Below, piece by piece: positions 1-64,000 of a stretch of DNA of 64,000 nucleotides. Numbering within the stretch: the first letter of the stretch is position 1; every line of letters starts with the position of its first letter. The position numbers and the translations under genes were made by a program. A model generated the notes under the pieces. The model did no database searches. It was not told the DNA's origin and saw only the letters and a program-made list of their open reading frames with translations. The stretch comes from Ornithinicoccus hortensis (lineage in GTDB: Bacteria > Actinomycetota > Actinomycetes > Actinomycetales > Dermatophilaceae), in assembly GCF_006716185.1 (NCBI RefSeq), contig NZ_VFOP01000001.1, forward strand, positions 248,001-312,000, given 5' to 3'.

Positions 1-379
1 AGGAGGTGAGCCGGCGACCGCGCAGGACGTCGGCATCGGTGAGGATCCAGCCACCGTGGCAGATCGCGGCGACCGGCTTGCCCTGCTCGAAGAACGCCCT
101 GGTCAGCGCCACAGCGTCGGCATCCATCCGGAGCTTGTCGCCATTGACCACGCCGCCGGGCAGCACCAGGCCGGCGAAGTCGGCGGCGTCGGCATCGGCG
201 ACGGCGAGGTCGACCCCCGCCTCGTAGCCCTTCTTGCCGGTGAGCGTGCCGGGCTCCGGTGAGATGAGCACCGGCTCGGCACCGGTCTCCACCAGCGCGT
301 CCCAGGGACTGGTCAGCTCGCTGTCCTCGAACCCGTCGGTCAGCAGGAAGGCCACCTTTGTGCCAGTGAGGTCGGTCAT
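1..379 (-). CDS. DJ-1/PfpI family protein, 3' part cut by window edge
   Basis: The first about 126 residues are present and the C-terminus runs off the window. The protein opens with a flavodoxin-like strand (KVAFLLTDGFEDSEL) and has the conserved GLVLPGG segment. The nucleophile-elbow motif AAICHGG carries the Cys-His pair of the PfpI/YhbO group of class I glutamine-amidotransferase-like proteins. Members act as cytoplasmic stress proteins, glyoxalases or deglycases; which applies here cannot be told. The ATG at 379 is preceded by a GAGGAG ribosome site seven bases away. The next upstream gene on the same strand starts at 1112, so it may be the second gene of a short operon, although about 70 bases separate them. 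The family call is secure. Confidence 0.85.
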   Translation of the reverse strand, partial: MTDLTGTKVAFLLTDGFEDSELTSPWDALVETGAEPVLISPEPGTLTGKKGYEAGVDLAVADADAADFAGLVLPGGVVNGDKLRMDADAVALTRAFFEQGKPVAAICHGGWILTDADVLRGRRLTS

Positions 380-452
380 CGTGTCTCCTCTCGTGCGTCT
401 GCGGTGGGCACCCGTCACCCCGACGGTATGCCGGATGGTCGGCCCGCGCGCG

Positions 453-1112
453 TCAGCCGGCCAGGGAGTCCAGGGCCTGGGCGATCGGCACCGGGCCGTT
501 GTTGAACTGCACGGTCGTCCCCGCGAGGTCGTCGCGGTCGATCACGGCGGCGGCCACCGCCGCCACGTCGGCGCGGGAGACCTGGCCGGACTCGACGCCG
601 GGACCGCCCAGCTCGATGGAGCCGGTCGGCGCGTCCAGGGTCAGGCCGCTGGGCGCCAGGATGGTCCACGCCAGGTCCGTGCCGCGCAGGTGCTCGTCGG
701 CCGCGGCCTTCGCCTCGGCATACGCGAAGAACGGGTTGTCCTCGGGCACACCGTGGTCCGGGCTCGCACCGAAGTAGGACACCATCACGTAGCGGGGCAC
801 CCCGGCGGCGACGGCCGCGTCCATCGAGCGGACCGCGGCGTCCTGGTCGACCGCGCGGGTGCGGGCGGGGTTGCCGCCGCCGGCGCCGGCGGACCAGACG
901 ACCACGTCGTGCCCGCGGACCAGGTCGGTGAGGGCGTCGGTGTCCATGGTCTCCACGTCGGCGACCACCGGGGTGGCGCCGGTCGCGGCGACCTCGTCCG
1001 TGTGCTCGGGGTTGCGGATCACCGCCGAGACCTCGTGGCCGGCGGCGGTGAGCAGGGGCTCCAGCTCCAGGGCGACCTTGCCGTGTCCACCGATCAGTGC
1101 AATACGTGCCAT
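453..1112 (-). CDS. NAD(P)-binding SDR-like (NmrA/atypical SDR) protein
   Basis: A 219-residue atypical short-chain dehydrogenase with a Rossmann fold. The N-terminus MARIALIGGHGKVALELEP holds a GGHGKVA version of the GxxGxxG nucleotide loop, followed by AGHEVSAVIRNP and VVADVETMDTDAL. YVMVSYFGA stands where the active-site Tyr region lies in larger relatives. Proteins of this size (YwnB/NmrA-like) bind NAD(P) and act as redox sensors or quinone/flavin reductases; the substrate is unknown. An upstream in-frame ATG would add 22 residues. The start at 1112 is preferred because GGAGG sits eight bases upstream and the Rossmann strand begins at once. It is divergent from the pyruvate oxidase-like gene across 137 bases that must hold both promoters. 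Confidence 0.82.
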   Translation of the reverse strand: MARIALIGGHGKVALELEPLLTAAGHEVSAVIRNPEHTDEVAATGATPVVADVETMDTDALTDLVRGHDVVVWSAGAGGGNPARTRAVDQDAAVRSMDAAVAAGVPRYVMVSYFGASPDHGVPEDNPFFAYAEAKAAADEHLRGTDLAWTILAPSGLTLDAPTGSIELGGPGVESGQVSRADVAAVAAAVIDRDDLAGTTVQFNNGPVPIAQALDSLAG

Positions 1113-1249
1113 GCCAAGTCCTCCGTGTCGTTCTCGGGTCCCCGTGGCCGCGCCGACGGGCGTGCTCTCTGGGGGCAACGGGCCCGGCGGCGGTCCTGTT
1201 CCCCGGTGGCTACGGTGGGGCGATCAGGTTCCTTTCTACGGAGGCCCGC

Positions 1250-2992
1250 ATGAAACTCGCCGAGCAACTCGTCGCCCAGCTCCAGCAGGCCGGGGTCCGC
1301 CGGATCTACGGCATCGTGGGGGACAGCCTGAATCCGGTCGTCGACGCCTGCCGGGCGACCGGTGGCTCCGCCGACGGCGGCATCGACTGGATCCACGTCC
1401 GCCACGAGGAGGCGGCCGCCTTCGCCGCGTCGGCCGACGCCCAGCTGACCGGGGAGCTCGCGGTGTGCGCCGGGTCGTGCGGCCCGGGCAACCTGCACCT
1501 GATCAACGGCCTCTACGACGCGAACCGGACCGGGGCGCCGGTGCTCGCCATCGCCTCGCACATCCCGAGCAGCCAGATCGGGTCCGGCTACTTCCAGGAG
1601 ACCCACCCGGACCGCCTCTTCACCGAGTGCTCGGTCTACTCCGAGCTGATCACCTCACCCGCGCAGTCGCCCCGCGTCGTGCACTCGGCGATCCGGCACG
1701 CGCTCGGCCTGGGCGGCGTCTCCGTGGTCACCCTGCCCGGCGACGTGGCCGACCTCGACGCCACGACCGAGGCCCCGGCATACCGTCCCGTGAGGCGCGG
1801 CACGCTGGCGCCCGACCCCGACGTGCTGCACGAGCTCGCGGACGCGCTCAACGCCGCGGACCGGGTGGCCATCTTCGCCGGGGCTGGTGTCGCGGGCGCG
1901 CACGACGAGGTGGTCCGGTTGGCCGAGCTGCTGAACGCCCCCGTCGGACACTCGCTGCGGGGCAAGACCTTCATCCAGCACGACAACCCGTATGACGTGG
2001 GGATGACCGGGCTACTCGGCTACGGGGCCGCGGCCTTCGGGATGGAGGACGCGGACCTGCTGCTCCTGCTGGGCACCGACTTCCCCTACGACCAGTTCCT
2101 GCCGGACGTCACCACGGTCCAGGTGGACCGCGACGCTGCGGTCATCGGCCGCCGCACCGAGGTGACCCTGCCGGTGCACGCAGACGTGCTGGCCACCCTC
2201 GAGGCGCTGCTGCCGCTGATCAAGGCGAAGAAGAACCAGAAGTTCCTCAAGCAGACCCTGAAGCGGCACGACAAGCTGATGGACAAGTCGGTCGGGGCCT
2301 ACACCCGCAAGGCCGAGAAGCTGGTCCCGATCCACCCCGAGTACGCCGCGTCGGTGCTCGACGAGGTCGCGGCGGACGACGCGATCTTCACCGCCGACAC
2401 GGGCATGTGCAACGTGTGGACGGCGCGCTACCTGAACCTGCGCGGCACCCGCGACCTGATCGGCTCGTTCCTGCACGGCTCGATGGCCAACGCCCTGCCG
2501 CAGGCGGTCGGGGCGCAGCTGGCCTACCCGGACCGGCAGGTCATCTCGGTCTCCGGCGACGGCGGCCTGGCGATGCTGCTCGGGGAGCTGTTGACGCCGG
2601 TGATGTACGACCTGCCGCTGACCGTCACCCTGTTCAACAACTCCACGCTCGGCATGGTCAAGCTGGAGATGCTGGTGGACAAGCTGCCCGACTTCGGGGT
2701 GGACGTCCCCGCCACCGACTACGCCGCGATCGCCGCGGCCATGGGCTGGCACGCCGTGCGGGTGACCGATGCCCGGGAGCTGGAGTCGGCCTACCGGGAG
2801 GCGCTGGAGCACCGCGGGCCGTCGCTGGTCGACATCGTCACCGACCCGAACGCCCTGTCGATCCCGCCCAAGGTCACCGGCGAGCAGATCTTCGGCTTCG
2901 CCACGGCGATGAGCAAGATGGTCTTCAACGGCGGAGCCGGCGAGGTCGTCGCCATGGCGCGGTCGAACCTGCGCAACGTGCCGCGCCGCTGA
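1250..2992 (+). CDS. poxB: thiamine-diphosphate-dependent pyruvate dehydrogenase (quinone)/pyruvate oxidase-like
   Basis: A 580-residue ThDP enzyme, close to the 572 residues of E. coli PoxB. It converts pyruvate to acetate and CO2, passing electrons via FAD to quinone at the membrane. Visible marks are the N-terminal pyrimidine domain with catalytic Glu in HVRHEEAAAFAAS, a central FAD/Rossmann-like domain around IFAGAGVAGAHDEVVRLAE, and the ThDP-Mg motif GDGGLAMLLGELL ending in NN. The C-terminal tail matches the region that in PoxB becomes the lipid-binding peptide, though here it is basic. ATG at 1250 follows GGAGG. It is convergent with the EF-G-like gene, only 10 bases between stops. Other ThDP oxidases (acetolactate synthase, oxalyl-CoA decarboxylase) are less likely from length and the SQIGSGYFQE region. 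Confidence 0.88.
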   Translation: MKLAEQLVAQLQQAGVRRIYGIVGDSLNPVVDACRATGGSADGGIDWIHVRHEEAAAFAASADAQLTGELAVCAGSCGPGNLHLINGLYDANRTGAPVLAIASHIPSSQIGSGYFQETHPDRLFTECSVYSELITSPAQSPRVVHSAIRHALGLGGVSVVTLPGDVADLDATTEAPAYRPVRRGTLAPDPDVLHELADALNAADRVAIFAGAGVAGAHDEVVRLAELLNAPVGHSLRGKTFIQHDNPYDVGMTGLLGYGAAAFGMEDADLLLLLGTDFPYDQFLPDVTTVQVDRDAAVIGRRTEVTLPVHADVLATLEALLPLIKAKKNQKFLKQTLKRHDKLMDKSVGAYTRKAEKLVPIHPEYAASVLDEVAADDAIFTADTGMCNVWTARYLNLRGTRDLIGSFLHGSMANALPQAVGAQLAYPDRQVISVSGDGGLAMLLGELLTPVMYDLPLTVTLFNNSTLGMVKLEMLVDKLPDFGVDVPATDYAAIAAAMGWHAVRVTDARELESAYREALEHRGPSLVDIVTDPNALSIPPKVTGEQIFGFATAMSKMVFNGGAGEVVAMARSNLRNVPRR

Positions 2993-3002
2993 GACCGCGC
3001 CG

Positions 3003-5102
3003 TCAGCGCCGGTTGCTGCCGATCTCGGTGGCCAGCTGGGCCGGCAGGTAGTCGTAGCGGACGAACTCGCGGGTGAACGTCGCCGACCCGTGGGAGACCG
3101 AGCGCAGGTCGATGGCGTAGCGGCTCAGCTCGTGCTGGGGCACCTCGGCGTGCACGACGGTGTGCCCCTCCTCACCCGCCTCCGTGCCGTGCACCTGGGC
3201 GCGGCGGCCGCGCAGGTCGGCCATCACCGGCCCGACGTACTCGTCGGCGACCGTGACGGCGATGTGGTCGACCGGCTCCAGCAGGGACACCGTCGAGTCG
3301 TTGGCGGCCTCCCGGAGGGCCAGCGCCCCGGCCGACTGGAAGGCCATGTCCGAGGAGTCGACCGAGTGCGCCTTGCCGTCCAGCAGGGTGACCCGCAGGT
3401 CCACCAGCGGGTAGCCGGCCAGCACGCCCTGGGCGATCTGGCTGCGGCAGCCCTTCTCGACCGAGGGGATGAACTGTCGCGGGACCGCCCCGCCGACCAC
3501 CTTGTCGACGAACTCGAAGCCGGCGCCCCGCTCGAGCGGCTCGATCCGCACGTGGACGACGGCATATTGACCGTGCCCGCCGGACTGCTTGACCAGGCGG
3601 CCAGTGCCGTCGACCGGTCGGACAAAGGTCTCCCGCAGGGAGGTGCGCACCGGGTCGACCTCGACCTCCACGTGGTGCCGCTCGCGCAGCCGCTCCAGCA
3701 GGTCGTCGACGTGCGCCGGGCCCAGCGTCCACAGCACGAGCTGGTGGGTCTCGGGGTTCTGCTCCATCCGCAGCGTCACGTCCTCGGCGACCACCCGTTG
3801 CAGCGCCGAGGCCAGCTTGTCCTCGTCCCCCGGGGAGGCGGCGCGCACTGCCACGGGCAGCTGCGGCTCCGGCAGCAACCAGGCGGCGACCAGCGCCGGG
3901 TGCTCCATGTCGGAGAGGGTGTCGGCGGTCTCGGCGTGCGCGATCTTGGTGACCAGCACCAGTTCCCCGGCGATCGCGCGGTCGCGCGGGGCGGTGCCGT
4001 CGGCCAGCGGGCTGCTGATCTGACCCACCCGTTCGTCGTCCTCGTCGTGGCCGGGGTGCCCGGCGACCTCGTGGCCGGCAACCCAGGACAGGTGGCCCGA
4101 GACGTGCAGCCGGTCGTCGCTGCGCAGCGTGCCGGCGAACACCCGCACCAGGGACAGCCGCCCGACATACGGGTCCGTCGTGGTGCGCACCACCTCGGCG
4201 ACCAGCGGCGCGTCAGGGTCGGCGCAGATGTCGCCGTAGTCCGAGCCCGAGGCGGTCGACACCGGGGGTATGCCGGCGGCCGGCGGGGCGGGGAAGCCCA
4301 CCTCGATCACCTCGAAGAGTTCCTCGATGCCGGCGGCCGTGGGCGGGTGGACCGGGATGATCGGGAAGAACCGCGCCGTCGCGACAGCGGCGCGCAGGTC
4401 CTCGCGCAGCATCGCCAGGTCGACGTCCTCCCCCTCCAGGTAGCGCTCGAGCAGTGACTCGTCCTCGGACTGCTCGATCACCGACTCGAGCACCGGGCCC
4501 CGGCGTTCCTCGATGTCGGCGGCCTCCGCGTCGGTGGGCTCCTCCGGGGCGGCGACACCGCCGTCGGGGTCGACCCGGCGCACCCGGCGCCGCAGCAGGT
4601 CCAGGACACCGGTGACCGAGCCGCCCTGCAGGATCGGGCGGTAGAGCGGCTGGGCGTCGCCGAAGACCCGCTGGCAGTCGGCGACCACCGCGTCGTAGTC
4701 GGCGCGGGCCAGCTCCAGCTGGGTGACCGCGACCGCGCGCGGCATCCCGACCGCGGCGCACTCCCGCCACAGCATCCGGGTCGGCTCGTCGACGGTGTCG
4801 CCGGCCGAGACCACGAAGAGCACGGCGTCGGCGGCGCGCAGCCCGGCCCGGACCTCGCCGACGAAGTCCGGACGTCCGGGGGTGTCCACCAGCGTGACGA
4901 CGAGGTCGCCGCGCGCGACGGTGGCCACCCCCATCCCGGTCGACGGCGGCTGCTCCCCCTGACGGACCTGGGCGCCCTCCGCGGCGGTGAGCCGCTCGAA
5001 GAGCATCGACTTGCCCGCACCGGCGGGACCGACGAGCACGACGTTGCGGATCTGGTCCGGACTGGCCGGCGGGACGAACGATCGCGACTCGGTGCGGCTC
5101 AT
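3003..5102 (-). CDS. elongation factor G-like GTPase (EF-G2 type)
   Basis: A 699-residue translational GTPase with full EF-G domain order: G domain, beta barrel (about 280-390), domain III, domain IV (FVRPVDGTGRLVKQSGGHGQYAVV) and domain V (HTVVHAEVPQHELSRYAIDLRS). P-loop GPAGAGKS and switch II DTPGRPDF are intact. The canonical switch I RGIT sequence is not seen: PSTGMGVATVARGD stands there. The G4 motif NKxD is replaced by TQLE. This matches the second actinobacterial EF-G class (M. tuberculosis FusA2 type), whose role in translation is unclear, not the housekeeping factor. It starts with ATG at 5102 and is divergent from a drug exporter. The family assignment is strong, the cellular role is not. 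Confidence 0.88.
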   Translation of the reverse strand: MSRTESRSFVPPASPDQIRNVVLVGPAGAGKSMLFERLTAAEGAQVRQGEQPPSTGMGVATVARGDLVVTLVDTPGRPDFVGEVRAGLRAADAVLFVVSAGDTVDEPTRMLWRECAAVGMPRAVAVTQLELARADYDAVVADCQRVFGDAQPLYRPILQGGSVTGVLDLLRRRVRRVDPDGGVAAPEEPTDAEAADIEERRGPVLESVIEQSEDESLLERYLEGEDVDLAMLREDLRAAVATARFFPIIPVHPPTAAGIEELFEVIEVGFPAPPAAGIPPVSTASGSDYGDICADPDAPLVAEVVRTTTDPYVGRLSLVRVFAGTLRSDDRLHVSGHLSWVAGHEVAGHPGHDEDDERVGQISSPLADGTAPRDRAIAGELVLVTKIAHAETADTLSDMEHPALVAAWLLPEPQLPVAVRAASPGDEDKLASALQRVVAEDVTLRMEQNPETHQLVLWTLGPAHVDDLLERLRERHHVEVEVDPVRTSLRETFVRPVDGTGRLVKQSGGHGQYAVVHVRIEPLERGAGFEFVDKVVGGAVPRQFIPSVEKGCRSQIAQGVLAGYPLVDLRVTLLDGKAHSVDSSDMAFQSAGALALREAANDSTVSLLEPVDHIAVTVADEYVGPVMADLRGRRAQVHGTEAGEEGHTVVHAEVPQHELSRYAIDLRSVSHGSATFTREFVRYDYLPAQLATEIGSNRR

Positions 5103-5181
5103 GCACCTACCTAAGTCGTCGCCGCGGGCGGGCACAAGGGCCCGGTGGAATAGATGGCCACGGCACGGCCTTGACCACCCC

Positions 5182-6552
5182 ATGCCCCTGCGTTCGGACC
5201 AGTCCACCCCCGTGTCCGCAGGCGCTGCCCCCGTCCCGCCCCGCACGGCGGTGACCGGTCGCACCGACGGGGAGCGTCAGCCCTCCCGCCTGGGGCAGCT
5301 GCTCATGTTCGGCGCCCTGGTGGCGATCGGCCCGCTGACCATCGACATCTACCTGGCGGCCTTCCCCACGCTGGTGACCGAGCTGGGCACCACCGAGGCC
5401 GCGGTCCAGCTGACCCTCACCGCCACCCTGGTGGGCCTGGCGATCGGCCAGCTGCTGATCGGCGCGGTGGCCGACGTCATCGGGCGGCGACGTCCCCTGC
5501 TGGCCGCGCTCACGGCATACGTGGTCATCTCGATGGTCATCGCGCTGTCCAACTCCCTCGAGGCGCTCGTGGTGCTGCGCTTCCTGCAGGGGCTGGTGGC
5601 GGCGGCCGGCATGGTGCTGAGCAACGCGATGGTGCGCGACCTCTACAGCGGGTCGCAGATGGCGACCTTCATCTCCCGGCTGTTCCTGATCGTCGGGGTG
5701 GCCCCGATCATCGCGCCGACGCTGGGCGCGCAGTTCCTGCACTTCGGGACCTGGCGGACGATCTTCTGGGCGCTGGCCGTCTTCGGCCTGGTGCTGGTGA
5801 CCGCCGCCCTGTTCTTCACCCGGGAGACGCTGCCGCCGGCCCGGCGCCGGCAGGGTGGGATCGCGCCGGCGCTGCGCTCGTATGCCGTGCTGCTGGGCGA
5901 CCGCCGGTTCGTCGGCCTGGTGCTGACCGCCTGCACCGCGATGGGCGCCCTGTTCGCCTACATCAGCTCGGCGACGTTCATCTTCCAGGACCTGTACGGC
6001 ATGAGCACCCAGGAGTACGCCCTGGTCTTCGCCGGCGGCGCGGGCGCGCTGACCGTGGCCAGCCAGGTGAACGGCTTCCTGGTCAAGAAGATCCACCCGG
6101 TGCGCATCCTGATGGTGGCGCTGCCCTCCGGCCTCGTCATCTCCACGCTGTTGCTGGCCGCCGCCCTGCTCGACCTGGGCGTGGTCGCCGTCGTCGCGGG
6201 GGTCGTGCTGGTCCTCGGTGCGACCGGCTTCGTGATGCCCAACGCCCCGGTCATCGCCCTGAACGACCACGGCGAGCGGGCCGGCTCGGCCGCCGCGCTG
6301 CTGGGGGCCGGCAACTTCGTCTTCGGCGCCCTGATCGCCCCCGTCACCGGGGCCTTCGACGCCGCCTCGGCCGTGCCGATGGCCGCGGTCATGGTCGGCT
6401 GTGGCGCGGTCTCCCTGCTGGTCTACTGGACCCTCGCCCGGCCCCGCGACATCCTGGCCACGATGCCCTGGAACGAGGACGAGGCCGACGTCGAGGCCGC
6501 ACCGGCCGAGGTCGCCGCGTCGCAGCCGGTGCCCGGCCCCGCCGCGGGCTGA
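5182..6552 (+). CDS. Bcr/CflA-type MFS multidrug exporter
   Basis: A 456-residue major facilitator with about 12 hydrophobic segments. The first helix LMFGALVAIGPLTIDIYLAAFP is the hallmark of the Bcr/CflA drug-resistance subfamily (proton antiport of drugs). The loop 2-3 motif VADVIGRRRPLL (GxxxDxxGRRxxL) follows. Helix 4 has the conserved GLVAAAGMVLSNAMVRDLY region. It has a hydrophilic N-terminal stretch of about 40 residues and a charged C-terminal tail of about 40 residues. The ATG at 5182 has no clear ribosome site, so a start slightly downstream or a leaderless message is possible. It is divergent from the EF-G-like gene across 79 bases. The substrate cannot be read from the sequence. 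Confidence 0.87.
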   Translation: MPLRSDQSTPVSAGAAPVPPRTAVTGRTDGERQPSRLGQLLMFGALVAIGPLTIDIYLAAFPTLVTELGTTEAAVQLTLTATLVGLAIGQLLIGAVADVIGRRRPLLAALTAYVVISMVIALSNSLEALVVLRFLQGLVAAAGMVLSNAMVRDLYSGSQMATFISRLFLIVGVAPIIAPTLGAQFLHFGTWRTIFWALAVFGLVLVTAALFFTRETLPPARRRQGGIAPALRSYAVLLGDRRFVGLVLTACTAMGALFAYISSATFIFQDLYGMSTQEYALVFAGGAGALTVASQVNGFLVKKIHPVRILMVALPSGLVISTLLLAAALLDLGVVAVVAGVVLVLGATGFVMPNAPVIALNDHGERAGSAAALLGAGNFVFGALIAPVTGAFDAASAVPMAAVMVGCGAVSLLVYWTLARPRDILATMPWNEDEADVEAAPAEVAASQPVPGPAAG

Positions 6553-6626
6553 GTCGGGCGGCCCGCACGGCTCGGAGCCTGCACTGTCGCCGCCCCGACC
6601 TGCTTCCCCTTCGTAGGATAGGCGCC

Positions 6627-7394
6627 ATGCGAGGTATCGGAACGATCCTGACCGCTGGCACCCTCGGCGTGCTCCTGCTGGCCGGCTGCTCGGGCGAGGA
6701 CGACCCGGCCGAGGGCACCACCACCGACCAGGCACAGACGACGGAGGGGGCCAGCGCGGAGGCCGAAGACGACGCCGCCTCCGGGGTCGACACGGCGGAC
6801 GGCGACACCGCGACCGAGGACATCGCGACCGAGGACACCGCGACCGACGACACCGCGACCGACGACACCGCGACCGAGACGGAAGTCGCCGACGGCGACG
6901 GCGGCGGCTCGGACGAGACCGGAGCCGCGCCAGACCCGGATGCAGCGCCGGAGGAGGTCCTGGAGCAGGCCGGGCTGCTCGACGGCCAGCAGGTCGTCGT
7001 GGGGCCGGGTGGGGTCGACGACCCGACCGTCCAGGCGGCGATCTGCGACTACGTGGTCGGGACCCAGGACGAGGTGGCCGCCATCACGGGCGTCTCCGAC
7101 GACCTGACCCCGCTGGACGGCAACGGCTACACCCAGCGGGGCGGCAACGGGGGCGGCATCCAGTGCGTCTACGACGTCGACGGTGCGGACGGGTTTGGCA
7201 TCGTGCTGTGGAGCAAGGAGATTCCGAACGTCGAGGACGGCGACGAGACCCAACTCCTGGCAAGCGGACCCGTGGGCGAGCACTGGGGCACGGTGGCCTA
7301 CGCCCCGACCTTCGCCGGAGAGGTGATGGACGAGGCGGCGGCAGCCGCGTGGCTGGAGGACGCGGCGACCCGCTGGGGCGGCGCCTCGGCCTGA
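6627..7394 (+). CDS. lipoprotein with acidic repeat linker (paralogue 1)
   Basis: A 255-residue secreted lipoprotein. MRGIGTILTAGTLGVLLLAGC is a short signal peptide with lipobox LLAGC, so Cys21 should be lipidated. Residues 22-110 form an extremely acidic Asp/Thr/Glu-rich linker with tandem DTAT repeats. A conserved globular domain of about 140 residues follows, starting EEVLEQAGLLDGQQVVV. It contains two Cys (ICDYV and IQCVYDVD) that probably form a disulfide, and ends AAWLEDAATRWGGAS. I do not recognise the domain. The next gene encodes a paralogue with the same layout. A -10-like TAGGAT seven bases before the ATG suggests a leaderless message. Confidence 0.8.
   Translation: MRGIGTILTAGTLGVLLLAGCSGEDDPAEGTTTDQAQTTEGASAEAEDDAASGVDTADGDTATEDIATEDTATDDTATDDTATETEVADGDGGGSDETGAAPDPDAAPEEVLEQAGLLDGQQVVVGPGGVDDPTVQAAICDYVVGTQDEVAAITGVSDDLTPLDGNGYTQRGGNGGGIQCVYDVDGADGFGIVLWSKEIPNVEDGDETQLLASGPVGEHWGTVAYAPTFAGEVMDEAAAAAWLEDAATRWGGASA
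6810..6880 (+). repeat. 15-bp tandem repeats in lipoprotein linker
   Basis: About four to five imperfect copies of a 15-base unit of the type GCGACCGACGACACC, in frame, each encoding ATDDT or a variant. The repeats lengthen the acidic linker between the lipid anchor and the globular domain and are a likely site of copy-number variation. Confidence 0.75.
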
Positions 7395-7447
7395 GGGGCG
7401 ACTGGCGTATTTCCCACCGCTACCGGCTGGTTCGTAGCATGAGGATC

Positions 7448-8203
7448 ATGCGACTCATCGGAAAGCTCCTGACCGCTGGCACCGTCGGCGTGCTCCTCCT
7501 CACCGGTTGCGCGGGTGAGGACGACCCGGAGGAGAGCACCCCCGAGGACCAGCCCCAGGCCACGACCGAGACCGCCGAGGAGACCGACCCGGCCGGGGAC
7601 GACGCGGCGGCCACCACCGACGACGGGGGTCCGGCGGATGACGGGGACGACGGTGGCGCAACCTCCGAGGACCCCGCCGACGACACCGCGGGCGAGGAGA
7701 ACGGCGGCGACGACGGCACGGAGGGCGAGGACCAGGGCAGCGGCGACACGCCTGGGGACCCCCGGGAAGTCCTCGACTCGCTCGGCCTGCTGGACGGCGA
7801 CAAGGTCCGGGTGGATCCGGCGGCGCCGATGGACCCAGGCATCGCGCGCGCCATGTGCGAGTACGTCTTCGGCAAGCCCGCCCAGGTCGCCGAGGTCACC
7901 GGCGTGACCGGCGAGCTGACCCTGCTGGAGAGCAGCGGCTACGAGCAGTGGCCCGCCCAGGGCGACGGGCTGCAGTGCATCTGGGACGTGGACGGCGCCA
8001 ACGGCTTCGGCACGATGATGTGGAGCCAGCAGGTCCCCACGCCGAACAGCGAGGAGGCCTACATCGCCGCCGACGTCCCCGTCGGGGACTTCCACGGCGT
8101 CGTGGCCTACGCCCCGGACTACGAAGGCACCACGCTGGACGAGGACGCGGCGACCGCCTGGCTCGAGGACGCCGCGACCCGCTGGGCCGGCGCCTCCGAC
8201 TAG
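7448..8203 (+). CDS. lipoprotein with acidic linker (paralogue 2)
   Basis: A 251-residue paralogue of the preceding gene. The signal MRLIGKLLTAGTVGVLLLTGC has lipobox LLTGC, the linker is acidic but built from different Asp/Gly/Glu-rich sequence, and the same C-terminal domain begins REVLDSLGLLDGDKVRV. The paired Cys (MCEYV, LQCIWDVD) and the ending AWLEDAATRWAGAS are conserved. The domain is therefore conserved while the linker has diverged completely. An ATG at 7439 is in frame; 7448 is chosen because it aligns with the start of the paralogue. The gap to the first lipoprotein is 53 bases. The function is unknown; exposure on the outer face of the membrane is inferred. Confidence 0.8.
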   Translation: MRLIGKLLTAGTVGVLLLTGCAGEDDPEESTPEDQPQATTETAEETDPAGDDAAATTDDGGPADDGDDGGATSEDPADDTAGEENGGDDGTEGEDQGSGDTPGDPREVLDSLGLLDGDKVRVDPAAPMDPGIARAMCEYVFGKPAQVAEVTGVTGELTLLESSGYEQWPAQGDGLQCIWDVDGANGFGTMMWSQQVPTPNSEEAYIAADVPVGDFHGVVAYAPDYEGTTLDEDAATAWLEDAATRWAGASD

Positions 8204-8210
8204 CTCACTC

Positions 8211-8305
8211 CCGACCGGACGCGTCATCGGGCGGCCCCAGCACCCCACCAGACGCGTCATCGGGCGGCCTTCGTCTGCCACCGGACGCACGATCGGGCGA
8301 AACGC
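8211..8305 (+). repeat. 33-bp repeat array, three units, intergenic copy
   Basis: Three tandem units with a 33-base period (core GAC triplets at 8218, 8251 and 8284). The core is CCGGACGCGTCATCGGGCGG with changes. It fills the space between the convergent lipoprotein and nitroreductase stops. One forward frame reads PPDASSGG per unit. The same unit occurs inverted, in frame, inside the nitroreductase gene at about 8976-9068. Confidence 0.8.
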
Positions 8306-8308
8306 TGC

Positions 8309-9373
8309 CTACCCGTCGGTGAGTCGGTGGGAGCGCGCCGGGCGTTGAGCGGGTCGGCCGAGCCGGAACACCGCGTATGGCGACCGCCCGCCACCGGCGG
8401 CCTGCGACACCTGGTCCTCGGTTGCCGGGCAGTCCAGGAGCTGGCTCAGCGGATGGGCGGACAGGCCGCTGCGTCCGGCGGCCAGCCAGGTGCGCAGGAG
8501 GTCCCGCCCGAGCGCAAGCACGGCCTCGTCGGGAAGACCGGTGGGGGCGGTCAGCGCCACCACCGTCCCGACGGGCCGCGTGGTCGCCGAACGAGCGAGT
8601 GCCCGTGACAGTCCGGTCCGGCGCAGCACCGCCAAGGGCGTGGGTCGGAGCGCCAGTCGCAGGCCGGCCGACTCCCACCGGTTCAGTCCCATCGCCACGT
8701 CGCTCAGTCCGTCCAACACGTAGCGCGGATCGCCGGGGTCCAGCCGCAGCCAGTCCCGCAGCTCCCCGGTGGCGGGCCCCTCGAACGTCCACCGGTCTGC
8801 CCGGAGCAATGTCGCGCGGACCAGGTCGTCGGGGAGCACGTCCAGTCTCACCCCGTCCGCCAACCCGGCCGCGCCGGCCACCGAGGCGACCTCTTCCCGG
8901 GTGACAGGTGGGTCGGCATACCGGCCCCGCGCGGTCCGGCGCGCCACGAGTTCGGGGACCGTGAAGCGTGCATCGCCGCCCGATGGAGCGTCCGGTGGCA
9001 GGCCTTCCCCGACCGACGACGCGTCCGGTGGGGTCGGATCCCCGACCGATGAGACGTCCGGTCGCGGGTGGAGGGTGGCCACCGCCGCGATCCGGGAGGC
9101 CCGGTCGACGGCCGGGACGAGACGCAGCTCGAGGCCGAGGTCGGCCGCGACGATGGCCAGCGCCTCGGCCACGCAGCCGAGCGACAGGAACAGGTCGCGC
9201 CGGGTGGGGTCACCGACCTCCAGGACCCGGTCGGCGTGCCACCCCAGCCGCAGGGTGTCCGGCCCGTCGGCGGTGACCTCCCAGGGCTGGGTGTTGTGCG
9301 CGCTGGGGGCGCGCCCCCAGTCGGCGGAGCGGGCGAGCACCCGCTGCGCCGGCCCACCCGCCCCGGCACTCAC
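8309..9373 (-). CDS. nitroreductase-family (Acg-like) FMN protein with repeat insertion
   Basis: A 354-residue protein of the nitroreductase fold. The N-terminal motif RAPSAHNTQPWEV is the FMN-binding signature of the Acg/Rv2032-like group, and C-terminal HPLSQLLDCPATEDQV plus GRSPYAVFRLGRP also fit. Members bind FMN; enzymatic activity is often unproven. Residues at about 103-133 are a low-complexity PPDASSVG-type insertion from three 33-base repeats, apparently a later addition to a surface loop. Start GTG at 9373 overlaps the upstream GNAT stop (GTGA), so the two are translationally coupled. It is the last gene of the five-gene minus operon. Confidence 0.78.
   Translation of the reverse strand: MSAGAGGPAQRVLARSADWGRAPSAHNTQPWEVTADGPDTLRLGWHADRVLEVGDPTRRDLFLSLGCVAEALAIVAADLGLELRLVPAVDRASRIAAVATLHPRPDVSSVGDPTPPDASSVGEGLPPDAPSGGDARFTVPELVARRTARGRYADPPVTREEVASVAGAAGLADGVRLDVLPDDLVRATLLRADRWTFEGPATGELRDWLRLDPGDPRYVLDGLSDVAMGLNRWESAGLRLALRPTPLAVLRRTGLSRALARSATTRPVGTVVALTAPTGLPDEAVLALGRDLLRTWLAAGRSGLSAHPLSQLLDCPATEDQVSQAAGGGRSPYAVFRLGRPAQRPARSHRLTDG
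8976..9068 (-). repeat. 33-bp repeat array, three units, in-frame inside nitroreductase
   Basis: Units are phased at 8988, 9021 and 9054, exactly 33 bases apart. They are the inverse orientation of the array at 8211-8305 and recognisably the same unit (CCACCGGACGCGTCGTCGG on the minus strand). The 33-base period keeps the reading frame and yields PPDASSVG-like peptides. Confidence 0.8.
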
Positions 9374-10500
9374 GCCAGGTCCTTGCGGTAGAACGTCACC
9401 CCGTGCAGCGGCCGCCCACCCATCGCGGCGAACTGCGCGGCCGAGGCCGGGTTGTCCTCCCCGATGAAGGTCACCCGCAGGCTCCGGTAACCACCGTCGA
9501 CCAGGTTGGCCAGCAGCCGGTGCGAGAGCACCGACATCAGTCCCCGACCCTGGGCAGCGGGCACGGTCCCCTTGATGATGAGCACGGCCTCGTCCCGGTA
9601 GCGGCGCCGCGTCAGCAGCAGCCGCAGCTGGTCGCGCCGGGCCATCCGGCCCCCGGTCGACATCACGAACCCGCTGAGGTCGGGCACCACGAGCACGAAG
9701 GCCGACGGCTCCCCCTCGACGGTCAGCCACAGCAGCAGCCGCTCGTCGAGCAGCCAGGCCAGCCCGTCGGTGGCGACGGCGAGCTCCTCCTCGCTGATCT
9801 CCGTGTAGTAGGGCAGCTGCGCGAAGCTCGGGTTGAGCATCCCGCGCAGGATGCCCAGTTGCCGCGACAGCCCGCGCCTCCGGCCGTGGTGCAGCGCCAC
9901 CCCCTCCGGCAGGTCCCCGGCGCCGCGGGGGAAGACCGCGTCGGCATCGAGCGCGGTCAGGTCCTCGCAGATCCACGTGGCCGCGGGCCAAACCGGCGCG
10001 AAGCCCGCGGCCTCCCACGCCGCCGGGTAGTGCTCCGGGTTCCACGGCGAGTCGACGAAGCCGCGCTCGGCGAAGCCGGAGGTGATCACCCCGCCGGTCT
10101 GGTTGGGCAGCAGCGACACCGGGCCGAGCAGGACCGTCCGCCCGTCCGCACGGGCCCGTTCCTCCGCGTATGCCGTCAGCCCGGCGAGCGCGTCCGCGCC
10201 GGTGAACTCGGTGGCCCCGAGCAGCTGGGTCCGGGCCCCGATCCGGGCGTCCATCCGGTCGTCGCTGTGCACCGTGCTGCGCCCAACCACGGCACCGGTG
10301 CCATCCCGGGCCAGCACCAGTTCGACCGCGCCGTGGGCGGTGTGCGGCCCGTCACCGGTCCACCACCGCCGGATGCTGTCCTGCCAGAGCGGGACGTAGC
10401 GGTCCCGGGGGTGGCACCGCAACGGCAGGTCGACGAAGTCCCGCAGGTCCTGCTCGGTCCGGACGGGGGTGACGGTGACCGGACCCCGGTCCTCAGCCAC
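9370..10500 (-). CDS. GNAT-like N-acyltransferase, long form
   Basis: A 376-residue protein, about twice the length of a single GNAT domain. The N-terminal part (TVTPVRTEQDLRDFVDLPLRC) is followed by KHPRDR-like sequence and a long central region with GPVSLLPNQTGGVITSGF. The C-terminal half carries a GNAT-like acyl-CoA segment (IIKGTVPAAQGRGLMSVLSHRLLANL), with QGRGLM as the pyrophosphate loop, then LRVTFIGEDNPASAAQFAAMGG and HGVTFYRKDL. It resembles actinobacterial proteins annotated only as GNAT or hypothetical. GTG at 10500 overlaps the upstream stop by 8 bases and the stop overlaps the nitroreductase start by 4. Acceptor unknown; it probably modifies a product of the operon. Confidence 0.7.
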   Translation of the reverse strand: MAEDRGPVTVTPVRTEQDLRDFVDLPLRCHPRDRYVPLWQDSIRRWWTGDGPHTAHGAVELVLARDGTGAVVGRSTVHSDDRMDARIGARTQLLGATEFTGADALAGLTAYAEERARADGRTVLLGPVSLLPNQTGGVITSGFAERGFVDSPWNPEHYPAAWEAAGFAPVWPAATWICEDLTALDADAVFPRGAGDLPEGVALHHGRRRGLSRQLGILRGMLNPSFAQLPYYTEISEEELAVATDGLAWLLDERLLLWLTVEGEPSAFVLVVPDLSGFVMSTGGRMARRDQLRLLLTRRRYRDEAVLIIKGTVPAAQGRGLMSVLSHRLLANLVDGGYRSLRVTFIGEDNPASAAQFAAMGGRPLHGVTFYRKDLA

Positions 10501-10981
10501 CGGTCCTGCCGGCGTCCGGGACGTCCCGTCGGGCGCGGCGGACCCGCTGCACGGGAGGCCCGACCTCCTCGCGACCGACCGGGGTGAACGTCTCGATGTT
10601 GCGCATCACGTTCTCCTCGGCGCGCCACACCCCGTTGGTGTAGCCGGACTCGTGCGCGGAGTACACCCGGATCCAGCCCCCGGTGGCGTTCTTCGTCCCG
10701 TCGACGACCCAGTCCATCAACTCCCGGTGGGTGCCGGTGCGGGCGAACCGCATCAGGTCGTCCATCGTGTCGAACCAGGCGATCGTGCCGAGCGTGAACG
10801 GCGGCTGCCAGTAGGTGCGGTGGCCGCGGTAGCCCTTCATCCGCTTCATCTCCCCGATCATCGTGCGGTAGCGACCGGCGTGCCGCAGCCAGGCGGCCGG
10901 GCTGGTGTAGCGGGTGCCGCCGACGAACATCACCCCGGCCCGGGCGATGTCGGGGGCCTTGGAGAAGTCGGTCGTCCTCAT
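10493..10981 (-). CDS. CrtA/DUF4188-like protein, paralogue B
   Basis: A 162-residue protein. It begins MRTTDFSKAPDIARAGVMFVGGTRYTSPAAWL, then RTMIGEMKRMKGYRGHRTYWQPPFTLGTIAWFDTMDDLMRFARTGTHRELMDW, with a 40-residue C-terminal extension. The strand-helix-Trp/Phe-rich pattern with a loop like TLGTIAWF resembles the dimeric alpha/beta barrel of DUF4188 and spheroidene monooxygenase (CrtA)-like proteins, some of which bind haem. That match is from memory of the pattern, so treat it as tentative. The neighbouring gene encodes a clear paralogue. ATG at 10981 overlaps the upstream stop (ATGA). Confidence 0.6.
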   Translation of the reverse strand: MRTTDFSKAPDIARAGVMFVGGTRYTSPAAWLRHAGRYRTMIGEMKRMKGYRGHRTYWQPPFTLGTIAWFDTMDDLMRFARTGTHRELMDWVVDGTKNATGGWIRVYSAHESGYTNGVWRAEENVMRNIETFTPVGREEVGPPVQRVRRARRDVPDAGRTGG

Positions 10982-11307
10982 GGTGCGTCCTCCCTGTCGA
11001 CCGCCCGGTAGACCCGGATGTAGCCGCCCGTGGCGTGGTCCGGGTCCAGCACCCAGCCCATCAGGCGCCGGTGGGTCCCGGTGCGGGCGAACCGCATCAG
11101 GTCGTCCTGGGTGGCGAAGAACCCCAGGGTCCCCAGGCTGAACGGCGGCTCGTAGTAGACCCGGTGGTCCAGGTAGCCGGGCATCCGCTTCATCTCCCGG
11201 ACCATCCGCAGCCAGTGGGGTGCCAGCCGCAGCCAGGCCACGGGCCCCGTGTAGCGGGTCGCGCCGACGAACACCGCCCCCGCCTCCGCCTGCGCCGCGC
11301 GACTCAC
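10978..11307 (-). CDS. CrtA/DUF4188-like protein, paralogue A
   Basis: A 109-residue protein closely matching the core of its downstream neighbour: GAVFVGATRYTGPVAWL, REMKRMPGYLDHRVYYEPPFSLGTLGFFATQDDLMRFARTGTHRRLMGW, then GGYIRVYRA. It lacks the C-terminal extension. Two such paralogues translated side by side suggest a heterodimer, since the barrel fold usually dimerises. GTG at 11307 overlaps the ligase stop (GTGA). The function is unknown; a mono-oxygenase or haem-based role is possible. Confidence 0.6.
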   Translation of the reverse strand: MSRAAQAEAGAVFVGATRYTGPVAWLRLAPHWLRMVREMKRMPGYLDHRVYYEPPFSLGTLGFFATQDDLMRFARTGTHRRLMGWVLDPDHATGGYIRVYRAVDREDAP

Positions 11308-12914
11308 GACGGGTCCTTCTGCAGGTAGACCCGCTTGAGCTTGGTGTTCTCCGCCGCGAACGGCCCGGTGCCGTGGTCGTGCACCCGCACCTCAATGTCC
11401 CCGGTGCGGTCCGACTCCTCCAGCGACTGGGCGAAGTCCCGGCTCACCCTGGCCAGGTAGCCCACGACCCCGGTCCGGGCGTCGGCGGCCAGGTCGGCGC
11501 GCTCGGCCTCCGCCAGCGTCACGCCCTCGCGCAGCTCCAGGTGGATCACCGGCTGGCTGTCCTTCCCGCCGTCGCGCTCCTCCAGGGTCAGCGTGAACGA
11601 GGCGAGCCGGGCCGCCCGGGAGGAGTCGTCATACAGGCCGTTCTCGACGTCCTGCGGGTAGATGTTGGCGCCCATGAACGAGATCGTGGCGTCCTTGCGG
11701 CCGAAGAGGAGAAGCAGGGGCAGCTTCATCCCCTGCTTCTCCCAGGCGGCGCGCGCCTCGGCGCGCCAGCGCGGGTTGCGGCGCAGGATCGCGGCCAGGT
11801 CGTGCCAGTCGAGCAGGACGCCCTCGTCGCCGATGTTGTAGCGCAGCTTCGGGCTGAGCACCTGCGTCGAGGTCAGGGTGCACAGGATCTCCCCGTCCGA
11901 GGTGGTCTCCAGGTAGGTCTCCAGCGGGTTGTACTGGAAGACCATCGGCGTGCGCGTCTCGTCCGCCCCGAGCACGGCCTCGCGGAGCCCGGGGTCCTCC
12001 AGCAGGGCCCGGCGCAGCCAGACGGTCAGCTCGGTCTCCCCGCCGATGCCGATCGTCAGGTCGGAAGCGCCGTAGCCGGACCGGACCGTGAGGAACCGCT
12101 CCTCGCAGTAGTCGCGCAGCGCCTCGGTCATCCCCTCGCCACCGACCAGCCCGTGCATCCGGTACTGGGACCAGTCCAGCCCGTCCGCGTCGAGCCGGTC
12201 GCGCAGGTCCTTCAGGAACGGCGGGTATGCCGTGACCAGGTAGGTGAATCCCGGACCGAAGTGGTGGATCGTGTCGACGATCTTGTCCAGGTCCGGGCCG
12301 GTGTTCTTGACCATCGCGATCTTGGCCATCGCGATCCCGGTGTTGGTGCCGGTCGCCCACGCCCCCATCGAGTAGGCGTTGATCACGAACAGCCGCTCCT
12401 CCTCGCGCATCATCAGCGAGGTGAACCCGGCGACGTTGCGGTGGATGTCGGCCAGCTCATCGCGCCCCCGCACCCAGTTGAACGGCGTCCCCGACGACCC
12501 GGACGACTCGTCGACCAGCGTCCCCCGCAGCGCCAGGTCCCCGTGCCAGCAGCGCTGGTCCTCGGGGTACTGCGTGACGTAGCTGTCCTTGCTGGTCGGC
12601 GGGTAGTTCGTCAGGTCCCACCACCGGAACGTCCACCCCCGCTGCTTCAGGAAGTCCCGGTAGGCGGGCACGTGCAGCGAGGCCAGCTGGCAGGTCATCC
12701 AGGCGTGCCGCCGGGCGAAGTCCCCCATCCACGGCTGGTAGTTCGTCGCGGTCATCCGCCACATCGCCGGGTGCACCTTGTAGAGGCTGTAGGTCTCGGT
12801 CAGCGCCTTGGTCCCCACCCGCAGCGTCGTGCGCCGGGCGACCTTGAGCGGCAGGCTCTTCCACACCTTCTGGCCCGTGCCGTGGAGTCCGTCTCCCACG
12901 CGCTGCAGCGACAT
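11304..12914 (-). CDS. PaaK-like AMP-dependent ligase
   Basis: A 536-residue adenylate-forming enzyme of the phenylacetate-CoA ligase/PaaK branch. The Ser/Gly-rich nucleotide loop ESSGSSGTPFNWVRG (about 145), the YGASDLTIGIGGE region (about 290), the hinge-region Asp in YNIGDEGVLLDW and the mobile C-terminal domain with FMGANIYPQDVENGL are visible. PaaK relatives activate an aryl or acyl acid as adenylate and load CoA or a carrier; no carrier protein is seen nearby. It is the first gene of a five-gene overlapping operon. ATG at 12935 would add seven residues. The IS110 copy ends about 50-70 bases upstream, so the original promoter was probably cut off. Confidence 0.75.
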   Translation of the reverse strand: MSLQRVGDGLHGTGQKVWKSLPLKVARRTTLRVGTKALTETYSLYKVHPAMWRMTATNYQPWMGDFARRHAWMTCQLASLHVPAYRDFLKQRGWTFRWWDLTNYPPTSKDSYVTQYPEDQRCWHGDLALRGTLVDESSGSSGTPFNWVRGRDELADIHRNVAGFTSLMMREEERLFVINAYSMGAWATGTNTGIAMAKIAMVKNTGPDLDKIVDTIHHFGPGFTYLVTAYPPFLKDLRDRLDADGLDWSQYRMHGLVGGEGMTEALRDYCEERFLTVRSGYGASDLTIGIGGETELTVWLRRALLEDPGLREAVLGADETRTPMVFQYNPLETYLETTSDGEILCTLTSTQVLSPKLRYNIGDEGVLLDWHDLAAILRRNPRWRAEARAAWEKQGMKLPLLLLFGRKDATISFMGANIYPQDVENGLYDDSSRAARLASFTLTLEERDGGKDSQPVIHLELREGVTLAEAERADLAADARTGVVGYLARVSRDFAQSLEESDRTGDIEVRVHDHGTGPFAAENTKLKRVYLQKDPS

Positions 12915-13018
12915 GCGCCGAGTATGCCGTGTCATGCCCGTCCGACGCCCCCGCCTCCCCGTCGGTTCCGCCCCGGCGGGAACCCCCTGCAGGATTATCG
13001 GGACGCTCCTATGGACCG

Positions 13019-14080
13019 TCAAGGCCTGATCGGGCCTGCTTCGAGCAGGCGGTAGAGATCGCGAGCGATGTAGCGCTTGAGGCAGCGTGTGATTTCGCGG
13101 TTGGTCTTGCCCTCGGCGGTGCGACGGGTGACGTATTCGCGGGTGGTTTGGTCGTAGTGGATGCGGGAGAGCGCGATGGTGTGCAGTGCCCGGTTGAGCT
13201 GTCGGTCGCCGTACCGGTTGAGGCGGTGTCGGGTGGTGACCTGGCCGCTGTTGGCCGGGATCGGGGCTACGCCGGCGAGCATCGCGAAGGCGGCCTCGGA
13301 GTGGATCCGGCCTGGGTGGGACCAGGCGCACAGCACGGTCGCGGCCACGATCGGCCCGACACCGGGCTGGGCCAGGACGTCGGGGCGCCAGGCCAGCACG
13401 ATCGCCCGGATGGCGTTCTCGTGCTCGGCGGCCTCCTTCGACAGGGCACGTGCCCGCCGGGCCAGGGCGCGCAAGGTCCTGACGGTCGTAGTGGTCTCCA
13501 GGTCCCACGTTGAGTTAAGACGCATTTTCGCCGCGGTCCTGATCATCGCCGGGACCTTCTGGCCGCGGAACCGCTCGCGGATCGGCTCGGGCGCGGCGAT
13601 GAGGAGGCTGAACAGCTGGCGTTGGGCGTCGGTGGAGGCGTTGACTGCGGACCGGCGCGCGGCCAGCAGCACCGAGAGCGCCTGGCGGTCCCCGCCACTG
13701 CGCGGGGTGCCGAGCTTCGCGCGGGACAGTGCTTCGCGGGCGGCGCGGATCGCGTCGAGCGGGTCGGACTTGGCGCCGTTACGTCGCTTAGCGCGTTCGG
13801 GACGGTCGAGCTCGACCACGACCTCCTGGTTGCGCTCGAGGTGCCGGGTCAGGCCGGCGCCGTGCCCGCCGGTGCCTTCGATCGCCCACGCCCGCAGTGC
13901 TGCGTGCTCGTTAGCGAACTCCACCAGTCGGGCATAGCCGTCGGTCGTGGCTTCGACGGTGATCTCCTCAAGCACACCGCCGGTCCGCGCGTCGACCACG
14001 GCCGCTGAGTGAGTCTGGACGTGGGTGTCGACGCCGATGACGGTATCGACGACGTCACGTAGATCGGTCACACTGGTCAT
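13019..14080 (-). CDS. IS110-family DEDD/serine transposase, copy A
   Basis: A 353-residue transposase. The N-terminal RuvC-like DEDD domain shows VIGVDTHVQTHSAAVVD (first Asp), AIEGTGGHGAGLTRHLE (Glu) and KSDPLDAIRAAREAL (paired Asp). The C-terminal Tnp_20 domain has LAQPGVGPIVAATVL and APIPANSGQVTTRHRLNRYGDRQLNRALH, with the catalytic Ser expected in NSGQ. The family moves through a circular intermediate and recombines target and donor guided by a bridge RNA. ATG at 14080 is chosen because GGAGAG lies seven bases upstream; an open frame continues to 14323 but overlaps the non-coding end. Confidence 0.93.
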   Translation of the reverse strand: MTSVTDLRDVVDTVIGVDTHVQTHSAAVVDARTGGVLEEITVEATTDGYARLVEFANEHAALRAWAIEGTGGHGAGLTRHLERNQEVVVELDRPERAKRRNGAKSDPLDAIRAAREALSRAKLGTPRSGGDRQALSVLLAARRSAVNASTDAQRQLFSLLIAAPEPIRERFRGQKVPAMIRTAAKMRLNSTWDLETTTTVRTLRALARRARALSKEAAEHENAIRAIVLAWRPDVLAQPGVGPIVAATVLCAWSHPGRIHSEAAFAMLAGVAPIPANSGQVTTRHRLNRYGDRQLNRALHTIALSRIHYDQTTREYVTRRTAEGKTNREITRCLKRYIARDLYRLLEAGPIRP

Positions 14081-14406
14081 GCGTTCTCTCCTTGCCTGGG
14101 AGCGGATGTGGTTCCGGTCCGGGGCGGAGACTCGGCAGGACTGTGATGAGACACGACCGGTGCGTGAACACCGGACGGTCAAGCTCCTGATCAGGCCAAC
14201 TGCTCCGACCGGGCCGGGGCCGGCAACCCCAAGCGGACAAGTCCCGAGAAAGGCACAAAGCCAGTCACCCGAAGGGTCACACTCACGGTCACCGACCAAC
14301 AGCCCAGCACCATCAGGCTGCAAAGGGAATCCTCACAGTCACCCGAGAATCCTGTACTTCGTTGCAGAACCTTCCCGGGACGAAGCGCCAGGTTCCGGGG
14401 TGAAGC
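14081..14406 (-). ncRNA. IS110 left-end non-coding region, predicted bridge RNA (copy A)
   Basis: 326 bases without a convincing gene lie between the element end and the transposase start. In the IS110 group this region encodes the bridge RNA whose two loops pair with target and donor DNA. Seen here: AGGATTCTCGGG (minus strand) is one base from the complement of the right-end donor sequence, so it could be a donor guide. TGCAG-containing segments near 14317 and 14363 could pair with the CTGCAG target. The exact RNA ends and loops were not determined. Confidence 0.6.
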
Positions 14407-15161
14407 TACCCCCGACCGAGGCTGTCGCGGATCGCGCGCAGCTGCCCGAGGACCTCGTCGGTCGGCACCAGGTGGTGGTCGGGCGGGGGCACCTCGGCGG
14501 TCCCGGCGTGCACCTGCTGGTGCAGGTCCTCCATGAGGGTGTCCAACCGGTGCGCGGTCTCGGCCGCCTCGGCCAGCTGCTCCAGCACCTCGGCGGGCGC
14601 CGAGCGACGGTACTTGTAGTAGATCTTGTGCTCCAGACTGGCCCAGAAGTCCATCGCGACGGTGCGGAACTGCACCTCGACGATCACGGGCGCGACCGAG
14701 TCCGACAGGAAGACGGGGACCTCGACGATGGCGTGCAGGCTGCGGTAACCGTTCGACTTGGGGTCGCGGATGTAGTCCTTGACCTCGATCACCGTGACGT
14801 CGGACTGCCCGGTGAACTGGTCGAAGAGCCGGTAGACGTCAGAGGTGAAGCTGCAGGTCACGCGGACCCCGGCGATGTCGGTGATGGCCGCGCGGATGGC
14901 CGAGAAGGAGGGGTCGCACCCCTTGCGGGCGACCTTGCCGATGATCGACTCCGGAGACTTGAGCCGCGAGCTGACGTGCTCGATCGGGTTGTAGTCGTGC
15001 AGCAGCCGGAACTCCTCGCGCAGGATCCCGATCTTGGTGGTGACCTCCTCCACCCCGAACTGGTACTGCAGCATGAAGCGGGTGAACTCGGTGCGCAGCG
15101 CCGCCACGTCGCCTAGGACGTCCGGGTCGATCGCGGGCAGCAGGCGCTTATCGGTCACCAC
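14406..15161 (-). CDS. small alarmone synthetase (RelA/SpoT domain, GTP pyrophosphokinase)
   Basis: A 251-residue single-domain (p)ppGpp synthetase, the size of the small alarmone synthetases YjbM/YwaC. It transfers pyrophosphate from ATP to GDP or GTP. Motifs in order are HVSSRLKSPESIIGKVARKG, ITDIAGVRVTCSF, VKDYIRDPKSNGYRSLHAIVEVP and VEVQFRTVAMDFWASLEHKIYYK. No HD hydrolase, TGS or ACT domain is present. GTG at 15161 (or the next codon) overlaps the end of the upstream marR-type gene by 14 bases, so alarmone synthesis is coupled to expression of that regulator. The stop TAG is the exact insertion point of IS110 copy A, and the reading frame was not altered. Confidence 0.88.
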   Translation of the reverse strand: MVTDKRLLPAIDPDVLGDVAALRTEFTRFMLQYQFGVEEVTTKIGILREEFRLLHDYNPIEHVSSRLKSPESIIGKVARKGCDPSFSAIRAAITDIAGVRVTCSFTSDVYRLFDQFTGQSDVTVIEVKDYIRDPKSNGYRSLHAIVEVPVFLSDSVAPVIVEVQFRTVAMDFWASLEHKIYYKYRRSAPAEVLEQLAEAAETAHRLDTLMEDLHQQVHAGTAEVPPPDHHLVPTDEVLGQLRAIRDSLGRG

Positions 15162-15660
15162 GGGCCCCCGACCGCTCGTCGCCGGGCTCCGGACCCCCTG
15201 CGGCCGACTCCCCCGCAGCCGGCTCCCCCGCGACCTGCGTCGCCACGTCGACCAACCGGCCGTAGATCCTCTCCAGGTCGGCGAGCTCCTCGACGGACAG
15301 CCGGGAGAGCACCCGGTCGCGGTGCCGGTTGCCCATCCCCTCGAGGTCGTCGAGGACCGCGTGGCCCGCGTCGCTGAGGGACAGCAGCACCCGGCGGCGG
15401 TCCGCGGTGTCCGGCTCGCGGACCAGCAGCCCCTTGCCCACCAGCCGGTCGACCAGGCCGCTGATCGTGGGCGTGGAGACCTGCTGGGCCTCGGCGAGCG
15501 CCTGGCCGGTGGTGCGCGGCGTCGCCCGGATCACCAGCAGCAGCTGGAGTTGGCGCAGGGTCAGGTCGTCCGGGAAGGTCACCGGGCTCTTGGTGCTGAC
15601 CAGCTGGCGCAACCGGGAGTCGTGCTCGGTGATCCGGGCGATCAGCGACTCCGGGTCCAT
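15148..15660 (-). CDS. MarR-family regulator
   Basis: A 170-residue winged-helix protein. The recognition region AQQVSTPTISGLVDRLVGKGLLVREPDTADRRRVLLSLSDAGH is the typical MarR HTH plus wing. N- and C-terminal helices form the dimer, and an Ala/Gly/Glu-rich tail follows. It is divergent from the RND pump; the 114-base gap holds an inverted repeat that is a good operator candidate. The likely role is ligand-released repression of the pump and of its own operon with the alarmone synthetase. ATG at 15660. Confidence 0.85.
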   Translation of the reverse strand: MDPESLIARITEHDSRLRQLVSTKSPVTFPDDLTLRQLQLLLVIRATPRTTGQALAEAQQVSTPTISGLVDRLVGKGLLVREPDTADRRRVLLSLSDAGHAVLDDLEGMGNRHRDRVLSRLSVEELADLERIYGRLVDVATQVAGEPAAGESAAGGPEPGDERSGARGDR

Positions 15661-15681
15661 CGCGGCGGCCTCCGCATCGGG

Positions 15682-15705
15682 TAGCTATTGATTAGGAAAT
15701 GGCTA
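15682..15705. promoter_or_regulatory. probable MarR operator between regulator and RND pump
   Basis: TAGCTATT and AATGGCTA form an imperfect inverted repeat (one mismatch) around eight bases, in an AT-rich island that stands out from the GC-rich surroundings. Position, 22 bases before the regulator start and 70 before the pump start, fits control of both promoters. Confidence 0.55.
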
Positions 15706-15774
15706 ACTATTCCGTTCATACTAGCGAGGGCACCGTCGCTGTCCAACTGCCGCCGATCGACCGAGGACCACCCG

Positions 15775-18700
15775 ATGAGCAAGCTCACCCTGTTCAGCGT
15801 CCGCAACCGCGCACTGATCGCGCTGGCCACGATCTTCACCGTGCTGGCCGGGACCCACGCGATGACCTCCCTGCCGCGCGAGCTGTTCCCCTCCCTGGAG
15901 TTCCCGATCCTCGCCGTGGCCACCGGGGTGCAGGGCGCCAGCGCCGAGGTGATGGAGGAGCGGGTCAGCGACCCCATCGAGGTGGCCGCCCAGGGGCTGG
16001 ACGGGGTCGTGGAGGTGCAGTCCCAGTCCAGCGAGGGCTTCTCCGCGGTGCTGGTCGAGCTCGACTACGGCACCGACATGGGGGCGACGCAGACCGACCT
16101 GCAACGGGCGGTGCTCGGCCTGCAGGGCCTGCCCGAGGGTGCCGACCCGGCGATCTTCGCCGGCAGCATCGACGACTTCCCGATCATCCAGATGTCGGCG
16201 ACCGGCGGCACCGACCGGGACGACCTGGTGGACCGGCTGCGCACCGTCGTCATCCCGGACTTGGAGGACGTCGACGGCGTGCGCGAGGTGCAGCTCACCG
16301 GCGTCCAGGACAAGGAGGTCCGGATCGACCTGGACCAGGCGGCGGCCACCGAGGCCGGGGTCAGCGCCGCCGAGATCGGCCAGCTGCTCCAGGCCAACGG
16401 CGTGGTCGTGCCGGCCGGCACCGTGAGCAACGGGGAGCAGGAACTCGCCGTCTCGGTCGGCGCCCGGTTGCAGGACGTCGACGAGCTGCGCTCGCTCCCG
16501 CTGCCCGGGGCCGGCGGCGCGACCCTGGCCGACGTGGCGCAGGTGAGCCTGGAGACGCCGGAGGCGACGGCATATACCCGCACCAACGGCACCGAGAGCA
16601 TCGGGCTCTCCATCACCAAGAAGCCGGACGGCAACGCGGTCCAGATCTCCCACGAGGTGCAGGAGCTGCTGCCCGACCTCGAGACGGCGGTGGGCGGTGA
16701 GATGACGGTGATCTTCGACCAGGCGCCGTTCATCGAGCAGTCGGTGGACGACCTGACCCACGAGGGCCTGCTCGGCCTGGGCTTCGCGATCCTGATCGTG
16801 CTGGTCTTCCTGCTGTCGGTGCGGCTCACCCTGGTCACCGCGGTGAGCATCCCGCTTTCGCTGCTGATCGCGCTGATCGGGCTGCAGGCGGCCGGCTACA
16901 GCCTCAACCTGCTCACCCTCGGCGCGCTGACCATCTCGATCGGCCGCGTCGTCGACGACTCGATCGTGGTCATCGAGAACATCAAGCGCCACGCCCGGCT
17001 CGGCGAGGACCGGCTGACCTCCGTGGTGCGCGCAGTGCGCGAGGTCGCCGGCGCGATCACCTCCGCGACCGTCTGCACCGTGGCCGTCTTCCTACCGATG
17101 ATCTTCGTCGGGGGTCAGGTAGGCGAGCTGTTCAGCCCGTTCGCCCTCACCGTGGCCATCGCGATGGGCGCCTCCCTGCTGGTGTCGCTGACCATCGTCC
17201 CGGTGCTGGGCTACTGGTTCCTGGGCCGCGGCGCCGACGAGCGCGCCACCGAGCACGGCTCCGCCGAGGAGGGGTATGCCGACACGCCCGCGAGCGCGTC
17301 CCTCACCCACGAGTGGGACGCCCCCGACCGGTTGCAGCGCGCCTACCTCCCCGTCCTGAAGGCAGCCATCGGCCGGCCCGTCTGGTCGCTCCTGCTCGCC
17401 GTGCTGATCCTGGTCGGCACCGGCCTGGCGGCCGGCCAACTCAAGACGAACTTCATCGGCAGCGCAGGTGGCAACTCGGTGACCGCCACCGTGAAGCTAC
17501 CGTCCGGGGCCACGCTGGAGGAGACCGACGCGGCGACCACCGACATCGAGGAATGGCTCTCCCAGCGCCCGGACGTGGAGGCCTACCAGGCCACGGTCGG
17601 TTCCAGCGGCGGCATCGAGGCGGTCTTCCTGGGCAGCGGCAGCAACAGCGCCTCGATCGCGATCACCCTCGTCGAGGGCACGGACGGCGACGTCTTCGGC
17701 GACGCCCTCACCGAGCAGGCACCGGTCCCTGACGACGCCACCGTCACGGTCGCCTCCGCCGCCGGGGCCCCCGGCGCCACCGAGCTCGAGGTGATCGTGA
17801 CCGGGCTCGACCAGGAGGACCTGGCGGCCACCGCCGAGGAAGTGGTGACCGTGATGGAGGACGTCGGTGCTGGCGACGTCACCAACAACCTCACGGACAC
17901 CGTGCCCTCGCTGCAGGTGACGGTGGACCGCTCGGCCGCCGGGCAGGCCGGCCTCACCGAGGCCGCGGTCGGGCAGGTCGTCGCGGCCGCGACGAACGGC
18001 AGCATCGTGGGGCAGGTCGAGCTGGAGGGCTCCGACGTCACCGTCGTCGTGCACCAGGGTGAGCGCCCCGCCACCGTCGATGAGCTGGAGTCGCTGCCGG
18101 TCGGTGGCGGCGAGCAGGGCCCGGTGCTGCTCGGCGACGTGGCCGACCTGGAGGAGGTCGACCAACCCGTCCGGGTGACCCGGATCGACGGGATCCGGGC
18201 AGCGACGGTCACCGGCACCCCGGACGCCGCGGACCTCGGTGCGGTGAGCGCCGACCTGCAGGAACGGTTGGACGGGCTGGACCTGCCCGACGGCGTGCAG
18301 GTGGAGATCGGCGGCGTGACAGCGGACCAGAACGAGGCCTTCGCCAGCCTCGGCCTGGCCCTGCTGGCCGCCATCGCGATCGTCTACCTGGTGATGGTGG
18401 CGACCTTCAACTCGATGCTCCAGCCGCTGCTGCTGATGGTCTCGGTACCGTTCGCCGCGACCGGTTCGCTGTTGATGCTGCTGGTCACCGACACCGCCCT
18501 GGACGTCTCCGCGCTGATCGGCATGCTGATGCTCATCGGCATCGTGGTGACCAACGCGATCGTGCTCATCGACCTGGTCAACCAGTACCGCAACCGCGGC
18601 CTGAGCGTGCACGAGGCGCTGATCGAGGGCGCCCGGCACCGGTTCCGGCCGATCGTGATGACCGCGCTGGCCACCATCGGTGCGCTCACACCGATGGCGC

Positions 18701-18945
18701 TGGCGCTCACCGGCGGCGGAGCGTTCATCTCCCAGCCGCTGGCCCTGGTCGTGATCGGCGGGCTGATCAGCTCCACCGCGCTGACCCTGCTGCTGGTCCC
18801 GGTCCTCTACCGGCTGGTCGAGGGCGCGAAGGAGCGCCGGGCGGACCGGCGCGCCGCGGGCGGCGCACGCCGTGGCCTGTTCGGCCGGCGCGGCAAGCAC
18901 GCGGAGGCCGTGCTGGGCAGCGACCCCGCGGCCACCGGCGACTGA
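15775..18945 (+). CDS. RND-superfamily (AcrB/HAE1-like) transporter
   Basis: A 1056-residue transporter with the 12-helix, two-large-loop RND plan. Helix 1 (ALIALATIFTVLAGTHAM) is followed by an outer loop of about 300 residues. The helix 4 motif SIGRVVDDSIVVIENIKRH contains the paired Asp of the proton relay, and the second half repeats the pattern (GIVVTNAIVLIDLVNQYRNRG). Such proteins pump drugs or lipids by proton motive force. No membrane fusion or outer-membrane partner is nearby, as expected in a monoderm. ATG at 15775 follows GAGGA. It probably responds to the divergent MarR regulator. It is longer and less mycobacterial than MmpL proteins. Confidence 0.88.
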   Translation: MSKLTLFSVRNRALIALATIFTVLAGTHAMTSLPRELFPSLEFPILAVATGVQGASAEVMEERVSDPIEVAAQGLDGVVEVQSQSSEGFSAVLVELDYGTDMGATQTDLQRAVLGLQGLPEGADPAIFAGSIDDFPIIQMSATGGTDRDDLVDRLRTVVIPDLEDVDGVREVQLTGVQDKEVRIDLDQAAATEAGVSAAEIGQLLQANGVVVPAGTVSNGEQELAVSVGARLQDVDELRSLPLPGAGGATLADVAQVSLETPEATAYTRTNGTESIGLSITKKPDGNAVQISHEVQELLPDLETAVGGEMTVIFDQAPFIEQSVDDLTHEGLLGLGFAILIVLVFLLSVRLTLVTAVSIPLSLLIALIGLQAAGYSLNLLTLGALTISIGRVVDDSIVVIENIKRHARLGEDRLTSVVRAVREVAGAITSATVCTVAVFLPMIFVGGQVGELFSPFALTVAIAMGASLLVSLTIVPVLGYWFLGRGADERATEHGSAEEGYADTPASASLTHEWDAPDRLQRAYLPVLKAAIGRPVWSLLLAVLILVGTGLAAGQLKTNFIGSAGGNSVTATVKLPSGATLEETDAATTDIEEWLSQRPDVEAYQATVGSSGGIEAVFLGSGSNSASIAITLVEGTDGDVFGDALTEQAPVPDDATVTVASAAGAPGATELEVIVTGLDQEDLAATAEEVVTVMEDVGAGDVTNNLTDTVPSLQVTVDRSAAGQAGLTEAAVGQVVAAATNGSIVGQVELEGSDVTVVVHQGERPATVDELESLPVGGGEQGPVLLGDVADLEEVDQPVRVTRIDGIRAATVTGTPDAADLGAVSADLQERLDGLDLPDGVQVEIGGVTADQNEAFASLGLALLAAIAIVYLVMVATFNSMLQPLLLMVSVPFAATGSLLMLLVTDTALDVSALIGMLMLIGIVVTNAIVLIDLVNQYRNRGLSVHEALIEGARHRFRPIVMTALATIGALTPMALALTGGGAFISQPLALVVIGGLISSTALTLLLVPVLYRLVEGAKERRADRRAAGGARRGLFGRRGKHAEAVLGSDPAATGD

Positions 18946-19076
18946 GGCCGCCGACCGCGGGCGTCGGTCCGCGGGGCTGACGCCGCCCGACTGCGACGGT
19001 CGGTCGGGCCGCCCAGGCAACCTTTCGGCCGGCCTGGACGTGGATCAGGTATGCAGGGCAGTGACAGGCTCGGTCG

Positions 19077-19661
19077 GTGAGCAGCGACGCCGACGCACGG
19101 TTCGCGGTCTTCGTCGACCGGGAGAGTGCCGCGCTGCTCCGGTTCGGCTGGTACCTCACCTCCGACCCCGAGCTGGCCCGCGACCTGGTGCAGGAGGCGC
19201 TGACCCGGGTCTACCCACGCTGGGCCGCCCTGCACCGGGGCGAGGAGGTGGCCTACGTCCGACGGACCATGGTCAACCTGTCCCGTGACGCCGCCCGCCG
19301 ACGGGGACGGGCGGCGCTGCTGCCCTGGCATCGGACATCCGGGGTGGCCGGCGGCCAGGCGCTCCCCGACCCCGCGCAGCAGGTGACCGAACGAGGCGCG
19401 GTCGTGGCCGCCCTCCAGCAGCTGCCCACCCGGCAGCGGGCCGTCGTCGTGCTGCGGCACGTCTGCGACCTCTCCGAGGAACAGGTCGCCCGCGAGCTGC
19501 GGATCTCCGTGGGCGCGGTGAAGAGCGCTGCGTCCCGCGGACGAACTCGGCTGCGCGAGCTCCTGACCGATGGCGACCCGGACCAGCAGGACGCGGACCA
19601 GGACGACACGGACAACGACGACACGGACAACGACGACACGGAAGTGGAGGTGGCCCGATGA
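19077..19661 (+). CDS. SigE-family (TIGR02983-like) sigma-70 factor
   Basis: A 194-residue sigma factor. Region 2 (ALLRFGWYLTSDPELARDLVQEALTRVYPRW) and region 4 (LPTRQRAVVVLRHVCDLSEEQVARELRISVGAVKSAASRGRTRLREL) are complete. The C-terminus is an acidic tail with repeated DDTDN. The pattern FVDRESAALLR, LTSDPELARDLVQEAL, VRRTMVNLSRD fits the small actinobacterial SigE family. GTG at 19077 has CAGGCT six bases upstream, so the message may be leaderless. The stop overlaps the next gene by 4 bases (ATGA), the usual arrangement for a sigma factor with a membrane anti-sigma partner. Confidence 0.87.
   Translation: MSSDADARFAVFVDRESAALLRFGWYLTSDPELARDLVQEALTRVYPRWAALHRGEEVAYVRRTMVNLSRDAARRRGRAALLPWHRTSGVAGGQALPDPAQQVTERGAVVAALQQLPTRQRAVVVLRHVCDLSEEQVARELRISVGAVKSAASRGRTRLRELLTDGDPDQQDADQDDTDNDDTDNDDTEVEVAR
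19606..19640 (+). repeat. 15-bp tandem repeat in sigma factor tail
   Basis: Just over two copies of GACACGGACAACGAC, in frame, giving the acidic DDTDN tail of the sigma factor. It is a likely spot for unit gain or loss. Confidence 0.7.
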
Positions 19662-20854
19662 CGAGCGACGAGGAGAGCTGGCTGCACGACCAGTTGCTGC
19701 TGGACCCCCCACCGCCGATGGCGCCCCTGGACGGACAGGCGGCGCTGGGCCGCGCCCGCCGCCACCGGCGGCGCCGCCGGGTCACGACCGCCGCAGGGTG
19801 CGCGGCCGCGGGGGTCCTGGTCGCCGGGACCACCTTCTGGGCCGCCGGCCTGCTCCCCGACACACTGCAGGACGCCCTGCCCGCCGCGCCCGGGACCACC
19901 GCGGCCTGCCCGGAGTTCATCGCGGGGGGCGACGATCCGGCAGGACCGGGGAGCCGCACCGGGGTCGCCTCCTCGGTCACCGACCTCGCGCTCCTCGACT
20001 GGGTCGCCGAGGACGGGGTGCACGTCTGGGTCATCCGCACCACGGACGGATGCCTGGTGCCGTCAGGCCCCGACGCGGGCGGCCCGTCGGCCTCGGGTGT
20101 CGGCGTGAGTGTGCTGACCCAGGAGCCGGGGGGCCCAGTCGTGCTGCACGGGTCCCGGGACCCGGGGGAGGACGTGCGGACCTGGGGGGCCCAACTCCTC
20201 CCGATACCGGGCCAGGCCTCCGCCATCGCCATCGTCCCGGCCGATGCCGACCTCGCGGTGCTCCCGGGCGGCGACCCGGTGGAGGACCTCACGCCCGTCA
20301 GGGACGAGGACGGGACCGTGCTCGCCGCGGTGGCCCGGTCGCCGTACCCGGACGACCAACCTCCCGCGGCCGTCCTCTGGCGGGCCGGCGAGATCTGGTC
20401 GCTGCAGTGGGTCTCGGCCGACGTGGTGGTCACCCCGGTCGCCGAGGGCGGGGCCGACCCCGGGGGCCGCGCCGGAAGCGGCACCCCCACCCCCACCCCG
20501 GCGTGGTCCTCACCTCCCCAACTGGTCCGGGCCGAGGGCGGTGGCGGGTGGTGGGCCTGGACGGGGACCTCGGTCGTGGCCAGCGGCCCGCGGGAGACCC
20601 CGGAGGGCCCCTGGGCCATTCAGCTGCCGGATGAGGGAGGCGACGTCGTCATCGGGTGGCTCCCGGAGGGGACCGAGGAGATCGCCGTCGACGGTCGGCC
20701 GCGGACCCTGCTCCCGGTGACGCAGACCGCCGGCCTGCCCCTGGACGGACTGCGACCCTTCATGACCGACGGGCCGGCCCAGCGGATCGAGGCCCTCGGG
20801 TCGGACGGTGCGCGGACGGAGGTGCCGATTCTCCCGGACGCCGCGACGGACTGA
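19658..20854 (+). CDS. single-pass membrane protein, probable anti-sigma partner
   Basis: A 398-residue protein. The cytoplasmic N-terminus MTSDEESWLHDQLLLDPPPPMAPLDGQAALGRARRHRRRRR ends in a cluster of Arg, then one membrane segment (about residues 45-65, TTAAGCAAAGVLVAGTTFWAAG), then an outside domain of about 320 residues rich in Gly, Pro and Asp. No known catalytic motif was seen. The 4-base overlap with the sigma factor and the topology match the partners of SigE-family factors in actinobacteria, where the N-terminal segment holds the sigma factor at the membrane. No zinc-binding HxxxCxxC is present. The role is inferred from context. Confidence 0.65.
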   Translation: MTSDEESWLHDQLLLDPPPPMAPLDGQAALGRARRHRRRRRVTTAAGCAAAGVLVAGTTFWAAGLLPDTLQDALPAAPGTTAACPEFIAGGDDPAGPGSRTGVASSVTDLALLDWVAEDGVHVWVIRTTDGCLVPSGPDAGGPSASGVGVSVLTQEPGGPVVLHGSRDPGEDVRTWGAQLLPIPGQASAIAIVPADADLAVLPGGDPVEDLTPVRDEDGTVLAAVARSPYPDDQPPAAVLWRAGEIWSLQWVSADVVVTPVAEGGADPGGRAGSGTPTPTPAWSSPPQLVRAEGGGGWWAWTGTSVVASGPRETPEGPWAIQLPDEGGDVVIGWLPEGTEEIAVDGRPRTLLPVTQTAGLPLDGLRPFMTDGPAQRIEALGSDGARTEVPILPDAATD

Positions 20855-20884
20855 CGCGGAGTTCCGGCACCGCCGCCGACCGCG

Positions 20885-22267
20885 TCAGCTCCGGGGCGGG
20901 ACCACGCCCCAGCCGTCGGGGCCGTCGGACCCGGCCGGGTAGTCCTGCATCGGCACGGACCCCGCGCGCCAGGCCGCGAGGACCGGGTCGACGATCCGCC
21001 AGCAGTCCTCGGCGACGTCGCCGCGGATCGACAGCAGCGGGTCGCCGTCGAGGATGCCGGCGAGCACCTCGCCGTAGGGCAGCATCCGCGACTTGCCCAG
21101 CTCGGCCCGGATCACCTTCTGCTCCAGCTCGAACGGGTCGCCCTCGGCGTTCATCGACAGCACCACGTCCACCGCCCCGGGCTTGAGCTCCAGGATCAGC
21201 TGGTCCGGCTCGGTGCAGTCCTTGAGCCCGGTGGGGACGTGCCGCGGGGGCCGGAAGGTGACCACGACCTGCTTGGCCGGCTCGCGCAGCGCCTTGCCGC
21301 TGCGGAGCACGAAGGGCACCCCCGCCCAGCGGGCGTTCGCGACCTCGAGGACGACCTCGGCGAGGGTCTCGGTGTCGTTGGCCGGGTCGACGCCCTCCTC
21401 GTCGACGTAGCTGGGCACGTCGCGGTCCTCGCTGCGCCCGGCCGTATACCGTGCCCGCCGCGACGCGGTGGTGGGGTCCTCCCCCCACACCCGGGTCGCC
21501 CGGAGGACCTGCGCCTTCACCGACCGGACCTCGACCTCGTCCAGCGAGGCCGGCGCCTCCATCGCGAAGAAGGCGAGGATCTGCAGCAGGTGGGACTGGA
21601 TCATGTCGACCAGGGCGCCCGCGCCGTCGTAGTAGCCGGCCCGGCCCTCCAGCGCCAGCGTCTCGTCGTAGGAGATGACGACCCGCTCGATGTGCTCCGC
21701 GGACCACATCGGCTGGAGCAGCCGGTTGGCGAACCGGATACCGATCAGGTTCAGGATCGTGTTGACCCCCAGGAAGTGGTCGACCCGGTGGATCCGGTCC
21801 TCGGGGACCAGCTTCAGCAGCTGGACGTTCAGCTCCTGGGCGGACTCCAGCTCGTGCCCGAACGGCTTCTCCAGGGCCAGCCGGGTGTCCTCCGGCAGCT
21901 CGAGCCGTTCGAGCAGGCCGCACACCTTCTGCGAGACCTGGGGCGGCAGCGCGAAGTACAGCACCAACGGCCCGCCCAGCCCGTCGAGCAGCCCGGCGAG
22001 CTGCTCCTGCTCCAACAGGTCGGCCTGGACGTAGCGGGCGTCGGCCGCGACCTCCGCCGCGGCGTCCTCGGGCACCCCGGCCCCGGTGAAGGCCTCGGTC
22101 ACCTTGGCCCGCCACCCGGCGTCGTCCAGCTCGGCCCGGTCGACGCCGACCACGTGCACGCGGCGGTCCGGTTCGACCGCCAGCAGGCTGGCCAGCCCGG
22201 GCAGCAGGAGGCGGCTGGTGAGGTCACCGGAGGCGCCGAGGATGACGAGGGTGGTGGGGTCGCTCAT
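20885..22267 (-). CDS. zwf: glucose-6-phosphate dehydrogenase-like enzyme, atypical
   Basis: A 460-residue G6PD-family protein. The nucleotide loop GASGDLTSRLLLPGL, the conserved EKPFGHELESAQ, the active-site RVDHFLG and GYYDGAGALVDMIQSHLLQ are in the right order. Two residues normally contacting the sugar phosphate look changed: the Lys of DHYLGKE is Val here (DHFLGVN), and the Arg of GALRDM is Val. The annotated reaction (glucose 6-phosphate to 6-phosphogluconolactone) should therefore be treated with care; another sugar or cofactor is possible. ATG at 22267 is used; 22276 is also in frame. No pgl, opcA, tal or tkt neighbours are present, unlike the usual pentose phosphate operon. Confidence 0.78.
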   Translation of the reverse strand: MSDPTTLVILGASGDLTSRLLLPGLASLLAVEPDRRVHVVGVDRAELDDAGWRAKVTEAFTGAGVPEDAAAEVAADARYVQADLLEQEQLAGLLDGLGGPLVLYFALPPQVSQKVCGLLERLELPEDTRLALEKPFGHELESAQELNVQLLKLVPEDRIHRVDHFLGVNTILNLIGIRFANRLLQPMWSAEHIERVVISYDETLALEGRAGYYDGAGALVDMIQSHLLQILAFFAMEAPASLDEVEVRSVKAQVLRATRVWGEDPTTASRRARYTAGRSEDRDVPSYVDEEGVDPANDTETLAEVVLEVANARWAGVPFVLRSGKALREPAKQVVVTFRPPRHVPTGLKDCTEPDQLILELKPGAVDVVLSMNAEGDPFELEQKVIRAELGKSRMLPYGEVLAGILDGDPLLSIRGDVAEDCWRIVDPVLAAWRAGSVPMQDYPAGSDGPDGWGVVPPRS

Positions 22268-22347
22268 GGGTCTCATCCTGACATTTCCGGAAGTTTCCCG
22301 CTGGGCGGCCGGCGGCACCCTGCCGACCTGCTGAATCACAAGAATTT

Positions 22348-22363
22348 CGTGACTCATCTCACA
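22348..22363. promoter_or_regulatory. CRP/GlxR-like site
   Basis: CGTGA CTCATC TCACA matches the cAMP-receptor consensus TGTGA-N6-TCACA except for the first base. It lies between the divergent zwf-like and NlpC/P60 genes, 81 bases from one start and 142 from the other. In actinobacteria CRP-type regulators commonly control central carbon and cell-wall hydrolase genes. Confidence 0.45.
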
Positions 22364-22433
22364 CGGTTCTCGTGCAACACTCCCGCAGCAGGCCCTGTGG
22401 CAGAACACCTTTGGGACTTGCGCGGTCCACTCA

Positions 22434-22471
22434 AACCGGGTTTCACTCGACGGGCGCTAGCCCCTGGCGCA
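22434..22471 (+). other. inverted repeats in NlpC/P60 leader
   Basis: AAACCGGGTTT (22434-22444) is a perfect 5-1-5 inverted repeat. GCGCTAG/CTGGCGC (about 22455-22471) is a 7-base stem with one mismatch. They fall in the 238-base divergent intergenic region. They could be an operator and a leader hairpin. The region was checked for a c-di-AMP riboswitch because these often precede NlpC/P60 genes, but the conserved motifs were not found. Confidence 0.3.
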
Positions 22472-22505
22472 AGCCCCCTTGTTGCTCCCGACCCTTGGAT
22501 CAGTG

Positions 22506-23204
22506 ATGACCCGCAACCGCTCCCGCCTGTCCACCTCCCTGCTCGCCGCCGCCGTGGCGGTGCCCCTGCTGGCCACCGCGCCGGCGACGGCCGCGCCCGC
22601 AGCGCCGGCCGCGGGCGCCTCGGTCGCCGCGGTAACGCCGGCCACCAGCCCGCTGGCGGCCGAGGAGATGACCCCGGACGGCAAGATCACCCGTTACGTC
22701 ACGAAGCCCGCCAAGCTGCGCAAGGGCCCCGGCACCAACTACGCGGCCCTGGGGACCTACCGGGTCGGCGCGAAGATCACCGGCTACCGCACCGGCAACG
22801 GGTGGATCAAGATCGCCGAGCAGCGCTACGTGTCCGAGTGGCTGACCTCCGCCACCCCGCCGTCCACCGGCGTCACCGGCGAGACGGTGCTCACCGAGGG
22901 CCGCAAGTACTTCGGCATCATGTACAAGTACGGCGGCAACACCCCGGCCGGCTTCGACTGCTCCGGCTACACCCAGTACGTCTACGGCCAGCTGGGCTAC
23001 ACGCTGCCCCGCACCGTGGCGGCGCAGAAGGCCAAGGCCACCCCGGTCAGCTCGCCGCAGAAGGGCGACCTGGTCTTCTGGGGCAGCTACCACGTCGGCA
23101 TCTACGCCGGCAACGGCTACGTCTACGACTCGGGCAAGCCCGGCCTGCCGGTGCAGAAGCGCAAGATCTGGTCCGGCGTCAGCGGCTACGGACGGGTCCT
23201 CTGA
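22506..23204 (+). CDS. secreted SH3-NlpC/P60 cell-wall hydrolase
   Basis: A 232-residue secreted enzyme. The signal peptide (MTRNRSRLSTSLLAAAVAVP, then an Ala/Pro stretch ending near ATAAPA) is followed by an Ala-rich linker. A bacterial SH3 domain comes next (residues about 62-115, KPAKLRKGPGTNYAALGTYRVG). The NlpC/P60 peptidase domain (about 125-232) has catalytic Cys in GFDCSGYTQYVYGQ, His in GSYHVGIYAG and a polar third residue after it. The family cuts gamma-D-Glu-diamino acid bonds in peptidoglycan stem peptides during growth and division. No clear ribosome site is seen; TTGGAT five bases before the ATG could be a leaderless -10. Confidence 0.9.
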   Translation: MTRNRSRLSTSLLAAAVAVPLLATAPATAAPAAPAAGASVAAVTPATSPLAAEEMTPDGKITRYVTKPAKLRKGPGTNYAALGTYRVGAKITGYRTGNGWIKIAEQRYVSEWLTSATPPSTGVTGETVLTEGRKYFGIMYKYGGNTPAGFDCSGYTQYVYGQLGYTLPRTVAAQKAKATPVSSPQKGDLVFWGSYHVGIYAGNGYVYDSGKPGLPVQKRKIWSGVSGYGRVL

Positions 23205-23224
23205 CCCGGACCTGACCCCGGGTC
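23203..23224 (+). terminator. hairpin at NlpC/P60 stop codon
   Basis: GACCCGG and CCGGGTC form a perfect 7-base stem with an 8-base loop that starts within the stop codon. There is no T-run, which is common for GC-rich actinobacterial terminators. It separates this gene from the converging UbiB-like gene. Confidence 0.4.
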
Positions 23225-23285
23225 CCGCCGACCCGAGGATCCCCGGTATGCCGTGCGCTGGCCACGGGTGGTCAGCGCCACGTGG

Positions 23286-25301
23286 TCAGCGCCTGGCTCC
23301 CCAGTAGGTCCGCGCGTGGTGGGTGAACGCGACCGCGAGCGCCCGTGCCGCCAGCACGAAGGCGAACAGGAACAGCGTGGCACCCAGCAACGGGTAGAGG
23401 GCGACGCCCTCGCTGACCTCCGGCCCCCGGTCGGCCGCCAGGACGAGCAGGATGCCGCCGATGGCGGCCGCCGCCGCCAGCAGGGTGACCGTCAGCTGCT
23501 GCACCAGGCCCGACACGAAGGACCGGTCCCGCTCGTCGGCGAGGACCCGGACGTTGACCGAGAGCTCGCCCCGCTGGGCGGCGTCGGCCAGCGCGTCGAG
23601 CCTCCTCGGGATCCGTTGCAGCACCGGGAGCAGGTGCGTCAGCTGTTCGGCCAGGTCTGCCTTCAACCGGTCCGGCTGGAGCCGTTCCCCGGCCAGGTCC
23701 CGGCCGGCGTCGCGGGCCGCATCCATCAGGTCCAACTGCGGGTCCAGGGTGCGCAGCGTCCCTTCCAACGCGCCGAGGGACCGGAAGGCCGCGGCCACCG
23801 CCGGGGGCACCGCGAACCCGTGCCGGACGACCAGCCCCATCAGGTCCCCGAACAGCCCGGCCGACCCGGCGCCGCCGAGGCCGTGGCCGTAGCGGCCGAT
23901 CAGGCCGCCGAGCTCGCGCTCGACGGCGCGGTCGTCGAGCCCGGCGGGCCGGTCGAGCACCCCGAGCAGGGCGTCCGTCGCGCCGACCGAGTCCTGCCGG
24001 TCCACCGCCAGGATCAACCGGGTCAGGCCGCTGCGGCCGGCGCTGTCCAGCCGTCCGACCGAGCCGAAGTCCAACAGGCCGAGCGTGCCGTCGTCGTCCA
24101 CGAAGACGTTGCCCGCGTGCAGGTCGGCGTGGAAGACGCCCTCGTCGAGGACTTGGCGGAGCACGGCGCCGAGCAGGGTCCGCGCCATCTCGGCGCGCCG
24201 CTCGGGCGGGAACCCGGCCAGCAGCTCACCGGCCCGGGACAGCTCCCGCCCGGCCATCCGCTCCATCACCAGGACGCGCGGCCCGGACAGCTCCGCATAC
24301 ACCGTCGGCACCCGCACCGGCACGGTCCCGCCGCCCCCGGACGCGGCGGCGATGGCGTCCATGTTGGCCGCCTCCACCCGGTAGTCCAGCTCCTCCTCCA
24401 GGTTGGCCGCGAAGCCGTCGGCCAGGCCGCGCACCCCCAACCGGCTGCCCCAGTCGGTGGTCCGCTCCAGCCAGGTGGCCAGCCGGGTGATGATGTCCAT
24501 GTCGGCGGTGACCTGGGCACGGGCGTCGGTGCGTTGCACCTTCACCACCACCGGTGACCCGTCGCGCAGCCGGGCCGCGTGCACCTGCCCGACGGAGGCG
24601 GCCGCCAGCGGCTCGTGGTCGATCTGCCCGAACACCTCGGCCGGGTCGGCCCCCAGCTCGGCGCGCAGCGTCTGCTCGACCGTGGCCCACGGCTGGGGCG
24701 CGACGTCGGAGGTGAGCCGGCCGAGCTCGGAGGCGAAGGCGTCACCGACCAGGTCGGGCCGGGTGGACAACATCTGTCCCAGCTTGATGAAGGTGACCCC
24801 CGCCTCCGTCATCGCCAGCCGGAGCGACCGGGCGACCCGGGGCGCGTCGGCGCCGAGGTCGGTATGCGGTCGCGAGCGCAGGAAGCCGCCCAACCCGTGC
24901 CGCACGGCGATGGCCACGATCGCGGTGTAGCGCCGGGCCCGGCGGTGGCGGGCGGGCAGGTCCCGCAGGAGCGCCAGGGGCCGCGGCAGGGTCCCGGTCG
25001 GGACCATCGCCTCCAGGATCACCAGGATCCCGATGCCCACCGCCACCGACCAGGCCACCAGCAGCGTCGGCACGGCGACGGCCACGACCGGGTCGAGGGC
25101 GGCCAGCGCCGCGTCGTCGCCGACGTCGATGCCCAGGTGCTCCAGGACCCGGCGGCTGACCCCGCCCATCGCCGCGAAGACGGAGCCGCTGACCAGGATG
25201 GTGCGGGGCCAACCCACCGGCACCCCGAGCAGCCGGCGAGTCACGAAGCCCAGCAGGATCGTGTTGAAGACGATGGCGGTCACGCTGAACAGGAACAGCA
25301 C
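23286..25301 (-). CDS. UbiB/ABC1 (AarF) family atypical kinase
   Basis: A 671-residue membrane-associated ABC1-kinase. N-terminal hydrophobic segments (VLFLFSVTAIVFNTILLGFV and two more within the first 130 residues) precede the kinase-like domain: TFIKLGQMLSTRPDLVG (KxGQ motif), AAASVGQVHAA (Ala-rich loop), VVVKVQ, FHADLHAGNVFV and LLDFGSVG. Two further hydrophobic helices lie at the C-terminus. The family supports lipid quinone biosynthesis or stability via ATPase activity. GTG at 25301 is used because the hydrophobic segment starts there and AAGGG lies upstream. The frame is open further, with an ATG at 25406, but that extension looks non-native. It is divergent from the sigma factor operon. 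Confidence 0.85.
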   Translation of the reverse strand: MLFLFSVTAIVFNTILLGFVTRRLLGVPVGWPRTILVSGSVFAAMGGVSRRVLEHLGIDVGDDAALAALDPVVAVAVPTLLVAWSVAVGIGILVILEAMVPTGTLPRPLALLRDLPARHRRARRYTAIVAIAVRHGLGGFLRSRPHTDLGADAPRVARSLRLAMTEAGVTFIKLGQMLSTRPDLVGDAFASELGRLTSDVAPQPWATVEQTLRAELGADPAEVFGQIDHEPLAAASVGQVHAARLRDGSPVVVKVQRTDARAQVTADMDIITRLATWLERTTDWGSRLGVRGLADGFAANLEEELDYRVEAANMDAIAAASGGGGTVPVRVPTVYAELSGPRVLVMERMAGRELSRAGELLAGFPPERRAEMARTLLGAVLRQVLDEGVFHADLHAGNVFVDDDGTLGLLDFGSVGRLDSAGRSGLTRLILAVDRQDSVGATDALLGVLDRPAGLDDRAVERELGGLIGRYGHGLGGAGSAGLFGDLMGLVVRHGFAVPPAVAAAFRSLGALEGTLRTLDPQLDLMDAARDAGRDLAGERLQPDRLKADLAEQLTHLLPVLQRIPRRLDALADAAQRGELSVNVRVLADERDRSFVSGLVQQLTVTLLAAAAAIGGILLVLAADRGPEVSEGVALYPLLGATLFLFAFVLAARALAVAFTHHARTYWGARR

Positions 25302-25469
25302 GCTGGTCGACCCTTCGGTTGTCCGCTCGGCCCCCTGCCCTGCTGCAAGGACGACCACCCGACCCGGACGGGACCGATGAGTTCCGTCGGACCGGACGGT
25401 CAACATGCTAGGACGGGCGGCGACGGGACCGACCGCACGGCATACTCGGTGCAGGCGAAAGGGATCCGG

Positions 25470-26519
25470 ATGAGCACCCCCAGCAGTGCAGAGCAACGGC
25501 AGCAGACCGCCACCCCCGACGCGGACGGGGAGGGACGCGGGGACTTCACCGCCCGGGCGGAGCAGTACCGCCGGGAACTGTTCGCCCACTGCTACCGGAT
25601 GTCCGGGTCGGTCCACGAGGCCGAGGACCTGGTGCAGGAGACCTTCCTGCGGGCGTGGCGGGGCTACCACGCCTTCGAGGAGCGCGCCTCGATGCGCACC
25701 TGGCTGCACCGGATCGCCACCAACGTATGCCTGACCTCGCTGGAGGGACAGGCCCGGCGGCCACTGCCCACGGGGCTCGGCCAGCCGTCGGCCGACCCGT
25801 CCGAGCCGGTGCACGCGGAGGGCGAGGTGCCCTGGCTCTCGCCGGTCCCGGACGCCCTGGTGGCCTCCTCCCCCGAGGGTGCCGCCGAGGCCCAGGAGGG
25901 CATCCGGCTCGCCTTCGTCGCGGCCCTGCAGCACCTGCCGCCCCGCCAGCGGGCCGCGCTGGTGCTGCGCGACGTGCTGCGCTGGAAGGCGGCCGAGGTC
26001 GCCGAGGCCGTCGGCACCAGCACCGCCGCCGTCAACAGCGCCCTGCAGCGTGCCCGGGAGACCGTCCGCAAAGCCGAGCTGACCCGGGACGGCGCCAGCG
26101 GCACGCTGACCCCGGAGCAGAACGCCCTGCTCGAGCGCTACGTGCAGGCCTTCTGGGAGAAGGACATCGAGGGGCTGGTCGGCATGTTCACCGACCAGGC
26201 GGTGTGGGAGATGCCGCCGTTCCCGGGGTGGTATCAGGGGGCGCGGACGATCGGCACGCTGATCGACACCCAGTGCCCGGGCACCGCCCGGATGATGGTC
26301 ATGGTCCCCACCTCGGCCAACGGCCAGCCCGCGTTCGGCCTCTACATGCGCGGGCCGGACGGCAGCTACACCCCGTTCCACCTGCAGGTGCTGGCCCTGG
26401 AGGGGGACAAGGTCGCGCACGTCGGTGCGTTCTTCGACGAGGACCTGTTCGCCACCTTCGGCCTGCCGCCGGCCCTCCCCGCCGACACCGCACCGTTCAC
26501 CGGCGTCCCGGCCCCGTGA
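25470..26519 (+). CDS. sigG: SigG-type ECF sigma factor with SnoaL-like C-terminal domain
   Basis: A 349-residue ECF sigma factor, longer than usual. Region 2 (ELFAHCYRMSGSVHEAEDLVQETFLRAWRGYHAFEERASMRTWLHRIATN) and region 4 (LPPRQRAALVLRDVLRWKAAEVAEAVGTSTAAVNSALQRARETVR) are joined to a C-terminal SnoaL/NTF2-like domain of about 130 residues (YVQAFWEKDIEGLVGMFTDQAVWEMPPFPGWYQG). This is the SigG/TIGR02960 layout, in which the extra domain replaces or supplements an anti-sigma factor. ATG at 25470. The stop overlaps the next gene (GTGA), a common sigG partner. Confidence 0.9.
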   Translation: MSTPSSAEQRQQTATPDADGEGRGDFTARAEQYRRELFAHCYRMSGSVHEAEDLVQETFLRAWRGYHAFEERASMRTWLHRIATNVCLTSLEGQARRPLPTGLGQPSADPSEPVHAEGEVPWLSPVPDALVASSPEGAAEAQEGIRLAFVAALQHLPPRQRAALVLRDVLRWKAAEVAEAVGTSTAAVNSALQRARETVRKAELTRDGASGTLTPEQNALLERYVQAFWEKDIEGLVGMFTDQAVWEMPPFPGWYQGARTIGTLIDTQCPGTARMMVMVPTSANGQPAFGLYMRGPDGSYTPFHLQVLALEGDKVAHVGAFFDEDLFATFGLPPALPADTAPFTGVPAP

Positions 26520-27121
26520 CCGCCCAGCCCGACCCGTTCCCGGCGCTGCCGGAACTGGGTCTGCTCGAGCGCGCCGTGAACTACACCCGGGGGTCCCTGG
26601 CCGCCGTGCCCGGGACGGACCCGCGGGCACCGACCCCCTGCGCCGGGTGGGACCTGACCGACCTGCTGGTGCACATGGACGACTCCCTGCGCGTCATCGA
26701 GCAGGCGGGCCGGGTCCGGGAGGTCGCGCTGGCCCCGGACGGCCCCGAGCCCGCCGACGGAGCCGCGCCCCGCACCGCGACCGGACTCGTGGCGGCCATC
26801 CGCGACCGGGCCTGCGGCCTCCTCACGGCCTGGATGGCCCACCGGGGCGAGCGACTCATCACGGTCGCCGGGTCACCCCTGCGGGCCGGGGTGCTGGTGG
26901 CCGCGGGGGCGCTGGAGATCACCGTGCACGGGGACGACCTGGCCAGGGCCTGCGGCGCCGACCACCCGCTGCCCGAGCCGCTCGCGTCGGACCTGCTCGC
27001 CTACCTGCCGCTGCTGGTGCAGCCGGGTGACCGGCCGGTGCGGTTCGCACCTGCCCTGGCCACCCCTGCCGGCGCGCCGCCGTCGACCCGCCTGCTCGCC
27101 CAGCTCGGGCGGCCGGCCTGA
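26516..27121 (+). CDS. TIGR03086-type DinB/maleylpyruvate-isomerase-like protein
   Basis: A 201-residue four-helix metal-binding protein. The segment TPCAGWDLTDLLVHMDDSLRVIEQA, with His in LLVHM, and the later ALEITVHGDDLARACG carry the His residues of the mycothiol-dependent maleylpyruvate isomerase N-terminal fold (DinB superfamily). TIGR03086 members often follow sigG. They are thought to be thiol-dependent enzymes, but the substrate is unknown. GTG at 26516 overlaps the sigma factor stop, so the two are translated together. A further C-terminal domain is absent. Confidence 0.8.
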   Translation: MTAQPDPFPALPELGLLERAVNYTRGSLAAVPGTDPRAPTPCAGWDLTDLLVHMDDSLRVIEQAGRVREVALAPDGPEPADGAAPRTATGLVAAIRDRACGLLTAWMAHRGERLITVAGSPLRAGVLVAAGALEITVHGDDLARACGADHPLPEPLASDLLAYLPLLVQPGDRPVRFAPALATPAGAPPSTRLLAQLGRPA

Positions 27122-27130
27122 CCCCCGGGT

Positions 27131-27613
27131 TCAGCCGCCGGGCCGACCCTGCGCGGCGGAGGGCCCGCGCGCCGCTGCCCTGCCCCACGACCCCGAGGGG
27201 CCCCGGCCGAGCAGCAGCACCGCGCCGGCCAGGAGGGCCACCACCTGGCCGCTGAGCACCGCCGGCAGGCCGAGGGCGACGGCGGCCAGGACGAGCCCGG
27301 CCGCCACGGACGTCACGGCGGTGCGCCCCGAGGCCAGGGCCCACAGGACCACCACGATGGCCAGCACCAGGAAGAACCGGGACGGGGTCTGCGCTCCGCT
27401 GGCCCCGGACACCCACACCGTGCCGCCGCCGATCGACATGTAGTCACAGATCAGGCCGCCCTCGCCGGACAGGTCGGCGATGCAACTCGGCCCGGTGCCG
27501 GGCCGGAACTCCTGGGACGGCGAGGTCCACGGCAAGCCCAGCGACAGCAGCAGGAGCAGGACCGCCGCCCACGCGGCGCCCGCCCGCGACCCCACCCGCG
27601 CCCGCTGGCTCAA
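27131..27613 (-). CDS. small membrane protein, paralogue of the upstream gene
   Basis: A 160-residue protein with four predicted membrane helices: WAAVLLLLLSLGLPWTS, FFLVLAIVVVLWALA, VTSVAAGLVLAAVALGLPAV and QVVALLAGAVLLLG. The outside loop between the first two has two Cys. The C-terminus is a Gly/Ala/Arg-rich tail. The first helix with GLPWxS and the Cys pair recur in the upstream gene, so these arose by duplication. TTG start at 27613 overlaps the upstream stop (TTGA). The function is unknown. Confidence 0.7.
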   Translation of the reverse strand: MSQRARVGSRAGAAWAAVLLLLLSLGLPWTSPSQEFRPGTGPSCIADLSGEGGLICDYMSIGGGTVWVSGASGAQTPSRFFLVLAIVVVLWALASGRTAVTSVAAGLVLAAVALGLPAVLSGQVVALLAGAVLLLGRGPSGSWGRAAARGPSAAQGRPGG

Positions 27614-28065
27614 GGCAGGACTCGACCGTCCGCCCGAGGGGCACGCTCACGGTCGGCCAGCCCGGCATACAGCAACAGCGCGGCACCGGCCAGGGCGGCC
27701 AGCTGCCCGCCCTGCGCCGCTAGGCCGGTGAGCAGGATGCCCAGCAGGACCGCACCGCCGGCCACGGACAACCACACCGGCTGCCGGAGCCGGAGGGCGC
27801 ACCCGATCAGCACCAGGGCCCCGACCAGGAAGACCCGGGCGACCACGTGCACACCGTGGGCCTCGCCGGAGCCCAGGGTCATCCCCGGCGAGAAGTAGCC
27901 GGCGGTGCAGTCGACCGTGCCGGAGTAGAAGTTCGGCGTGCAGAAGCCGGGGCTGTACCACCCGGGGATGTGTTGCAGGGTGGAGGCCGACCAGGGCAGC
28001 CCCAGCGCCAGCAGGAGCAGCACGGCCGAGGCGATCACCACCCCGGGATGCTTCAAGGACGGCAC
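27610..28065 (-). CDS. small membrane protein, paralogue of the downstream gene
   Basis: A 151-residue protein with about four membrane helices. It begins MPSLKHPGVVIASAVLLLLALGLPWSAS, has an outside loop with two Cys (FCTPNFYSGTVDCTAG), then helices around RVFLVGALVLIGCAL, WLSVAGGAVLLGILL and LAALAGAALLLYAG. GTG at 28065 lies seven bases after the stop of the Gln/Gly-rich gene, and its own stop overlaps the next start. The three genes form one operon of unknown role in the envelope. Confidence 0.7.
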   Translation of the reverse strand: MPSLKHPGVVIASAVLLLLALGLPWSASTLQHIPGWYSPGFCTPNFYSGTVDCTAGYFSPGMTLGSGEAHGVHVVARVFLVGALVLIGCALRLRQPVWLSVAGGAVLLGILLTGLAAQGGQLAALAGAALLLYAGLADRERAPRADGRVLP

Positions 28066-28071
28066 GCGGCC

Positions 28072-28905
28072 TCACAGCCTCCGGTCGGGGCTGAGCGCGA
28101 CCGCGACGGCGGCGCAGGCCGTGCCGACGGTGACCATGAACGCCATGTTGGTCTGGATCATCGGCAGCATCAGCAGCGTCCAGAACAGCAGCAGCCCGGC
28201 GGCGCCGGCCGCCCCGATGAACCAGCCGTTGCCCCCGAGGGCCGGCTTGGTGAAGAAGGCGGCTCCCTGCGCGATGGCAGCGACCACGGCGAACGCCGCC
28301 CAGGCCGCGCTGTCGCCCCACAGGGTGCCCATGTCGTCCATCGGGATCGAGATGCCCAGCACCACCAGCAGCAGCGCCAGCGCGTGCAACACGATGCGCA
28401 CCAGGGTGCCGTTGTCGGTGCCGGACCCGGTCTGGGGCGCGCTGCCCGCCGCGGCGCCGTACCCGCCCGGCTGCCCGCTCTGACCCGCCGGGCCGGACTG
28501 CCCCGGCTGACCGGACTGACCCTGCTGGCCCGACTGCGGACCGGTCTGCCCCGGGTGGCGGCCCTGGGCGCCCTGCCCGTATGCCGGCTGCTGGCCCCAG
28601 CCTGGACGGTCACCCTGGCCCTGGGGCCGGGGCGGCACCGGGCCGGGCCCGTGCTGACCCGACCCCTGCTGGCCGGAGCCCTGCTGGCCGGAGCCATGCT
28701 GGCCGGAGCCCTGCTGCTGGCCACCCCCATAGGGAGCGCCGCCGCCCGGGGCGGACGGCCAGGAACCCGTCGGCGCCCCCGACTGCCCCGCGCCAGAACC
28801 CTGCTGGGGACCCGGTGCACCCGAACCCGGGCTCCCCCATGGCTGGTGCGGCGGCTGTCCGGACTGTTGGTCGGAACGCGGCTGGTCTGTCTCTTCGTTG
28901 CTCAC
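28072..28905 (-). CDS. membrane protein with Gln/Gly/Pro-rich cytoplasmic N-terminus
   Basis: A 277-residue protein in two halves. Residues 1-165 are disordered and rich in Gly, Gln, Ser and Pro, with repeated GSGQQ and SGQPG units encoded by 15-base repeats. Residues 170-277 hold about four membrane helices (LVRIVLHALALLLVVLGISI onward), an acidic DDMGTLWGD loop and a hydrophobic hairpin near the end. Low-complexity N-termini of this type occur in many actinobacterial envelope proteins. GTG at 28905 has GAGG upstream. It is the first gene of a three-gene operon. Confidence 0.75.
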   Translation of the reverse strand: MSNEETDQPRSDQQSGQPPHQPWGSPGSGAPGPQQGSGAGQSGAPTGSWPSAPGGGAPYGGGQQQGSGQHGSGQQGSGQQGSGQHGPGPVPPRPQGQGDRPGWGQQPAYGQGAQGRHPGQTGPQSGQQGQSGQPGQSGPAGQSGQPGGYGAAAGSAPQTGSGTDNGTLVRIVLHALALLLVVLGISIPMDDMGTLWGDSAAWAAFAVVAAIAQGAAFFTKPALGGNGWFIGAAGAAGLLLFWTLLMLPMIQTNMAFMVTVGTACAAVAVALSPDRRL

Positions 28906-28941
28906 GCTGGCCCCTCGGGAGATGCGATCGGTGTGACGACG

Positions 28942-29853
28942 TCAGCCCGACTCTAGCCCCATGAGTCGTGCCCCGTTGCGCCACAGGACGCCACGCAACC
29001 AGTCCTCGCCGAGGTCCAGCCGGGCGAGCGCCTGCAGCTGGTGGGCGTAGGGGTAGGGGATGTTCGGGAAGTCCGCCCCGAGCACCACCTTCTCGCCGAG
29101 GTCCCGCAGCACCGGCCGGAAGTCCGGGGGCAGCGGCACGTGCGCCTCCACGTAGTCGGTGCCGGCCATCGTGGTGTCCAGGTGGACGTGCTCGTAGCGG
29201 TGAGCGAGGTCGGCGAACTCGCGGTACTCCGGCATCCCCAGGTGCGCGATCACCAGGGGAAGCCGGGGGAAGCGCCGCAGCAACCTGCCGACCGGCCCCG
29301 GGCCGGTGTGCGCACCGCCGTGCGGCCCCGACCCGGCGTGCAGCACGACCGGGGTACCCGCGTCCTGCAGCACCGACCAGACCGGGTCCAGCAGCGGATC
29401 GTTCGGCTCGAAGGCACCGACCTGGACGTGGGCCTTGAACAGCCGGGCCCCCCGCTCCAGGGCCGCGGGCACGTAGTCCGCCGCCTCCGGCTCGGGATAG
29501 AACGTCCCCGAGTGCACCGCGTCCGGCACCCGGGAGGCGAAGTCGGTGCACCAGTCGTTGAGCCAGGCCGCCATCCCCGGTTTGTGCGCGTAGGTCAGCG
29601 ACGGGATGCCCCGCAGCCCGAGCGCCCGGACCGTGGCCAGCCGCTCCGCCTCGCTGGTGCGGTAGTGGATCGGCCAGTCCCCGGCCCGCTCCCACCCGCG
29701 CGCGTCGAAGACCTGCCACACCTTGGTCAGCATCCGTTCGGGCAGGAAGTGCACGTGGATGTCGGCCAGGCCGGGGAGACCGAGGGACCGGGTGAATGCC
29801 GGCACCTGCGCGTCGTCGGCCGGCCCGGGCAGCGGGGGTCGGGTCGTGCTCAC
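28942..29853 (-). CDS. amidohydrolase-family (amidohydrolase 2) metal-dependent hydrolase
   Basis: A 303-residue TIM-barrel hydrolase. LADIHVHFLPERM contains the HxH metal motif after strand 1, FKAHVQVG the central Lys region, VVLHAGSG and VIAHLGMPEY later His residues, and VVLGADFPNIPYPY the Asp after strand 8. This is the ACMSD/amidohydrolase 2 group, hydrolases or decarboxylases of small acids and amides. GTG at 29853 follows a strong GAGGAGGAG. It is divergent from an M20 peptidase-like gene across 68 bases. The substrate is not evident. Confidence 0.82.
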   Translation of the reverse strand: MSTTRPPLPGPADDAQVPAFTRSLGLPGLADIHVHFLPERMLTKVWQVFDARGWERAGDWPIHYRTSEAERLATVRALGLRGIPSLTYAHKPGMAAWLNDWCTDFASRVPDAVHSGTFYPEPEAADYVPAALERGARLFKAHVQVGAFEPNDPLLDPVWSVLQDAGTPVVLHAGSGPHGGAHTGPGPVGRLLRRFPRLPLVIAHLGMPEYREFADLAHRYEHVHLDTTMAGTDYVEAHVPLPPDFRPVLRDLGEKVVLGADFPNIPYPYAHQLQALARLDLGEDWLRGVLWRNGARLMGLESG

Positions 29854-29921
29854 GGCTGCTCCTCCTCGGATCGGTCCACCCCTGGCGCCCTAGCGTAGGC
29901 ACGGTCGGGAGAATAGGGACC

Positions 29922-31127
29922 ATGAGCACCCTCGACCTCGCCCGCGAGCTGGGCCCCGACCTCATCGCGCTGCGCCGCGACCTGCACCAGATCCCCGAGC
30001 TGGGGCTGCACCTGCCGCTCACCCAGGAGCGGGTCCTGGCCGAGCTGGAGGGGCTGGACCTGGAGGTCCACACCGGCACCGGGCTGTCCTCCGTCACGGC
30101 GGTCCTCCGCGGTACCGCCGTGCCCCGCGGCGAGGGCCCCACCGTGCTGTTGCGCGGCGACATGGACGGGCTGCCGGTGACCGAGCTGGTGGACGTGCCC
30201 TACCGGTCCCGCCACGAGGGGAAGATGCACGCCTGCGGGCACGACCTGCATACGGCCGGCCTGGTCGGTGCCGCGCGGATCCTGTCCCGGATGCGCGACC
30301 AGGTGGCCGGCGACGTCGTCTTCATGTTCCAGCCCGCGGAGGAGGGACCGGGGGGTGCCGAGCCGATGATCGAGGAGGGCCTGCTCAGCGTGTCCGGGCG
30401 GCCGGTCGACGCGGCCTTCGCGCTGCACGTGTCGTCCTCGGAGTACCCGCTGGGGCAGTGGTTCGCCCGACCCCGGGAGATGATGGCCGCGGCCGACACC
30501 GTCGGCATCACGGTCACCGGCGCCGGCGGCCACGGCTCGCAGCCGCACCGGGCGCTGGACCCCGTGCCGGCGACCTGCGAGATCGTCCTGGCGCTGCAGT
30601 CGATGGTCACCCGGACCTTCGACTCCTTCGACTCCGTCGTCCTCACCGTGGGCCGGGTCACCGCCGGGACCAAGGACAACATCATCCCGGACACCGGGGA
30701 GATCGCGGCCACGCTGCGCACCTTCACCCCGGAGAACCGGGAGACCGCGATGACCTCCATCCGGCGGGTCGCCGCCGGGGTCGCGGCGGCGCACGGCCTG
30801 ACCGCCGAGGTCACCTTCAGCGAGGGCTACCCGGCCACGATCAACGACGACGCCGAGTACGCGCTGGGCCTGGAGACCGTCATCGACCTGTTCGGGGAGG
30901 ACCGCTTCACCGAGCGGCCGCTGCCGGAGATGGGTGCCGAGGACATGTCGTTCGTGATGGAGCGGGTCCCCGGCGCCTACTTCTTCATCGGCGCCTGCCC
31001 CGACGAGGACTACCAGCACGCCCCGGACAACCACTCCCCCATCGCCGCCTTCGACGACTCGGTGGTCCCCGACGCCGCCGCCTGGCTGGCCGAGGTCGCG
31101 ATCCGCCGGCTGCGCCGCCCCGCCTAA
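29922..31127 (+). CDS. M20-family amidohydrolase (IAA-amino acid/hippurate hydrolase-like)
   Basis: A 401-residue metallohydrolase of the M20D group. Metal and catalytic motifs are LLRGDMDGLPV, MHACGHDLHTAGLVGAA (Cys and His), FQPAEEGPGGAEPMIEEGLL (paired Glu), HVSSSEYPLG, the lid domain ITVTGAGGHGSQPHRALDP, and EMGAEDMSFVMERVPG near the end. The family cleaves N-acyl amino acids such as hippurate and IAA conjugates. ATG at 29922 has GAGAAT seven bases upstream, so a leaderless message is likely. It ends 27 bases before the IS110 copy B boundary. Confidence 0.9.
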   Translation: MSTLDLARELGPDLIALRRDLHQIPELGLHLPLTQERVLAELEGLDLEVHTGTGLSSVTAVLRGTAVPRGEGPTVLLRGDMDGLPVTELVDVPYRSRHEGKMHACGHDLHTAGLVGAARILSRMRDQVAGDVVFMFQPAEEGPGGAEPMIEEGLLSVSGRPVDAAFALHVSSSEYPLGQWFARPREMMAAADTVGITVTGAGGHGSQPHRALDPVPATCEIVLALQSMVTRTFDSFDSVVLTVGRVTAGTKDNIIPDTGEIAATLRTFTPENRETAMTSIRRVAAGVAAAHGLTAEVTFSEGYPATINDDAEYALGLETVIDLFGEDRFTERPLPEMGAEDMSFVMERVPGAYFFIGACPDEDYQHAPDNHSPIAAFDDSVVPDAAAWLAEVAIRRLRRPA

Positions 31128-31186
31128 CCCGGCGCTGCAGTCGGGCGACGGGGGCTGCAGGATTATCGGGACGCTCCTATGGACCG

Positions 31187-32248
31187 TCAAGGCCTGATCG
31201 GGCCTGCTTCGAGCAGGCGGTAGAGATCGCGAGCGATGTAGCGCTTGAGGCAGCGTGTGATTTCGCGGTTGGTCTTGCCCTCGGCGGTGCGACGGGTGAC
31301 GTATTCGCGGGTGGTTTGGTCGTAGTGGATGCGGGAGAGCGCGATGGTGTGCAGTGCCCGGTTGAGCTGTCGGTCGCCGTACCGGTTGAGGCGGTGTCGG
31401 GTGGTGACCTGGCCGCTGTTGGCCGGGATCGGGGCTACGCCGGCGAGCATCGCGAAGGCGGCCTCGGAGTGGATCCGGCCTGGGTGGGACCAGGCGCACA
31501 GCACGGTCGCGGCCACGATCGGCCCGACACCGGGCTGGGCCAGGACGTCGGGGCGCCAGGCCAGCACGATCGCCCGGATGGCGTTCTCGTGCTCGGCGGC
31601 CTCCTTCGACAGGGCACGTGCCCGCCGGGCCAGGGCGCGCAAGGTCCTGACGGTCGTAGTGGTCTCCAGGTCCCACGTTGAGTTCAGACGCATTTTCGCC
31701 GCGGTCCTGATCATCGCCGGGACCTTCTGGCCGCGGAACCGCTCGCGGATCGGCTCGGGCGCGGCGATGAGGAGGCTGAACAGCTGGCGTTGGGCGTCGG
31801 TGGAGGCGTTGACTGCGGACCGGCGCGCGGCCAGCAGCACCGAGAGCGCCTGGCGGTCCCCGCCACTGCGCGGGGTGCCGAGCTTCGCGCGGGACAGTGC
31901 TTCGCGGGCGGCGCGGATCGCGTCGAGCGGGTCGGACTTGGCGCCGTTACGTCGCTTAGCGCGTTCGGGACGGTCGAGCTCGACCACGACCTCCTGGTTG
32001 CGCTCGAGGTGCCGGGTCAGGCCGGCGCCGTGCCCGCCGGTGCCTTCGATCGCCCACGCCCGCAGTGCTGCGTGCTCGTTAGCGAACTCCACCAGTCGGG
32101 CATAGCCGTCGGTCGTGGCTTCGACGGTGATCTCCTCAAGCACACCGCCGGTCCGCGCGTCGACCACGGCCGCTGAGTGAGTCTGGACGTGGGTGTCGAC
32201 GCCGATGACGGTATCGACGACGTCACGTAGATCGGTCACACTGGTCAT
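31187..32248 (-). CDS. IS110-family DEDD/serine transposase, copy B
   Basis: A 353-residue protein, identical in translation to copy A as far as read; the single coding difference (31685) is silent in a Leu codon. All DEDD and serine-domain motifs are intact, so it should be active. ATG at 32248 with GGAGAG seven bases upstream. Confidence 0.93.
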   Translation of the reverse strand: MTSVTDLRDVVDTVIGVDTHVQTHSAAVVDARTGGVLEEITVEATTDGYARLVEFANEHAALRAWAIEGTGGHGAGLTRHLERNQEVVVELDRPERAKRRNGAKSDPLDAIRAAREALSRAKLGTPRSGGDRQALSVLLAARRSAVNASTDAQRQLFSLLIAAPEPIRERFRGQKVPAMIRTAAKMRLNSTWDLETTTTVRTLRALARRARALSKEAAEHENAIRAIVLAWRPDVLAQPGVGPIVAATVLCAWSHPGRIHSEAAFAMLAGVAPIPANSGQVTTRHRLNRYGDRQLNRALHTIALSRIHYDQTTREYVTRRTAEGKTNREITRCLKRYIARDLYRLLEAGPIRP

Positions 32249-32574
32249 GCGTTCTCTCCTTGCCTGGGAGCGGATGTGGTTCCGGTCCGGGGCGGAGACT
32301 CGGCAGGACTGTGATGAGACACGACCGGTGCGTGAACACCGGACGGTCAAGCTCCTGATCAGGCCAACTGCTCCGACCGGGCCGGGGCCGGCAACCCCAA
32401 GCGGACAAGTCCCGAGAAAGGCACAAAGCCAGTCACCCGAAGGGTCACACTCACGGTCACCGACCAACAGCCCAGCACCATCAGGCTGCAAAGGGAATCC
32501 TCACAGTCACCCGAGAATCCTGTGCTTCGTAGCAGAACCTTCCCGGGACGAAGCGCCAGGTTCCGGGGTGAAGC
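32249..32574 (-). ncRNA. IS110 left-end non-coding region, predicted bridge RNA (copy B)
   Basis: It equals the left end of copy A except at 32524 and 32531, which lie about 45-50 bases inside the end, in the segment GTTCTGCTACGAAGCACAGG (minus strand). In copy A the same segment reads CTGCAACGAAGTACAGG. If these bases belong to a guide loop the copies could prefer different targets; if they lie upstream of the RNA they are neutral. Confidence 0.6.
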
Positions 32575-32638
32575 AGCGGTCCCGCCCGTATGCCGAGGGC
32601 CCGGTCCGCGACGCCGCACCCCGGACCGTGGGGGCAAA

Positions 32639-32652
32639 GGGTAGCCTTACCC
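32639..32652. promoter_or_regulatory. DtxR/IdeR-like palindrome overlapping a -10-like element
   Basis: GGGTAGCCTTACCC resembles the centre of the iron-box consensus TTAGGTTAGCCTAACCTAA and ends one base before the GTG of the DedA-like gene. TAGCCT within it, six bases from the start, also fits a leaderless -10. Both readings are compatible: a repressor here would block the promoter. Confidence 0.35.
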
Positions 32653-32653
32653 G

Positions 32654-33217
32654 GTGTTCGAAGATCGTCCCTTCCTGATCGCCCTCGCGCTGCTGTCCAG
32701 CATCGTCATGGCGCGGGGGCAGGCCACCTACTGGATCGCCCGGCTCGTCACCGAGCAGGCGCTGCGCCGCACCCACCCGACGGAGGGTTGGCGGGCAGGA
32801 GTCCACCAGTGGCTGCAGGGCGAGGGCCTGGCCAGGGGGCGCCGTTCCATTGAGCGCTGGGGACTGATCGTCATCCCGCTGTGCCACCTGACCGTCGGGT
32901 TCCAGACGTTGGTGCTGGGCGCCGCGGGCGTGATGCGGATCGGCTGGGTGCGGTTCACCCTGGCCCAGCTCCCCGGAGCCCTCGCCTGGGGCACGATCTA
33001 CGCCACGATCGGTTTCGCCGCCTGGGAGGCCGGGATGGCGGCGGCCGCCGGATCGCCCTGGGGCGCGGCCGGCCTCGTCGTGATCGTCCTGCTGGTGGTC
33101 GCCCTCGTCCTGATTCGCAGGTCGCGGGCGAAGTTGGTCCGTGACGAGGTCGTCGGGCACCTGCCCGCCGAGGGGTCGGGATTAACCTGCCGCGGCACCC
33201 AGAGGGGCCTCCGGTGA
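32654..33217 (+). CDS. DedA/SNARE-associated-like membrane protein
   Basis: A 187-residue membrane protein. The segment WGLIVIPLCHLTVGFQTLVLGAAGVMRIGWVRFTLAQLPGALAWGTIYATIGF is the DedA/VTT core with its re-entrant region. One or two helices lie at each side and a basic C-terminal tail follows. DedA proteins help flip or recycle lipid carriers and support proton-motive-force homeostasis. The usual Arg and Glu residues of full-length DedA are only partly recognisable, so this may be a shorter subgroup. GTG start at 32654. The stop overlaps the AlkD-like start (GTGA). Insertion of IS110 copy B ends 79 bases upstream. Confidence 0.75.
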   Translation: MFEDRPFLIALALLSSIVMARGQATYWIARLVTEQALRRTHPTEGWRAGVHQWLQGEGLARGRRSIERWGLIVIPLCHLTVGFQTLVLGAAGVMRIGWVRFTLAQLPGALAWGTIYATIGFAAWEAGMAAAAGSPWGAAGLVVIVLLVVALVLIRRSRAKLVRDEVVGHLPAEGSGLTCRGTQRGLR

Positions 33218-33960
33218 CACCGCGCGCTGACGCCACCGGGCAGGCGCGGGCGCACCCGCACGCGGACCTCGTCGCCGGGATCCGGGACGCGCTCCCACGG
33301 GCTGGCGACCCCGAGCGAGCGGCGGGACAGCAGCGCTACATGAAGTCGGCGATGCCCTACCACGGCCTGACCAGCCCCGAGCTCAGGGCGACGCTGCGGC
33401 CGATCCTGGCCGACCCGGCACACCGCATCGCCGACCGGCCCACCTGGGAAGCCACGGTGCGGACGCTGTGGGACGGCGCCACGCACCGCGAGCAGCGCTA
33501 CGCCGCGACGGCCCTCGCCGGGCACCGGCACTACCGCGCGTGGCAGGACCGCGACACCCTGCGGCTCTACCGGCACCTCGTCGTCACGGGCGCCTGGTGG
33601 GACCACGTCGACGACATCGCCTCCCACCTGGTCGGCCCCATCCTGCGGTCCGACCACCCCGCGGTGGCGCCCCTCATCCGCGACTGGGCACACGCCGACG
33701 ACCTGTGGGTCCGGCGCACCGCGATCCTGTCGCAGCTGGGCGCCAAGGCCGCCACCGACACCGCGCTGCTCGAGGACTGCGTGGCGGCCAACCTCGTGGA
33801 CAGCCCGTTCGGTGGCGAGTTCTTCATCCGGAAGGCGATCGGCTGGGCGCTGCGCGAGTACGCCAAGACCGACCCCGCCTGGGTGCGCGCCGCCCTCGCC
33901 CGGCACGGCGCCGGGTTGAGTCCCCTGAGCCGGCGCGAAGCGGCCAAGCACCTGCCCTGA
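33214..33960 (+). CDS. AlkD-like DNA alkylation repair protein
   Basis: A 248-residue all-helical HEAT-like repeat protein. It begins after a variable N-terminus with RAAGQQRYMKSAMPYHGLTSPELR and continues WEATVRTLWDGATHREQRYAATALA, WWDHVDDIASHLVG, WVRRTAILSQL and FFIRKAIGWALREYAKTDPAWV. These are the conserved Trp, Asp and Arg-bearing repeats of AlkC/AlkD DNA glycosylases, which remove 3-methyladenine and bulky positively charged lesions. It is translationally coupled to the DedA-like gene. The family call is strong. Confidence 0.87.
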   Translation: MTPRADATGQARAHPHADLVAGIRDALPRAGDPERAAGQQRYMKSAMPYHGLTSPELRATLRPILADPAHRIADRPTWEATVRTLWDGATHREQRYAATALAGHRHYRAWQDRDTLRLYRHLVVTGAWWDHVDDIASHLVGPILRSDHPAVAPLIRDWAHADDLWVRRTAILSQLGAKAATDTALLEDCVAANLVDSPFGGEFFIRKAIGWALREYAKTDPAWVRAALARHGAGLSPLSRREAAKHLP

Positions 33961-33985
33961 GCCGGGGTTTCCGTAGGCTGGCGGG

Positions 33986-34978
33986 GTGACGCCCGAGGAC
34001 GAGGACGCCGCCGTCGCGGACCAGGTGCGCGCGGCGGTGACCGAGCTGTATGCCGTGCCCGCCGGCGAGTTCGTCACGCGCCGGACCGCGCTGGTCAAGG
34101 CCGCGAGGGCCGACCGGCAGAAGGACGCGGCGCAGCAGATCGGGGCCCTGCGCAAGCCCAGCGTGGCAGCGTGGGCGGTCAACCAGGTCGTCCGGCAGCG
34201 GCCGGCGGTGCTGGCCCACCTGGCCGACGTGGGCGTCCGGCTGCGGCACGCCCAGTCCGCCCTCGACGCCTCCGGCATCGCCGGGTTGCGCGCCGAGCGG
34301 GACGCGGTCCTGACCGAGCTCGTCGCGGCGGCGGCCGAGGTGTCCTCGGCAGCGGGGCAGACCCTGACCCCGGCCGTCGAGGCGGAGGTCCGGGACACCG
34401 GGATCGCGGCGCTGGCCGACGAGGCGGCCGCGGAGGTGGTGGCCTCCGGCGGGCTGACCCGCGCGCTGCACTACTCCGGGTTCGGCGAGGTCGACATCGC
34501 CGACGCGGTGGCCCGCACCAGCACCGGCGTGGTCCTCACCCGGATCGAGGGCGGCGGGGACGTCGGGGAGGAGCGGCCGCCGGAGCGCGGGGAGGACGCA
34601 GAGGACATCGCTCCTGAGCAGGAGCCGGCCCCCGAACCCGAACCGACCCCCGAACCCGAGCCGCCCCCCGCCCCGGAGCCCGACCCGGCGGAGGAGCTAC
34701 GGGCCGACCTGGACCGCGCGGAACGGGCGCAGGGCAGGGCCGACAAGGAGGTGGCGGTCTGCACCAGCCGGTTGGACCAGGCGCGGTCCCGGAGCGAGGC
34801 CACCCGCGCCCGGATCGAGAAGCTGCGGGCCGACCTCGCCGCGGCGGAGGCCGCGGACGAGGAGGCGCTGGGCGAGGTGACGACGGCGATGCAGGCCCGA
34901 AAGGAGGCCGTCGCCGCGCAGGCGGCGGCGTCCGAGGAGGTCGCCCGGCTCAGGTCCGCCCTGGACCAGCTGACCTGA
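33986..34978 (+). CDS. conserved actinobacterial coiled-coil protein, function unknown
   Basis: A 330-residue cytoplasmic protein. The helical N-terminal domain (about 1-185, ALRKPSVAAWAVNQVVRQRP and GIAALADEAAAEVVASGGLTRALHYSGFG) is of a type I recall from many actinobacteria but cannot name. A Pro/Glu-rich linker (PEPEPTPEPEPPPAPEPDP, about 210-232) and a C-terminal coiled coil of about 95 residues follow. No catalytic motif was seen. GTG at 33986 is preceded by TAGGCT at six bases, suggesting a leaderless promoter, so it may be transcribed apart from the AlkD-like gene 25 bases upstream. Confidence 0.75.
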   Translation: MTPEDEDAAVADQVRAAVTELYAVPAGEFVTRRTALVKAARADRQKDAAQQIGALRKPSVAAWAVNQVVRQRPAVLAHLADVGVRLRHAQSALDASGIAGLRAERDAVLTELVAAAAEVSSAAGQTLTPAVEAEVRDTGIAALADEAAAEVVASGGLTRALHYSGFGEVDIADAVARTSTGVVLTRIEGGGDVGEERPPERGEDAEDIAPEQEPAPEPEPTPEPEPPPAPEPDPAEELRADLDRAERAQGRADKEVAVCTSRLDQARSRSEATRARIEKLRADLAAAEAADEEALGEVTTAMQARKEAVAAQAAASEEVARLRSALDQLT

Positions 34979-35030
34979 GCGCGGGCGCACGGTCCCGCCC
35001 CCACCCATGCCGCTGTGGCACCCTGTCCGG

Positions 35031-35825
35031 GTGAGCAGCGGCATCAGCACCGACATCGTCGACGGGGTGGCACGGGTCCGGCTGGACCGACCGGACAAGC
35101 TGAACGCCCTCACCCTGCCGATGCTCTCCGAGCTCGCCGCGACGGCCCACCGGTTGGCCGGCGACCGCGGGCTGCGGGCCGTGGTGCTCTCCGGGGAGGG
35201 CGAGGCCTTCTGTGCGGGGCTGGATTTCGCCAGCGTGCTGCCGGACAGGGCCGGCATCGCGAGGGCGTTCGTGCCGCGGCCCTGGCGTGGGACGAACACC
35301 TTCCAGGAGGCCTGCTGGGCCTGGCGCCGGCTGCCCGTGCCGGTCATCGCCGTGGTGCACGGGCACTGCCTGGGAGGGGGCGTGCAGATCGCGCTCGGGG
35401 CCGACTTCCGGTTCACCACCCCGGACGCCCGCTGGTCGGTGCTCGAGGGCAAGTGGGGTCTGATCCCGGACATGTCGGGGATCCGTTCGCTGGCCGAGCA
35501 GGTCGGCAAGGACACCGCCAAGCGGCTCGTGATGACCGCCGAGTGGATCGACGGTGCGGAGGCCGCCCGAATCGGGCTGGCCACCGGGGCCGACCCGGAC
35601 CCGCAGCTGGCGGCGAGCGCCCTGCTGGAGCAGCTGGCCGAGCGCTCCCCCGACGCCGTCGCCGCGGCGAAACGGCTCTTCGAGCGGACCTGGACCTCCG
35701 GCCCGCGCCGCACCTTCGCCCGCGAGCGCCTCGAGCAGCTCCGGCTGCTCGGCCTGCCCAACACCGCGCGCGCCCGCAAGGCGGCCTTCTCCCGGGAGGC
35801 ACCGCGGTTCGGCCCGCGACGCTGA
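35031..35825 (+). CDS. enoyl-CoA hydratase/isomerase (crotonase) family
   Basis: A 264-residue crotonase-fold enzyme. RLDRPDKLNALTLPMLSELA, the oxyanion-hole segment GEGEAFCAGLDFASV, the second Gly-rich hole HGHCLGGGVQIALGADFRF and the catalytic region SVLEGKWGLIPDMSGIRSLAE are clear. The Glu in LEGKWGL is in place for a hydratase or isomerase, and SGIRSLAEQVG suits fatty acyl-CoA isomerases or hydratases. The conserved C-terminal helices are complete. GTG at 35031; an ATG at 35007 is in frame but the crotonase core fits the later start. It is convergent with the SNF2 gene. Confidence 0.86.
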   Translation: MSSGISTDIVDGVARVRLDRPDKLNALTLPMLSELAATAHRLAGDRGLRAVVLSGEGEAFCAGLDFASVLPDRAGIARAFVPRPWRGTNTFQEACWAWRRLPVPVIAVVHGHCLGGGVQIALGADFRFTTPDARWSVLEGKWGLIPDMSGIRSLAEQVGKDTAKRLVMTAEWIDGAEAARIGLATGADPDPQLAASALLEQLAERSPDAVAAAKRLFERTWTSGPRRTFARERLEQLRLLGLPNTARARKAAFSREAPRFGPRR

Positions 35826-35852
35826 CCGCCACCCACCAGGGCGCGGACGGCC

Positions 35853-38800
35853 TCAGTCGTCGGCGAGCAGCCCTCGGATGTCCTCCGGTGAGATCCCCCC
35901 GGCGAGCTCGCCGTCCTCGAGGACCCTGGTGAAGAGGTCGCGCTTGCGCTCCTGCAGGGCCTGGACCCGTTCCTCGATCGTGTCGACCGACACCATCCGG
36001 TAGACGAAGACCGGCTTGTCCTGCCCGATCCGGTGCGCCCGGTCGATCGCCTGGTTCTCGACCGCGGGGTTCCACCACGGGTCGAGGACGAAGACGTAGT
36101 CGGCCTCGGTGAGGGTCAGCCCGACCCCGCCGGCCTTGAGGCTGATCAGGAAGGCCGGGGCGCTGCCGGTGCGGAACTCCTTGACCACCCGCACGCGGTC
36201 GCGGGTCGAACCGTCCAGGTAGCAGGTCTGGATGCCCTCGGCGGTGAGCCGCTCGCGGACCATGCCGAGGAACCGGGTGAACTGGCTGAACACCAGCGCC
36301 CGGTGCCCCTCCTGGGCCAGCTCGGTCAGGTGCTCCACGAGGGTCTCGATCTTGGCCGACTCCACGGCCAGGAACTCCTCGTCGACCAGCCCGGCGTGCA
36401 GCGCCAGCTGCCGGAGCCGGGTGAGGGCGGCGAGGACGGCGACCCGGTTGCCGTCCGGGTCGTCGAGCAGACCGAGCACCCGCTGCCGCTCCCGCTGCAG
36501 GTGGGTCTGGTAGATCCGGCGGTGCCGGGGGGCGAGCACCACGTCGAGCGACTGCACCTGCTTGGGCGGCAGGTCCAGGGCCACCTCCCCCTTGGTGCGG
36601 CGCAGCATGAGCGGTCGGATCCTGGTGCGCAGCCGGTCCAGCAGGTCGGGACGCTCCCCGCTCTCGATCGGCCGGCGGTAGTACTGGGTGAACCGGGCCG
36701 GGTCGGGGTAGAGGCCCGGCGCGGTCAGCGCCAGCAGCGACCAGAGGTCCATCAGGTTGTTCTCGATCGGGGTGCCGGTGATCGCCAGGGTCAGCCCACG
36801 GTCCAGGCGCAGCAGCGCCCGGTGCGTCTTGGACCGGAAGTTCTTCACCGTCTGCGCCTCGTCCAGGACCAGCGCCGACCACCGGACGGACCGGAACGCC
36901 TCCGCGTCCAGCCGGGCGACGGCATACGAGGTGACGACCACCACCGCCCCGTCGATTGCGTCGACAAGGGGCGTCCCCCGCTTGCGGCTGGTCTGCCCGA
37001 TGGCCACCACCGGCAGGTCCGGGACGAACTGGGCCGCCTGGCCCACCCAGGCACTGAGCACGCTGGTCGGGGCCACCACCAGCACCGGGGCGTCGAGGTC
37101 GCCGTCGGCCCGGGCCCGTTCGATCATGGCCAACGCCTGCAGCGTCTTGCCCAGCCCCATGTCGTCGGCCAGGATCCCGCCGAGGCGGCAGCGCCAGAGC
37201 GTGCTGAGCCAGGCGTAGCCGTCGTGTTGGTAGGGCCGGAGGGTGGCCCGCACCGAGTCCGGCACCGGGGGTGCCTCGAGGGCCTCCAGGTCGTCGAGCG
37301 CGGCGACCGCCTGCTGCCACCGCACGGACTGGTCCATCACCAGACCGAGCGACTGCAGCTCCTCCCAGAGCGAGAGGTGGTAGCGGCTCAGCCGCAGGCC
37401 GGTGGCCTCCGGGTCGACCAGTTCGCGGGCCTCCTCGATCCAGTCCCGCAGCTCGGTGAGCTCCGGCACGTCCAGGTCGAACCAGGTGCCGGAGTCGAGG
37501 ATCATCTCGTCCTGCTCACCGACCAGCGCCTGGAACAGCTCCTGGAAGGGGACCTCCTCGTCCTCGACGCGGACGCTGACCCGGAGGTCGAACCAGTCGT
37601 TGTCGGGGCCGTCGTCGACCTCGATCTCCACGACCGGCGGCTCCGTGGCCTCGGTGAAGTCGGGGACGTCCGGGGCCACCTCCACCACGACCCGAGGGTC
37701 CTCGCGCAGGGCCTCCACGGTGCCGTCCAGGAAGTCCAGGGCGGCCCTGCCGGTGAGCACCGCGGACTCCGCCAGCAGCACGTGGCTCCGGGCCGGGACC
37801 AGAGCGCGGGAGCCGGGGATCTGGTCGATCACCGGCAGCGCGGCCACCAGCGCGCTCTCGGCGCCGAGGTCGCGCAGCACCGCCTCGCTGCTCGCCCCGA
37901 CCGGGATGTCGACGGCGGTGTCGCCGGTGACGTAGCGGAAGCCGAAACGCACCCGCACCGACCGGGGCCCGGCGCGTTCGACCCGCACCAGCAACAGGGG
38001 TGGGGTCGTGTCCGGCAGCGCCACGGAGCCCTCGGTCGACACCACCTGGGTGCGGCGCCGCAGCCGGGGCAGGTAGTCCCTGAAGAACGTCGGGACCTCC
38101 TCCGCCGGGACCGTGACCTCGCCGCCGGCCAGCAGCTGCCCCGCGACCGGGTCGGCGGGGGCGTCGAAGGCCGTCAGGTGCAGCACGCCGTCCTCGTCCC
38201 ACCGGGCCAGCCCGTGCGGCGGCCGCCCGATCAGCGCCTGCCGCGCGGCGCGCCAGCCATCCGGGTCCGGGCTGGTCCGGGCCCGCACCCGCACGCCGCC
38301 GCCGGAGTCCTGACCCAGGTCGACCTGCACCGCCCCGACCTGCTCCTCCAGCAGCACGCTGCCCAGGACGCCGGGCTCGGTGAACAGCGGCATCCCCACC
38401 TGCACCGCGCGCCGGAGGACGGGCCAGAGCGCCGGCCCGAGCTCGTCGAGGTGGATGGCCGCGTCGGTCGGCCCGCCGAAACCCCCCGCGCTGCGGCGCC
38501 GGAGCCGCAGGATCTCCTCGCACACCTCGCGGTGCTCGGGCCGCCCCTCCAACCGCCGCTGCCCGCCCGGCGACCCGGTGACATCACCCCACGCGGTGCG
38601 GCGGTTCCACCCGGTGCGGCTGTGCCGGCTGGGCCGCAGCCGCAACCGGGTCCCCGACCCGGCGCTCCACACCGACGCGGGGTCCGGCACCTCCTCCACG
38701 ACCAGGCCCACCTCGAACGGCTCCGGGGCCGGTGCGAGTGGCTGCGCCGGCTCGTCCAGCACCCCGCGCAGGGCGTGCCGCCAGTCCGGCCGCCGGGCCG

Positions 38801-39134
38801 GGGCGTCGGCTCCCGCGCGCAGCTGCTCCCGGACGGTGACGAGCAGCGCGACCACGTGCTTGCAGGAGATCGCGACCGGGCAGCTGCAGTGGCTGCTCCA
38901 GGGCACCCCGCGGGGACGGTCCAGCCGGGTGACGATCGAGGTGTAGGGCGCGGGCCGCGAGCCCGCGACCTCCCCCACCAGCACCCGGCCCCGGTCCGCC
39001 ACGGTGACCCCCCGCACCAGGGACTGCCGGGCATAGTCGGTGCCCCGCTGCAGGGTCGCCGGGTCGAAGGCGGCCACCAGCTGCTCCTGGTCGACCTCCC
39101 CCACCCACTCGGCGCCGCGGAGCTGGAATCCCAT
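35853..39134 (-). CDS. SWIM-domain SNF2-family helicase/ATPase
   Basis: A 1093-residue protein. The N-terminal SWIM zinc finger is SSHCSCPVAISCKHVVALL (about 82-100), then a long middle region (DUF3670-like area in relatives). The SNF2 core from about residue 650 has DDMGLGKTLQALAMI (Walker A), VVAPTSVLSAW, LDEAQTVKNFRSKTHRAL (DEAQ box) and ITGTPIENNLMDLW. The helicase C domain has LVFSQFTRFLGMVRERL and AHRIGQDKPVFVYRM. It is a full-length bacterial HepA/Rad54-like DNA translocase, probably involved in repair or transcription recycling. ATG at 39134. Confidence 0.92.
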   Translation of the reverse strand: MGFQLRGAEWVGEVDQEQLVAAFDPATLQRGTDYARQSLVRGVTVADRGRVLVGEVAGSRPAPYTSIVTRLDRPRGVPWSSHCSCPVAISCKHVVALLVTVREQLRAGADAPARRPDWRHALRGVLDEPAQPLAPAPEPFEVGLVVEEVPDPASVWSAGSGTRLRLRPSRHSRTGWNRRTAWGDVTGSPGGQRRLEGRPEHREVCEEILRLRRRSAGGFGGPTDAAIHLDELGPALWPVLRRAVQVGMPLFTEPGVLGSVLLEEQVGAVQVDLGQDSGGGVRVRARTSPDPDGWRAARQALIGRPPHGLARWDEDGVLHLTAFDAPADPVAGQLLAGGEVTVPAEEVPTFFRDYLPRLRRRTQVVSTEGSVALPDTTPPLLLVRVERAGPRSVRVRFGFRYVTGDTAVDIPVGASSEAVLRDLGAESALVAALPVIDQIPGSRALVPARSHVLLAESAVLTGRAALDFLDGTVEALREDPRVVVEVAPDVPDFTEATEPPVVEIEVDDGPDNDWFDLRVSVRVEDEEVPFQELFQALVGEQDEMILDSGTWFDLDVPELTELRDWIEEARELVDPEATGLRLSRYHLSLWEELQSLGLVMDQSVRWQQAVAALDDLEALEAPPVPDSVRATLRPYQHDGYAWLSTLWRCRLGGILADDMGLGKTLQALAMIERARADGDLDAPVLVVAPTSVLSAWVGQAAQFVPDLPVVAIGQTSRKRGTPLVDAIDGAVVVVTSYAVARLDAEAFRSVRWSALVLDEAQTVKNFRSKTHRALLRLDRGLTLAITGTPIENNLMDLWSLLALTAPGLYPDPARFTQYYRRPIESGERPDLLDRLRTRIRPLMLRRTKGEVALDLPPKQVQSLDVVLAPRHRRIYQTHLQRERQRVLGLLDDPDGNRVAVLAALTRLRQLALHAGLVDEEFLAVESAKIETLVEHLTELAQEGHRALVFSQFTRFLGMVRERLTAEGIQTCYLDGSTRDRVRVVKEFRTGSAPAFLISLKAGGVGLTLTEADYVFVLDPWWNPAVENQAIDRAHRIGQDKPVFVYRMVSVDTIEERVQALQERKRDLFTRVLEDGELAGGISPEDIRGLLADD

Positions 39135-39245
39135 GGCCCGACGGTAGCCGCCGGGACCGACACCGCTGCGGGTTATCCACCGGCGGACCGGCCTACCTGC
39201 TCCCTCCCGCTGGCGGGTCCCCTGTCGGGCACCTACGTTGACGAG

Positions 39246-40244
39246 ATGAAGATGCTGGTCCTGGGCGGCACGGCCTTCCTCTCCCGGCAGGTCGCCGAGC
39301 AGGCGCTGGCCGCCGGGCACGAGGTGACCTGCGCCTGCCGCGGCTCGAGCGGTCGGGTCCCCGACGGCGCCGCCCACGTCGTGCTGGACCGCGCGGCCGA
39401 CACCGATCCGCGGTCCGGCCCGTGGCCCGGGCTCGCCCGCGCCGGGTGGGACGCCGTCGTCGACGTCGCGCGCACCCCCTCCTGGGTGGCCACGGCCACC
39501 GCCGCGCTGGGCGGGAGGCCGCACTGGGTCTTCGTCTCCACGATCAGCGTGTATGCCGAACCGCTCACCCCCGGCGGGGGTCCCGGGAACTCACCGGTCC
39601 TGCCGCCCGCCGAGGGCGACCCGCCGACCGACGACCCCACGGCATACGGACCCGGCAAGGTGGCCTGCGAGGACCTGGTGCGCGCGACCGCCGGCGACGG
39701 CGCGTGGATCGTGCGCCCCGGGCTCATCGTCGGACCGGGCGACCCGAGCGGACGGTTCACCTACTGGCCGGTGCGGCTGGCGAGGGGCGGTCCCGTGCTG
39801 GCCCCGCGGCCGGAGCGGGCACCGGTGCAGGTGATCGACGTGCGGGACCTCGCGGCCTGGATCGTGGAGGGCGCGGCCGCGCGGGTCCGGGGCACCTTCG
39901 ACGCCACGGCACCCGCCATGACGATGGGTGCGGCCCTGGCGTCGGTGGCGGCAGGGGTCGACAGCGAGCCCGACCTGCGGTGGACCGACCCGGCCGTCCT
40001 CACCGGGCACGACGTGCGGCCGTGGGCCGGGCCCCGTTCGCTCCCGCTGTGGCTGCCCGGACCCGAGCTCGCCGGGCTGATGGACCGGGACGTGTCCGCG
40101 TCGCGGGAGGCCGGCCTGACCTGTCGGCCCCTGTCGGACACCGCCCGGGACACCCTGGCCTGGACACGACAGACCCCCGACGCGAAGGTCGGGGGTCTGT
40201 CGCCCGAGGAGGAGCGCCAGGTGCTCGACTCCCTCGGCGACTGA
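39246..40244 (+). CDS. NAD-dependent epimerase/dehydratase-like protein
   Basis: A 332-residue extended-SDR protein. KMLVLGGTAFLSRQVAEQALAAGHEVTCACRG is the NAD(P) loop (GGTAFLS), VDVARTPSWV and VFVSTISVYAEP bring the Ser, and the active Tyr/Lys pair is in AYGPGKVACEDL (YxxxK). WIVRPGLIVGPGDPSGRFTYWPVRLARGG continues the family pattern seen in proteins annotated as isoflavone reductase-like or NAD-epimerases. ATG at 39246 has TACGTT six bases upstream. The last 45 residues include a perfect 15-base inverted repeat at DNA level. Confidence 0.85.
   Translation: MKMLVLGGTAFLSRQVAEQALAAGHEVTCACRGSSGRVPDGAAHVVLDRAADTDPRSGPWPGLARAGWDAVVDVARTPSWVATATAALGGRPHWVFVSTISVYAEPLTPGGGPGNSPVLPPAEGDPPTDDPTAYGPGKVACEDLVRATAGDGAWIVRPGLIVGPGDPSGRFTYWPVRLARGGPVLAPRPERAPVQVIDVRDLAAWIVEGAAARVRGTFDATAPAMTMGAALASVAAGVDSEPDLRWTDPAVLTGHDVRPWAGPRSLPLWLPGPELAGLMDRDVSASREAGLTCRPLSDTARDTLAWTRQTPDAKVGGLSPEEERQVLDSLGD
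40167..40202. terminator. perfect 15-bp inverted repeat, probable bidirectional terminator inside coding end
   Basis: CGACAGACCCCCGAC and GTCGGGGGTCTGTCG are exact complements separated by GCGAAG. They lie within the last codons of the epimerase gene and 118 bases beyond the stop of the opposing Asp/Trp-tail gene. The position between converging units and the GC-rich stem fit a terminator for the minus operon. For the plus gene it would act before the stop codon, so read-through or translation must limit it. Confidence 0.6.
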
Positions 40245-40319
40245 ACCGTCCCGGCGGGGGACCGGGTCTTCACACGAGCACGGCGTGGGGGCGCGCCGTC
40301 GCTCACGCACCGGGATCAG

Positions 40320-40892
40320 TCAGTCGTCATCGTCATCGTCATCGTCCCAATCGTCGTCGTCATCATCGTCATCGTCGTCGTCCCAGTCATCCCAGTCGTC
40401 GTCATCGTCGCCGCCCCCGGGGTTGACCGGCGGCGGGGAGACGGCGCGTGGCGGCGCCGGCTGCTGGCTGGGCGGGGCCTGAGCGGCCTCCTGCTCCTTC
40501 TGCCGGGCGGCCTCCGCGGCGGCCTTCTCCTCGGCCTCCTTCTCCGCCTTCTCCTGCTCGGCCTTCTCCTTGGCCGCCTTCTCCTTCTCGGCCTTGTCGG
40601 CCTCGGCCTGCTCCGCGGCGGCGGCCACCGGGTTGTCGTGGTTCCAGACCTGCAGGAGGGCCAGCGTCTGGCTGAACAGCACGGCCTCGCGGGCGTCCTG
40701 CCGGGTGACCGGGGGGTCGGCCGGCTCGTCCGTGGTCCCGGCGGCCGGCAGCGGGGCGCTGGGGGCCGCGGCGTCGGAGGACACGACGACCCCGGGTCGG
40801 GTGCGGTCCTCCTGGGCGCTGGCATCCTTCCAGAGGAAGATGCTCCCGGCGCCCAGCAGCAGCAGCGCGAGGGCGGAGGCTACGAGCTTCAT
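40320..40892 (-). CDS. secreted or anchored protein with C-terminal poly-Asp/Trp tail
   Basis: A 190-residue protein. MKLVASALALLLLGAGSIFLWK is an N-terminal membrane segment or signal. A short domain (PPVTRQDAREAVLFSQTLALLQVWNHDNP) follows, then an Ala/Glu/Lys-rich helix (EQAEADKAEKEKAAKEKAEQ and onward), a Pro linker, and a tail of 26 Asp and 3 Trp after GGG. The mix of GAC and GAT codons argues against simple slippage. It begins 18 bases after the phosphotransferase gene, with GAGGAG before the ATG at 40892 and direct repeats shared with the upstream operon. Unknown function; a cation- or glycan-binding surface tail is a guess. Confidence 0.75.
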   Translation of the reverse strand: MKLVASALALLLLGAGSIFLWKDASAQEDRTRPGVVVSSDAAAPSAPLPAAGTTDEPADPPVTRQDAREAVLFSQTLALLQVWNHDNPVAAAAEQAEADKAEKEKAAKEKAEQEKAEKEAEEKAAAEAARQKEQEAAQAPPSQQPAPPRAVSPPPVNPGGGDDDDDWDDWDDDDDDDDDDDWDDDDDDDD

Positions 40893-40910
40893 GACGTCAG
40901 TCTCCTCGTC

Positions 40911-42056
40911 TCAGGTTGATCGGGGATGAGACGAAGATGAGAGCTTTCTCATCTTCGGGTCCGCCCAGGCCAGGGCGAGCGCCCGGTAGCGGGGGCGGAA
41001 GGCATACAGGCAGGCCAGGCGCAGCCGGGTCGCCTCGGCATACAGCTCGAGCCGGGCGGGGTCGACCTGCAGGGCCTCCACCACGGCGTGCACGGCGTCC
41101 TCGGCGACCGCGGTGTGCGCGGCCGACCAGAGTCCCTGGTCGTGCCGCAGGTGCACGTGCACCCACAGGTTGGCCAGGTCCAGGGCGGGCTCGGCGAGGC
41201 TGGCGGTGTCGAAGTCGAGCAGTCCCAGCGAGTCACCCTCCGCGAGCACCTGCTTGTCGTGCAGGTCGCGGTGGCTGACCACGAGCGGGTGCGTCGGGCC
41301 GGGGGCGGTCAGGCGCGCGGCGACCTCCCGCACCCGGTCGGCGAAGGGGCCGGCCACGGAGGCGGGCAGCGCGGCGAACCGGTCCACCCGGTCGGTCCAC
41401 CGGCGCAGGTTGACCGCCTCGTCGTATGCCGTGTGCTGGCGCAGTCCGGCACGTTCGCCGCCGACGAGCACGGGCCAGCGGGCGGACCACAGGTCCCACC
41501 ACCGGCGCCAGTCGGTGAGGTCGGCGACGGCGCCCAGGTCGTGCAGGCTCGCCCCCGGGAGCACCGAGAAGTCCACCCGGTCGTCCCCACCCGCAAGGAC
41601 CTCGGGGGCGACGAACCCGGCGGCGGCGGCCAGGGCGTGCCCGCGACCGGCCAGGTCGGCGACCTCCCGCCCACGGCCCGGGCGCACCACCTTGACGAAC
41701 CGGTCGTCCCTGCGCACGACCGCGCGCTTGCCGAACCGGTGCACGACGACCGTCCCGCCGTCCGCCGCCTCACGGAACCCGGGCAACTTGCGGTCCCTCC
41801 CGGGGCGCGCCAGCTCGGCGCGCGAGACGGTCCAGCCGAGGTCCCCGTCGGGACGCAGGTACAGTCGCGCCGCCCGCACCGCGCCGCCGGTGTCGACGCC
41901 CTCGACGAGCAGCCCCTCCCCCTCCGGCGAGGGGCGGTCGAGGGGCCACGCTCGGGCCACCGTGATGAAGTCCTCCCCGGACCGCACCGCATCTGGCACC
42001 GGACCGCGGAGCACGGCACCGTCGGGCCGGTCGTCCTGACCGATCGGGTCCGTCAT
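40911..42056 (-). CDS. APH-fold phosphotransferase, paralogue 1
   Basis: A 381-residue protein-kinase-like phosphotransferase. The catalytic loop VVSHRDLHDKQVL (HRDxH) and metal site LGLLDFDTASLAEPALDLANL are those of the aminoglycoside/choline kinase family. The N-lobe VVVHRFGKRAVVRRDDRFVKVV has the ATP-binding Lys. Before the N-lobe lies an extra domain of about 110 residues (ARLYLRPDGDLGWTVSRAEL) that resembles one in the upstream paralogue. It is the last of six overlapping genes (ATGA at 42053-42056). Since it sits with glycosyltransferases and an exporter, the substrate is probably a sugar or amino sugar. The last codons contain the operator-like repeats. Confidence 0.82.
   Translation of the reverse strand: MTDPIGQDDRPDGAVLRGPVPDAVRSGEDFITVARAWPLDRPSPEGEGLLVEGVDTGGAVRAARLYLRPDGDLGWTVSRAELARPGRDRKLPGFREAADGGTVVVHRFGKRAVVRRDDRFVKVVRPGRGREVADLAGRGHALAAAAGFVAPEVLAGGDDRVDFSVLPGASLHDLGAVADLTDWRRWWDLWSARWPVLVGGERAGLRQHTAYDEAVNLRRWTDRVDRFAALPASVAGPFADRVREVAARLTAPGPTHPLVVSHRDLHDKQVLAEGDSLGLLDFDTASLAEPALDLANLWVHVHLRHDQGLWSAAHTAVAEDAVHAVVEALQVDPARLELYAEATRLRLACLYAFRPRYRALALAWADPKMRKLSSSSHPRST
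40925..40956. promoter_or_regulatory. 11-bp-phased direct repeats, candidate OmpR-type operator (site 2)
   Basis: GATGAGA at 40925 and again at 40936 are spaced 11 bases, the spacing used by OmpR/PhoB-type regulators. A perfect 10-base inverted repeat GAAGATGAGA-GCTT-TCTCATCTTC (40933-40956) overlaps. It lies before the Asp/Trp-tail gene and matches a site before the glycosyltransferase operon (48913-48941). Confidence 0.55.
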
Positions 42057-43324
42057 CGGGCCAGCACCTCCCCGACCTGGTCCAGCCTGCGGTGGATGCC
42101 GTCCACCCAGTCGGGGTCAGCGGCGCGGAACGGCTCGCTGACCCTGGCCAGCAGCGCCCGGGCCGTCCAGACCCGCAGCTCCTCGGTCGTGGGCACCACT
42201 GCCCCGGCCGCCCGGTACCCCTCGAGCAGGCCGCCCGTCAGGGGGAGGTCGTCCAGCGACGCGCCCTTCTCCAGCAGCTCGACCGCCGCGAACGACCCCA
42301 GGTCCAGGGCGCGCGGACCCACCCCGGCCCGGTCGAAGTCGATGAGCCGGATGCCGTCCCCACCGGGACCCCCGACCAGCACCTGGTCGGCGGAGAAGTC
42401 CCCGTGCACGGGCACGAGCTCCGGGACGGGACCCATGGCCCCGGTCCGCGCCGCGAGCCGGTGCACCAGGTCGGCCATCCGGTCGGCGGCGCACCGGTCG
42501 AGCTGCGCGAGGTCCCCGACCAGCGGCCCCAGCACGGCGTGCGGGTCGTCCGCCACCGTCGCGGCGGCACCGCCGAAGGGTGGGTGCGCACCGTCCAGCA
42601 GGTGCGTCGCCGCGTGCAACCGGGCCAGGGCGGCCCCCGTCTCCCGGGCGGCCGCGAGCCGGTCGGCGGGGTCGAGGTCGGCCGCTCCCAGGTGTCCGGT
42701 GCCGTACCAGGGCCAGGCGCTGACCCGGCGGGACGGGAACCCTCCACGGCCGGGGAGCGGCTGCACGACCGGCAGGCCCGCGTCCGCCAGGGCGGCCGGG
42801 ACCTGCCCGACCGCGTGCTGCCGGTGCGCCGTCACCCGGATCACGCAGGGGTCCTGGCCGGGTTCCTGCCGGCGCAGCACGAGGCGCCGGGTGGGGTTGT
42901 AGCGGAGCACCGTCAGGGCACCGTCGGCGACCGCCTCCCGCACGCAGGGGTATGCCGTGCGCAGGGCATCCAGGCCGCGCTGCAGCCGGGGGTCGGTGCC
43001 CAGGTCGCCGTGCGCCAGGTGCAGCTCGGCACCGGCGTCGGGCACCCGGAGGACGTGGACCTGCTGGCCCCGGTCGGCGGCCCGCCGCAGGGCGTTGCGG
43101 AGCTTGTCCAGGTGGTCCGCCCGGGTCGCCTGGACCCACCCGGGCACGGCCGCGTCCCGCGGGAGCAGCACGCCGACCGTGGACAGCCCCGGCTTGTGCC
43201 GCAGCCTGGTGGCCCGCACGGGCGCCCCGACCAGCTCCGAGAGCCGGCCGGCGTCGACCAGCAGGTCGGCCGTCTCCCGGCCCGCCGTGCGCTCCACCGG
43301 GGCGCTCTCCCGGAGGGCAGTCAT
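42053..43324 (-). CDS. APH-fold phosphotransferase, paralogue 2
   Basis: A 423-residue relative of the downstream gene. The catalytic loop VPVHGDFSADQVLV and IRLIDFDRAGVGPRALDLGSFAAVE are typical of APH/choline kinase folds. The N-lobe is LTVLRYNPTRRLVLRRQE with VIRVTA. An extra N-terminal domain (residues 1-110) includes TVGVLLPRDAAVPGWVQATRADHLDKLRNAL, recalling GDLGWTVSRAELARPGRDRKL in the paralogue. It overlaps both neighbours by 4 bases. Two unequal kinases in series suggest successive phosphorylations or protection of a cargo before export. Confidence 0.82.
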   Translation of the reverse strand: MTALRESAPVERTAGRETADLLVDAGRLSELVGAPVRATRLRHKPGLSTVGVLLPRDAAVPGWVQATRADHLDKLRNALRRAADRGQQVHVLRVPDAGAELHLAHGDLGTDPRLQRGLDALRTAYPCVREAVADGALTVLRYNPTRRLVLRRQEPGQDPCVIRVTAHRQHAVGQVPAALADAGLPVVQPLPGRGGFPSRRVSAWPWYGTGHLGAADLDPADRLAAARETGAALARLHAATHLLDGAHPPFGGAAATVADDPHAVLGPLVGDLAQLDRCAADRMADLVHRLAARTGAMGPVPELVPVHGDFSADQVLVGGPGGDGIRLIDFDRAGVGPRALDLGSFAAVELLEKGASLDDLPLTGGLLEGYRAAGAVVPTTEELRVWTARALLARVSEPFRAADPDWVDGIHRRLDQVGEVLAR

Positions 43325-45144
43325 GACGTCACCGCCTCAGGGACGGGACGGGCACCGGTCTGCTCCGGGTCGGACCGGGTGAACGCCGACCCGACGGGCA
43401 GCTCGCCGTCGGCGGGGCCGTCCCACAGGACCCTGCCGTGCTCGATCCAGACGATCCGGTCGCAGGCGCGGGCGGTCTCCTCGTCGTGGGTGACCACGAG
43501 GGTGGTGCGTCCCCGGGTGAGGTCCTCGATGGCGTCCCGGACGGCCGCGGCGTTCTCGGCGTCCAACCCGGCGGTGGCCTCGTCCAAGATCACCACGGCG
43601 GCGTCGCGCAGCAGCGCCCGGGCGATCGCGATCCGTTGCCGCTGGCCACCGGACAGGGTCGAGCCGCGCTCGCCCACCATCGTGTCGTAGCCCTCGGGCA
43701 ACCGCCGGATGAACTCGTCCGCCCGGGCCATCCGGGCGGCCCACTCCACCTGGTCGTCGGTCGCGTCGACCCAGCCGTAGCGGATGTTGTCGGCGACGGT
43801 CCCGGTGAACAGGACCGACTCCTGCAGGACAACCGCGACCTGGGCACGCAGCTCCTCCAGGTCGAGGCGCCGCACGTCGATGCCGTCGAGCCGGACGGCG
43901 CCCTGCGAGACGTCCATCATCCGCAGCAGCAACGAGGTCAGCGTCGACTTGCCAGCACCCGAGGGGCCGACGATGGCGACCCGCTGACCCGCGGGGATGT
44001 GCAGGTCCAGGCTCCGGAGCACCGGGACGCCGTCGCCGTAGTCGGCGTGCACGTGGTCCAGGTCCACGGCGCCGCGCACCGCGTCCAACCGCCACGGCTC
44101 CGCCGGGGAGGTGATCTCCGGCTGCTCGTCGAGCACGTCGGCGACCCGCTCGCCGGAGGCCGCGGCCCGGGCGATCCGGCCGGTGTACTTGGCCAGGTCC
44201 CGCAGCGGCTTCATCGCGGTCTTCAGGTAGGTCAGGAAGATCACCAGGTCGCCGGGGGTCATCGCGCCGTCCATCACCCGGGTGCCCCCGAGCATCAGGA
44301 CCGCGGCGGTTGCCACGCCGACCAACAGGTCGGTCCGCCGCTCCAGCGCGGCCGCCAGCCTGCGGGCCTGCACGCCGTCCTTGAGCGACCGGTTGTTGCG
44401 TCCCTGGAACTGCTTCTCCAGCTCCTGCTCCAGCCCGTAGGCCTGGACCACGGAGATGCCGCCGAGGGTCTCCTGGGCGATGTTGGCCAGGTCGCCCTCG
44501 CTCTTGCGGGTCTTGCGGGCGGCGCTGGTGATCTTGCCCGTGCTGGTCCGCGACATCAGCACGAACACCGCGGCCGCCGCGACCACCACGAGGGCGAGCA
44601 TCGGGTCGAGCCAGAGCATCACGCCGAACATCGCGACCAGCGTGAAGACGTTCACCAGCAGCGGCATCCCGGCGGTGACCGCCACCTCCTGCAGGCGCCC
44701 GACGTCGCCGACCATCCGCTGCACCAGGTCACCGGTACGGGCGGTGGAGTGGTAGCGACGGGAGAGCCGGTTGACGTGGGCGAAGACCCGCTGACGGAGC
44801 TGGATGGCGATCCGCGAGCCGCCCAGCGCGAACGCCACGGTGGCCAGGTAGTTGCACAGCGCGCGCATCCCCACCAGGGAGATGGTGGCCAGCGCGGCGG
44901 CCAGCAACAGCTGGATGCTCGCCCGGGGGCCGGGGTCGGCCAGGTCGGCGCCGAGGGAGCGGGTGACCGCGTCGACGACGAACTTCACCGGCCACGGCTC
45001 GAGCACCCGGAAGACGACCTCGAGGAGGAGCGCGAGGGCACCGGCCCCGAGCAGGGGGGCCTGGGCGCCCAGGTGCGGCCGGATCAGGCCGAGCGTGCGC
45101 CGCAGGGCGGACGGGTTGACGGTCAGCTTCGACTTCTTGCTCAT
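43321..45144 (-). CDS. ABC exporter half-transporter (fused TMD-NBD)
   Basis: A 607-residue type IV ABC exporter subunit. The transmembrane domain has six helices (residues 30-320). The ATPase has Walker A GPSGAGKST, Q-loop VVLQESVLF, signature LSGGQRQRIAIARALL, Walker B VVILDEATAGLD and the switch His in VVTHDEETA. As a single gene it would work as a homodimer. The MsbA-like layout suits export of lipids, glycolipids or small saccharides. It overlaps the glycosyltransferase and kinase genes by 4 bases each. Confidence 0.92.
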   Translation of the reverse strand: MSKKSKLTVNPSALRRTLGLIRPHLGAQAPLLGAGALALLLEVVFRVLEPWPVKFVVDAVTRSLGADLADPGPRASIQLLLAAALATISLVGMRALCNYLATVAFALGGSRIAIQLRQRVFAHVNRLSRRYHSTARTGDLVQRMVGDVGRLQEVAVTAGMPLLVNVFTLVAMFGVMLWLDPMLALVVVAAAAVFVLMSRTSTGKITSAARKTRKSEGDLANIAQETLGGISVVQAYGLEQELEKQFQGRNNRSLKDGVQARRLAAALERRTDLLVGVATAAVLMLGGTRVMDGAMTPGDLVIFLTYLKTAMKPLRDLAKYTGRIARAAASGERVADVLDEQPEITSPAEPWRLDAVRGAVDLDHVHADYGDGVPVLRSLDLHIPAGQRVAIVGPSGAGKSTLTSLLLRMMDVSQGAVRLDGIDVRRLDLEELRAQVAVVLQESVLFTGTVADNIRYGWVDATDDQVEWAARMARADEFIRRLPEGYDTMVGERGSTLSGGQRQRIAIARALLRDAAVVILDEATAGLDAENAAAVRDAIEDLTRGRTTLVVTHDEETARACDRIVWIEHGRVLWDGPADGELPVGSAFTRSDPEQTGARPVPEAVTS

Positions 45145-46382
45145 GCCGGCACCGCCTGCCCGGACGGGACCGCCTGCAGCGGGGCGAGGATCCGGCCCAG
45201 TACCGCGTCCCAGGAGTGCTCGCGCACCATCAGCTCGCGCCCGGCCAGACCCATCGCGCGGGCCCCGGCGGGGTCGGCGACCAGCGTGTCGATCGCCCGG
45301 GCCAGGGAGGTCGGGTCCGACGGCGGCACCAGGAGCCCGGTGTGGCCGTGGCGGACCGCGACGGGCACCTGCCCCACGCGGGACGCGACGACCGGCAGGC
45401 CCGCCGCGGCGTACTCGTAGACCTTCAACGGGGAGAAGTACTGGCCGGTGGCGCCGACGTCCGCCGGGTAGGGGGCCACCGCGACGGCGGCACCGCGCAG
45501 CGCGGCTGGCACCTCGTGCGGGGCCACGGCGCCGCGGAAGTCGACGTCCAGGCCGAGCCGCTGCGCCTGTCCGGCGAGCGCCGGACCCTCTGGGCCGTCA
45601 CCGACGATCCGGACCCGCCAGGCCCGGTCGGCACGGGCCGCCGCGTCGAGCAGGACGTCGGTGCCGTGCCACGGCTTGAGGGTGCCGACGAAGAGCACCG
45701 TGGGCAGCTCGTCCCCGGCCGGGACCCCGGTGTCGGGGGCGATCCGCGCGGTGTTCACTCCGTTGGGGGTGACCAGGACCTTGTCGGCGGCCCCGGGGCA
45801 GTGCCCGAGGACCCAGTCGGCGACCGGCTGGGAGACGCAGGCGACGACCGCCGCGGCGGCCACCTGGGTGCGGAGGGTATGCCGTGCGCCGGCCTCGTCG
45901 ACCAGGTGCCGGTGGGTGGCCTGCTCCTCGATCAGCGGGGCGTTGACCTCCAGGACGCCGGGGATCCGCAGCGTGCTGCAGACCTGGGCCAGGGCGGTGG
46001 AGAACAGCGAGTAGCGCTCGTAGACCAGGTCGGCCCCGTCGGCCATCACGTGGCCGGCCAGCTGGGACGCCGCAGCGGCCTGGTTGCGCTCGCGCAGCGC
46101 GGTGCGGGCCGCCGGGGCCAGGTCCCGACCACCCCCGTCCACGGGGATGTGCCGGACCGTCACGTCGGCCAGGTCCGGCGGGAGCAGGTCACCGGTGCGC
46201 GTGGCATACAGGCCGACCGCGGACCCGCGGGTCCGGAGGGAGCGCACGATCTCCTGCACGTGCACGGACGCGCCCTTGCTGCCGAAGACCGGCACGCCTG
46301 GGTCGGCGCTCAGGTAGGCGACCCGGGGGAACGACGGCGCGGCCGCCGCTGCCGGGTGGTGTGCAGTCGTGGTGGTGGTCAT
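45141..46382 (-). CDS. GT4-type glycosyltransferase
   Basis: A 413-residue GT-B retaining glycosyltransferase. The N-domain has VAYLSADPGVPVFGSKGASVHVQEIV with acceptor-site Gly/Ser. The C-domain has TPNGVNTARIAPD, VLFVGTLKPWHGTDVLLDAA and the nucleotide-sugar motif ADVGATGQYFSPLKVYEYAAAGLPVVAS (E...E variant with SPLKVYEY). An open frame extends to a TTG at 46400, but GGAGGAG directly before the ATG at 46382 decides the start. The ribosome site lies inside the end of the upstream gene. Confidence 0.88.
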   Translation of the reverse strand: MTTTTTAHHPAAAAAPSFPRVAYLSADPGVPVFGSKGASVHVQEIVRSLRTRGSAVGLYATRTGDLLPPDLADVTVRHIPVDGGGRDLAPAARTALRERNQAAAASQLAGHVMADGADLVYERYSLFSTALAQVCSTLRIPGVLEVNAPLIEEQATHRHLVDEAGARHTLRTQVAAAAVVACVSQPVADWVLGHCPGAADKVLVTPNGVNTARIAPDTGVPAGDELPTVLFVGTLKPWHGTDVLLDAAARADRAWRVRIVGDGPEGPALAGQAQRLGLDVDFRGAVAPHEVPAALRGAAVAVAPYPADVGATGQYFSPLKVYEYAAAGLPVVASRVGQVPVAVRHGHTGLLVPPSDPTSLARAIDTLVADPAGARAMGLAGRELMVREHSWDAVLGRILAPLQAVPSGQAVPA

Positions 46383-46396
46383 CGGTGCTCCTCCTC

Positions 46397-47647
46397 TCAA
46401 CCCGCCAGCGCCGGGACCGGCTGCTGCCGGCTACCCAGGAGGCGGGACTGGCGGGCGGCGTCGAACCGCTGCTCGATCAGGGCGCGGGCCGCCCGGGCCA
46501 CGCCGACGCGCGGGAAGTCGGGGTGCGCGACCTGGCGCAGCGCGGCGACCAGCGCCGCCTCGTCGCCGGCGGGGAGCAGGACGCCGGTGGCCGGCTCGGT
46601 GGCCGTGCCGTTGCGCACGGCCTCCGGGATCCCGGTGACGTCGGTGCCGATCACCGGCAGGCCGCTGGCCATCGCCTCGAGCAGCACGGTCGGCAGGCCG
46701 TCGGCGTTGCCGTCGGCACCGACCACGCAGGGGGCGGCCATCACGTCGGCCCAGCCGAGCAGCTCGCGCACCTCGGTCTGGCTGCGCGGGCCGAGCAGCT
46801 GCACCGTGCCCTCCAGCCCGGCACCGGCGATCTGCCGGACCAGGTCCTCGCGCAGCTCCCCGTCGCCGGCGATCCGCACGTCCAGCGCGACCCCGTCGGC
46901 GGCCAGCGCCGCCGCGGCCCGCACCAGCTGGTCGAAGCCCTTCTTCTCGACCAGCCGGCCCACCGCGAGGACCTTCAGCGGTCCCGCCAGGGGGGCCGGG
47001 TCGGCATACGGGAACCGGGCCAGCTCCAGGCCGTTGCGGATCAGCACGGCGTGCCCGGCGACCTCGGGGAAGCGGGTCCGGATGAAATCCAGGTTGTACT
47101 CGCTGATCGCGACGACGTGGTCCGCGTGGGCCAGCACCTCGCGCAGCAGCGCCGGGTCCACGCTCTCGTGGAACAGGTCCTTGGCGTGGGTGGTGACGGA
47201 GTAGGTGATCCCGGCCAGCCCGGCGGCCACGCGGGCGACCCGGGCGGCCATCGAGGCGAAGTGGGCGTGCAGGTGGGTGATCCCGGCGCGGTGGGCCTGG
47301 ATCGCCAGCTCCACCCCCTGCACGACCTCGGGGGCGTCCAGCTCGACGAGGTAGGGCAGCAGCCCGGCGAAGCGGGTGTCGAAGTCGGGCAGCACGGCAC
47401 GAGCCGCGCCGAGCACCGTCCAGGACTCGGACAGCTTCACCGGCTTGGCCAGGTGGGTGACGGGGGCCTGCACCCGCGCGATCTCGGGGTGGAAGCGGGC
47501 GTCCGTCGTGGGACGCAGGGCGAAGATCGCCAGGTCCTCCCCGGCGGCCTCTCGGGCCAGGATCTCGGTGACCACGAAGGTCTCGGAGAACCGCGGGTAG
47601 ACCTTGAGGACGTAGCCCACACGGGCGGGACGGTCAGCCGGCAACAA
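46397..47647 (-). CDS. GT4-type glycosyltransferase (colanic-acid WcaL-like)
   Basis: A 416-residue glycosyltransferase. It begins RVGYVLKVYPRFSETFVVTEILAREAAG, a signature of the WcaL/exopolysaccharide branch of GT4. HLHAHFASMAARVAR, HAKDLFHES, ISEYNLDFIR, the nucleotide-sugar domain AVGRLVEKKGFDQLV and DGLPTVLLEAMASGLPVIGTDVTG follow. It starts at TTG (47647) or the next TTG with AAGGAG 8 bases upstream, and overlaps the preceding gene by 14 bases. Part of the saccharide operon. Confidence 0.87.
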   Translation of the reverse strand: MLPADRPARVGYVLKVYPRFSETFVVTEILAREAAGEDLAIFALRPTTDARFHPEIARVQAPVTHLAKPVKLSESWTVLGAARAVLPDFDTRFAGLLPYLVELDAPEVVQGVELAIQAHRAGITHLHAHFASMAARVARVAAGLAGITYSVTTHAKDLFHESVDPALLREVLAHADHVVAISEYNLDFIRTRFPEVAGHAVLIRNGLELARFPYADPAPLAGPLKVLAVGRLVEKKGFDQLVRAAAALAADGVALDVRIAGDGELREDLVRQIAGAGLEGTVQLLGPRSQTEVRELLGWADVMAAPCVVGADGNADGLPTVLLEAMASGLPVIGTDVTGIPEAVRNGTATEPATGVLLPAGDEAALVAALRQVAHPDFPRVGVARAARALIEQRFDAARQSRLLGSRQQPVPALAG

Positions 47648-48836
47648 CGGAATACTCCTTCGTCAGGGCGCGGCTCCCGGTCAGGTGTGCCGCCCGGCGG
47701 GCGACTCCTGCCAGGCCGCGCAGGTTCAGCCCCGAGCGGGGCTGGGTGCGGTGGACGGCACCGGCGAGCCAGGCGCCGAGCCGTCCCGGGGTCAGGTCTT
47801 CCTGTCGGATCAGGTCCGCGGCGCCGGCCCGGGCCAGCGACTCGGCGCGGATCAGCTGTTCCTTGCGGGGCAGCTCCCGGGGGACGAGCAGCGCGGGCGT
47901 CCGGGTGCTCATCACCTCGTTCACGGTGTTGTAGCCGGCCATCGCCACGACGGCGCGGGCGCCGCGGATGGTGGCGAGCCCGTCCGGCACCGAGGTGACG
48001 ACCCGGGTGCGGGGACCGGCCAGACGCTCGATCTCGCGGTGGGCGGGCCCGGCCATCTGCGGGCCGGTGACGACCACGTGCCGGTAACCGGCGGGGACGG
48101 GGGCGGCGGCCGCGGTGCGGCACAGCGCCATCCCGTCGCTGCCCCCGCCGACCATGGTCAGCAGGTAGGGCTGGGGGGTGGGCTCCTGCTCCGGCACCCA
48201 GTGCCGGCCGGTGGCCAGGTAGCCGGTGTAGTGCACCAGGTCGTGCAGCTCGGCGGGCAGCTCCCCGCTGCGGCGGATATCGTGCACCCGCTCGTCGCCG
48301 TAGACCCAGACCTCGTCGAAGAGGGCGCGCACCCGGGACAGGTCGCCCAGGCGGGCCCACTCCCGGGCCACCGCCTCGGGCTCGTCGAGGACCTCGCGGA
48401 GGCCGAGCACGACGGTGGTCTCCGGACGGCGCTCGCGCAGGTCCTGCAGGGCCCCGCGCAGCTCGCCGTCGACGCCGAAGGCGTGCCGGTCGACGACGAC
48501 CAGGTCCGGCCCGAAGCCGCGGACCACGGCCCGGAGCATCCCGCCGCGCAGGTCGGTCAGGTCGGCCATCGGGACCTGGACGTGGCGGGGGCGGTAGCCG
48601 CCACCGGCCTTGCGGACCCCGGGCAGCCCGACCACGTCGAAGCCGGCCGGCGGGTGCAGCTCGACGCCGTGCTCGACGCCGGTGACCAACATCCCGGTGA
48701 CCTCCCGCCCGGTGAGCCGGGGCAGCTGCCCGGACAGGGCGTGCGCCAGGGCCAGGTTGCGCCGGATGTGGCCGAGACCGACCGAGTCGTGGGAGTAGAG
48801 CAGCACCCGGATCGGGTCTGGTGCGACGGGGGACAT
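47634..48836 (-). CDS. GT-B glycosyltransferase (COG4671/MurG-like)
   Basis: A 400-residue GT-B protein. RVLLYSHDSVGLGHIRRNLALAHAL carries the GHIRRN motif of the COG4671 predicted glycosyltransferases. VVVDRHAFGVDGELR and a C-domain with MVGGGSDGMALC, VVVTGPQMAG, AVVAMAGYNTVNEVMSTRTPALLVPRELPRKEQLIRAE (the MurG-like donor loop GYNT) follow. It is the first gene of the operon. The start ATG at 48836 has AGGAGGTGA at four bases, an unusually perfect ribosome site, adjacent to a long hairpin. Confidence 0.83.
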   Translation of the reverse strand: MSPVAPDPIRVLLYSHDSVGLGHIRRNLALAHALSGQLPRLTGREVTGMLVTGVEHGVELHPPAGFDVVGLPGVRKAGGGYRPRHVQVPMADLTDLRGGMLRAVVRGFGPDLVVVDRHAFGVDGELRGALQDLRERRPETTVVLGLREVLDEPEAVAREWARLGDLSRVRALFDEVWVYGDERVHDIRRSGELPAELHDLVHYTGYLATGRHWVPEQEPTPQPYLLTMVGGGSDGMALCRTAAAAPVPAGYRHVVVTGPQMAGPAHREIERLAGPRTRVVTSVPDGLATIRGARAVVAMAGYNTVNEVMSTRTPALLVPRELPRKEQLIRAESLARAGAADLIRQEDLTPGRLGAWLAGAVHRTQPRSGLNLRGLAGVARRAAHLTGSRALTKEYSVVAG

Positions 48837-48849
48837 CCGGTCACCTCCT

Positions 48850-48888
48850 GTAGGTCCACGGCACCGGCTCCCGGTGCGTGGGACCTAC
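48850..48888 (-). promoter_or_regulatory. leader hairpin abutting perfect Shine-Dalgarno
   Basis: GTAGGTCCACGGCACCGG and CCGGTGCGTGGGACCTAC pair over about 18 bases (a short mismatched stretch) with a 3-base loop. On the message the stem ends one base before AGGAGGTGA (48841-48849). It could expose or block the ribosome site or protect the 5' end. Confidence 0.5.
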
Positions 48889-48901
48889 TGAACACCGCCC
48901 G

Positions 48902-48941
48902 GATGAGCGGGTGGTGAGGCGACGGTGAGAGCCTTCTCATG
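48902..48941. promoter_or_regulatory. 11-bp-phased direct repeats, candidate OmpR-type operator (site 1)
   Basis: GATGAG (48902), GGTGAG (48913) and GGTGAG (48924) are spaced exactly 11 bases, ending GAGAGCCTTCTCAT. Site 2 near 40925 has two GATGAGA repeats ending GAGAGCTTTCTCAT. The site lies between the response regulator gene and the first glycosyltransferase, where an OmpR-type regulator would act. Confidence 0.6.
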
Positions 48942-48943
48942 AA

Positions 48944-48968
48944 CCTGCGGTGACCACATCACCGCAGG
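48944..48968 (-). terminator. terminator hairpin after response regulator
   Basis: CCTGCGGTGA and TCACCGCAGG form a perfect 10-base stem around CCACA, 22 bases past the regulator stop. A short non-T tail follows. It separates the two-component unit from the glycosyltransferase operon. Confidence 0.55.
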
Positions 48969-48989
48969 TCACGAGCGTGCCCGGAGCGC

Positions 48990-49655
48990 CTATTCGACGG
49001 TGAGGCGATAGCCGACACCGCGGACCGTGGCGATCCGGTCGGCGCCCAGCTTGGTCCGCAGGTAGCGCACGTAGACATCGACGACGTTGGAGGAGACGTC
49101 GAAGTCGTAGCCCCAGACACGGGACAGCAGCTGCTCCCGGGAGAGCACCTGCCCGGGGTGCTCGAGGAACTCCCGGGCCATCGCGAACTCGCGCGCCGAG
49201 AGCTCGACCTCGCGGCCGGCCACGGTCGCGATCCGGGTGGTGATGTCCAGGCTCAGGTCGCCCTGGGACAGCACCGTGGTCGCCTCGGGCGCGGCCTTGG
49301 TCCGCAGCCGGGTGCGGACCCTGGCCAGCAGTTCCTCGAACTTGAACGGCTTGGCCAGGTAGTCGTCCGCGCCGCCCTCCAGCCCCGCGACGGTGTCCTC
49401 CACGGCGTCCCGGGCGGTGCACATGATGATCGGCAGGTTGTGCTCCATGCTGCGGAGCACCTTGAGCACGGTGAACCCGTCCATCCGGGGCAGCCCGACG
49501 TCCAGCACCAGCAGGTCGTACCCGCCGTTCGCGGCATACTCCAGGGCGGTCATCCCGTCGCCCACCACCGTGGTCTGGAAGCCGGCCGCCCGCAGCCCCT
49601 TCTCCATGAAGCGGGCGATCCGTTCCTCGTCCTCGGCGATCAGGATGGTGGCCAT
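48990..49655 (-). CDS. OmpR-family response regulator
   Basis: A 221-residue two-domain regulator. The receiver domain (1-120) has acidic EDEE, phospho-acceptor Asp in LLVLDVGLPRMDG, CTARD and the Lys in YLAKPF. The winged-helix domain has VELSAREFAMAREFLEHPGQVLSREQLLSRVWGYDFDVSSNVVDVYVRYLRTKLGADRIATVRGVGYRL. ATG at 49655 overlaps the kinase end by 16 bases; the longer open frame to 49685 lacks a reason to be used. Direct repeats of 11-base period before the downstream operon suit its DNA-binding type. Confidence 0.92.
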   Translation of the reverse strand: MATILIAEDEERIARFMEKGLRAAGFQTTVVGDGMTALEYAANGGYDLLVLDVGLPRMDGFTVLKVLRSMEHNLPIIMCTARDAVEDTVAGLEGGADDYLAKPFKFEELLARVRTRLRTKAAPEATTVLSQGDLSLDITTRIATVAGREVELSAREFAMAREFLEHPGQVLSREQLLSRVWGYDFDVSSNVVDVYVRYLRTKLGADRIATVRGVGYRLTVE

Positions 49656-51145
49656 GGCTCCAGCATCCCAGAGTCCGGGATCCACAACCGGAAGGTGCTA
49701 CCCCGGCCGGGCAGGGAGTCCAGGGTCACGGTGCCGTGGTGCGCGCGGGCGATCGCCAGCACGATCGCCAGGCCCAGCCCGGCGCCCTCGACCCCGTGGG
49801 CGTCCGCGCCGCGGCCGAACCGCTCGAAGATCCGGTCGACCTGGTCCGGGTCGATGCCGACCCCCGTGTCGCGCACCGTGACCACGAGGTAGCGCTCCGC
49901 GGCCTCCGGCACTGCCTCCCGCACCTCGGCGGTCGGCGGGGACCAGTCCAGGCCCACCTCGATGGTGTCCTGCCGGTCGCTGAACTTCACCGCGTTGGCG
50001 GCCAGCTGCACGACGGCCTGCTGCAGCCGTTGCCGGTCCGCCACGACCTCCCCGGTCGCCCCGCCCCAGGCCTCCCAGTGCCGGTCGCCCAGCATGTGCA
50101 CCCGGTCCTTGAGCTCCTCGGCGAAGACGGCCACGTCGAACGCCTGCGGCCGCACGAAGTCGGGTCGCTGCGACTTCGCGAGCAGGAGCAGGTCGTCGAC
50201 CAGGCGCTTCATCCGGGCGAGCTCGTCCAGCACCAGCTCCCGGGTCTGTCCCACGTCCGCGACGTCGCCGGAGTCCATCAGCTCCAGGTTGCCCTGGATG
50301 ATGGTCAGCGGGGTGCGCAGCTCGTGCGCGGCGTCGTCGAGGAACTGGCGCTGGTCGGCGAAGCCGGTCTCCAGCCGGTCCAGCATCTGGTTGAAGGTCA
50401 GCGCCAGCTGGGCGATGTCGTTGTCGGCGCCGGTCACCTCAACCCGGCGGGTGAGGTCGTCGGAGGAGATCCCGGCCGTGGCCTGGCGCAGGTCGGTGAT
50501 CGGGCGCAGCAGCCGGCCCGCGATGAGGTGCCCGAGGAGCGCGGTGAGCAGCACGGTGGCCAGCGCCACCAGGGAGTAGGTCCCGACGTTGTTCCAGACC
50601 GCGCGGCGCTGGGCGCCGACGTCGATGGCCACCACGAAGGCGCCCTGACGGGTCTCCCCCGGCAGCTGCACGTCGGCGACGACCATCTTCAGGTCGCGGC
50701 CGTCGTCGGTGATGTTGGTGATCACGGTCTCCCCCTCCCGGAAGGCCGCCCGTGCGGCGGCCACCACCTCCGGGGAGTCCAGGTGGAAGGGCAGATCCCC
50801 GCCGGGGACCAGCGTGGGGACCCCGTCGACCAGGCTGACCATCGACTCGTGGTCGCCGGGCACCGAGGTCAGCAGGTAGGCCTGGAACAGCTCGTCGAGG
50901 TCGGTGTAGGGCCCCGGGTCGCCGTCCTGCGGCCCCCGCGCGGCCAGCGAGCTGAGCTCGTCGACCTCCTGCAGCAGCTCCGAGCGGACCCGCTGGTTCA
51001 GCTCGGCGAAGGTGACGCTGAAGGTGACCGCGCCAGCGGCCACCAGACCCAACGTCATCACGGCGGTCATGGCCGCGACGACGCGCACCCTGACCGACCA
51101 GGGTCGGCGGGGGCGGCCGGTCCGCTGCTCGGTGTCCTCGTCCAT
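49640..51145 (-). CDS. two-component sensor histidine kinase
   Basis: A 501-residue kinase. Helix 1 (VVAAMTAVMTLGLVAAGAVTF) is followed by an outside sensor domain of about 150 residues without Cys, then helix 2 (TYSLVALATVLLTALLGHLIAG), HAMP, and the HisKA phospho-site His in FLDDAAHELRTPLTIIQGNLEL. HATPase has NAVKFSDRQ (N box), DTGVGIDPDQVDRIFERFGRG (G1/F) and GAGLGLAIVLAIARAHHG (G2). ATG at 51145; the open frame extends to 51181, but the gap to the divergent aldehyde dehydrogenase is only 20 bases. It precedes the regulator and is cotranscribed with it. Confidence 0.92.
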   Translation of the reverse strand: MDEDTEQRTGRPRRPWSVRVRVVAAMTAVMTLGLVAAGAVTFSVTFAELNQRVRSELLQEVDELSSLAARGPQDGDPGPYTDLDELFQAYLLTSVPGDHESMVSLVDGVPTLVPGGDLPFHLDSPEVVAAARAAFREGETVITNITDDGRDLKMVVADVQLPGETRQGAFVVAIDVGAQRRAVWNNVGTYSLVALATVLLTALLGHLIAGRLLRPITDLRQATAGISSDDLTRRVEVTGADNDIAQLALTFNQMLDRLETGFADQRQFLDDAAHELRTPLTIIQGNLELMDSGDVADVGQTRELVLDELARMKRLVDDLLLLAKSQRPDFVRPQAFDVAVFAEELKDRVHMLGDRHWEAWGGATGEVVADRQRLQQAVVQLAANAVKFSDRQDTIEVGLDWSPPTAEVREAVPEAAERYLVVTVRDTGVGIDPDQVDRIFERFGRGADAHGVEGAGLGLAIVLAIARAHHGTVTLDSLPGRGSTFRLWIPDSGMLEPWPPS

Positions 51146-51165
51146 CTGACTGACAGGATAGGGAC

Positions 51166-52686
51166 GTGGAGCAGACAGCACGCAGCAGCAGGGTCCTGAC
51201 CGTCACCAGTCCGCTCACCGGGGAGGTCGTCGGCACCCACCCGGTGTATGCAAAGGAGCAGGTCCGCGCGACCGTCGCCTCGGCCCGGGAGCTGGCTCCG
51301 TGGTGGGCCGACCTGGGCTTTTCCGGGCGTCGCGCGGTGCTGGACCGGTGGCGGCACGACATCGCCGACCGGGTGGAGGAGCTGGCCGACCTGGTCCGCC
51401 GGGAGACCGGCAAGCCGCACGGCGACGCGGTGCTGGAGATCGGGCTCGCGCTGGAGCACCTGGCGTGGGCCGCCCGGAACGCCCCGCGGGTGTTGGGGCG
51501 GCGCCGGGTCCGGGGCACCCTGCTGGCCGCCCACCTGGCGGGCACCGTCGAGTACCACCCGCTCGGGGTGGTCGGCGTGATTGGGCCGTGGAACTACCCG
51601 GTCTTCACCCCGCTCGGCTCGATCGGGTATGCCCTGGCCGCCGGCAACACGGTGGTCTTCAAGCCCTCCGAGCTCACCCCCGGGACCGGCCGCTGGCTGG
51701 CCGAGAGCTTCGCCCGCGTGGCCGACCACCCGGCGCTCCAGGTGGTCACCGGCGCCGGGGATACCGGCGCGGCGCTCTGCCGGGCGGGCGTGGACAAGGT
51801 GGCGTTCACCGGCTCCACGGCGACCGGCAAGAAGGTGATGGCCGGCTGCGCCGAGACGCTGACCCCGGTCACCATCGAGGCCGGCGGCAAGGACGCGCTG
51901 ATCGTCGACGAGGACGCCGACGTGCCGGCCGCAGCACGCGCCGCCGTGTGGGGGGCGATGAGCAACGCCGGCCAGACCTGCATCGGCATCGAGCGGGTCT
52001 TCGCGCACACCGCGGTCTACGACGAGGTGGTGGCCGAGGTCGCCCGGGCGGCCGCCGAGCTGCGCGCGGGGGCCGACGGTGCCGCCGACCTCGGGCCGAT
52101 CACCCTCCCCGGACAGACCAGCATCATCGGCGACCAGGTCGGCGAGGCGCTCGCCTCCGGCGCCCGAGCGGTCGTGGGCGGCGAGCGGTCGGTGCCGGAG
52201 CGGTCCCCGTTCGCCGACGGCGTCGGGTCCGTGGTCCAGCCGGTCGTCCTGGTCGACTCCCCGCGGCGGGCCACGGTCCAGACGGAGGAGACCTTCGGAC
52301 CGGTCCTGACGATCGACCGGGTGGAGGACATGGACGAGGCGGTCGCGCGGACCAACGCCACGGCATACGGCCTGGGGTCCGCGGTCTTCTCCCGGCGGCG
52401 CGGGATGGAGCTGGCGGCCCGGCTGCGCACCGGCATGACCGCGGTCAACAACGTCACCGGCTTCACCGGCATCCCCGCGCTGCCGTTCGGGGGTGTCGAC
52501 GGCTCCGGCTTCGGCCGGATCCACGGCGCGGACGGCCTGCGCGAGTTCTGCTATGCCAAGTCGATCGCCCGGCAGCGGTTCACCCCGCCGGTCGAGCTGA
52601 CCGCCTTCGACCGGGAGCGCGCCGACGCCGTCTTCCGCCGTGCCATCCGGGTGGTGCACGGCAGCCGGCCCTGGCGGCGCGGCTGA
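51166..52686 (+). CDS. aldehyde dehydrogenase family (succinate-semialdehyde-like)
   Basis: A 506-residue ALDH. IGPWNYPVFTPLGSIGYALAAGNTVVFKPSE, the GSTATGKKVM nucleotide motif, Glu in TIEAGGKDALIV (usually LGGK; here AGGK), catalytic Cys in SNAGQTCIGIERVF and PFGGVDGSGFGRIHGADGL are in order. NAD(P)-dependent aldehyde oxidation; the substrate range is not readable. GTG at 51166 with CAGGAT six bases upstream suggests leaderless transcription. It converges with the YdcZ-type gene. Confidence 0.9.
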   Translation: MEQTARSSRVLTVTSPLTGEVVGTHPVYAKEQVRATVASARELAPWWADLGFSGRRAVLDRWRHDIADRVEELADLVRRETGKPHGDAVLEIGLALEHLAWAARNAPRVLGRRRVRGTLLAAHLAGTVEYHPLGVVGVIGPWNYPVFTPLGSIGYALAAGNTVVFKPSELTPGTGRWLAESFARVADHPALQVVTGAGDTGAALCRAGVDKVAFTGSTATGKKVMAGCAETLTPVTIEAGGKDALIVDEDADVPAAARAAVWGAMSNAGQTCIGIERVFAHTAVYDEVVAEVARAAAELRAGADGAADLGPITLPGQTSIIGDQVGEALASGARAVVGGERSVPERSPFADGVGSVVQPVVLVDSPRRATVQTEETFGPVLTIDRVEDMDEAVARTNATAYGLGSAVFSRRRGMELAARLRTGMTAVNNVTGFTGIPALPFGGVDGSGFGRIHGADGLREFCYAKSIARQRFTPPVELTAFDRERADAVFRRAIRVVHGSRPWRRG

Positions 52687-52695
52687 GGCGACCCG

Positions 52696-53736
52696 TCAGG
52701 CGGGCGGGAGACCCCGCCGACCGGCCACCCGGCGACGGGTCAGCAGGGCGATGCCGACCCCGAGCAGGACCAGGGTCGTCGCCAGGTGGGTGGTCCAGGG
52801 GACGGCGCCGGCCCCGGCCACCGCGAGGGCCCACGCGGTGGCCATCTGCCCCGCGATGGTGCACAGCATCAGCACCAGGACCCCGTGGACACGCACCAGG
52901 GCGGCCGACAGGGCGATGAACGAGATGCCGAGCGGCCCGCCGGTGTAGAGCCACCACTGGTCGGGCCAGCCGGCGAACTCGCCCGGCAGCAGCAGCGCGA
53001 CCCCGAGCACCACCACCAGGACGACCGATCCGACGGCCGTGTTGAGCCAGGCCGCGACGTACGGGCCGGCCACCGCCCCGACCCGGCCGTTGAGCGCCTG
53101 CTGGACCGCGGTGCCGACGCCGGCGACCACGGTGAACACCACCAGCGCCGTCAGCACCGTGCCGGTGGCACCGCCCGGGCCGTCGCCCGCCCCGAGCCCG
53201 GCCAGGACGACGGCGACCAGCGCGGTCGCGGCCGCGATCAGCCGGGCCGGCGACAGCGGCTGGCGACCGCCCGGCCCCAGCCCGACCCGGTCGGCCCCGG
53301 CACCGCCGGCGGTCTGGCCCAGCACGATCGCCATCGTGAAGACCGCCAGCCCGAGCGGACCCACCGCCACGGCCTGGCTGATCACGAACAGGGCACCGAG
53401 GGCCCCGCCCCAGATGAGCCGCCAGGGCAGCACCGGCGTGCCCAGCGACCTGCGGAAGTGCCCGAACCGGCGCCGCTGCCCCGGCATCGAGGCGACCACG
53501 AGCGCGGTGAGCACGCACCCCACGCAGAAGGTCATCATCGCGGTGAGGACCGACGACTGCAGGCCGCTGCCCAGCTCCTCGCGCAGCTGCCCGTTGACGT
53601 GGGACTGCACGGCCACGATCACGCCGACCAGCAACATCCCGGGCACCGCGAGGACCCGCAACCACCGGGGCGCCTCGTGGGTGCTCGACGGCGAGTGCGA
53701 CCCGCGCGCGGGGGTGGCGCTATCCGTCAGCGACAA
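52696..53736 (-). CDS. YdcZ/DUF606-type (DMT superfamily) membrane protein
   Basis: A 346-residue protein with about ten helices in two similar halves, each about 150 residues with the pattern AVQSHVNGQLREELGSGLQSSVLTAMMTF in the first and VGTAVQQALNGRVGAVAGPYVAAWLNTAVGSVVL in the second. This double DUF606 arrangement belongs to the drug/metabolite transporter superfamily. The start is probably TTG at 53736, which overlaps the upstream OhrR-like stop by about 17 bases, so both are expressed together. Substrate unknown. Confidence 0.82.
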   Translation of the reverse strand: MSLTDSATPARGSHSPSSTHEAPRWLRVLAVPGMLLVGVIVAVQSHVNGQLREELGSGLQSSVLTAMMTFCVGCVLTALVVASMPGQRRRFGHFRRSLGTPVLPWRLIWGGALGALFVISQAVAVGPLGLAVFTMAIVLGQTAGGAGADRVGLGPGGRQPLSPARLIAAATALVAVVLAGLGAGDGPGGATGTVLTALVVFTVVAGVGTAVQQALNGRVGAVAGPYVAAWLNTAVGSVVLVVVLGVALLLPGEFAGWPDQWWLYTGGPLGISFIALSAALVRVHGVLVLMLCTIAGQMATAWALAVAGAGAVPWTTHLATTLVLLGVGIALLTRRRVAGRRGLPPA

Positions 53737-54220
53737 CGTCGCCCCCGTCGTCCCCGGCCCGGGGGGCGCTGGCCGCGGCGATCACGGTGGTCAGCTGCTC
53801 CCGCAGGGAGACCAGCTCGTCCGGCTCCAGCCCCAGCCGGGACAGCACGGCGGCCGGCACCCCGAGCGCGTCCTCGCGCAGCGCCCGGCCCTCCGGGGTG
53901 AGCGTCACGGCGAGGCTCCGCTCGTCGTCGGGCCGGCGGGCCCGGCGCACCAGGCCCGCGGCGTCGAGGCGCTTGAGCAGCGGGGACAGCGTGCCGGGGT
54001 CCACGTGCAGCCGGGCGCTGAGGTCGCGCACCGAGATGGACTCGTGCTCCCACAGCGCCAGCATCACCAGGTACTGCGGGTGGGTCAGCCCCAGCGGTTC
54101 CAGGAGCGGCTTGTAGACGGCCACCACGGAGCGGGCGGCCACCGAGAGCGCGAAGCAGACCTGCTCCTCCAGCACCAGGGCGCCGGGGCCGGTCGGCGCG
54201 GGGGTGGTGTTGGACGACAT
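53720..54220 (-). CDS. OhrR-like MarR-family redox regulator
   Basis: A 166-residue MarR protein. LVLEEQVCFALSVAARSVVAVYKPLLEPLGLTHPQYLVMLALWE is the OhrR-type N-terminus, with the peroxide-sensing Cys in EEQVCFALS. LSARLHVDPGTLSPLLKRLDAAGLVRRARRPDDERSLAVTLTPEG is the winged HTH. ATG at 54220; the open frame extends further. OhrR normally controls the peroxiredoxin ohr; here it is coupled to a YdcZ-type transporter, so the target may differ. Confidence 0.85.
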   Translation of the reverse strand: MSSNTTPAPTGPGALVLEEQVCFALSVAARSVVAVYKPLLEPLGLTHPQYLVMLALWEHESISVRDLSARLHVDPGTLSPLLKRLDAAGLVRRARRPDDERSLAVTLTPEGRALREDALGVPAAVLSRLGLEPDELVSLREQLTTVIAAASAPRAGDDGGDVVADG

Positions 54221-54294
54221 GATCGTGAATGTACCATTGATTGGGACACCTACGATTTGTGCCCCAACAGTCAACCCCTGAGGAGAGCAGCACC

Positions 54295-54477
54295 GTGGAA
54301 CCCGCCCTGGACCCCATCTGGATGGGCCCCATCATGATCGGCTTCGTCGGCGTGTGGGCCGGTATCTCGATGATGATCCTGAAGGACCGCACCATCGATG
54401 GACAGCCGGCCGAGACCCCCGCCCGGAACCAGCCGGGCGCGCACCGTTCCCGCGAGAAGCAGCCGGCCGGCCGCTGA
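54295..54477 (+). CDS. small single-pass membrane protein
   Basis: A 60-residue protein, GTG start at 54295 with AGGAGAG upstream. It has one membrane helix (PIMIGFVGVWAGISMMIL) and a charged, mostly polar C-terminal tail. It lies between the divergent OhrR-like gene and the MFS gene. No family recognised. Confidence 0.65.
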   Translation: MEPALDPIWMGPIMIGFVGVWAGISMMILKDRTIDGQPAETPARNQPGAHRSREKQPAGR

Positions 54478-54520
54478 CTCCCCGCCCGCCGGGCCGCCGC
54501 CAGGTCGACCACCGACTAGG

Positions 54521-54542
54521 TTGGTCGGTCGTGACCGACCAA
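54521..54542. promoter_or_regulatory. perfect palindrome over MFS start codon
   Basis: TTGGTCGGTC and GACCGACCAA are exact complements around GT, and the start codon GTG (54531) lies in the centre. TAGGTT at 54517 could be the -10 of a leaderless promoter. A dimeric repressor here would block transcription and initiation. The sequence translates as part of MTDQ, so the coding constraint is small. Confidence 0.6.
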
Positions 54543-55706
54543 CCGCCGCCGACCCGTCCGCCGGGCCCGGTGGCGGCGGCCTCCTTCGCGAGCAGCTTCG
54601 ACCGGTTCGCCGTGTCCCCGCTGCTGGTCCTGGTGGCCACCGACCTCGGCGCGACCCTGGCCCAGGCGCTGGCGGTGGCCAGCGCCTACTTCCTCGCCTA
54701 CGGGGTGAGCCAGCCGCTGTGGGGTGTGCTGTCCGACCGGTTCGGCCGGGTCCGGCTGATGCGCACCGCCCTGGTGGGCGCCGCCCTGGCCGGGCTGCTG
54801 TCCGCCCTGGCCCCGACCCTCGGCCTCCTCGTCGCCGCCCGGGCACTGACCGGCGCGGCCTTCGGCGCGGTCGTGCCCACCTCGCTGACCTACGTCGGGG
54901 ACACGGTGGACGAGGAACACCGCCAGCCCGCCCTCTCGGACCTGATGGCCGCGATGGCGGTCGGCACCGCCCTGGCCACCGCCGTGGCGGGACTGCTCGG
55001 CGACCTGGCCGGCTGGCGGACCGTCTTCGCCCTCCCCGCGGTCTTCGCCCTCGGCTGCTCGGCCGCGCTCCGCTCGGTCCCCGAGCCGCACCGGGAGCCC
55101 GGCGGCGGGGCCCTGCGCACCATGCTGGAGAGCGTCCGGCACCGCTGGGTCCTGGTCGTCCTCCTCCTCGCCCTGGCCGAGGGCGCCATCACCCTCGGGG
55201 TCCTCACCCTGCTCGCCCCCTCGCTGCAGGCGCAGGGGGCCAGCGCCGGCACGGCCGGGCTGGCGACCGCGGCCTACGGGGCGTCCGTGGTCCTCACCAC
55301 GCGCCTGGTGCGCGTCCTCACCCGCCGGATCCCGATGACCGGACTGATGGCGGTCGGCGGGAGCGCCGTCGCCATCGGGTATGCCGTGTTGGCGGTCCGC
55401 GTCTCCGTCCCCACCGTGCTGGTCGCCGCGGCCCTGATCGGGGTGAGCTGGGCGTTCCTGCACACCTCGCTGCAGACCTGGGCCACGGTCGTGCTGCCCC
55501 ACGCCCGCGGCACCGTGGTATCCCTGTTCGCCGCCTCCCTGTTCGCCGGCAGCTCACTGGGCACCTGGGCCGCCGGCCCGTGGAGCCAGCACGACCGGTG
55601 GGCGCTGCTGTTCGGCGTCGCCGCCGCGTCGGCCGCCCTGCTGACCCTGGTCTCGGTCGGGGCGCGGCGGACCTATCCGGCGCCGGCCGCCCGCTCCGCC
55701 CGCTGA
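54531..55706 (+). CDS. MFS transporter
   Basis: A 391-residue protein with 12 hydrophobic segments and loop motif GVLSDRFGRVRLM (GxLaDrxGrkxxl). Helix 1 and 4 regions SSFDRFAVSPLLVLVATDLG, LTGAAFGAVVPTSLTYVGDTV resemble uptake/drug-efflux MFS proteins. The substrate is not known. GTG at 54531; longer frames exist upstream but overlap the small gene. The 3' end overlaps the GMC gene by 34 bases in convergent orientation. Confidence 0.84.
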   Translation: MTDQPPPTRPPGPVAAASFASSFDRFAVSPLLVLVATDLGATLAQALAVASAYFLAYGVSQPLWGVLSDRFGRVRLMRTALVGAALAGLLSALAPTLGLLVAARALTGAAFGAVVPTSLTYVGDTVDEEHRQPALSDLMAAMAVGTALATAVAGLLGDLAGWRTVFALPAVFALGCSAALRSVPEPHREPGGGALRTMLESVRHRWVLVVLLLALAEGAITLGVLTLLAPSLQAQGASAGTAGLATAAYGASVVLTTRLVRVLTRRIPMTGLMAVGGSAVAIGYAVLAVRVSVPTVLVAAALIGVSWAFLHTSLQTWATVVLPHARGTVVSLFAASLFAGSSLGTWAAGPWSQHDRWALLFGVAAASAALLTLVSVGARRTYPAPAARSAR

Positions 55707-57505
55707 CCCGGCGCGACGGGCTCGACCAGCCCAACCGGCTCGACCCGCTCGACCGGGGTCACCGGCAGCCGCAACGCACCGGGCGCCGGCCCGGGGACGG
55801 CGGGGCGCACCGGCGGGACCGGCCGGGTCACGGCATACGGCTCTCCGGGTTCCGGACGGGGGTCCGGCTCACCCCGGTTGGGCCACAGCGCCATCGCCCG
55901 CTCCGCCTGCGCGGTGATCGTCAGCGACGGGTTCACCCCGAGGTTGGCCGACACCGCGGACCCGTCGACCACGTGCAGCCCGGGGTAGCCGTGCACCCGG
56001 TGGTAGGGGTCGATCACCCCGTGCGCGGCGTCCTCCCCGATGACGCAGCCGCCCAGGAAGTGCGCGGTCAGCGGTCGGTCGAACTGTTCGCCGATATTGC
56101 CTCCCGGACGGCCCCCGACGATCCGGGCGATCCGGCGCACCGCCTCGTTGCCGGCCGGGATCCACGAGGGGTTCGCGGCCCCGTGGCCCTGCCGGGTCCC
56201 GAGCACCCACCGCCGGGTGAGGCGGCTGCGCCGCGGGTAGGTCGTCACCGAGTTGTCCAACGACTGCATGACCAGCGCGATCACGGTCCGCTCCGACCAG
56301 TGCCGCAGGTCGTAGAGGTCGAGTAGCGCCCGGCGCTGCCGCCACAGCTGGCGCAGCCACTCCTGCCAGCGCGGGCGCCCGGTGTCGCCGTCGGTCAGGA
56401 CCGTCTGGAGCAGCGACATCGCGTTGCTGCCGTGCCCGTAGCGCACCGGCTCCACGTGGGTCTGCGCGTCGGGGTGGAAGGAGGAGGTGATCGCCACTCC
56501 CTCGGAGAAGTCCGGGTGCCCCGGGCCGCTCCCGGCCGGCCGCATGGCGCCGATGATCGACTCGGAGTTGGTGCGGGACAGCTCCCCCAGCCGCGCTGAG
56601 AGGTCGGGGAGGTCGCCGGTCCGTTTCATCGTGTGCAACAACCGCTGGGTGCCCAGGGCCGACGCCGCGAGCACCACCTGGTCGGCCCGCAGCACCCGCG
56701 TCCCGCGCCGGAGCGGCCGGGTGTCCCGCACGGTGACCTGGTAGCCGGTGGCCGTCGGTCGCACCCGGGTGACCGTGGTCAACGGCCGCACCTGCGCCCC
56801 GAGGCCCTCCGCGAGGTGCAGGTAGTTCTTCACCAGGGTGTTCTTGGCGTTGTGCCGGCACCCGGTCATGCACTCCCCGCACTGCCGGCAGGCCGCCCGC
56901 GAGGGCCCCGCCCCGCCGAAGTAGGGATCGGGGACGGTCTCCCCCGGTGCCGCGCCGGCGGGCCCGAAGCACACGCCCACCGGCGCCGCGCGGAAGGTGT
57001 CGCCGACCCCCATCTCCCCCGCCACCTGCTGCAGCACCACGTCGGCCGGCGTATGCCGTGGGTTGGGGACGACCCCGAGCATCCGGGCGGCCTGGTCGTA
57101 GTAGGGCGCGAGCTCGGACCGCCAGTCGGTGATGTGCCGCCACTGCGGGTCGTCGTAGAACTCCTGGAGCGGCTCGTAGAGGGTGTTGGCGTAGACGAGC
57201 GACCCGCCTCCGACCCCCGCCCCGGACAGCACCATGACGTCGTCCAGGACATCGATCCGCTGGATGCCGTAGCAGCCCAGCCCCGGGCGGAACAGGTAGC
57301 GCCGCAGGTCGAAGGAGGTCCTGGCGAAGTCCTCGTCCGCGAACCGCGCGCCGGCCTCCAGCACCAGCACCCGGTAGCCCTTCTCGGCCAGCCGCAACGC
57401 TGCCACCGACCCGCCGAAGCCCGAGCCGACGACGATGACGTCGGCGTCGTTCCCGCTGTCCGTGCCGGTGTCCGGGTCGCGCTCCGGGCTCTCCCGCGGG
57501 GCCAT
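55673..57505 (-). CDS. GMC-family FAD oxidoreductase
   Basis: A 610-residue FAD enzyme. VIVVGSGFGGSVAALRLAEKGYRVLVLEAG is the dinucleotide loop. GAGVGGGSLVYANTLYEP and CRQCGECMTGCRHNAKNTLVKNYLHLAE (a Cys-rich segment typical of the cholesterol-oxidase-like GMC group) follow. HFLGGCVIGEDAAHGVIDPYHRVHGYPGLHVVDGSAVSANLGVNPSLTITAQAERAM is the C-terminal signature. A Pro/Arg/Val-rich tail of about 70 residues extends it beyond the usual length. ATG at 57505. It starts 17 bases downstream of the glutathione peroxidase stop and may be cotranscribed with it. Confidence 0.85.
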   Translation of the reverse strand: MAPRESPERDPDTGTDSGNDADVIVVGSGFGGSVAALRLAEKGYRVLVLEAGARFADEDFARTSFDLRRYLFRPGLGCYGIQRIDVLDDVMVLSGAGVGGGSLVYANTLYEPLQEFYDDPQWRHITDWRSELAPYYDQAARMLGVVPNPRHTPADVVLQQVAGEMGVGDTFRAAPVGVCFGPAGAAPGETVPDPYFGGAGPSRAACRQCGECMTGCRHNAKNTLVKNYLHLAEGLGAQVRPLTTVTRVRPTATGYQVTVRDTRPLRRGTRVLRADQVVLAASALGTQRLLHTMKRTGDLPDLSARLGELSRTNSESIIGAMRPAGSGPGHPDFSEGVAITSSFHPDAQTHVEPVRYGHGSNAMSLLQTVLTDGDTGRPRWQEWLRQLWRQRRALLDLYDLRHWSERTVIALVMQSLDNSVTTYPRRSRLTRRWVLGTRQGHGAANPSWIPAGNEAVRRIARIVGGRPGGNIGEQFDRPLTAHFLGGCVIGEDAAHGVIDPYHRVHGYPGLHVVDGSAVSANLGVNPSLTITAQAERAMALWPNRGEPDPRPEPGEPYAVTRPVPPVRPAVPGPAPGALRLPVTPVERVEPVGLVEPVAPGQRAERAAGAG

Positions 57506-57521
57506 TGGGCCGAGGCCGGGC

Positions 57522-58013
57522 CTACGCGGCCGGCAGGTGGGACTCGATCGCGTCGAGGACCGCCCGGTCCTCCGGCTCCGTGCGCGGACGGAACCGGCCC
57601 ACCACCTCACCGGCCGGGCTCACCAGGAACTTCTCGAAGTTCCACTGGACGTCCCCCGCCTCACCGGAGGCGTCCGCGGCGGCGGTCAGCTCGGCATACA
57701 GCGGGTGCCGCCCCTCACCGTTCACCTCGACCTTGTCCATCATCGGGAAGGTCACCCCGTAGGTGGTCGTGCAGAACGTCTTGATCTCCTCGTTGCTGCC
57801 CGGCTCCTGCCCCTTGAACTGGTTGCAGGGGAACCCGACGACGGTCAGGCCGCGGTCGGCATACGTCTGCTGGAGCCGCTCGAGCCCGGCGTACTGGGGG
57901 GTCATGCCGCACCGGGAGGCGACGTTGACCAGCAGCAGGAGGCGTCCGTCGTAGGCGGCCAGCGAGGTCGGCTGCCCGTCGAGGTCGGTCAGGGGGATGT
58001 CGTGGATGCTCAC
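57522..58013 (-). CDS. glutathione peroxidase-like (thiol peroxidase)
   Basis: A 163-residue peroxidase. Active-site Cys in NVASRCGMTPQYAGL, Gln in FPCNQFKGQEPGSNEEI, and Trp-Asn in VQWNFEKFLV are all present, so it is catalytically complete. The peroxidatic residue is a TGC-coded Cys, not selenocysteine. In actinobacteria such enzymes use thioredoxin or mycothiol-linked reductants. GTG at 58013 lies 61 bases from the divergent phosphofructokinase. Confidence 0.9.
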   Translation of the reverse strand: MSIHDIPLTDLDGQPTSLAAYDGRLLLLVNVASRCGMTPQYAGLERLQQTYADRGLTVVGFPCNQFKGQEPGSNEEIKTFCTTTYGVTFPMMDKVEVNGEGRHPLYAELTAAADASGEAGDVQWNFEKFLVSPAGEVVGRFRPRTEPEDRAVLDAIESHLPAA

Positions 58014-58074
58014 GGGCGAAGCCTACGACGGGCCGTATTTCCGGTTCGGGCCCACACCGACCAGACTTGACCCC

Positions 58075-59097
58075 GTGAAGATCGGCATCCTGACCAGTGG
58101 CGGCGACTGTCCCGGCCTCAACGCGGTGATCCGCGGGGCGGTCATCAAGGGCGACTCCATCTACGGCCACGAGTTCCTCGGCATCAAGGACGGCTTCAAG
58201 GGCCTGGTGCTGGACAAGATCTCCAAGCTGCCGCGCAAGCAGGTGCGCGGGCTGGCTAAGCAGGGCGGGACCATCCTGGGCACCTCCCGGATCGGGCCGT
58301 TCGAGCACGGCGGCAGCGAACGGGTCAAGGAGGTGATGGCCAAGCACGGGATGGACGCGGTCATCGCGATCGGCGGGGAGGGCACCCTCACGGTGGCCCG
58401 GATGCTGCACGAGGACGGGATCCCGATCGTCGGGGTGCCCAAGACCATCGACAACGACCTGTCCGCGACCGACTACACCTTCGGGTTCGACACCGCCGTC
58501 TCGATCGCCACCGAGTCCATCGACCGGCTGCGCACCACCGCCGAGTCGCACCACCGGTGCATGGTGGTGGAGGTGATGGGCCGGCACGTCGGGTGGATCG
58601 CGCTGCACGCCGGCCTGGCCTCCGGCGCCCACGCCGTCCTGATCCCCGAGGTGCCGGTCACCATCGAGCAGATCGCCGGCTGGGTGAAGGCCACGGTGAC
58701 CCGTGGCCGCGCCCCGGTCGTCTGCGTGGCGGAGGGCTTCACCCTCAAGGGCGACCAGGACGTCGTGGCCAAGGGCGGCGTCGACGGTATGGGACGGCCC
58801 CGACTCGGCGGTATCGGTGAGCAGCTCACCCCGCTCATCGAGGAACTCACCGGCATCGAGACCCGGTGCACCACCCTGGGCCACCTGCAGCGCGGCGGCG
58901 TCCCCACGGCCTACGACCGCGTGCTGGCCACCCGCTTCGGGATCGCCGCGGTCGACGCGGTCACGAAGAAGAAGTGGGGCACGATGGTCGCCCTGCGCGG
59001 CACGGACATCCAGTCGGTGCACCTCAGCGACGCCACCCACGAGGTGAAGTCCGTCCCGTACGCGCGCTGGGAGGAAGCCGCGATCCTGTTCGGCTGA
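58075..59097 (+). CDS. pfkA: 6-phosphofructokinase
   Basis: A 340-residue PFK. TSGGDCPGLNAVIRG, AIGGEGTLTVARML (Gly where PPi-dependent enzymes usually have Asp, so ATP use is favoured), VPKTIDNDLSATDYTFGFDTAV, VEVMGRHVGWIALHAGLA and GHLQRGGVPTAYDRVLATRFG are all present. It phosphorylates fructose 6-phosphate in glycolysis. GTG at 58075 has CAGACT seven bases upstream, suggesting leaderless initiation. The longer open frame from 57997 is not credible. Confidence 0.93.
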   Translation: MKIGILTSGGDCPGLNAVIRGAVIKGDSIYGHEFLGIKDGFKGLVLDKISKLPRKQVRGLAKQGGTILGTSRIGPFEHGGSERVKEVMAKHGMDAVIAIGGEGTLTVARMLHEDGIPIVGVPKTIDNDLSATDYTFGFDTAVSIATESIDRLRTTAESHHRCMVVEVMGRHVGWIALHAGLASGAHAVLIPEVPVTIEQIAGWVKATVTRGRAPVVCVAEGFTLKGDQDVVAKGGVDGMGRPRLGGIGEQLTPLIEELTGIETRCTTLGHLQRGGVPTAYDRVLATRFGIAAVDAVTKKKWGTMVALRGTDIQSVHLSDATHEVKSVPYARWEEAAILFG

Positions 59098-59103
59098 GCC
59101 CGG

Positions 59104-59487
59104 TCAGTCGGCGGGTCGCTGCGCGACGGTGAGTATGCCGTCCCGCACGCTCGCCGCGCGGGTGCCGGTGGCCGCCGTCACCGGGATCGGCCCGTAGACG
59201 TGCGGGAACAGCGGGGAGGCAGGGTCGTCCGGGTTGCCGGGCTCGTCCCGCACCGGCGATCCCGCCCGCTCGAGGAGCTCCCGGTCCAGTTCCAGCACGA
59301 TGTAGTCGCCCGTGGCCGCCGCGTCGGAGTAGAACCGGGCGACCACCCCCGGCAGCTGCTCGGGGTAGCAGCAGTGCACGAACCCGATGCTGGCCAGGGA
59401 GGCGCCGCGGGTCGACCGTTCGTAGCTGCCGCGTTCCCGGGCCCGCGCCCAGTGGGCTGGCTCGGCCAGGTGCCACAGCGTCGTCAT
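59104..59487 (-). CDS. DUF952 family protein
   Basis: A 127-residue protein of the DUF952 family: WHLAEPAHWARARERGSYERSTRGASLASIGFVHCCYPEQLPGVVARFY is the family core, followed by YIVLELDRELLE and FPHVYGPIPVTAA. The family is related to glutathione-S-transferase-like or uncharacterised folds; no activity is established. ATG at 59487. It converges with the PFK gene, 6 bases apart. Confidence 0.85.
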   Translation of the reverse strand: MTTLWHLAEPAHWARARERGSYERSTRGASLASIGFVHCCYPEQLPGVVARFYSDAAATGDYIVLELDRELLERAGSPVRDEPGNPDDPASPLFPHVYGPIPVTAATGTRAASVRDGILTVAQRPAD

Positions 59488-59571
59488 ACCGGGGACGCTA
59501 CCGGGCCGGGCCAGACCCTCGTCGAGTCACGGGTGGTCCGGTCCTGGTCGGTCAGGGTGGTGAGGTCCTCG

Positions 59572-60843
59572 TCAGTCACGGGTGGCGGACAGTCCGGCGG
59601 GCTCGGGCTCCAGGTCGGTCAGCGTGAACCGGCGCAGCCGCGGGTTGGTTGCGGCGACCGTGAGGACTCCGACGACACAGAGCAGGCCGCCGCTCACCAG
59701 GGCGAAGGGTGCCGAGGTCACCCCGGCGACCAGGCCGCCCCGGAAGTTGCCGAGGTTCGGACCACCGGCCCCGATGACGTGCTCGACGGAGGAGACCCGT
59801 CCCAGGTGGGTGTCGGGCGTGGCCAGCTGGATCGTGGCACCCCGGGAGGTGACCGACACGGTGTCGGCCGCACCCGCGACCGCCAGGCAGGCCAGGGCCA
59901 GCCAGAGCGGTCCGGCAAGGCCGAACCCGGCCAGCGCCACACCCCAGACCGAGGCCGCCCCGAGCTGCACCGCGCCGAGCCGGCGGGCGCGCGTGGTGAG
60001 CCCGGAGAACACGCTGGCCAGCACCCCGCCGACGGCGACGGCCGACAGGAAGTAGCCCAGCGTGCGCGGGTCGCCGCCGAACCGGATCTCGTTGATCATC
60101 GGGAACAGCGAGATCGGCATCGCGAGCAACGTGGCGATCAGGTCGGTGACGCAGGAGCCGTGCAGCACGGGGCGCCGGGCGATCAGCCGCAACCCGTCGG
60201 CGATGGCCCGCACCCCGCGGGGCTGGCCCGACACGTTCCCCAGCGGGGGCAGCGGCGGCAGGCCCAGCACCCCGAACAGTCCCGCGCACACCGCCACCAC
60301 GTCGACGAGGTAGCAGACGGTCAGGCCCCACTCGGCGATGACGATGCCGCCTAGCGCGGGGCCGACGAGCATCGCCAGCTGGAAGGACAGGAGCTGCAGG
60401 GCGATCCCGGCGGCCACCTGGTCGCGCGGGAGCAGCCGGGTCGGGAAGGTGCGCCGGGCCGGGGCGCCGAGGGCGCTGCAGGCGGCCGACACCGCCACCA
60501 GGCCCAGCAGGAGCGGCAGGTTGTCCAGGTCGGCCAGCGCCTGACCCGCCAGGCCGAGCACCGCGGTGATCTGCCCCACCGTGGTCCAGAGCACCAGGGT
60601 CCGCCGGTCCATCTGGTCGGCGAGGGTCCCGCCCCAGAGGCCGCACAGGATCATCGGCACGGCCTGGGCCAGGCCGATCGCCCCGGTCCAGAAGGGGCTG
60701 TGCGTCATCTCCCAGACCTGGAAGAGGACGGCGACCATGGTGATCTGGGCGCCCACCGCCGAGAGCGAGCTGCCCAACCAGAAGCGGGTGAACGCCGCGC
60801 TGCTGCCGAGCGGCCGGAGGTCGATCAGCCCGATCCGGCTCAT
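59572..60843 (-). CDS. MFS transporter (enterobactin-exporter-like)
   Basis: A 423-residue transporter with about 12 helices, starting FTRFWLGSSLSAVGAQITMVAVLFQVWEMTHSPFWTGAIGLAQAVPMILCGLWGGTLADQMDRRTLVLWTTVGQ. The ADQMDRRTLVL loop matches MFS motif A. The architecture resembles EntS/DHA3-type exporters. ATG at 60843 overlaps the MarR gene (ATGA), so the regulator and pump are one operon. Substrate unknown. Confidence 0.85.
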   Translation of the reverse strand: MSRIGLIDLRPLGSSAAFTRFWLGSSLSAVGAQITMVAVLFQVWEMTHSPFWTGAIGLAQAVPMILCGLWGGTLADQMDRRTLVLWTTVGQITAVLGLAGQALADLDNLPLLLGLVAVSAACSALGAPARRTFPTRLLPRDQVAAGIALQLLSFQLAMLVGPALGGIVIAEWGLTVCYLVDVVAVCAGLFGVLGLPPLPPLGNVSGQPRGVRAIADGLRLIARRPVLHGSCVTDLIATLLAMPISLFPMINEIRFGGDPRTLGYFLSAVAVGGVLASVFSGLTTRARRLGAVQLGAASVWGVALAGFGLAGPLWLALACLAVAGAADTVSVTSRGATIQLATPDTHLGRVSSVEHVIGAGGPNLGNFRGGLVAGVTSAPFALVSGGLLCVVGVLTVAATNPRLRRFTLTDLEPEPAGLSATRD

Positions 60844-61379
60844 GTCGTCGGGCCTTCCGGGCCGCTGGACCCCGCCGTGGCGTCCCGACCGGCACGGGGT
60901 CCAGGGTGGTCCAGCCGGGCGGCGATCCGCTCGGTGAAGCTGCGCTCGGCGAGGCGCTCCCGGAGCGCGGCGACGAACTCGGCCAGGCCGACCGCCAGCT
61001 CGGCGTCCAGCTCGGCGGCGGCCCCCTCCGTGGCGCGCCACTCGGCCTCCAGGAAGGGGACGAGCCCGCGTCCCTTCGCGGTGAGGACCACGACCCGGGT
61101 CCGCGCGTCCGGACCGGGACTGGTGTCGACCAGACCCTCCCTCCGCATCGCCGTGACCGTCTGGCTGACCGCGGAGTGGGTCATCTCCAGGCTCTCGGCT
61201 AGGTCGCGGATGGTGAGCGGGCCGGTGTGCGCCAGCCGAATCAGCGGGTAGGCGAAGCGCGGACGGACCCCCACGACCTCGCGCTCGGCGTAGACCTGCG
61301 CGATGGACTCCTCCATCTCCTGCTGCACCGCCCGCAGCGGTCGCCAGTAGCTGTCGTAGGTCGGGTCCGCATTTGTCAC
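60840..61379 (-). CDS. MarR-family regulator
   Basis: A 179-residue regulator. FAYPLIRLAHTGPLTIRDLAESLEMTHSAVSQTVTAMRREGLVDTSPGPDARTRVVVLTAKGRG is the winged HTH. The C-terminal tail is Gly/Pro-rich. GTG at 61379. The AT-rich stretch just upstream (GCGCTAATATAACAGCACT) carries a -10-like TATATT on the minus strand and CAGCGCT/CAGCACT direct repeats, a candidate autoregulatory region. Confidence 0.85.
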   Translation of the reverse strand: MTNADPTYDSYWRPLRAVQQEMEESIAQVYAEREVVGVRPRFAYPLIRLAHTGPLTIRDLAESLEMTHSAVSQTVTAMRREGLVDTSPGPDARTRVVVLTAKGRGLVPFLEAEWRATEGAAAELDAELAVGLAEFVAALRERLAERSFTERIAARLDHPGPRAGRDATAGSSGPEGPTT

Positions 61380-61416
61380 AGCGCTAATATAACAGCACTC
61401 CTACATTTTCACCGGG

Positions 61417-61464
61417 CAGCGCGGTCGCGCTGTTTCGGCGCAGACTCCGGGCCGTGGGAGTCTG
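61417..61464 (+). promoter_or_regulatory. two leader hairpins before threonine dehydratase
   Basis: CAGCGCG/CGCGCTG (61417-61432) is a perfect 7-base stem followed by TTT. CAGACTCC/GGAGTCTG (61441-61464) is a perfect 8-base stem whose right arm contains the GGAG ribosome site of ilvA. The second hairpin would hide the site, so leader-based control is possible. Confidence 0.45.
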
Positions 61465-61468
61465 GACC

Positions 61469-62731
61469 ATGCCCGTTTCGACACCCACGGTCACCGCCCA
61501 GGACGTCGACGCCGCCGCCCAGCGGCTCGCCGGCCTGGTCAGCATGACGCCCCTGACCCGCAGCCACCGGCTCTCCGAGGCCACGGGGGCCAAGGTCCTG
61601 CTCAAGCGCGAGGACCTGCAGCCGGTCCGCTCCTACAAGAACCGCGGCGCGATCAACCTCATCTCGCAGCTGCCGCCGGAGGACCACGGCAAGGGCGTGG
61701 TGTGCGCCAGCGCGGGTAACCACGCGCAGGGCGTCGCCTTCGGCTGCGCCGCCCTGGAGGTGCCGGCCCGGGTCTTCCTGCCCCGCACCACGCCCCGCCA
61801 GAAGCGGGACCGGGTGGCCGAGATCGGTGGGGAGTTCGTGGAGGTCATCGTCGGGGGAGCCACCTACGACGAGGCCGCGGCGGCCGCGCTCGAGGACTCC
61901 CGCCGGACAGGCGCCACCCTGATCCCCGCCTTCGACCACCCGATGACCATCGCCGGCCAGGGCACCGTCGCCCGCGAGGTGGTCGGGGTCCTGGGTCACG
62001 CCCCCGACGTGCTCGTGGTGCCGGTCGGCGGCGGCGGGCTGCTCGCCGGGGCCCTGACCTGGTTGCGGGCCCAGCCCGACGGGGACCGGACCCGGGTCGT
62101 CGGTGTCGAACCCGCCGGGGCAGCCAGCATGGCGGCGGCGCTCGCTGCGGGCGAACCGGTCACCCTGTCCGAGGTCGACCCGTTCGTCGACGGTGCGGCG
62201 GTCAAGCGCGCCGGGGACACCACCTTCCCCCTCGTCCGGGACGGCCGCGCCGAGCTCGTCGCCATCCCCGAGGGACGCGTCTGCCAGGAGATGCTGGCGC
62301 TCTACCAGACCGAGGGGATCGTGGCCGAGCCCGCCGGCGCGCTCGCCGCCTCGGCCCTGGACTCGCTCGACCTGCAGGAGGGCCAGACGGTCGTCGCGGT
62401 ACTCTCCGGCGGCAACAACGACGTGCTGCGCTACCCGGAGGTCGTGGAGCGGGCCCTGGTCCACGAGGGCCGCAAGCACTACTTCCTGGTCAACTTCCCG
62501 CAGGAGCCCGGCGCGCTCCGCCGGTTCCTGGACGAGGTGCTCGGCCCCGACGACGACATCGCGCTGTTCGAGTACGCAAAGCGCAGCAACCGGGAGACGG
62601 GCCCGGCACTGGTCGGGATCGAACTCGGGTCGGCGGACGATCTGGAGCCCCTGCTGCGGCGGATGTCCCAGTCCTCCATCACGGTCGAGCGGATCCCGCC
62701 GGACAGCCCACTGTTCCGCTTCATCCTGTAA
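61469..62731 (+). CDS. ilvA: threonine ammonia-lyase (threonine dehydratase)
   Basis: A 420-residue PLP enzyme. The Schiff-base Lys is in VRSYKNRGAINL, the phosphate loop VGGGGLLAGAL and SAGNHAQGVAFGCA are intact. A short ACT-like regulatory region follows (HYFLVNFPQEPGALRRFLDEVL to the C-terminus). The single ACT-like domain and length fit the short form (TIGR02079), which converts threonine to 2-oxobutyrate for isoleucine synthesis. ATG at 61469 with GGAG at eight bases; GTG at 61454 is also in frame. Confidence 0.92.
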   Translation: MPVSTPTVTAQDVDAAAQRLAGLVSMTPLTRSHRLSEATGAKVLLKREDLQPVRSYKNRGAINLISQLPPEDHGKGVVCASAGNHAQGVAFGCAALEVPARVFLPRTTPRQKRDRVAEIGGEFVEVIVGGATYDEAAAAALEDSRRTGATLIPAFDHPMTIAGQGTVAREVVGVLGHAPDVLVVPVGGGGLLAGALTWLRAQPDGDRTRVVGVEPAGAASMAAALAAGEPVTLSEVDPFVDGAAVKRAGDTTFPLVRDGRAELVAIPEGRVCQEMLALYQTEGIVAEPAGALAASALDSLDLQEGQTVVAVLSGGNNDVLRYPEVVERALVHEGRKHYFLVNFPQEPGALRRFLDEVLGPDDDIALFEYAKRSNRETGPALVGIELGSADDLEPLLRRMSQSSITVERIPPDSPLFRFIL

Positions 62732-62746
62732 GGCTCCTTCTCCACC

Positions 62747-62797
62747 TGTGCAGATTCTGCTTGTGTGCAATTCTTGCACATGTGCAGAAATTGTGCG
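62747..62797 (+). repeat. three 17-bp operator-like repeats
   Basis: TGTGCA begins at 62747, 62764 and 62781, exactly 17 bases apart. Each unit follows TGTGCA-N5-TGCACA to a varying extent; the middle unit TGTGCAATTCTTGCACA is a perfect palindrome. The run ends about 10 bases before the HTH gene and is AT-rich compared with its surroundings. Confidence 0.7.
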
Positions 62798-62807
62798 ACG
62801 CTGGAGC

Positions 62808-63188
62808 ATGTCCAAAGACCAACTCACCGCGCAGGTGGACGAGGCGCTGGAGCACCTCCGGCAGACGAAGGATGCGATCGGACGCGGGTTCGACGCGTTG
62901 CAGCTCCTGGGCCACCTGCGGGCGGCCCAGGAGCGTGTCGATGCAGCCGTGGAGGAGGCGATGGCGGCCTCCGTCCTGGCCGGCCACTCGGTCCGCTCCG
63001 TGGCGGAGGTGACCGGCCTGGCCCCGGGGAGCATCCCGCCCAGGTTGGCCCGGGCCCAGCCGTTCGCCGGCTACACCGACCCGCGGGGGCGGGTCGGAGC
63101 GCCGGAGATCGCCCGCGCCCGCCACGACCACACCACCGGCACGCCACTGACGTTCGTCCCACGACGACGCAGCGACGGCCCCACCTAG
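62808..63188 (+). CDS. small HTH-containing protein, probable repeat-binding regulator
   Basis: A 126-residue basic protein. A helical N-terminus (KDQLTAQVDEALEHLRQTKDAIGRGFDALQLLGHLRAAQERVDAAVEEAM) precedes a putative HTH (AASVLAGHSVRSVAEVTGLAPGSIPPRLARAQP). The C-terminus is basic and flexible. It has its own ATG at 62808 after the repeats, 14 bases before the VWA gene. The family was not named with confidence. Autoregulation through the 17-bp units is likely. Confidence 0.6.
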   Translation: MSKDQLTAQVDEALEHLRQTKDAIGRGFDALQLLGHLRAAQERVDAAVEEAMAASVLAGHSVRSVAEVTGLAPGSIPPRLARAQPFAGYTDPRGRVGAPEIARARHDHTTGTPLTFVPRRRSDGPT

Positions 63189-63202
63189 GAGGAGGAGTCA
63201 CC

Positions 63203-63862
63203 ATGACCGACCCGAACTACACCCACCTCGCCTTCCTGCTCGACCGGTCCGGGTCGATGCAGGCCATCAAGCAGGACACCGAGGGCGGGTTCGACGCCTT
63301 CATCCGGAGCCAGGCGGAACAGGCCGGCCGGTGCACCGTCACGCTCGCCCAGTTCGACACGGACTACGAGGTGGTCTACTCCGGCATCGACATCGCCGAG
63401 GTCGCCCCGCTGGACCTGCGACCGCGCGGCACCACCGCCCTGCTGGACTCCATCGGCAGGCTCGTGCAGGAGACCGGCGCCTGGCTGGCCGCCCTCCCGG
63501 AGGAGTCGCGCCCCGGCAGCGTGCTCGTCGGGATCATGACCGACGGCCTCGAGAACGCCAGCCGGGAGTGGACCCGCCCGGCCGTCAAGGCCCTGATCGA
63601 GAGCCAGGAGCGCGACTACGCCTGGACGTTCAGCTATCTGGGCGCCAACCAGGACGCTGTCGAGGTCGGCGCGTCCATGGGCGTCGACCCGTCCCGCGCG
63701 ATGACCTACGCCGGCGAGCACGTGGGCGCGGCGATGGACGCCTACGCGATGAGCACCAACCGGCTGCGCCGGACCATGGCGGCTGGCCAGGACGTTCAGG
63801 CTGCACGCGCCGCCGCGGCGTTGACCGACGAGGAGCGGCGCCGCGCCGTCGGTAGGGTCTGA
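63203..63862 (+). CDS. von Willebrand factor A (VWA) domain protein
   Basis: A 219-residue single VWA domain. The MIDAS motif DxSxS is in FLLDRSGSMQAI, with Thr in RGTTALLDSI and Asp in MTDGLENASREW. It lacks a signal peptide, so it acts in the cytoplasm. AGGAGGAGGAG before the ATG at 63203 is a very strong ribosome site. The C-terminal 40 residues are helical. It is linked to the HTH gene by a short gap. A protein-binding or metal-dependent adhesion role is typical, but the partner is unknown. Confidence 0.85.
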   Translation: MTDPNYTHLAFLLDRSGSMQAIKQDTEGGFDAFIRSQAEQAGRCTVTLAQFDTDYEVVYSGIDIAEVAPLDLRPRGTTALLDSIGRLVQETGAWLAALPEESRPGSVLVGIMTDGLENASREWTRPAVKALIESQERDYAWTFSYLGANQDAVEVGASMGVDPSRAMTYAGEHVGAAMDAYAMSTNRLRRTMAAGQDVQAARAAAALTDEERRRAVGRV

Positions 63863-64000
63863 GCCCGCCCACGAACCGACCTGCGGCCGCACGGACACCC
63901 AGGAGTATCCCCAGTTGGAGCGGCTCGTTGTTGGTGAGGGACCGCCGCTGAGATGCCCGCCCGCCACGGGCACCCGCCTTCACTCCTCCTGATAGTCGAA
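63863..64000. other. window end, no supported gene
   Basis: The last 138 bases follow the VWA stop. Open frames exist on the minus strand only as extensions overlapping the VWA gene antisense. No ribosome site, terminator or RNA gene could be supported. Confidence 0.4.

Follow-up and report, generated by a model that had tools for sequence, protein, structure and literature searches.

Phased direct-repeat arrays at stop codons of Ornithinicoccus hortensis as candidate 3'-end elements

The genome of Ornithinicoccus hortensis carries a family of tandem arrays with a fixed phase, a characteristic placement and orientation relative to genes, a habit of facing one another in pairs and a constrained core, and the family recurs in relatives within the genus. 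We tentatively favor the view that the arrays are sequence-specific 3'-end elements of a genus-restricted family that act on transcription termination or on DNA topology.

The starting point was a stretch of 64,000 nucleotides (the window) of the 3.94-Mb, single-contig genome. There the initial annotation had recorded three 33-bp units between convergent genes and three inverted units within a nitroreductase, and had proposed a mobile or copy-pasted minisatellite compatible with protein coding. That observation is confirmed and was understated, and its coding-centered reading is secondary.

Results

Two facing arrays in the window

Both sets of units were recovered at exactly 33-bp spacing (Table 1). 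The intergenic array is real, but the starts first assigned to its three units fall 3 bp inside them. Arrays A and B form one of the genome's facing pairs. The gene that hosts array B matches Pfam PF00881 barely at cut-off (23.6 versus 23.5 bits), and array B encodes PDVSSVGDPTPPDASSVGEGLPPDAPSGG within it, in a linker of low complexity and of variable length among 15 aligned orthologues. Consistent with the annotated idea of an insert, none of these 15 carries the units. In the G018 orthologue (L076), an insertion that is also of low complexity but different, GAGTVSGAGTVSGVRLVSGAG..., lies farther toward the C-terminus. No Pfam match was found for the plus-strand gene before array A (segment 7451-8203 searched); this gene and the adjacent one at 6627-7394 encode small proteins that look like paralogues and contain acidic segments of low complexity, and the gene at 6627-7394 includes a 15-bp tandem repeat at 6789-6878.

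Table 1. Arrays, units and host genes in the window, and sites of a second dispersed repeat elsewhere in the genome
Feature	Position	Strand	Remark
Array A	8215..8300	+	Three 33-bp-phased units between the stops of convergent genes (TAG ending at 8203; stop at 8309)
Unit A1 core	8215..8234	+	First-unit signature CCCGA before it
Unit A2 core	8248..8267	+	
Unit A3 core	8281..8300	+	Terminal variant, end GCGA
Array B	8976..9061	-	Three 33-bp-phased units, in frame and sense inside nitroreductase-like gene; faces array A
Unit B1 core	9042..9061	-	
Unit B2 core	9009..9028	-	
Unit B3 core	8976..8995	-	
Nitroreductase-like CDS	8309..9373	complement	Array B in its variable linker
Upstream gene	7439..8203	+	Stop codon 11 bp before array A
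Palindrome-like repeat	L038, lead of single unit 4480-4499		
Palindrome-like repeat	L040, 1691-1798		
Palindrome-like repeat	L054, 3798-3870		
Palindrome-like repeat	L034, 5314-5387		

A dispersed family with a constrained core

With up to three mismatches allowed, the motif occurs five times in the window against 0.11 expected from shuffling, and 74 times in the genome against once in the reversed control; a degenerate form gave 176 exact matches against two in the control. The proposed family, minisatellite-like and dispersed, with copies between genes as well as in frame inside them, is thus genome-wide. Forty-one stretches, the window included, were gathered by repeated searches, and a position-weight scan of these put the family at 219 units in 61 arrays, 58 of which have at least two units; at the same threshold nothing matched when the first 31 stretches were scanned in reversed form. 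One more array, at genome position 2118020, is diverged and stands outside the count of 61.

Each unit opens with a conserved core, ACCRGACGYNYSRNCKGGCG, about 20 bp long, and continues into a spacer rich in C; the family consensus is ACCRGACGYNYSRNCKGGCGG with a spacer of about 12 bp. Conserved arms flank a variable center of 6 bp. Arrays mostly hold 2-6 copies, and the spacing was 33 bp in 146 of 158 cases, 32 bp in 11 and 31 bp in one. The ends of arrays are distinctive: among the 42 arrays with at least three units in the first 31 stretches, GA precedes the first unit in 38 (later units mostly have CA), and the last unit ends in A rather than G in 16.

Agreement at the eight least variable core positions is 97.6% between neighboring units and equal between different arrays. 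At the variable core positions it is 66% between neighbors and 53% between arrays, and in the spacers 61% and 44%, respectively. The arrays are therefore not fresh duplications: their spacers have drifted, whereas phase and core stay constant, and the core is sequence-specifically constrained. This observation bears on the main rival explanation, which we take seriously but on balance doubt: that the arrays are selfish interspersed minisatellites of the MIRU or RPE kind, spread by an unnamed mechanism into stop codons and tolerant places, with no host function and with a 3'-end bias left by purging from promoters and genes. Neutral decay would not keep core and phase while the spacers diverge. 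Arrays in L043 and L046 do have a downstream flank in common (32 bp, 97%), as a spreading element might. The suggestion of mobility made for the window stands only as regards dispersal; no mobilizing enzyme or recombinase was seen among 20 neighboring proteins tested, and different arrays share the core but not the spacers. Nor did the 20 flanking proteins tested reveal a common theme.

Other known features were sought at the arrays. At 12 array loci no Rfam family reached its gathering score at an array, the sole match being a cobalamin riboswitch (L046, 5786-6005) that lies just past a facing array pair and not at an array. Anchoring to tRNAs was rejected: of 20 scanned loci only L050 has tRNAs, two of them, and neither is at its arrays. 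A DNA uptake word was rejected as well, as ACCGGACG is not over-represented, occurring 60 times on both strands of a 400-kb sample and in sense in two of 212 post-stop segments. A different, palindrome-like dispersed repeat of about 70-108 bp, with 84-94% identity, is present in both orientations in at least four places in the genome (Table 1).

Arrays lie at stop codons and face one another

Placement was examined for the 58 arrays, the three one-unit arrays being excluded, with genes called by codon usage and not taken from annotation. Fifty-six arrays are not inside genes: 24 occupy convergent gaps, 16 are sense and 10 antisense in co-directional gaps, and 6 are in divergent gaps. A same-strand stop precedes 40 of the 58 arrays, of which 35 start -15 to +40 bp from it; the core abuts the stop codon directly in six arrays. 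In 20 of the 24 convergent gaps, the distance from the array's start to its own stop is smaller than that from the array's end to the opposite gene. In a 400-kb sample of this genome, 23 of the gaps of at least 60 bp are convergent, 84 co-directional and 54 divergent, and by that measure convergent gaps are enriched for arrays. Most gene ends in the genome have no array, and 10 of the 58 arrays are antisense to both neighbors.

This distribution overturns coding compatibility, to which the initial annotation pointed, as the organizing principle: only two of the 58 arrays lie inside called genes, 35 start beside a same-strand stop, and relatives have a period of 22 bp. As 22 is not a multiple of 3, coding fails to explain the spacing.

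Eighteen pairs of arrays within 4 kb of each other face one another, and none is back-to-back or on the same strand; random placement gave a mean of 3.3 pairs of any kind and a maximum of 10 in 2000 trials. Purging alone, as invoked for a selfish repeat, fails to predict this excess of 18 facing pairs over 0 others, the sense orientation or the start at the stop codon. Ten of the facing pairs are 184-3257 bp apart, and eight enclose less than 80 bp.

Facing arrays could also bracket genes to be flipped by recombination, with the variable 6-bp center as the overlap region. The conserved arms around that center would suit such inversion sites, as would the fact that nine of the ten wider pairs have genes between them (part of a gene in the window). 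Against it stand the eight narrow pairs, the lack of a recombinase among the 20 neighbors tested, and the window pair, which encloses part of a conserved gene. We regard this explanation as very improbable.

Composition and structure of the array RNA

On the sense strand the leader is 61% C and 14% G, and the spacers are 59% C and 15% G. The maximum C-minus-G excess in 78 nt was 0.263 at arrays (n=58) versus 0.106 at the ends of other genes that face a neighbor on the opposite strand (n=133). RNA folding was weak, with a mean z of -0.69 over 54 arrays and values below -2 in six of the 54, and TTTT follows the array in one of 54. Pairing covariation between core positions was absent, the strongest signals coming from adjacent or near-adjacent positions. 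With RNA structure weak and T-runs nearly always missing, a hairpin (intrinsic) terminator is rejected as a general explanation; the arrays could still act through Rho or as a roadblock.

A C-rich, G-poor, unstructured sense RNA past the stop is a rut-type trait, present in O. hortensis. The arrays might accordingly be nothing but rut regions for Rho, with the core incidental, and such regions would also fit the start just past the translation stop, the scarcity of structure and T-runs, and the tolerance of translated copies in nuoB described below. A rut site is not known to require a consensus of 20 bp or a constant phase of 33 or 22 bp. Both would be unneeded on this explanation, which we judge improbable; the 22-bp arrays are hardly C-rich, and the 10 antisense arrays also speak against it.

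Copies that became protein

Copies inside genes are the exception; they are in frame and lie in linkers or tails that vary. Besides array B, a four-unit antisense array in the same genome forms the linker of a fused ABC protein (L093, 2675-6133) that, recognized by eye, we take to be CydD-CydC-like. Array units also tail proteins that we take, again by eye, to be NuoB: 13 units in G010, three in G019, about two in G023 and G006, and none in G008, nor in the tails of G000 (O. hortensis), G007, G028 and G030 (12 of 30 loci were inspected, eight and then four). The 13 units of G010 are in frame inside nuoB, which is followed by another gene of its operon, and with such in-frame arrays the array cannot be an unconditional terminator. 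Different species with 13, three or fewer units at one site of the NuoB tail, and insertions in tolerant linkers such as those of the nitroreductase-like and CydD-CydC-like proteins, are what a selfish repeat would produce. Selection on the peptide was rejected: the unit is translated in several frames and from both strands (PPDASSVG, HRAHGVATSDP, RPDVRTGMETA), and no particular peptide is favored.

Relatives and a 22-bp version

The genus was surveyed in 31 species, and 15 of them carry relatives of the family. Eight, O. hortensis included, have 33-bp arrays with a species-specific consensus (ten of the 31 genomes matched; G026 and G030 were dropped, their single matches being unlike the consensus). 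Seven have a 22-bp version built on CACCGGACG, of which O. hortensis has none; here too ten of the 31 genomes matched, and G002, G007 and G021 were dropped with one match each. The 22-bp matches number 139 in G012, 183 in G028, 140 in G017, 105 in G029, 22 in G030, 23 in G004 and 16 in G024. Species-specific consensus and copy number, and the lack of a match in about half of the species, favor a selfish repeat. In a two-protein tree, five 22-bp carriers cluster (99) together with G011, where the 22-bp version was not found, and five 33-bp carriers cluster (100) together with G008 and G014, where the 33-bp version was not found; O. hortensis is a separate branch, and G004, G024, G005 and G007 lie elsewhere. 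The presence of array-bearing and array-free species within one genus implies that any function is dispensable or replaced.

Further afield, the exact tandem pattern was found in eight of 186 genomes of the taxonomic family. One of these is among the 155 outside the genus (G072), resembles a simple repeat and is doubtful. At order level O. hortensis alone had the pattern among 396 genomes. One Microbacterium contig matched in a contig search and was judged doubtful.

The 22-bp version was examined in G012 at 20 array loci of about 26 listed, which hold 27 arrays, an array being defined there by a neighbor unit at 20-23 bp; spacing was 22 bp in 101 of 119 cases and otherwise 20-23 bp. Twenty of the 27 arrays follow a same-strand stop, five are antisense, one is divergent and one is in a gene, and in eight the stop of the upstream gene falls at one fixed point within the first unit. 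Neighboring pairs were facing in six cases, back-to-back in none and same-strand in one. Their C excess is weak (C 0.40, G 0.36), and with it the rut-type trait. The same genome has further intergenic arrays with periods of 51 bp and about 32/64 bp (L224 12523-12702, L223 11219-11345, L228 10631-10764), and G010 has another intergenic tandem family of 31-32 bp with GTACGAAACC-like words and unrelated sequence (L241 11189-11251 and 19462-19567; L254 14761-14834).

One convergent locus could be followed in 30 species. It holds four units in O. hortensis, a 22-bp array in G030 and a single unit in G023; in G012, G017, G028 and G029 there is a hairpin built from the word of the 22-bp array present in G030; G002 has an array of 22-bp period built on a different word, and unrelated DNA fills the locus in most of the remaining species. 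The arrays of G005 are uninformative because their near-symmetric core leaves the strand of the unit ambiguous. Spacings of 33 and 22 bp, both multiples of 11, fit a helix-like step of 11 bp better than codons and suggest that the units are recognized from a single side of the helix.

Discussion

A literature search, made without the organism name, found no description of this repeat family, which appears to be a new variant among bacterial interspersed repeats with a putative function deduced from its sequence. Several known systems resemble it in part. REP and BIME elements of Escherichia coli and other bacteria are described in PMC3733652, in its treatment of these repeats, as short, high-copy and intergenic, lying mainly in convergent and unidirectional gaps, sometimes in genes, and often in opposite-orientation pairs; gyrase binding, termination and mRNA stability are the roles proposed there. 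The present arrays are likewise short, high-copy and intergenic (24 convergent, 26 co-directional and 6 divergent, with 18 facing pairs). However, REPs are palindromes tagged GTAG/CGTC, whereas the present unit is no stable palindrome and is without those tags, and the arrays are direct repeats with an exact 33- or 22-bp phase. RPEs of Rickettsia, in the same source (PMC3733652), lie in intergenic DNA and also in frame in ORFs whose proteins are likely functional. Our repeat does so too, in the nitroreductase-like protein, the NuoB tail and the CydD-CydC-like linker. RPEs are palindromic, whereas here the units are direct and tandem, mostly outside genes and at stop codons. Neither the hairpin-forming palindrome of REPs nor the palindrome of RPEs was found in this family, with its lack of pairing covariation and fold z of -0.69.

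MIRUs are dispersed minisatellite-like arrays of variable copy number that overlap translation signals (PMC2734929, PMC12548453); as reviewed there, they measure 40-100 bp and are inserted at start codons, where they carry a coupled ORF. Our family likewise consists of minisatellite-like arrays dispersed through an actinobacterial genome, variable in copy number and at translation signals, but its core is about 20 bp and sits at stop codons, and with a 22-bp period no single reading frame can be kept. With units of 33 or 22 bp, no 40-100-bp unit with an internal ORF coupled at the next start codon was found.

Conserved repeats with diverged spacers of fixed length are also the mark of CRISPR arrays. 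The present spacers, however, are about 12 bp, which makes that identity implausible; they are C-rich and partly common within an array and between species, and the family consists of 58 small dispersed arrays.

How might such elements work at 3' ends? An 11-bp step would put the cores on one face of the helix, at 33 bp here and 22 bp in the sister clade. Positioned at stop codons, oriented with the gene and tending to face one another where transcription converges, the cores would be recognized by a protein that we infer to work at the ends of transcription units. It might aid termination, through Rho loading on C-rich, ribosome-free RNA or through a block to polymerase, or it might anchor a topology factor such as gyrase. 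Arrays within genes, array B among them, would be tolerated in-frame insertions in linkers and tails, where translation would shield the RNA. Control of topology, by analogy with what is proposed for REP elements, would fit the convergent placement. In Mycobacterium tuberculosis, gyrase is reported to be positioned ahead of polymerase (PMC5433769).

Against a host function of any kind stand the antisense and divergent copies, the roughly half of the genus without arrays and the absence of a known reader; against a 3'-end function in particular stand the many array-free gene ends and the themeless flanking genes tested. A selfish origin and a recruited function are mutually compatible.

A bolder version of the 3'-end reading, which we think rather unlikely, is a lineage-specific marking of transcription unit ends. 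A fast-evolving protein that binds DNA or RNA, perhaps a nucleoid protein or an insertion domain of Rho that has diverged, would read helically phased arrays at stop codons, and code and reader would co-evolve, switching between the 33- and 22-bp phases.

The findings matter in two ways. The NuoB tails, with 0 to 13 units, and the linkers of the nitroreductase-like and CydD-CydC-like proteins show a non-coding repeat turned into protein; since repeats became protein here, such repeat-rich linkers should not be taken as selected domains without further evidence. The ending of transcripts in high-GC actinobacteria, often without U-tailed hairpins, is poorly settled. The arrays suggest an undescribed kind of gene-end marker, and with a fixed phase, strand and position at the stop codon, and with presence in some species only, they offer a natural comparison for the question of how transcripts end.
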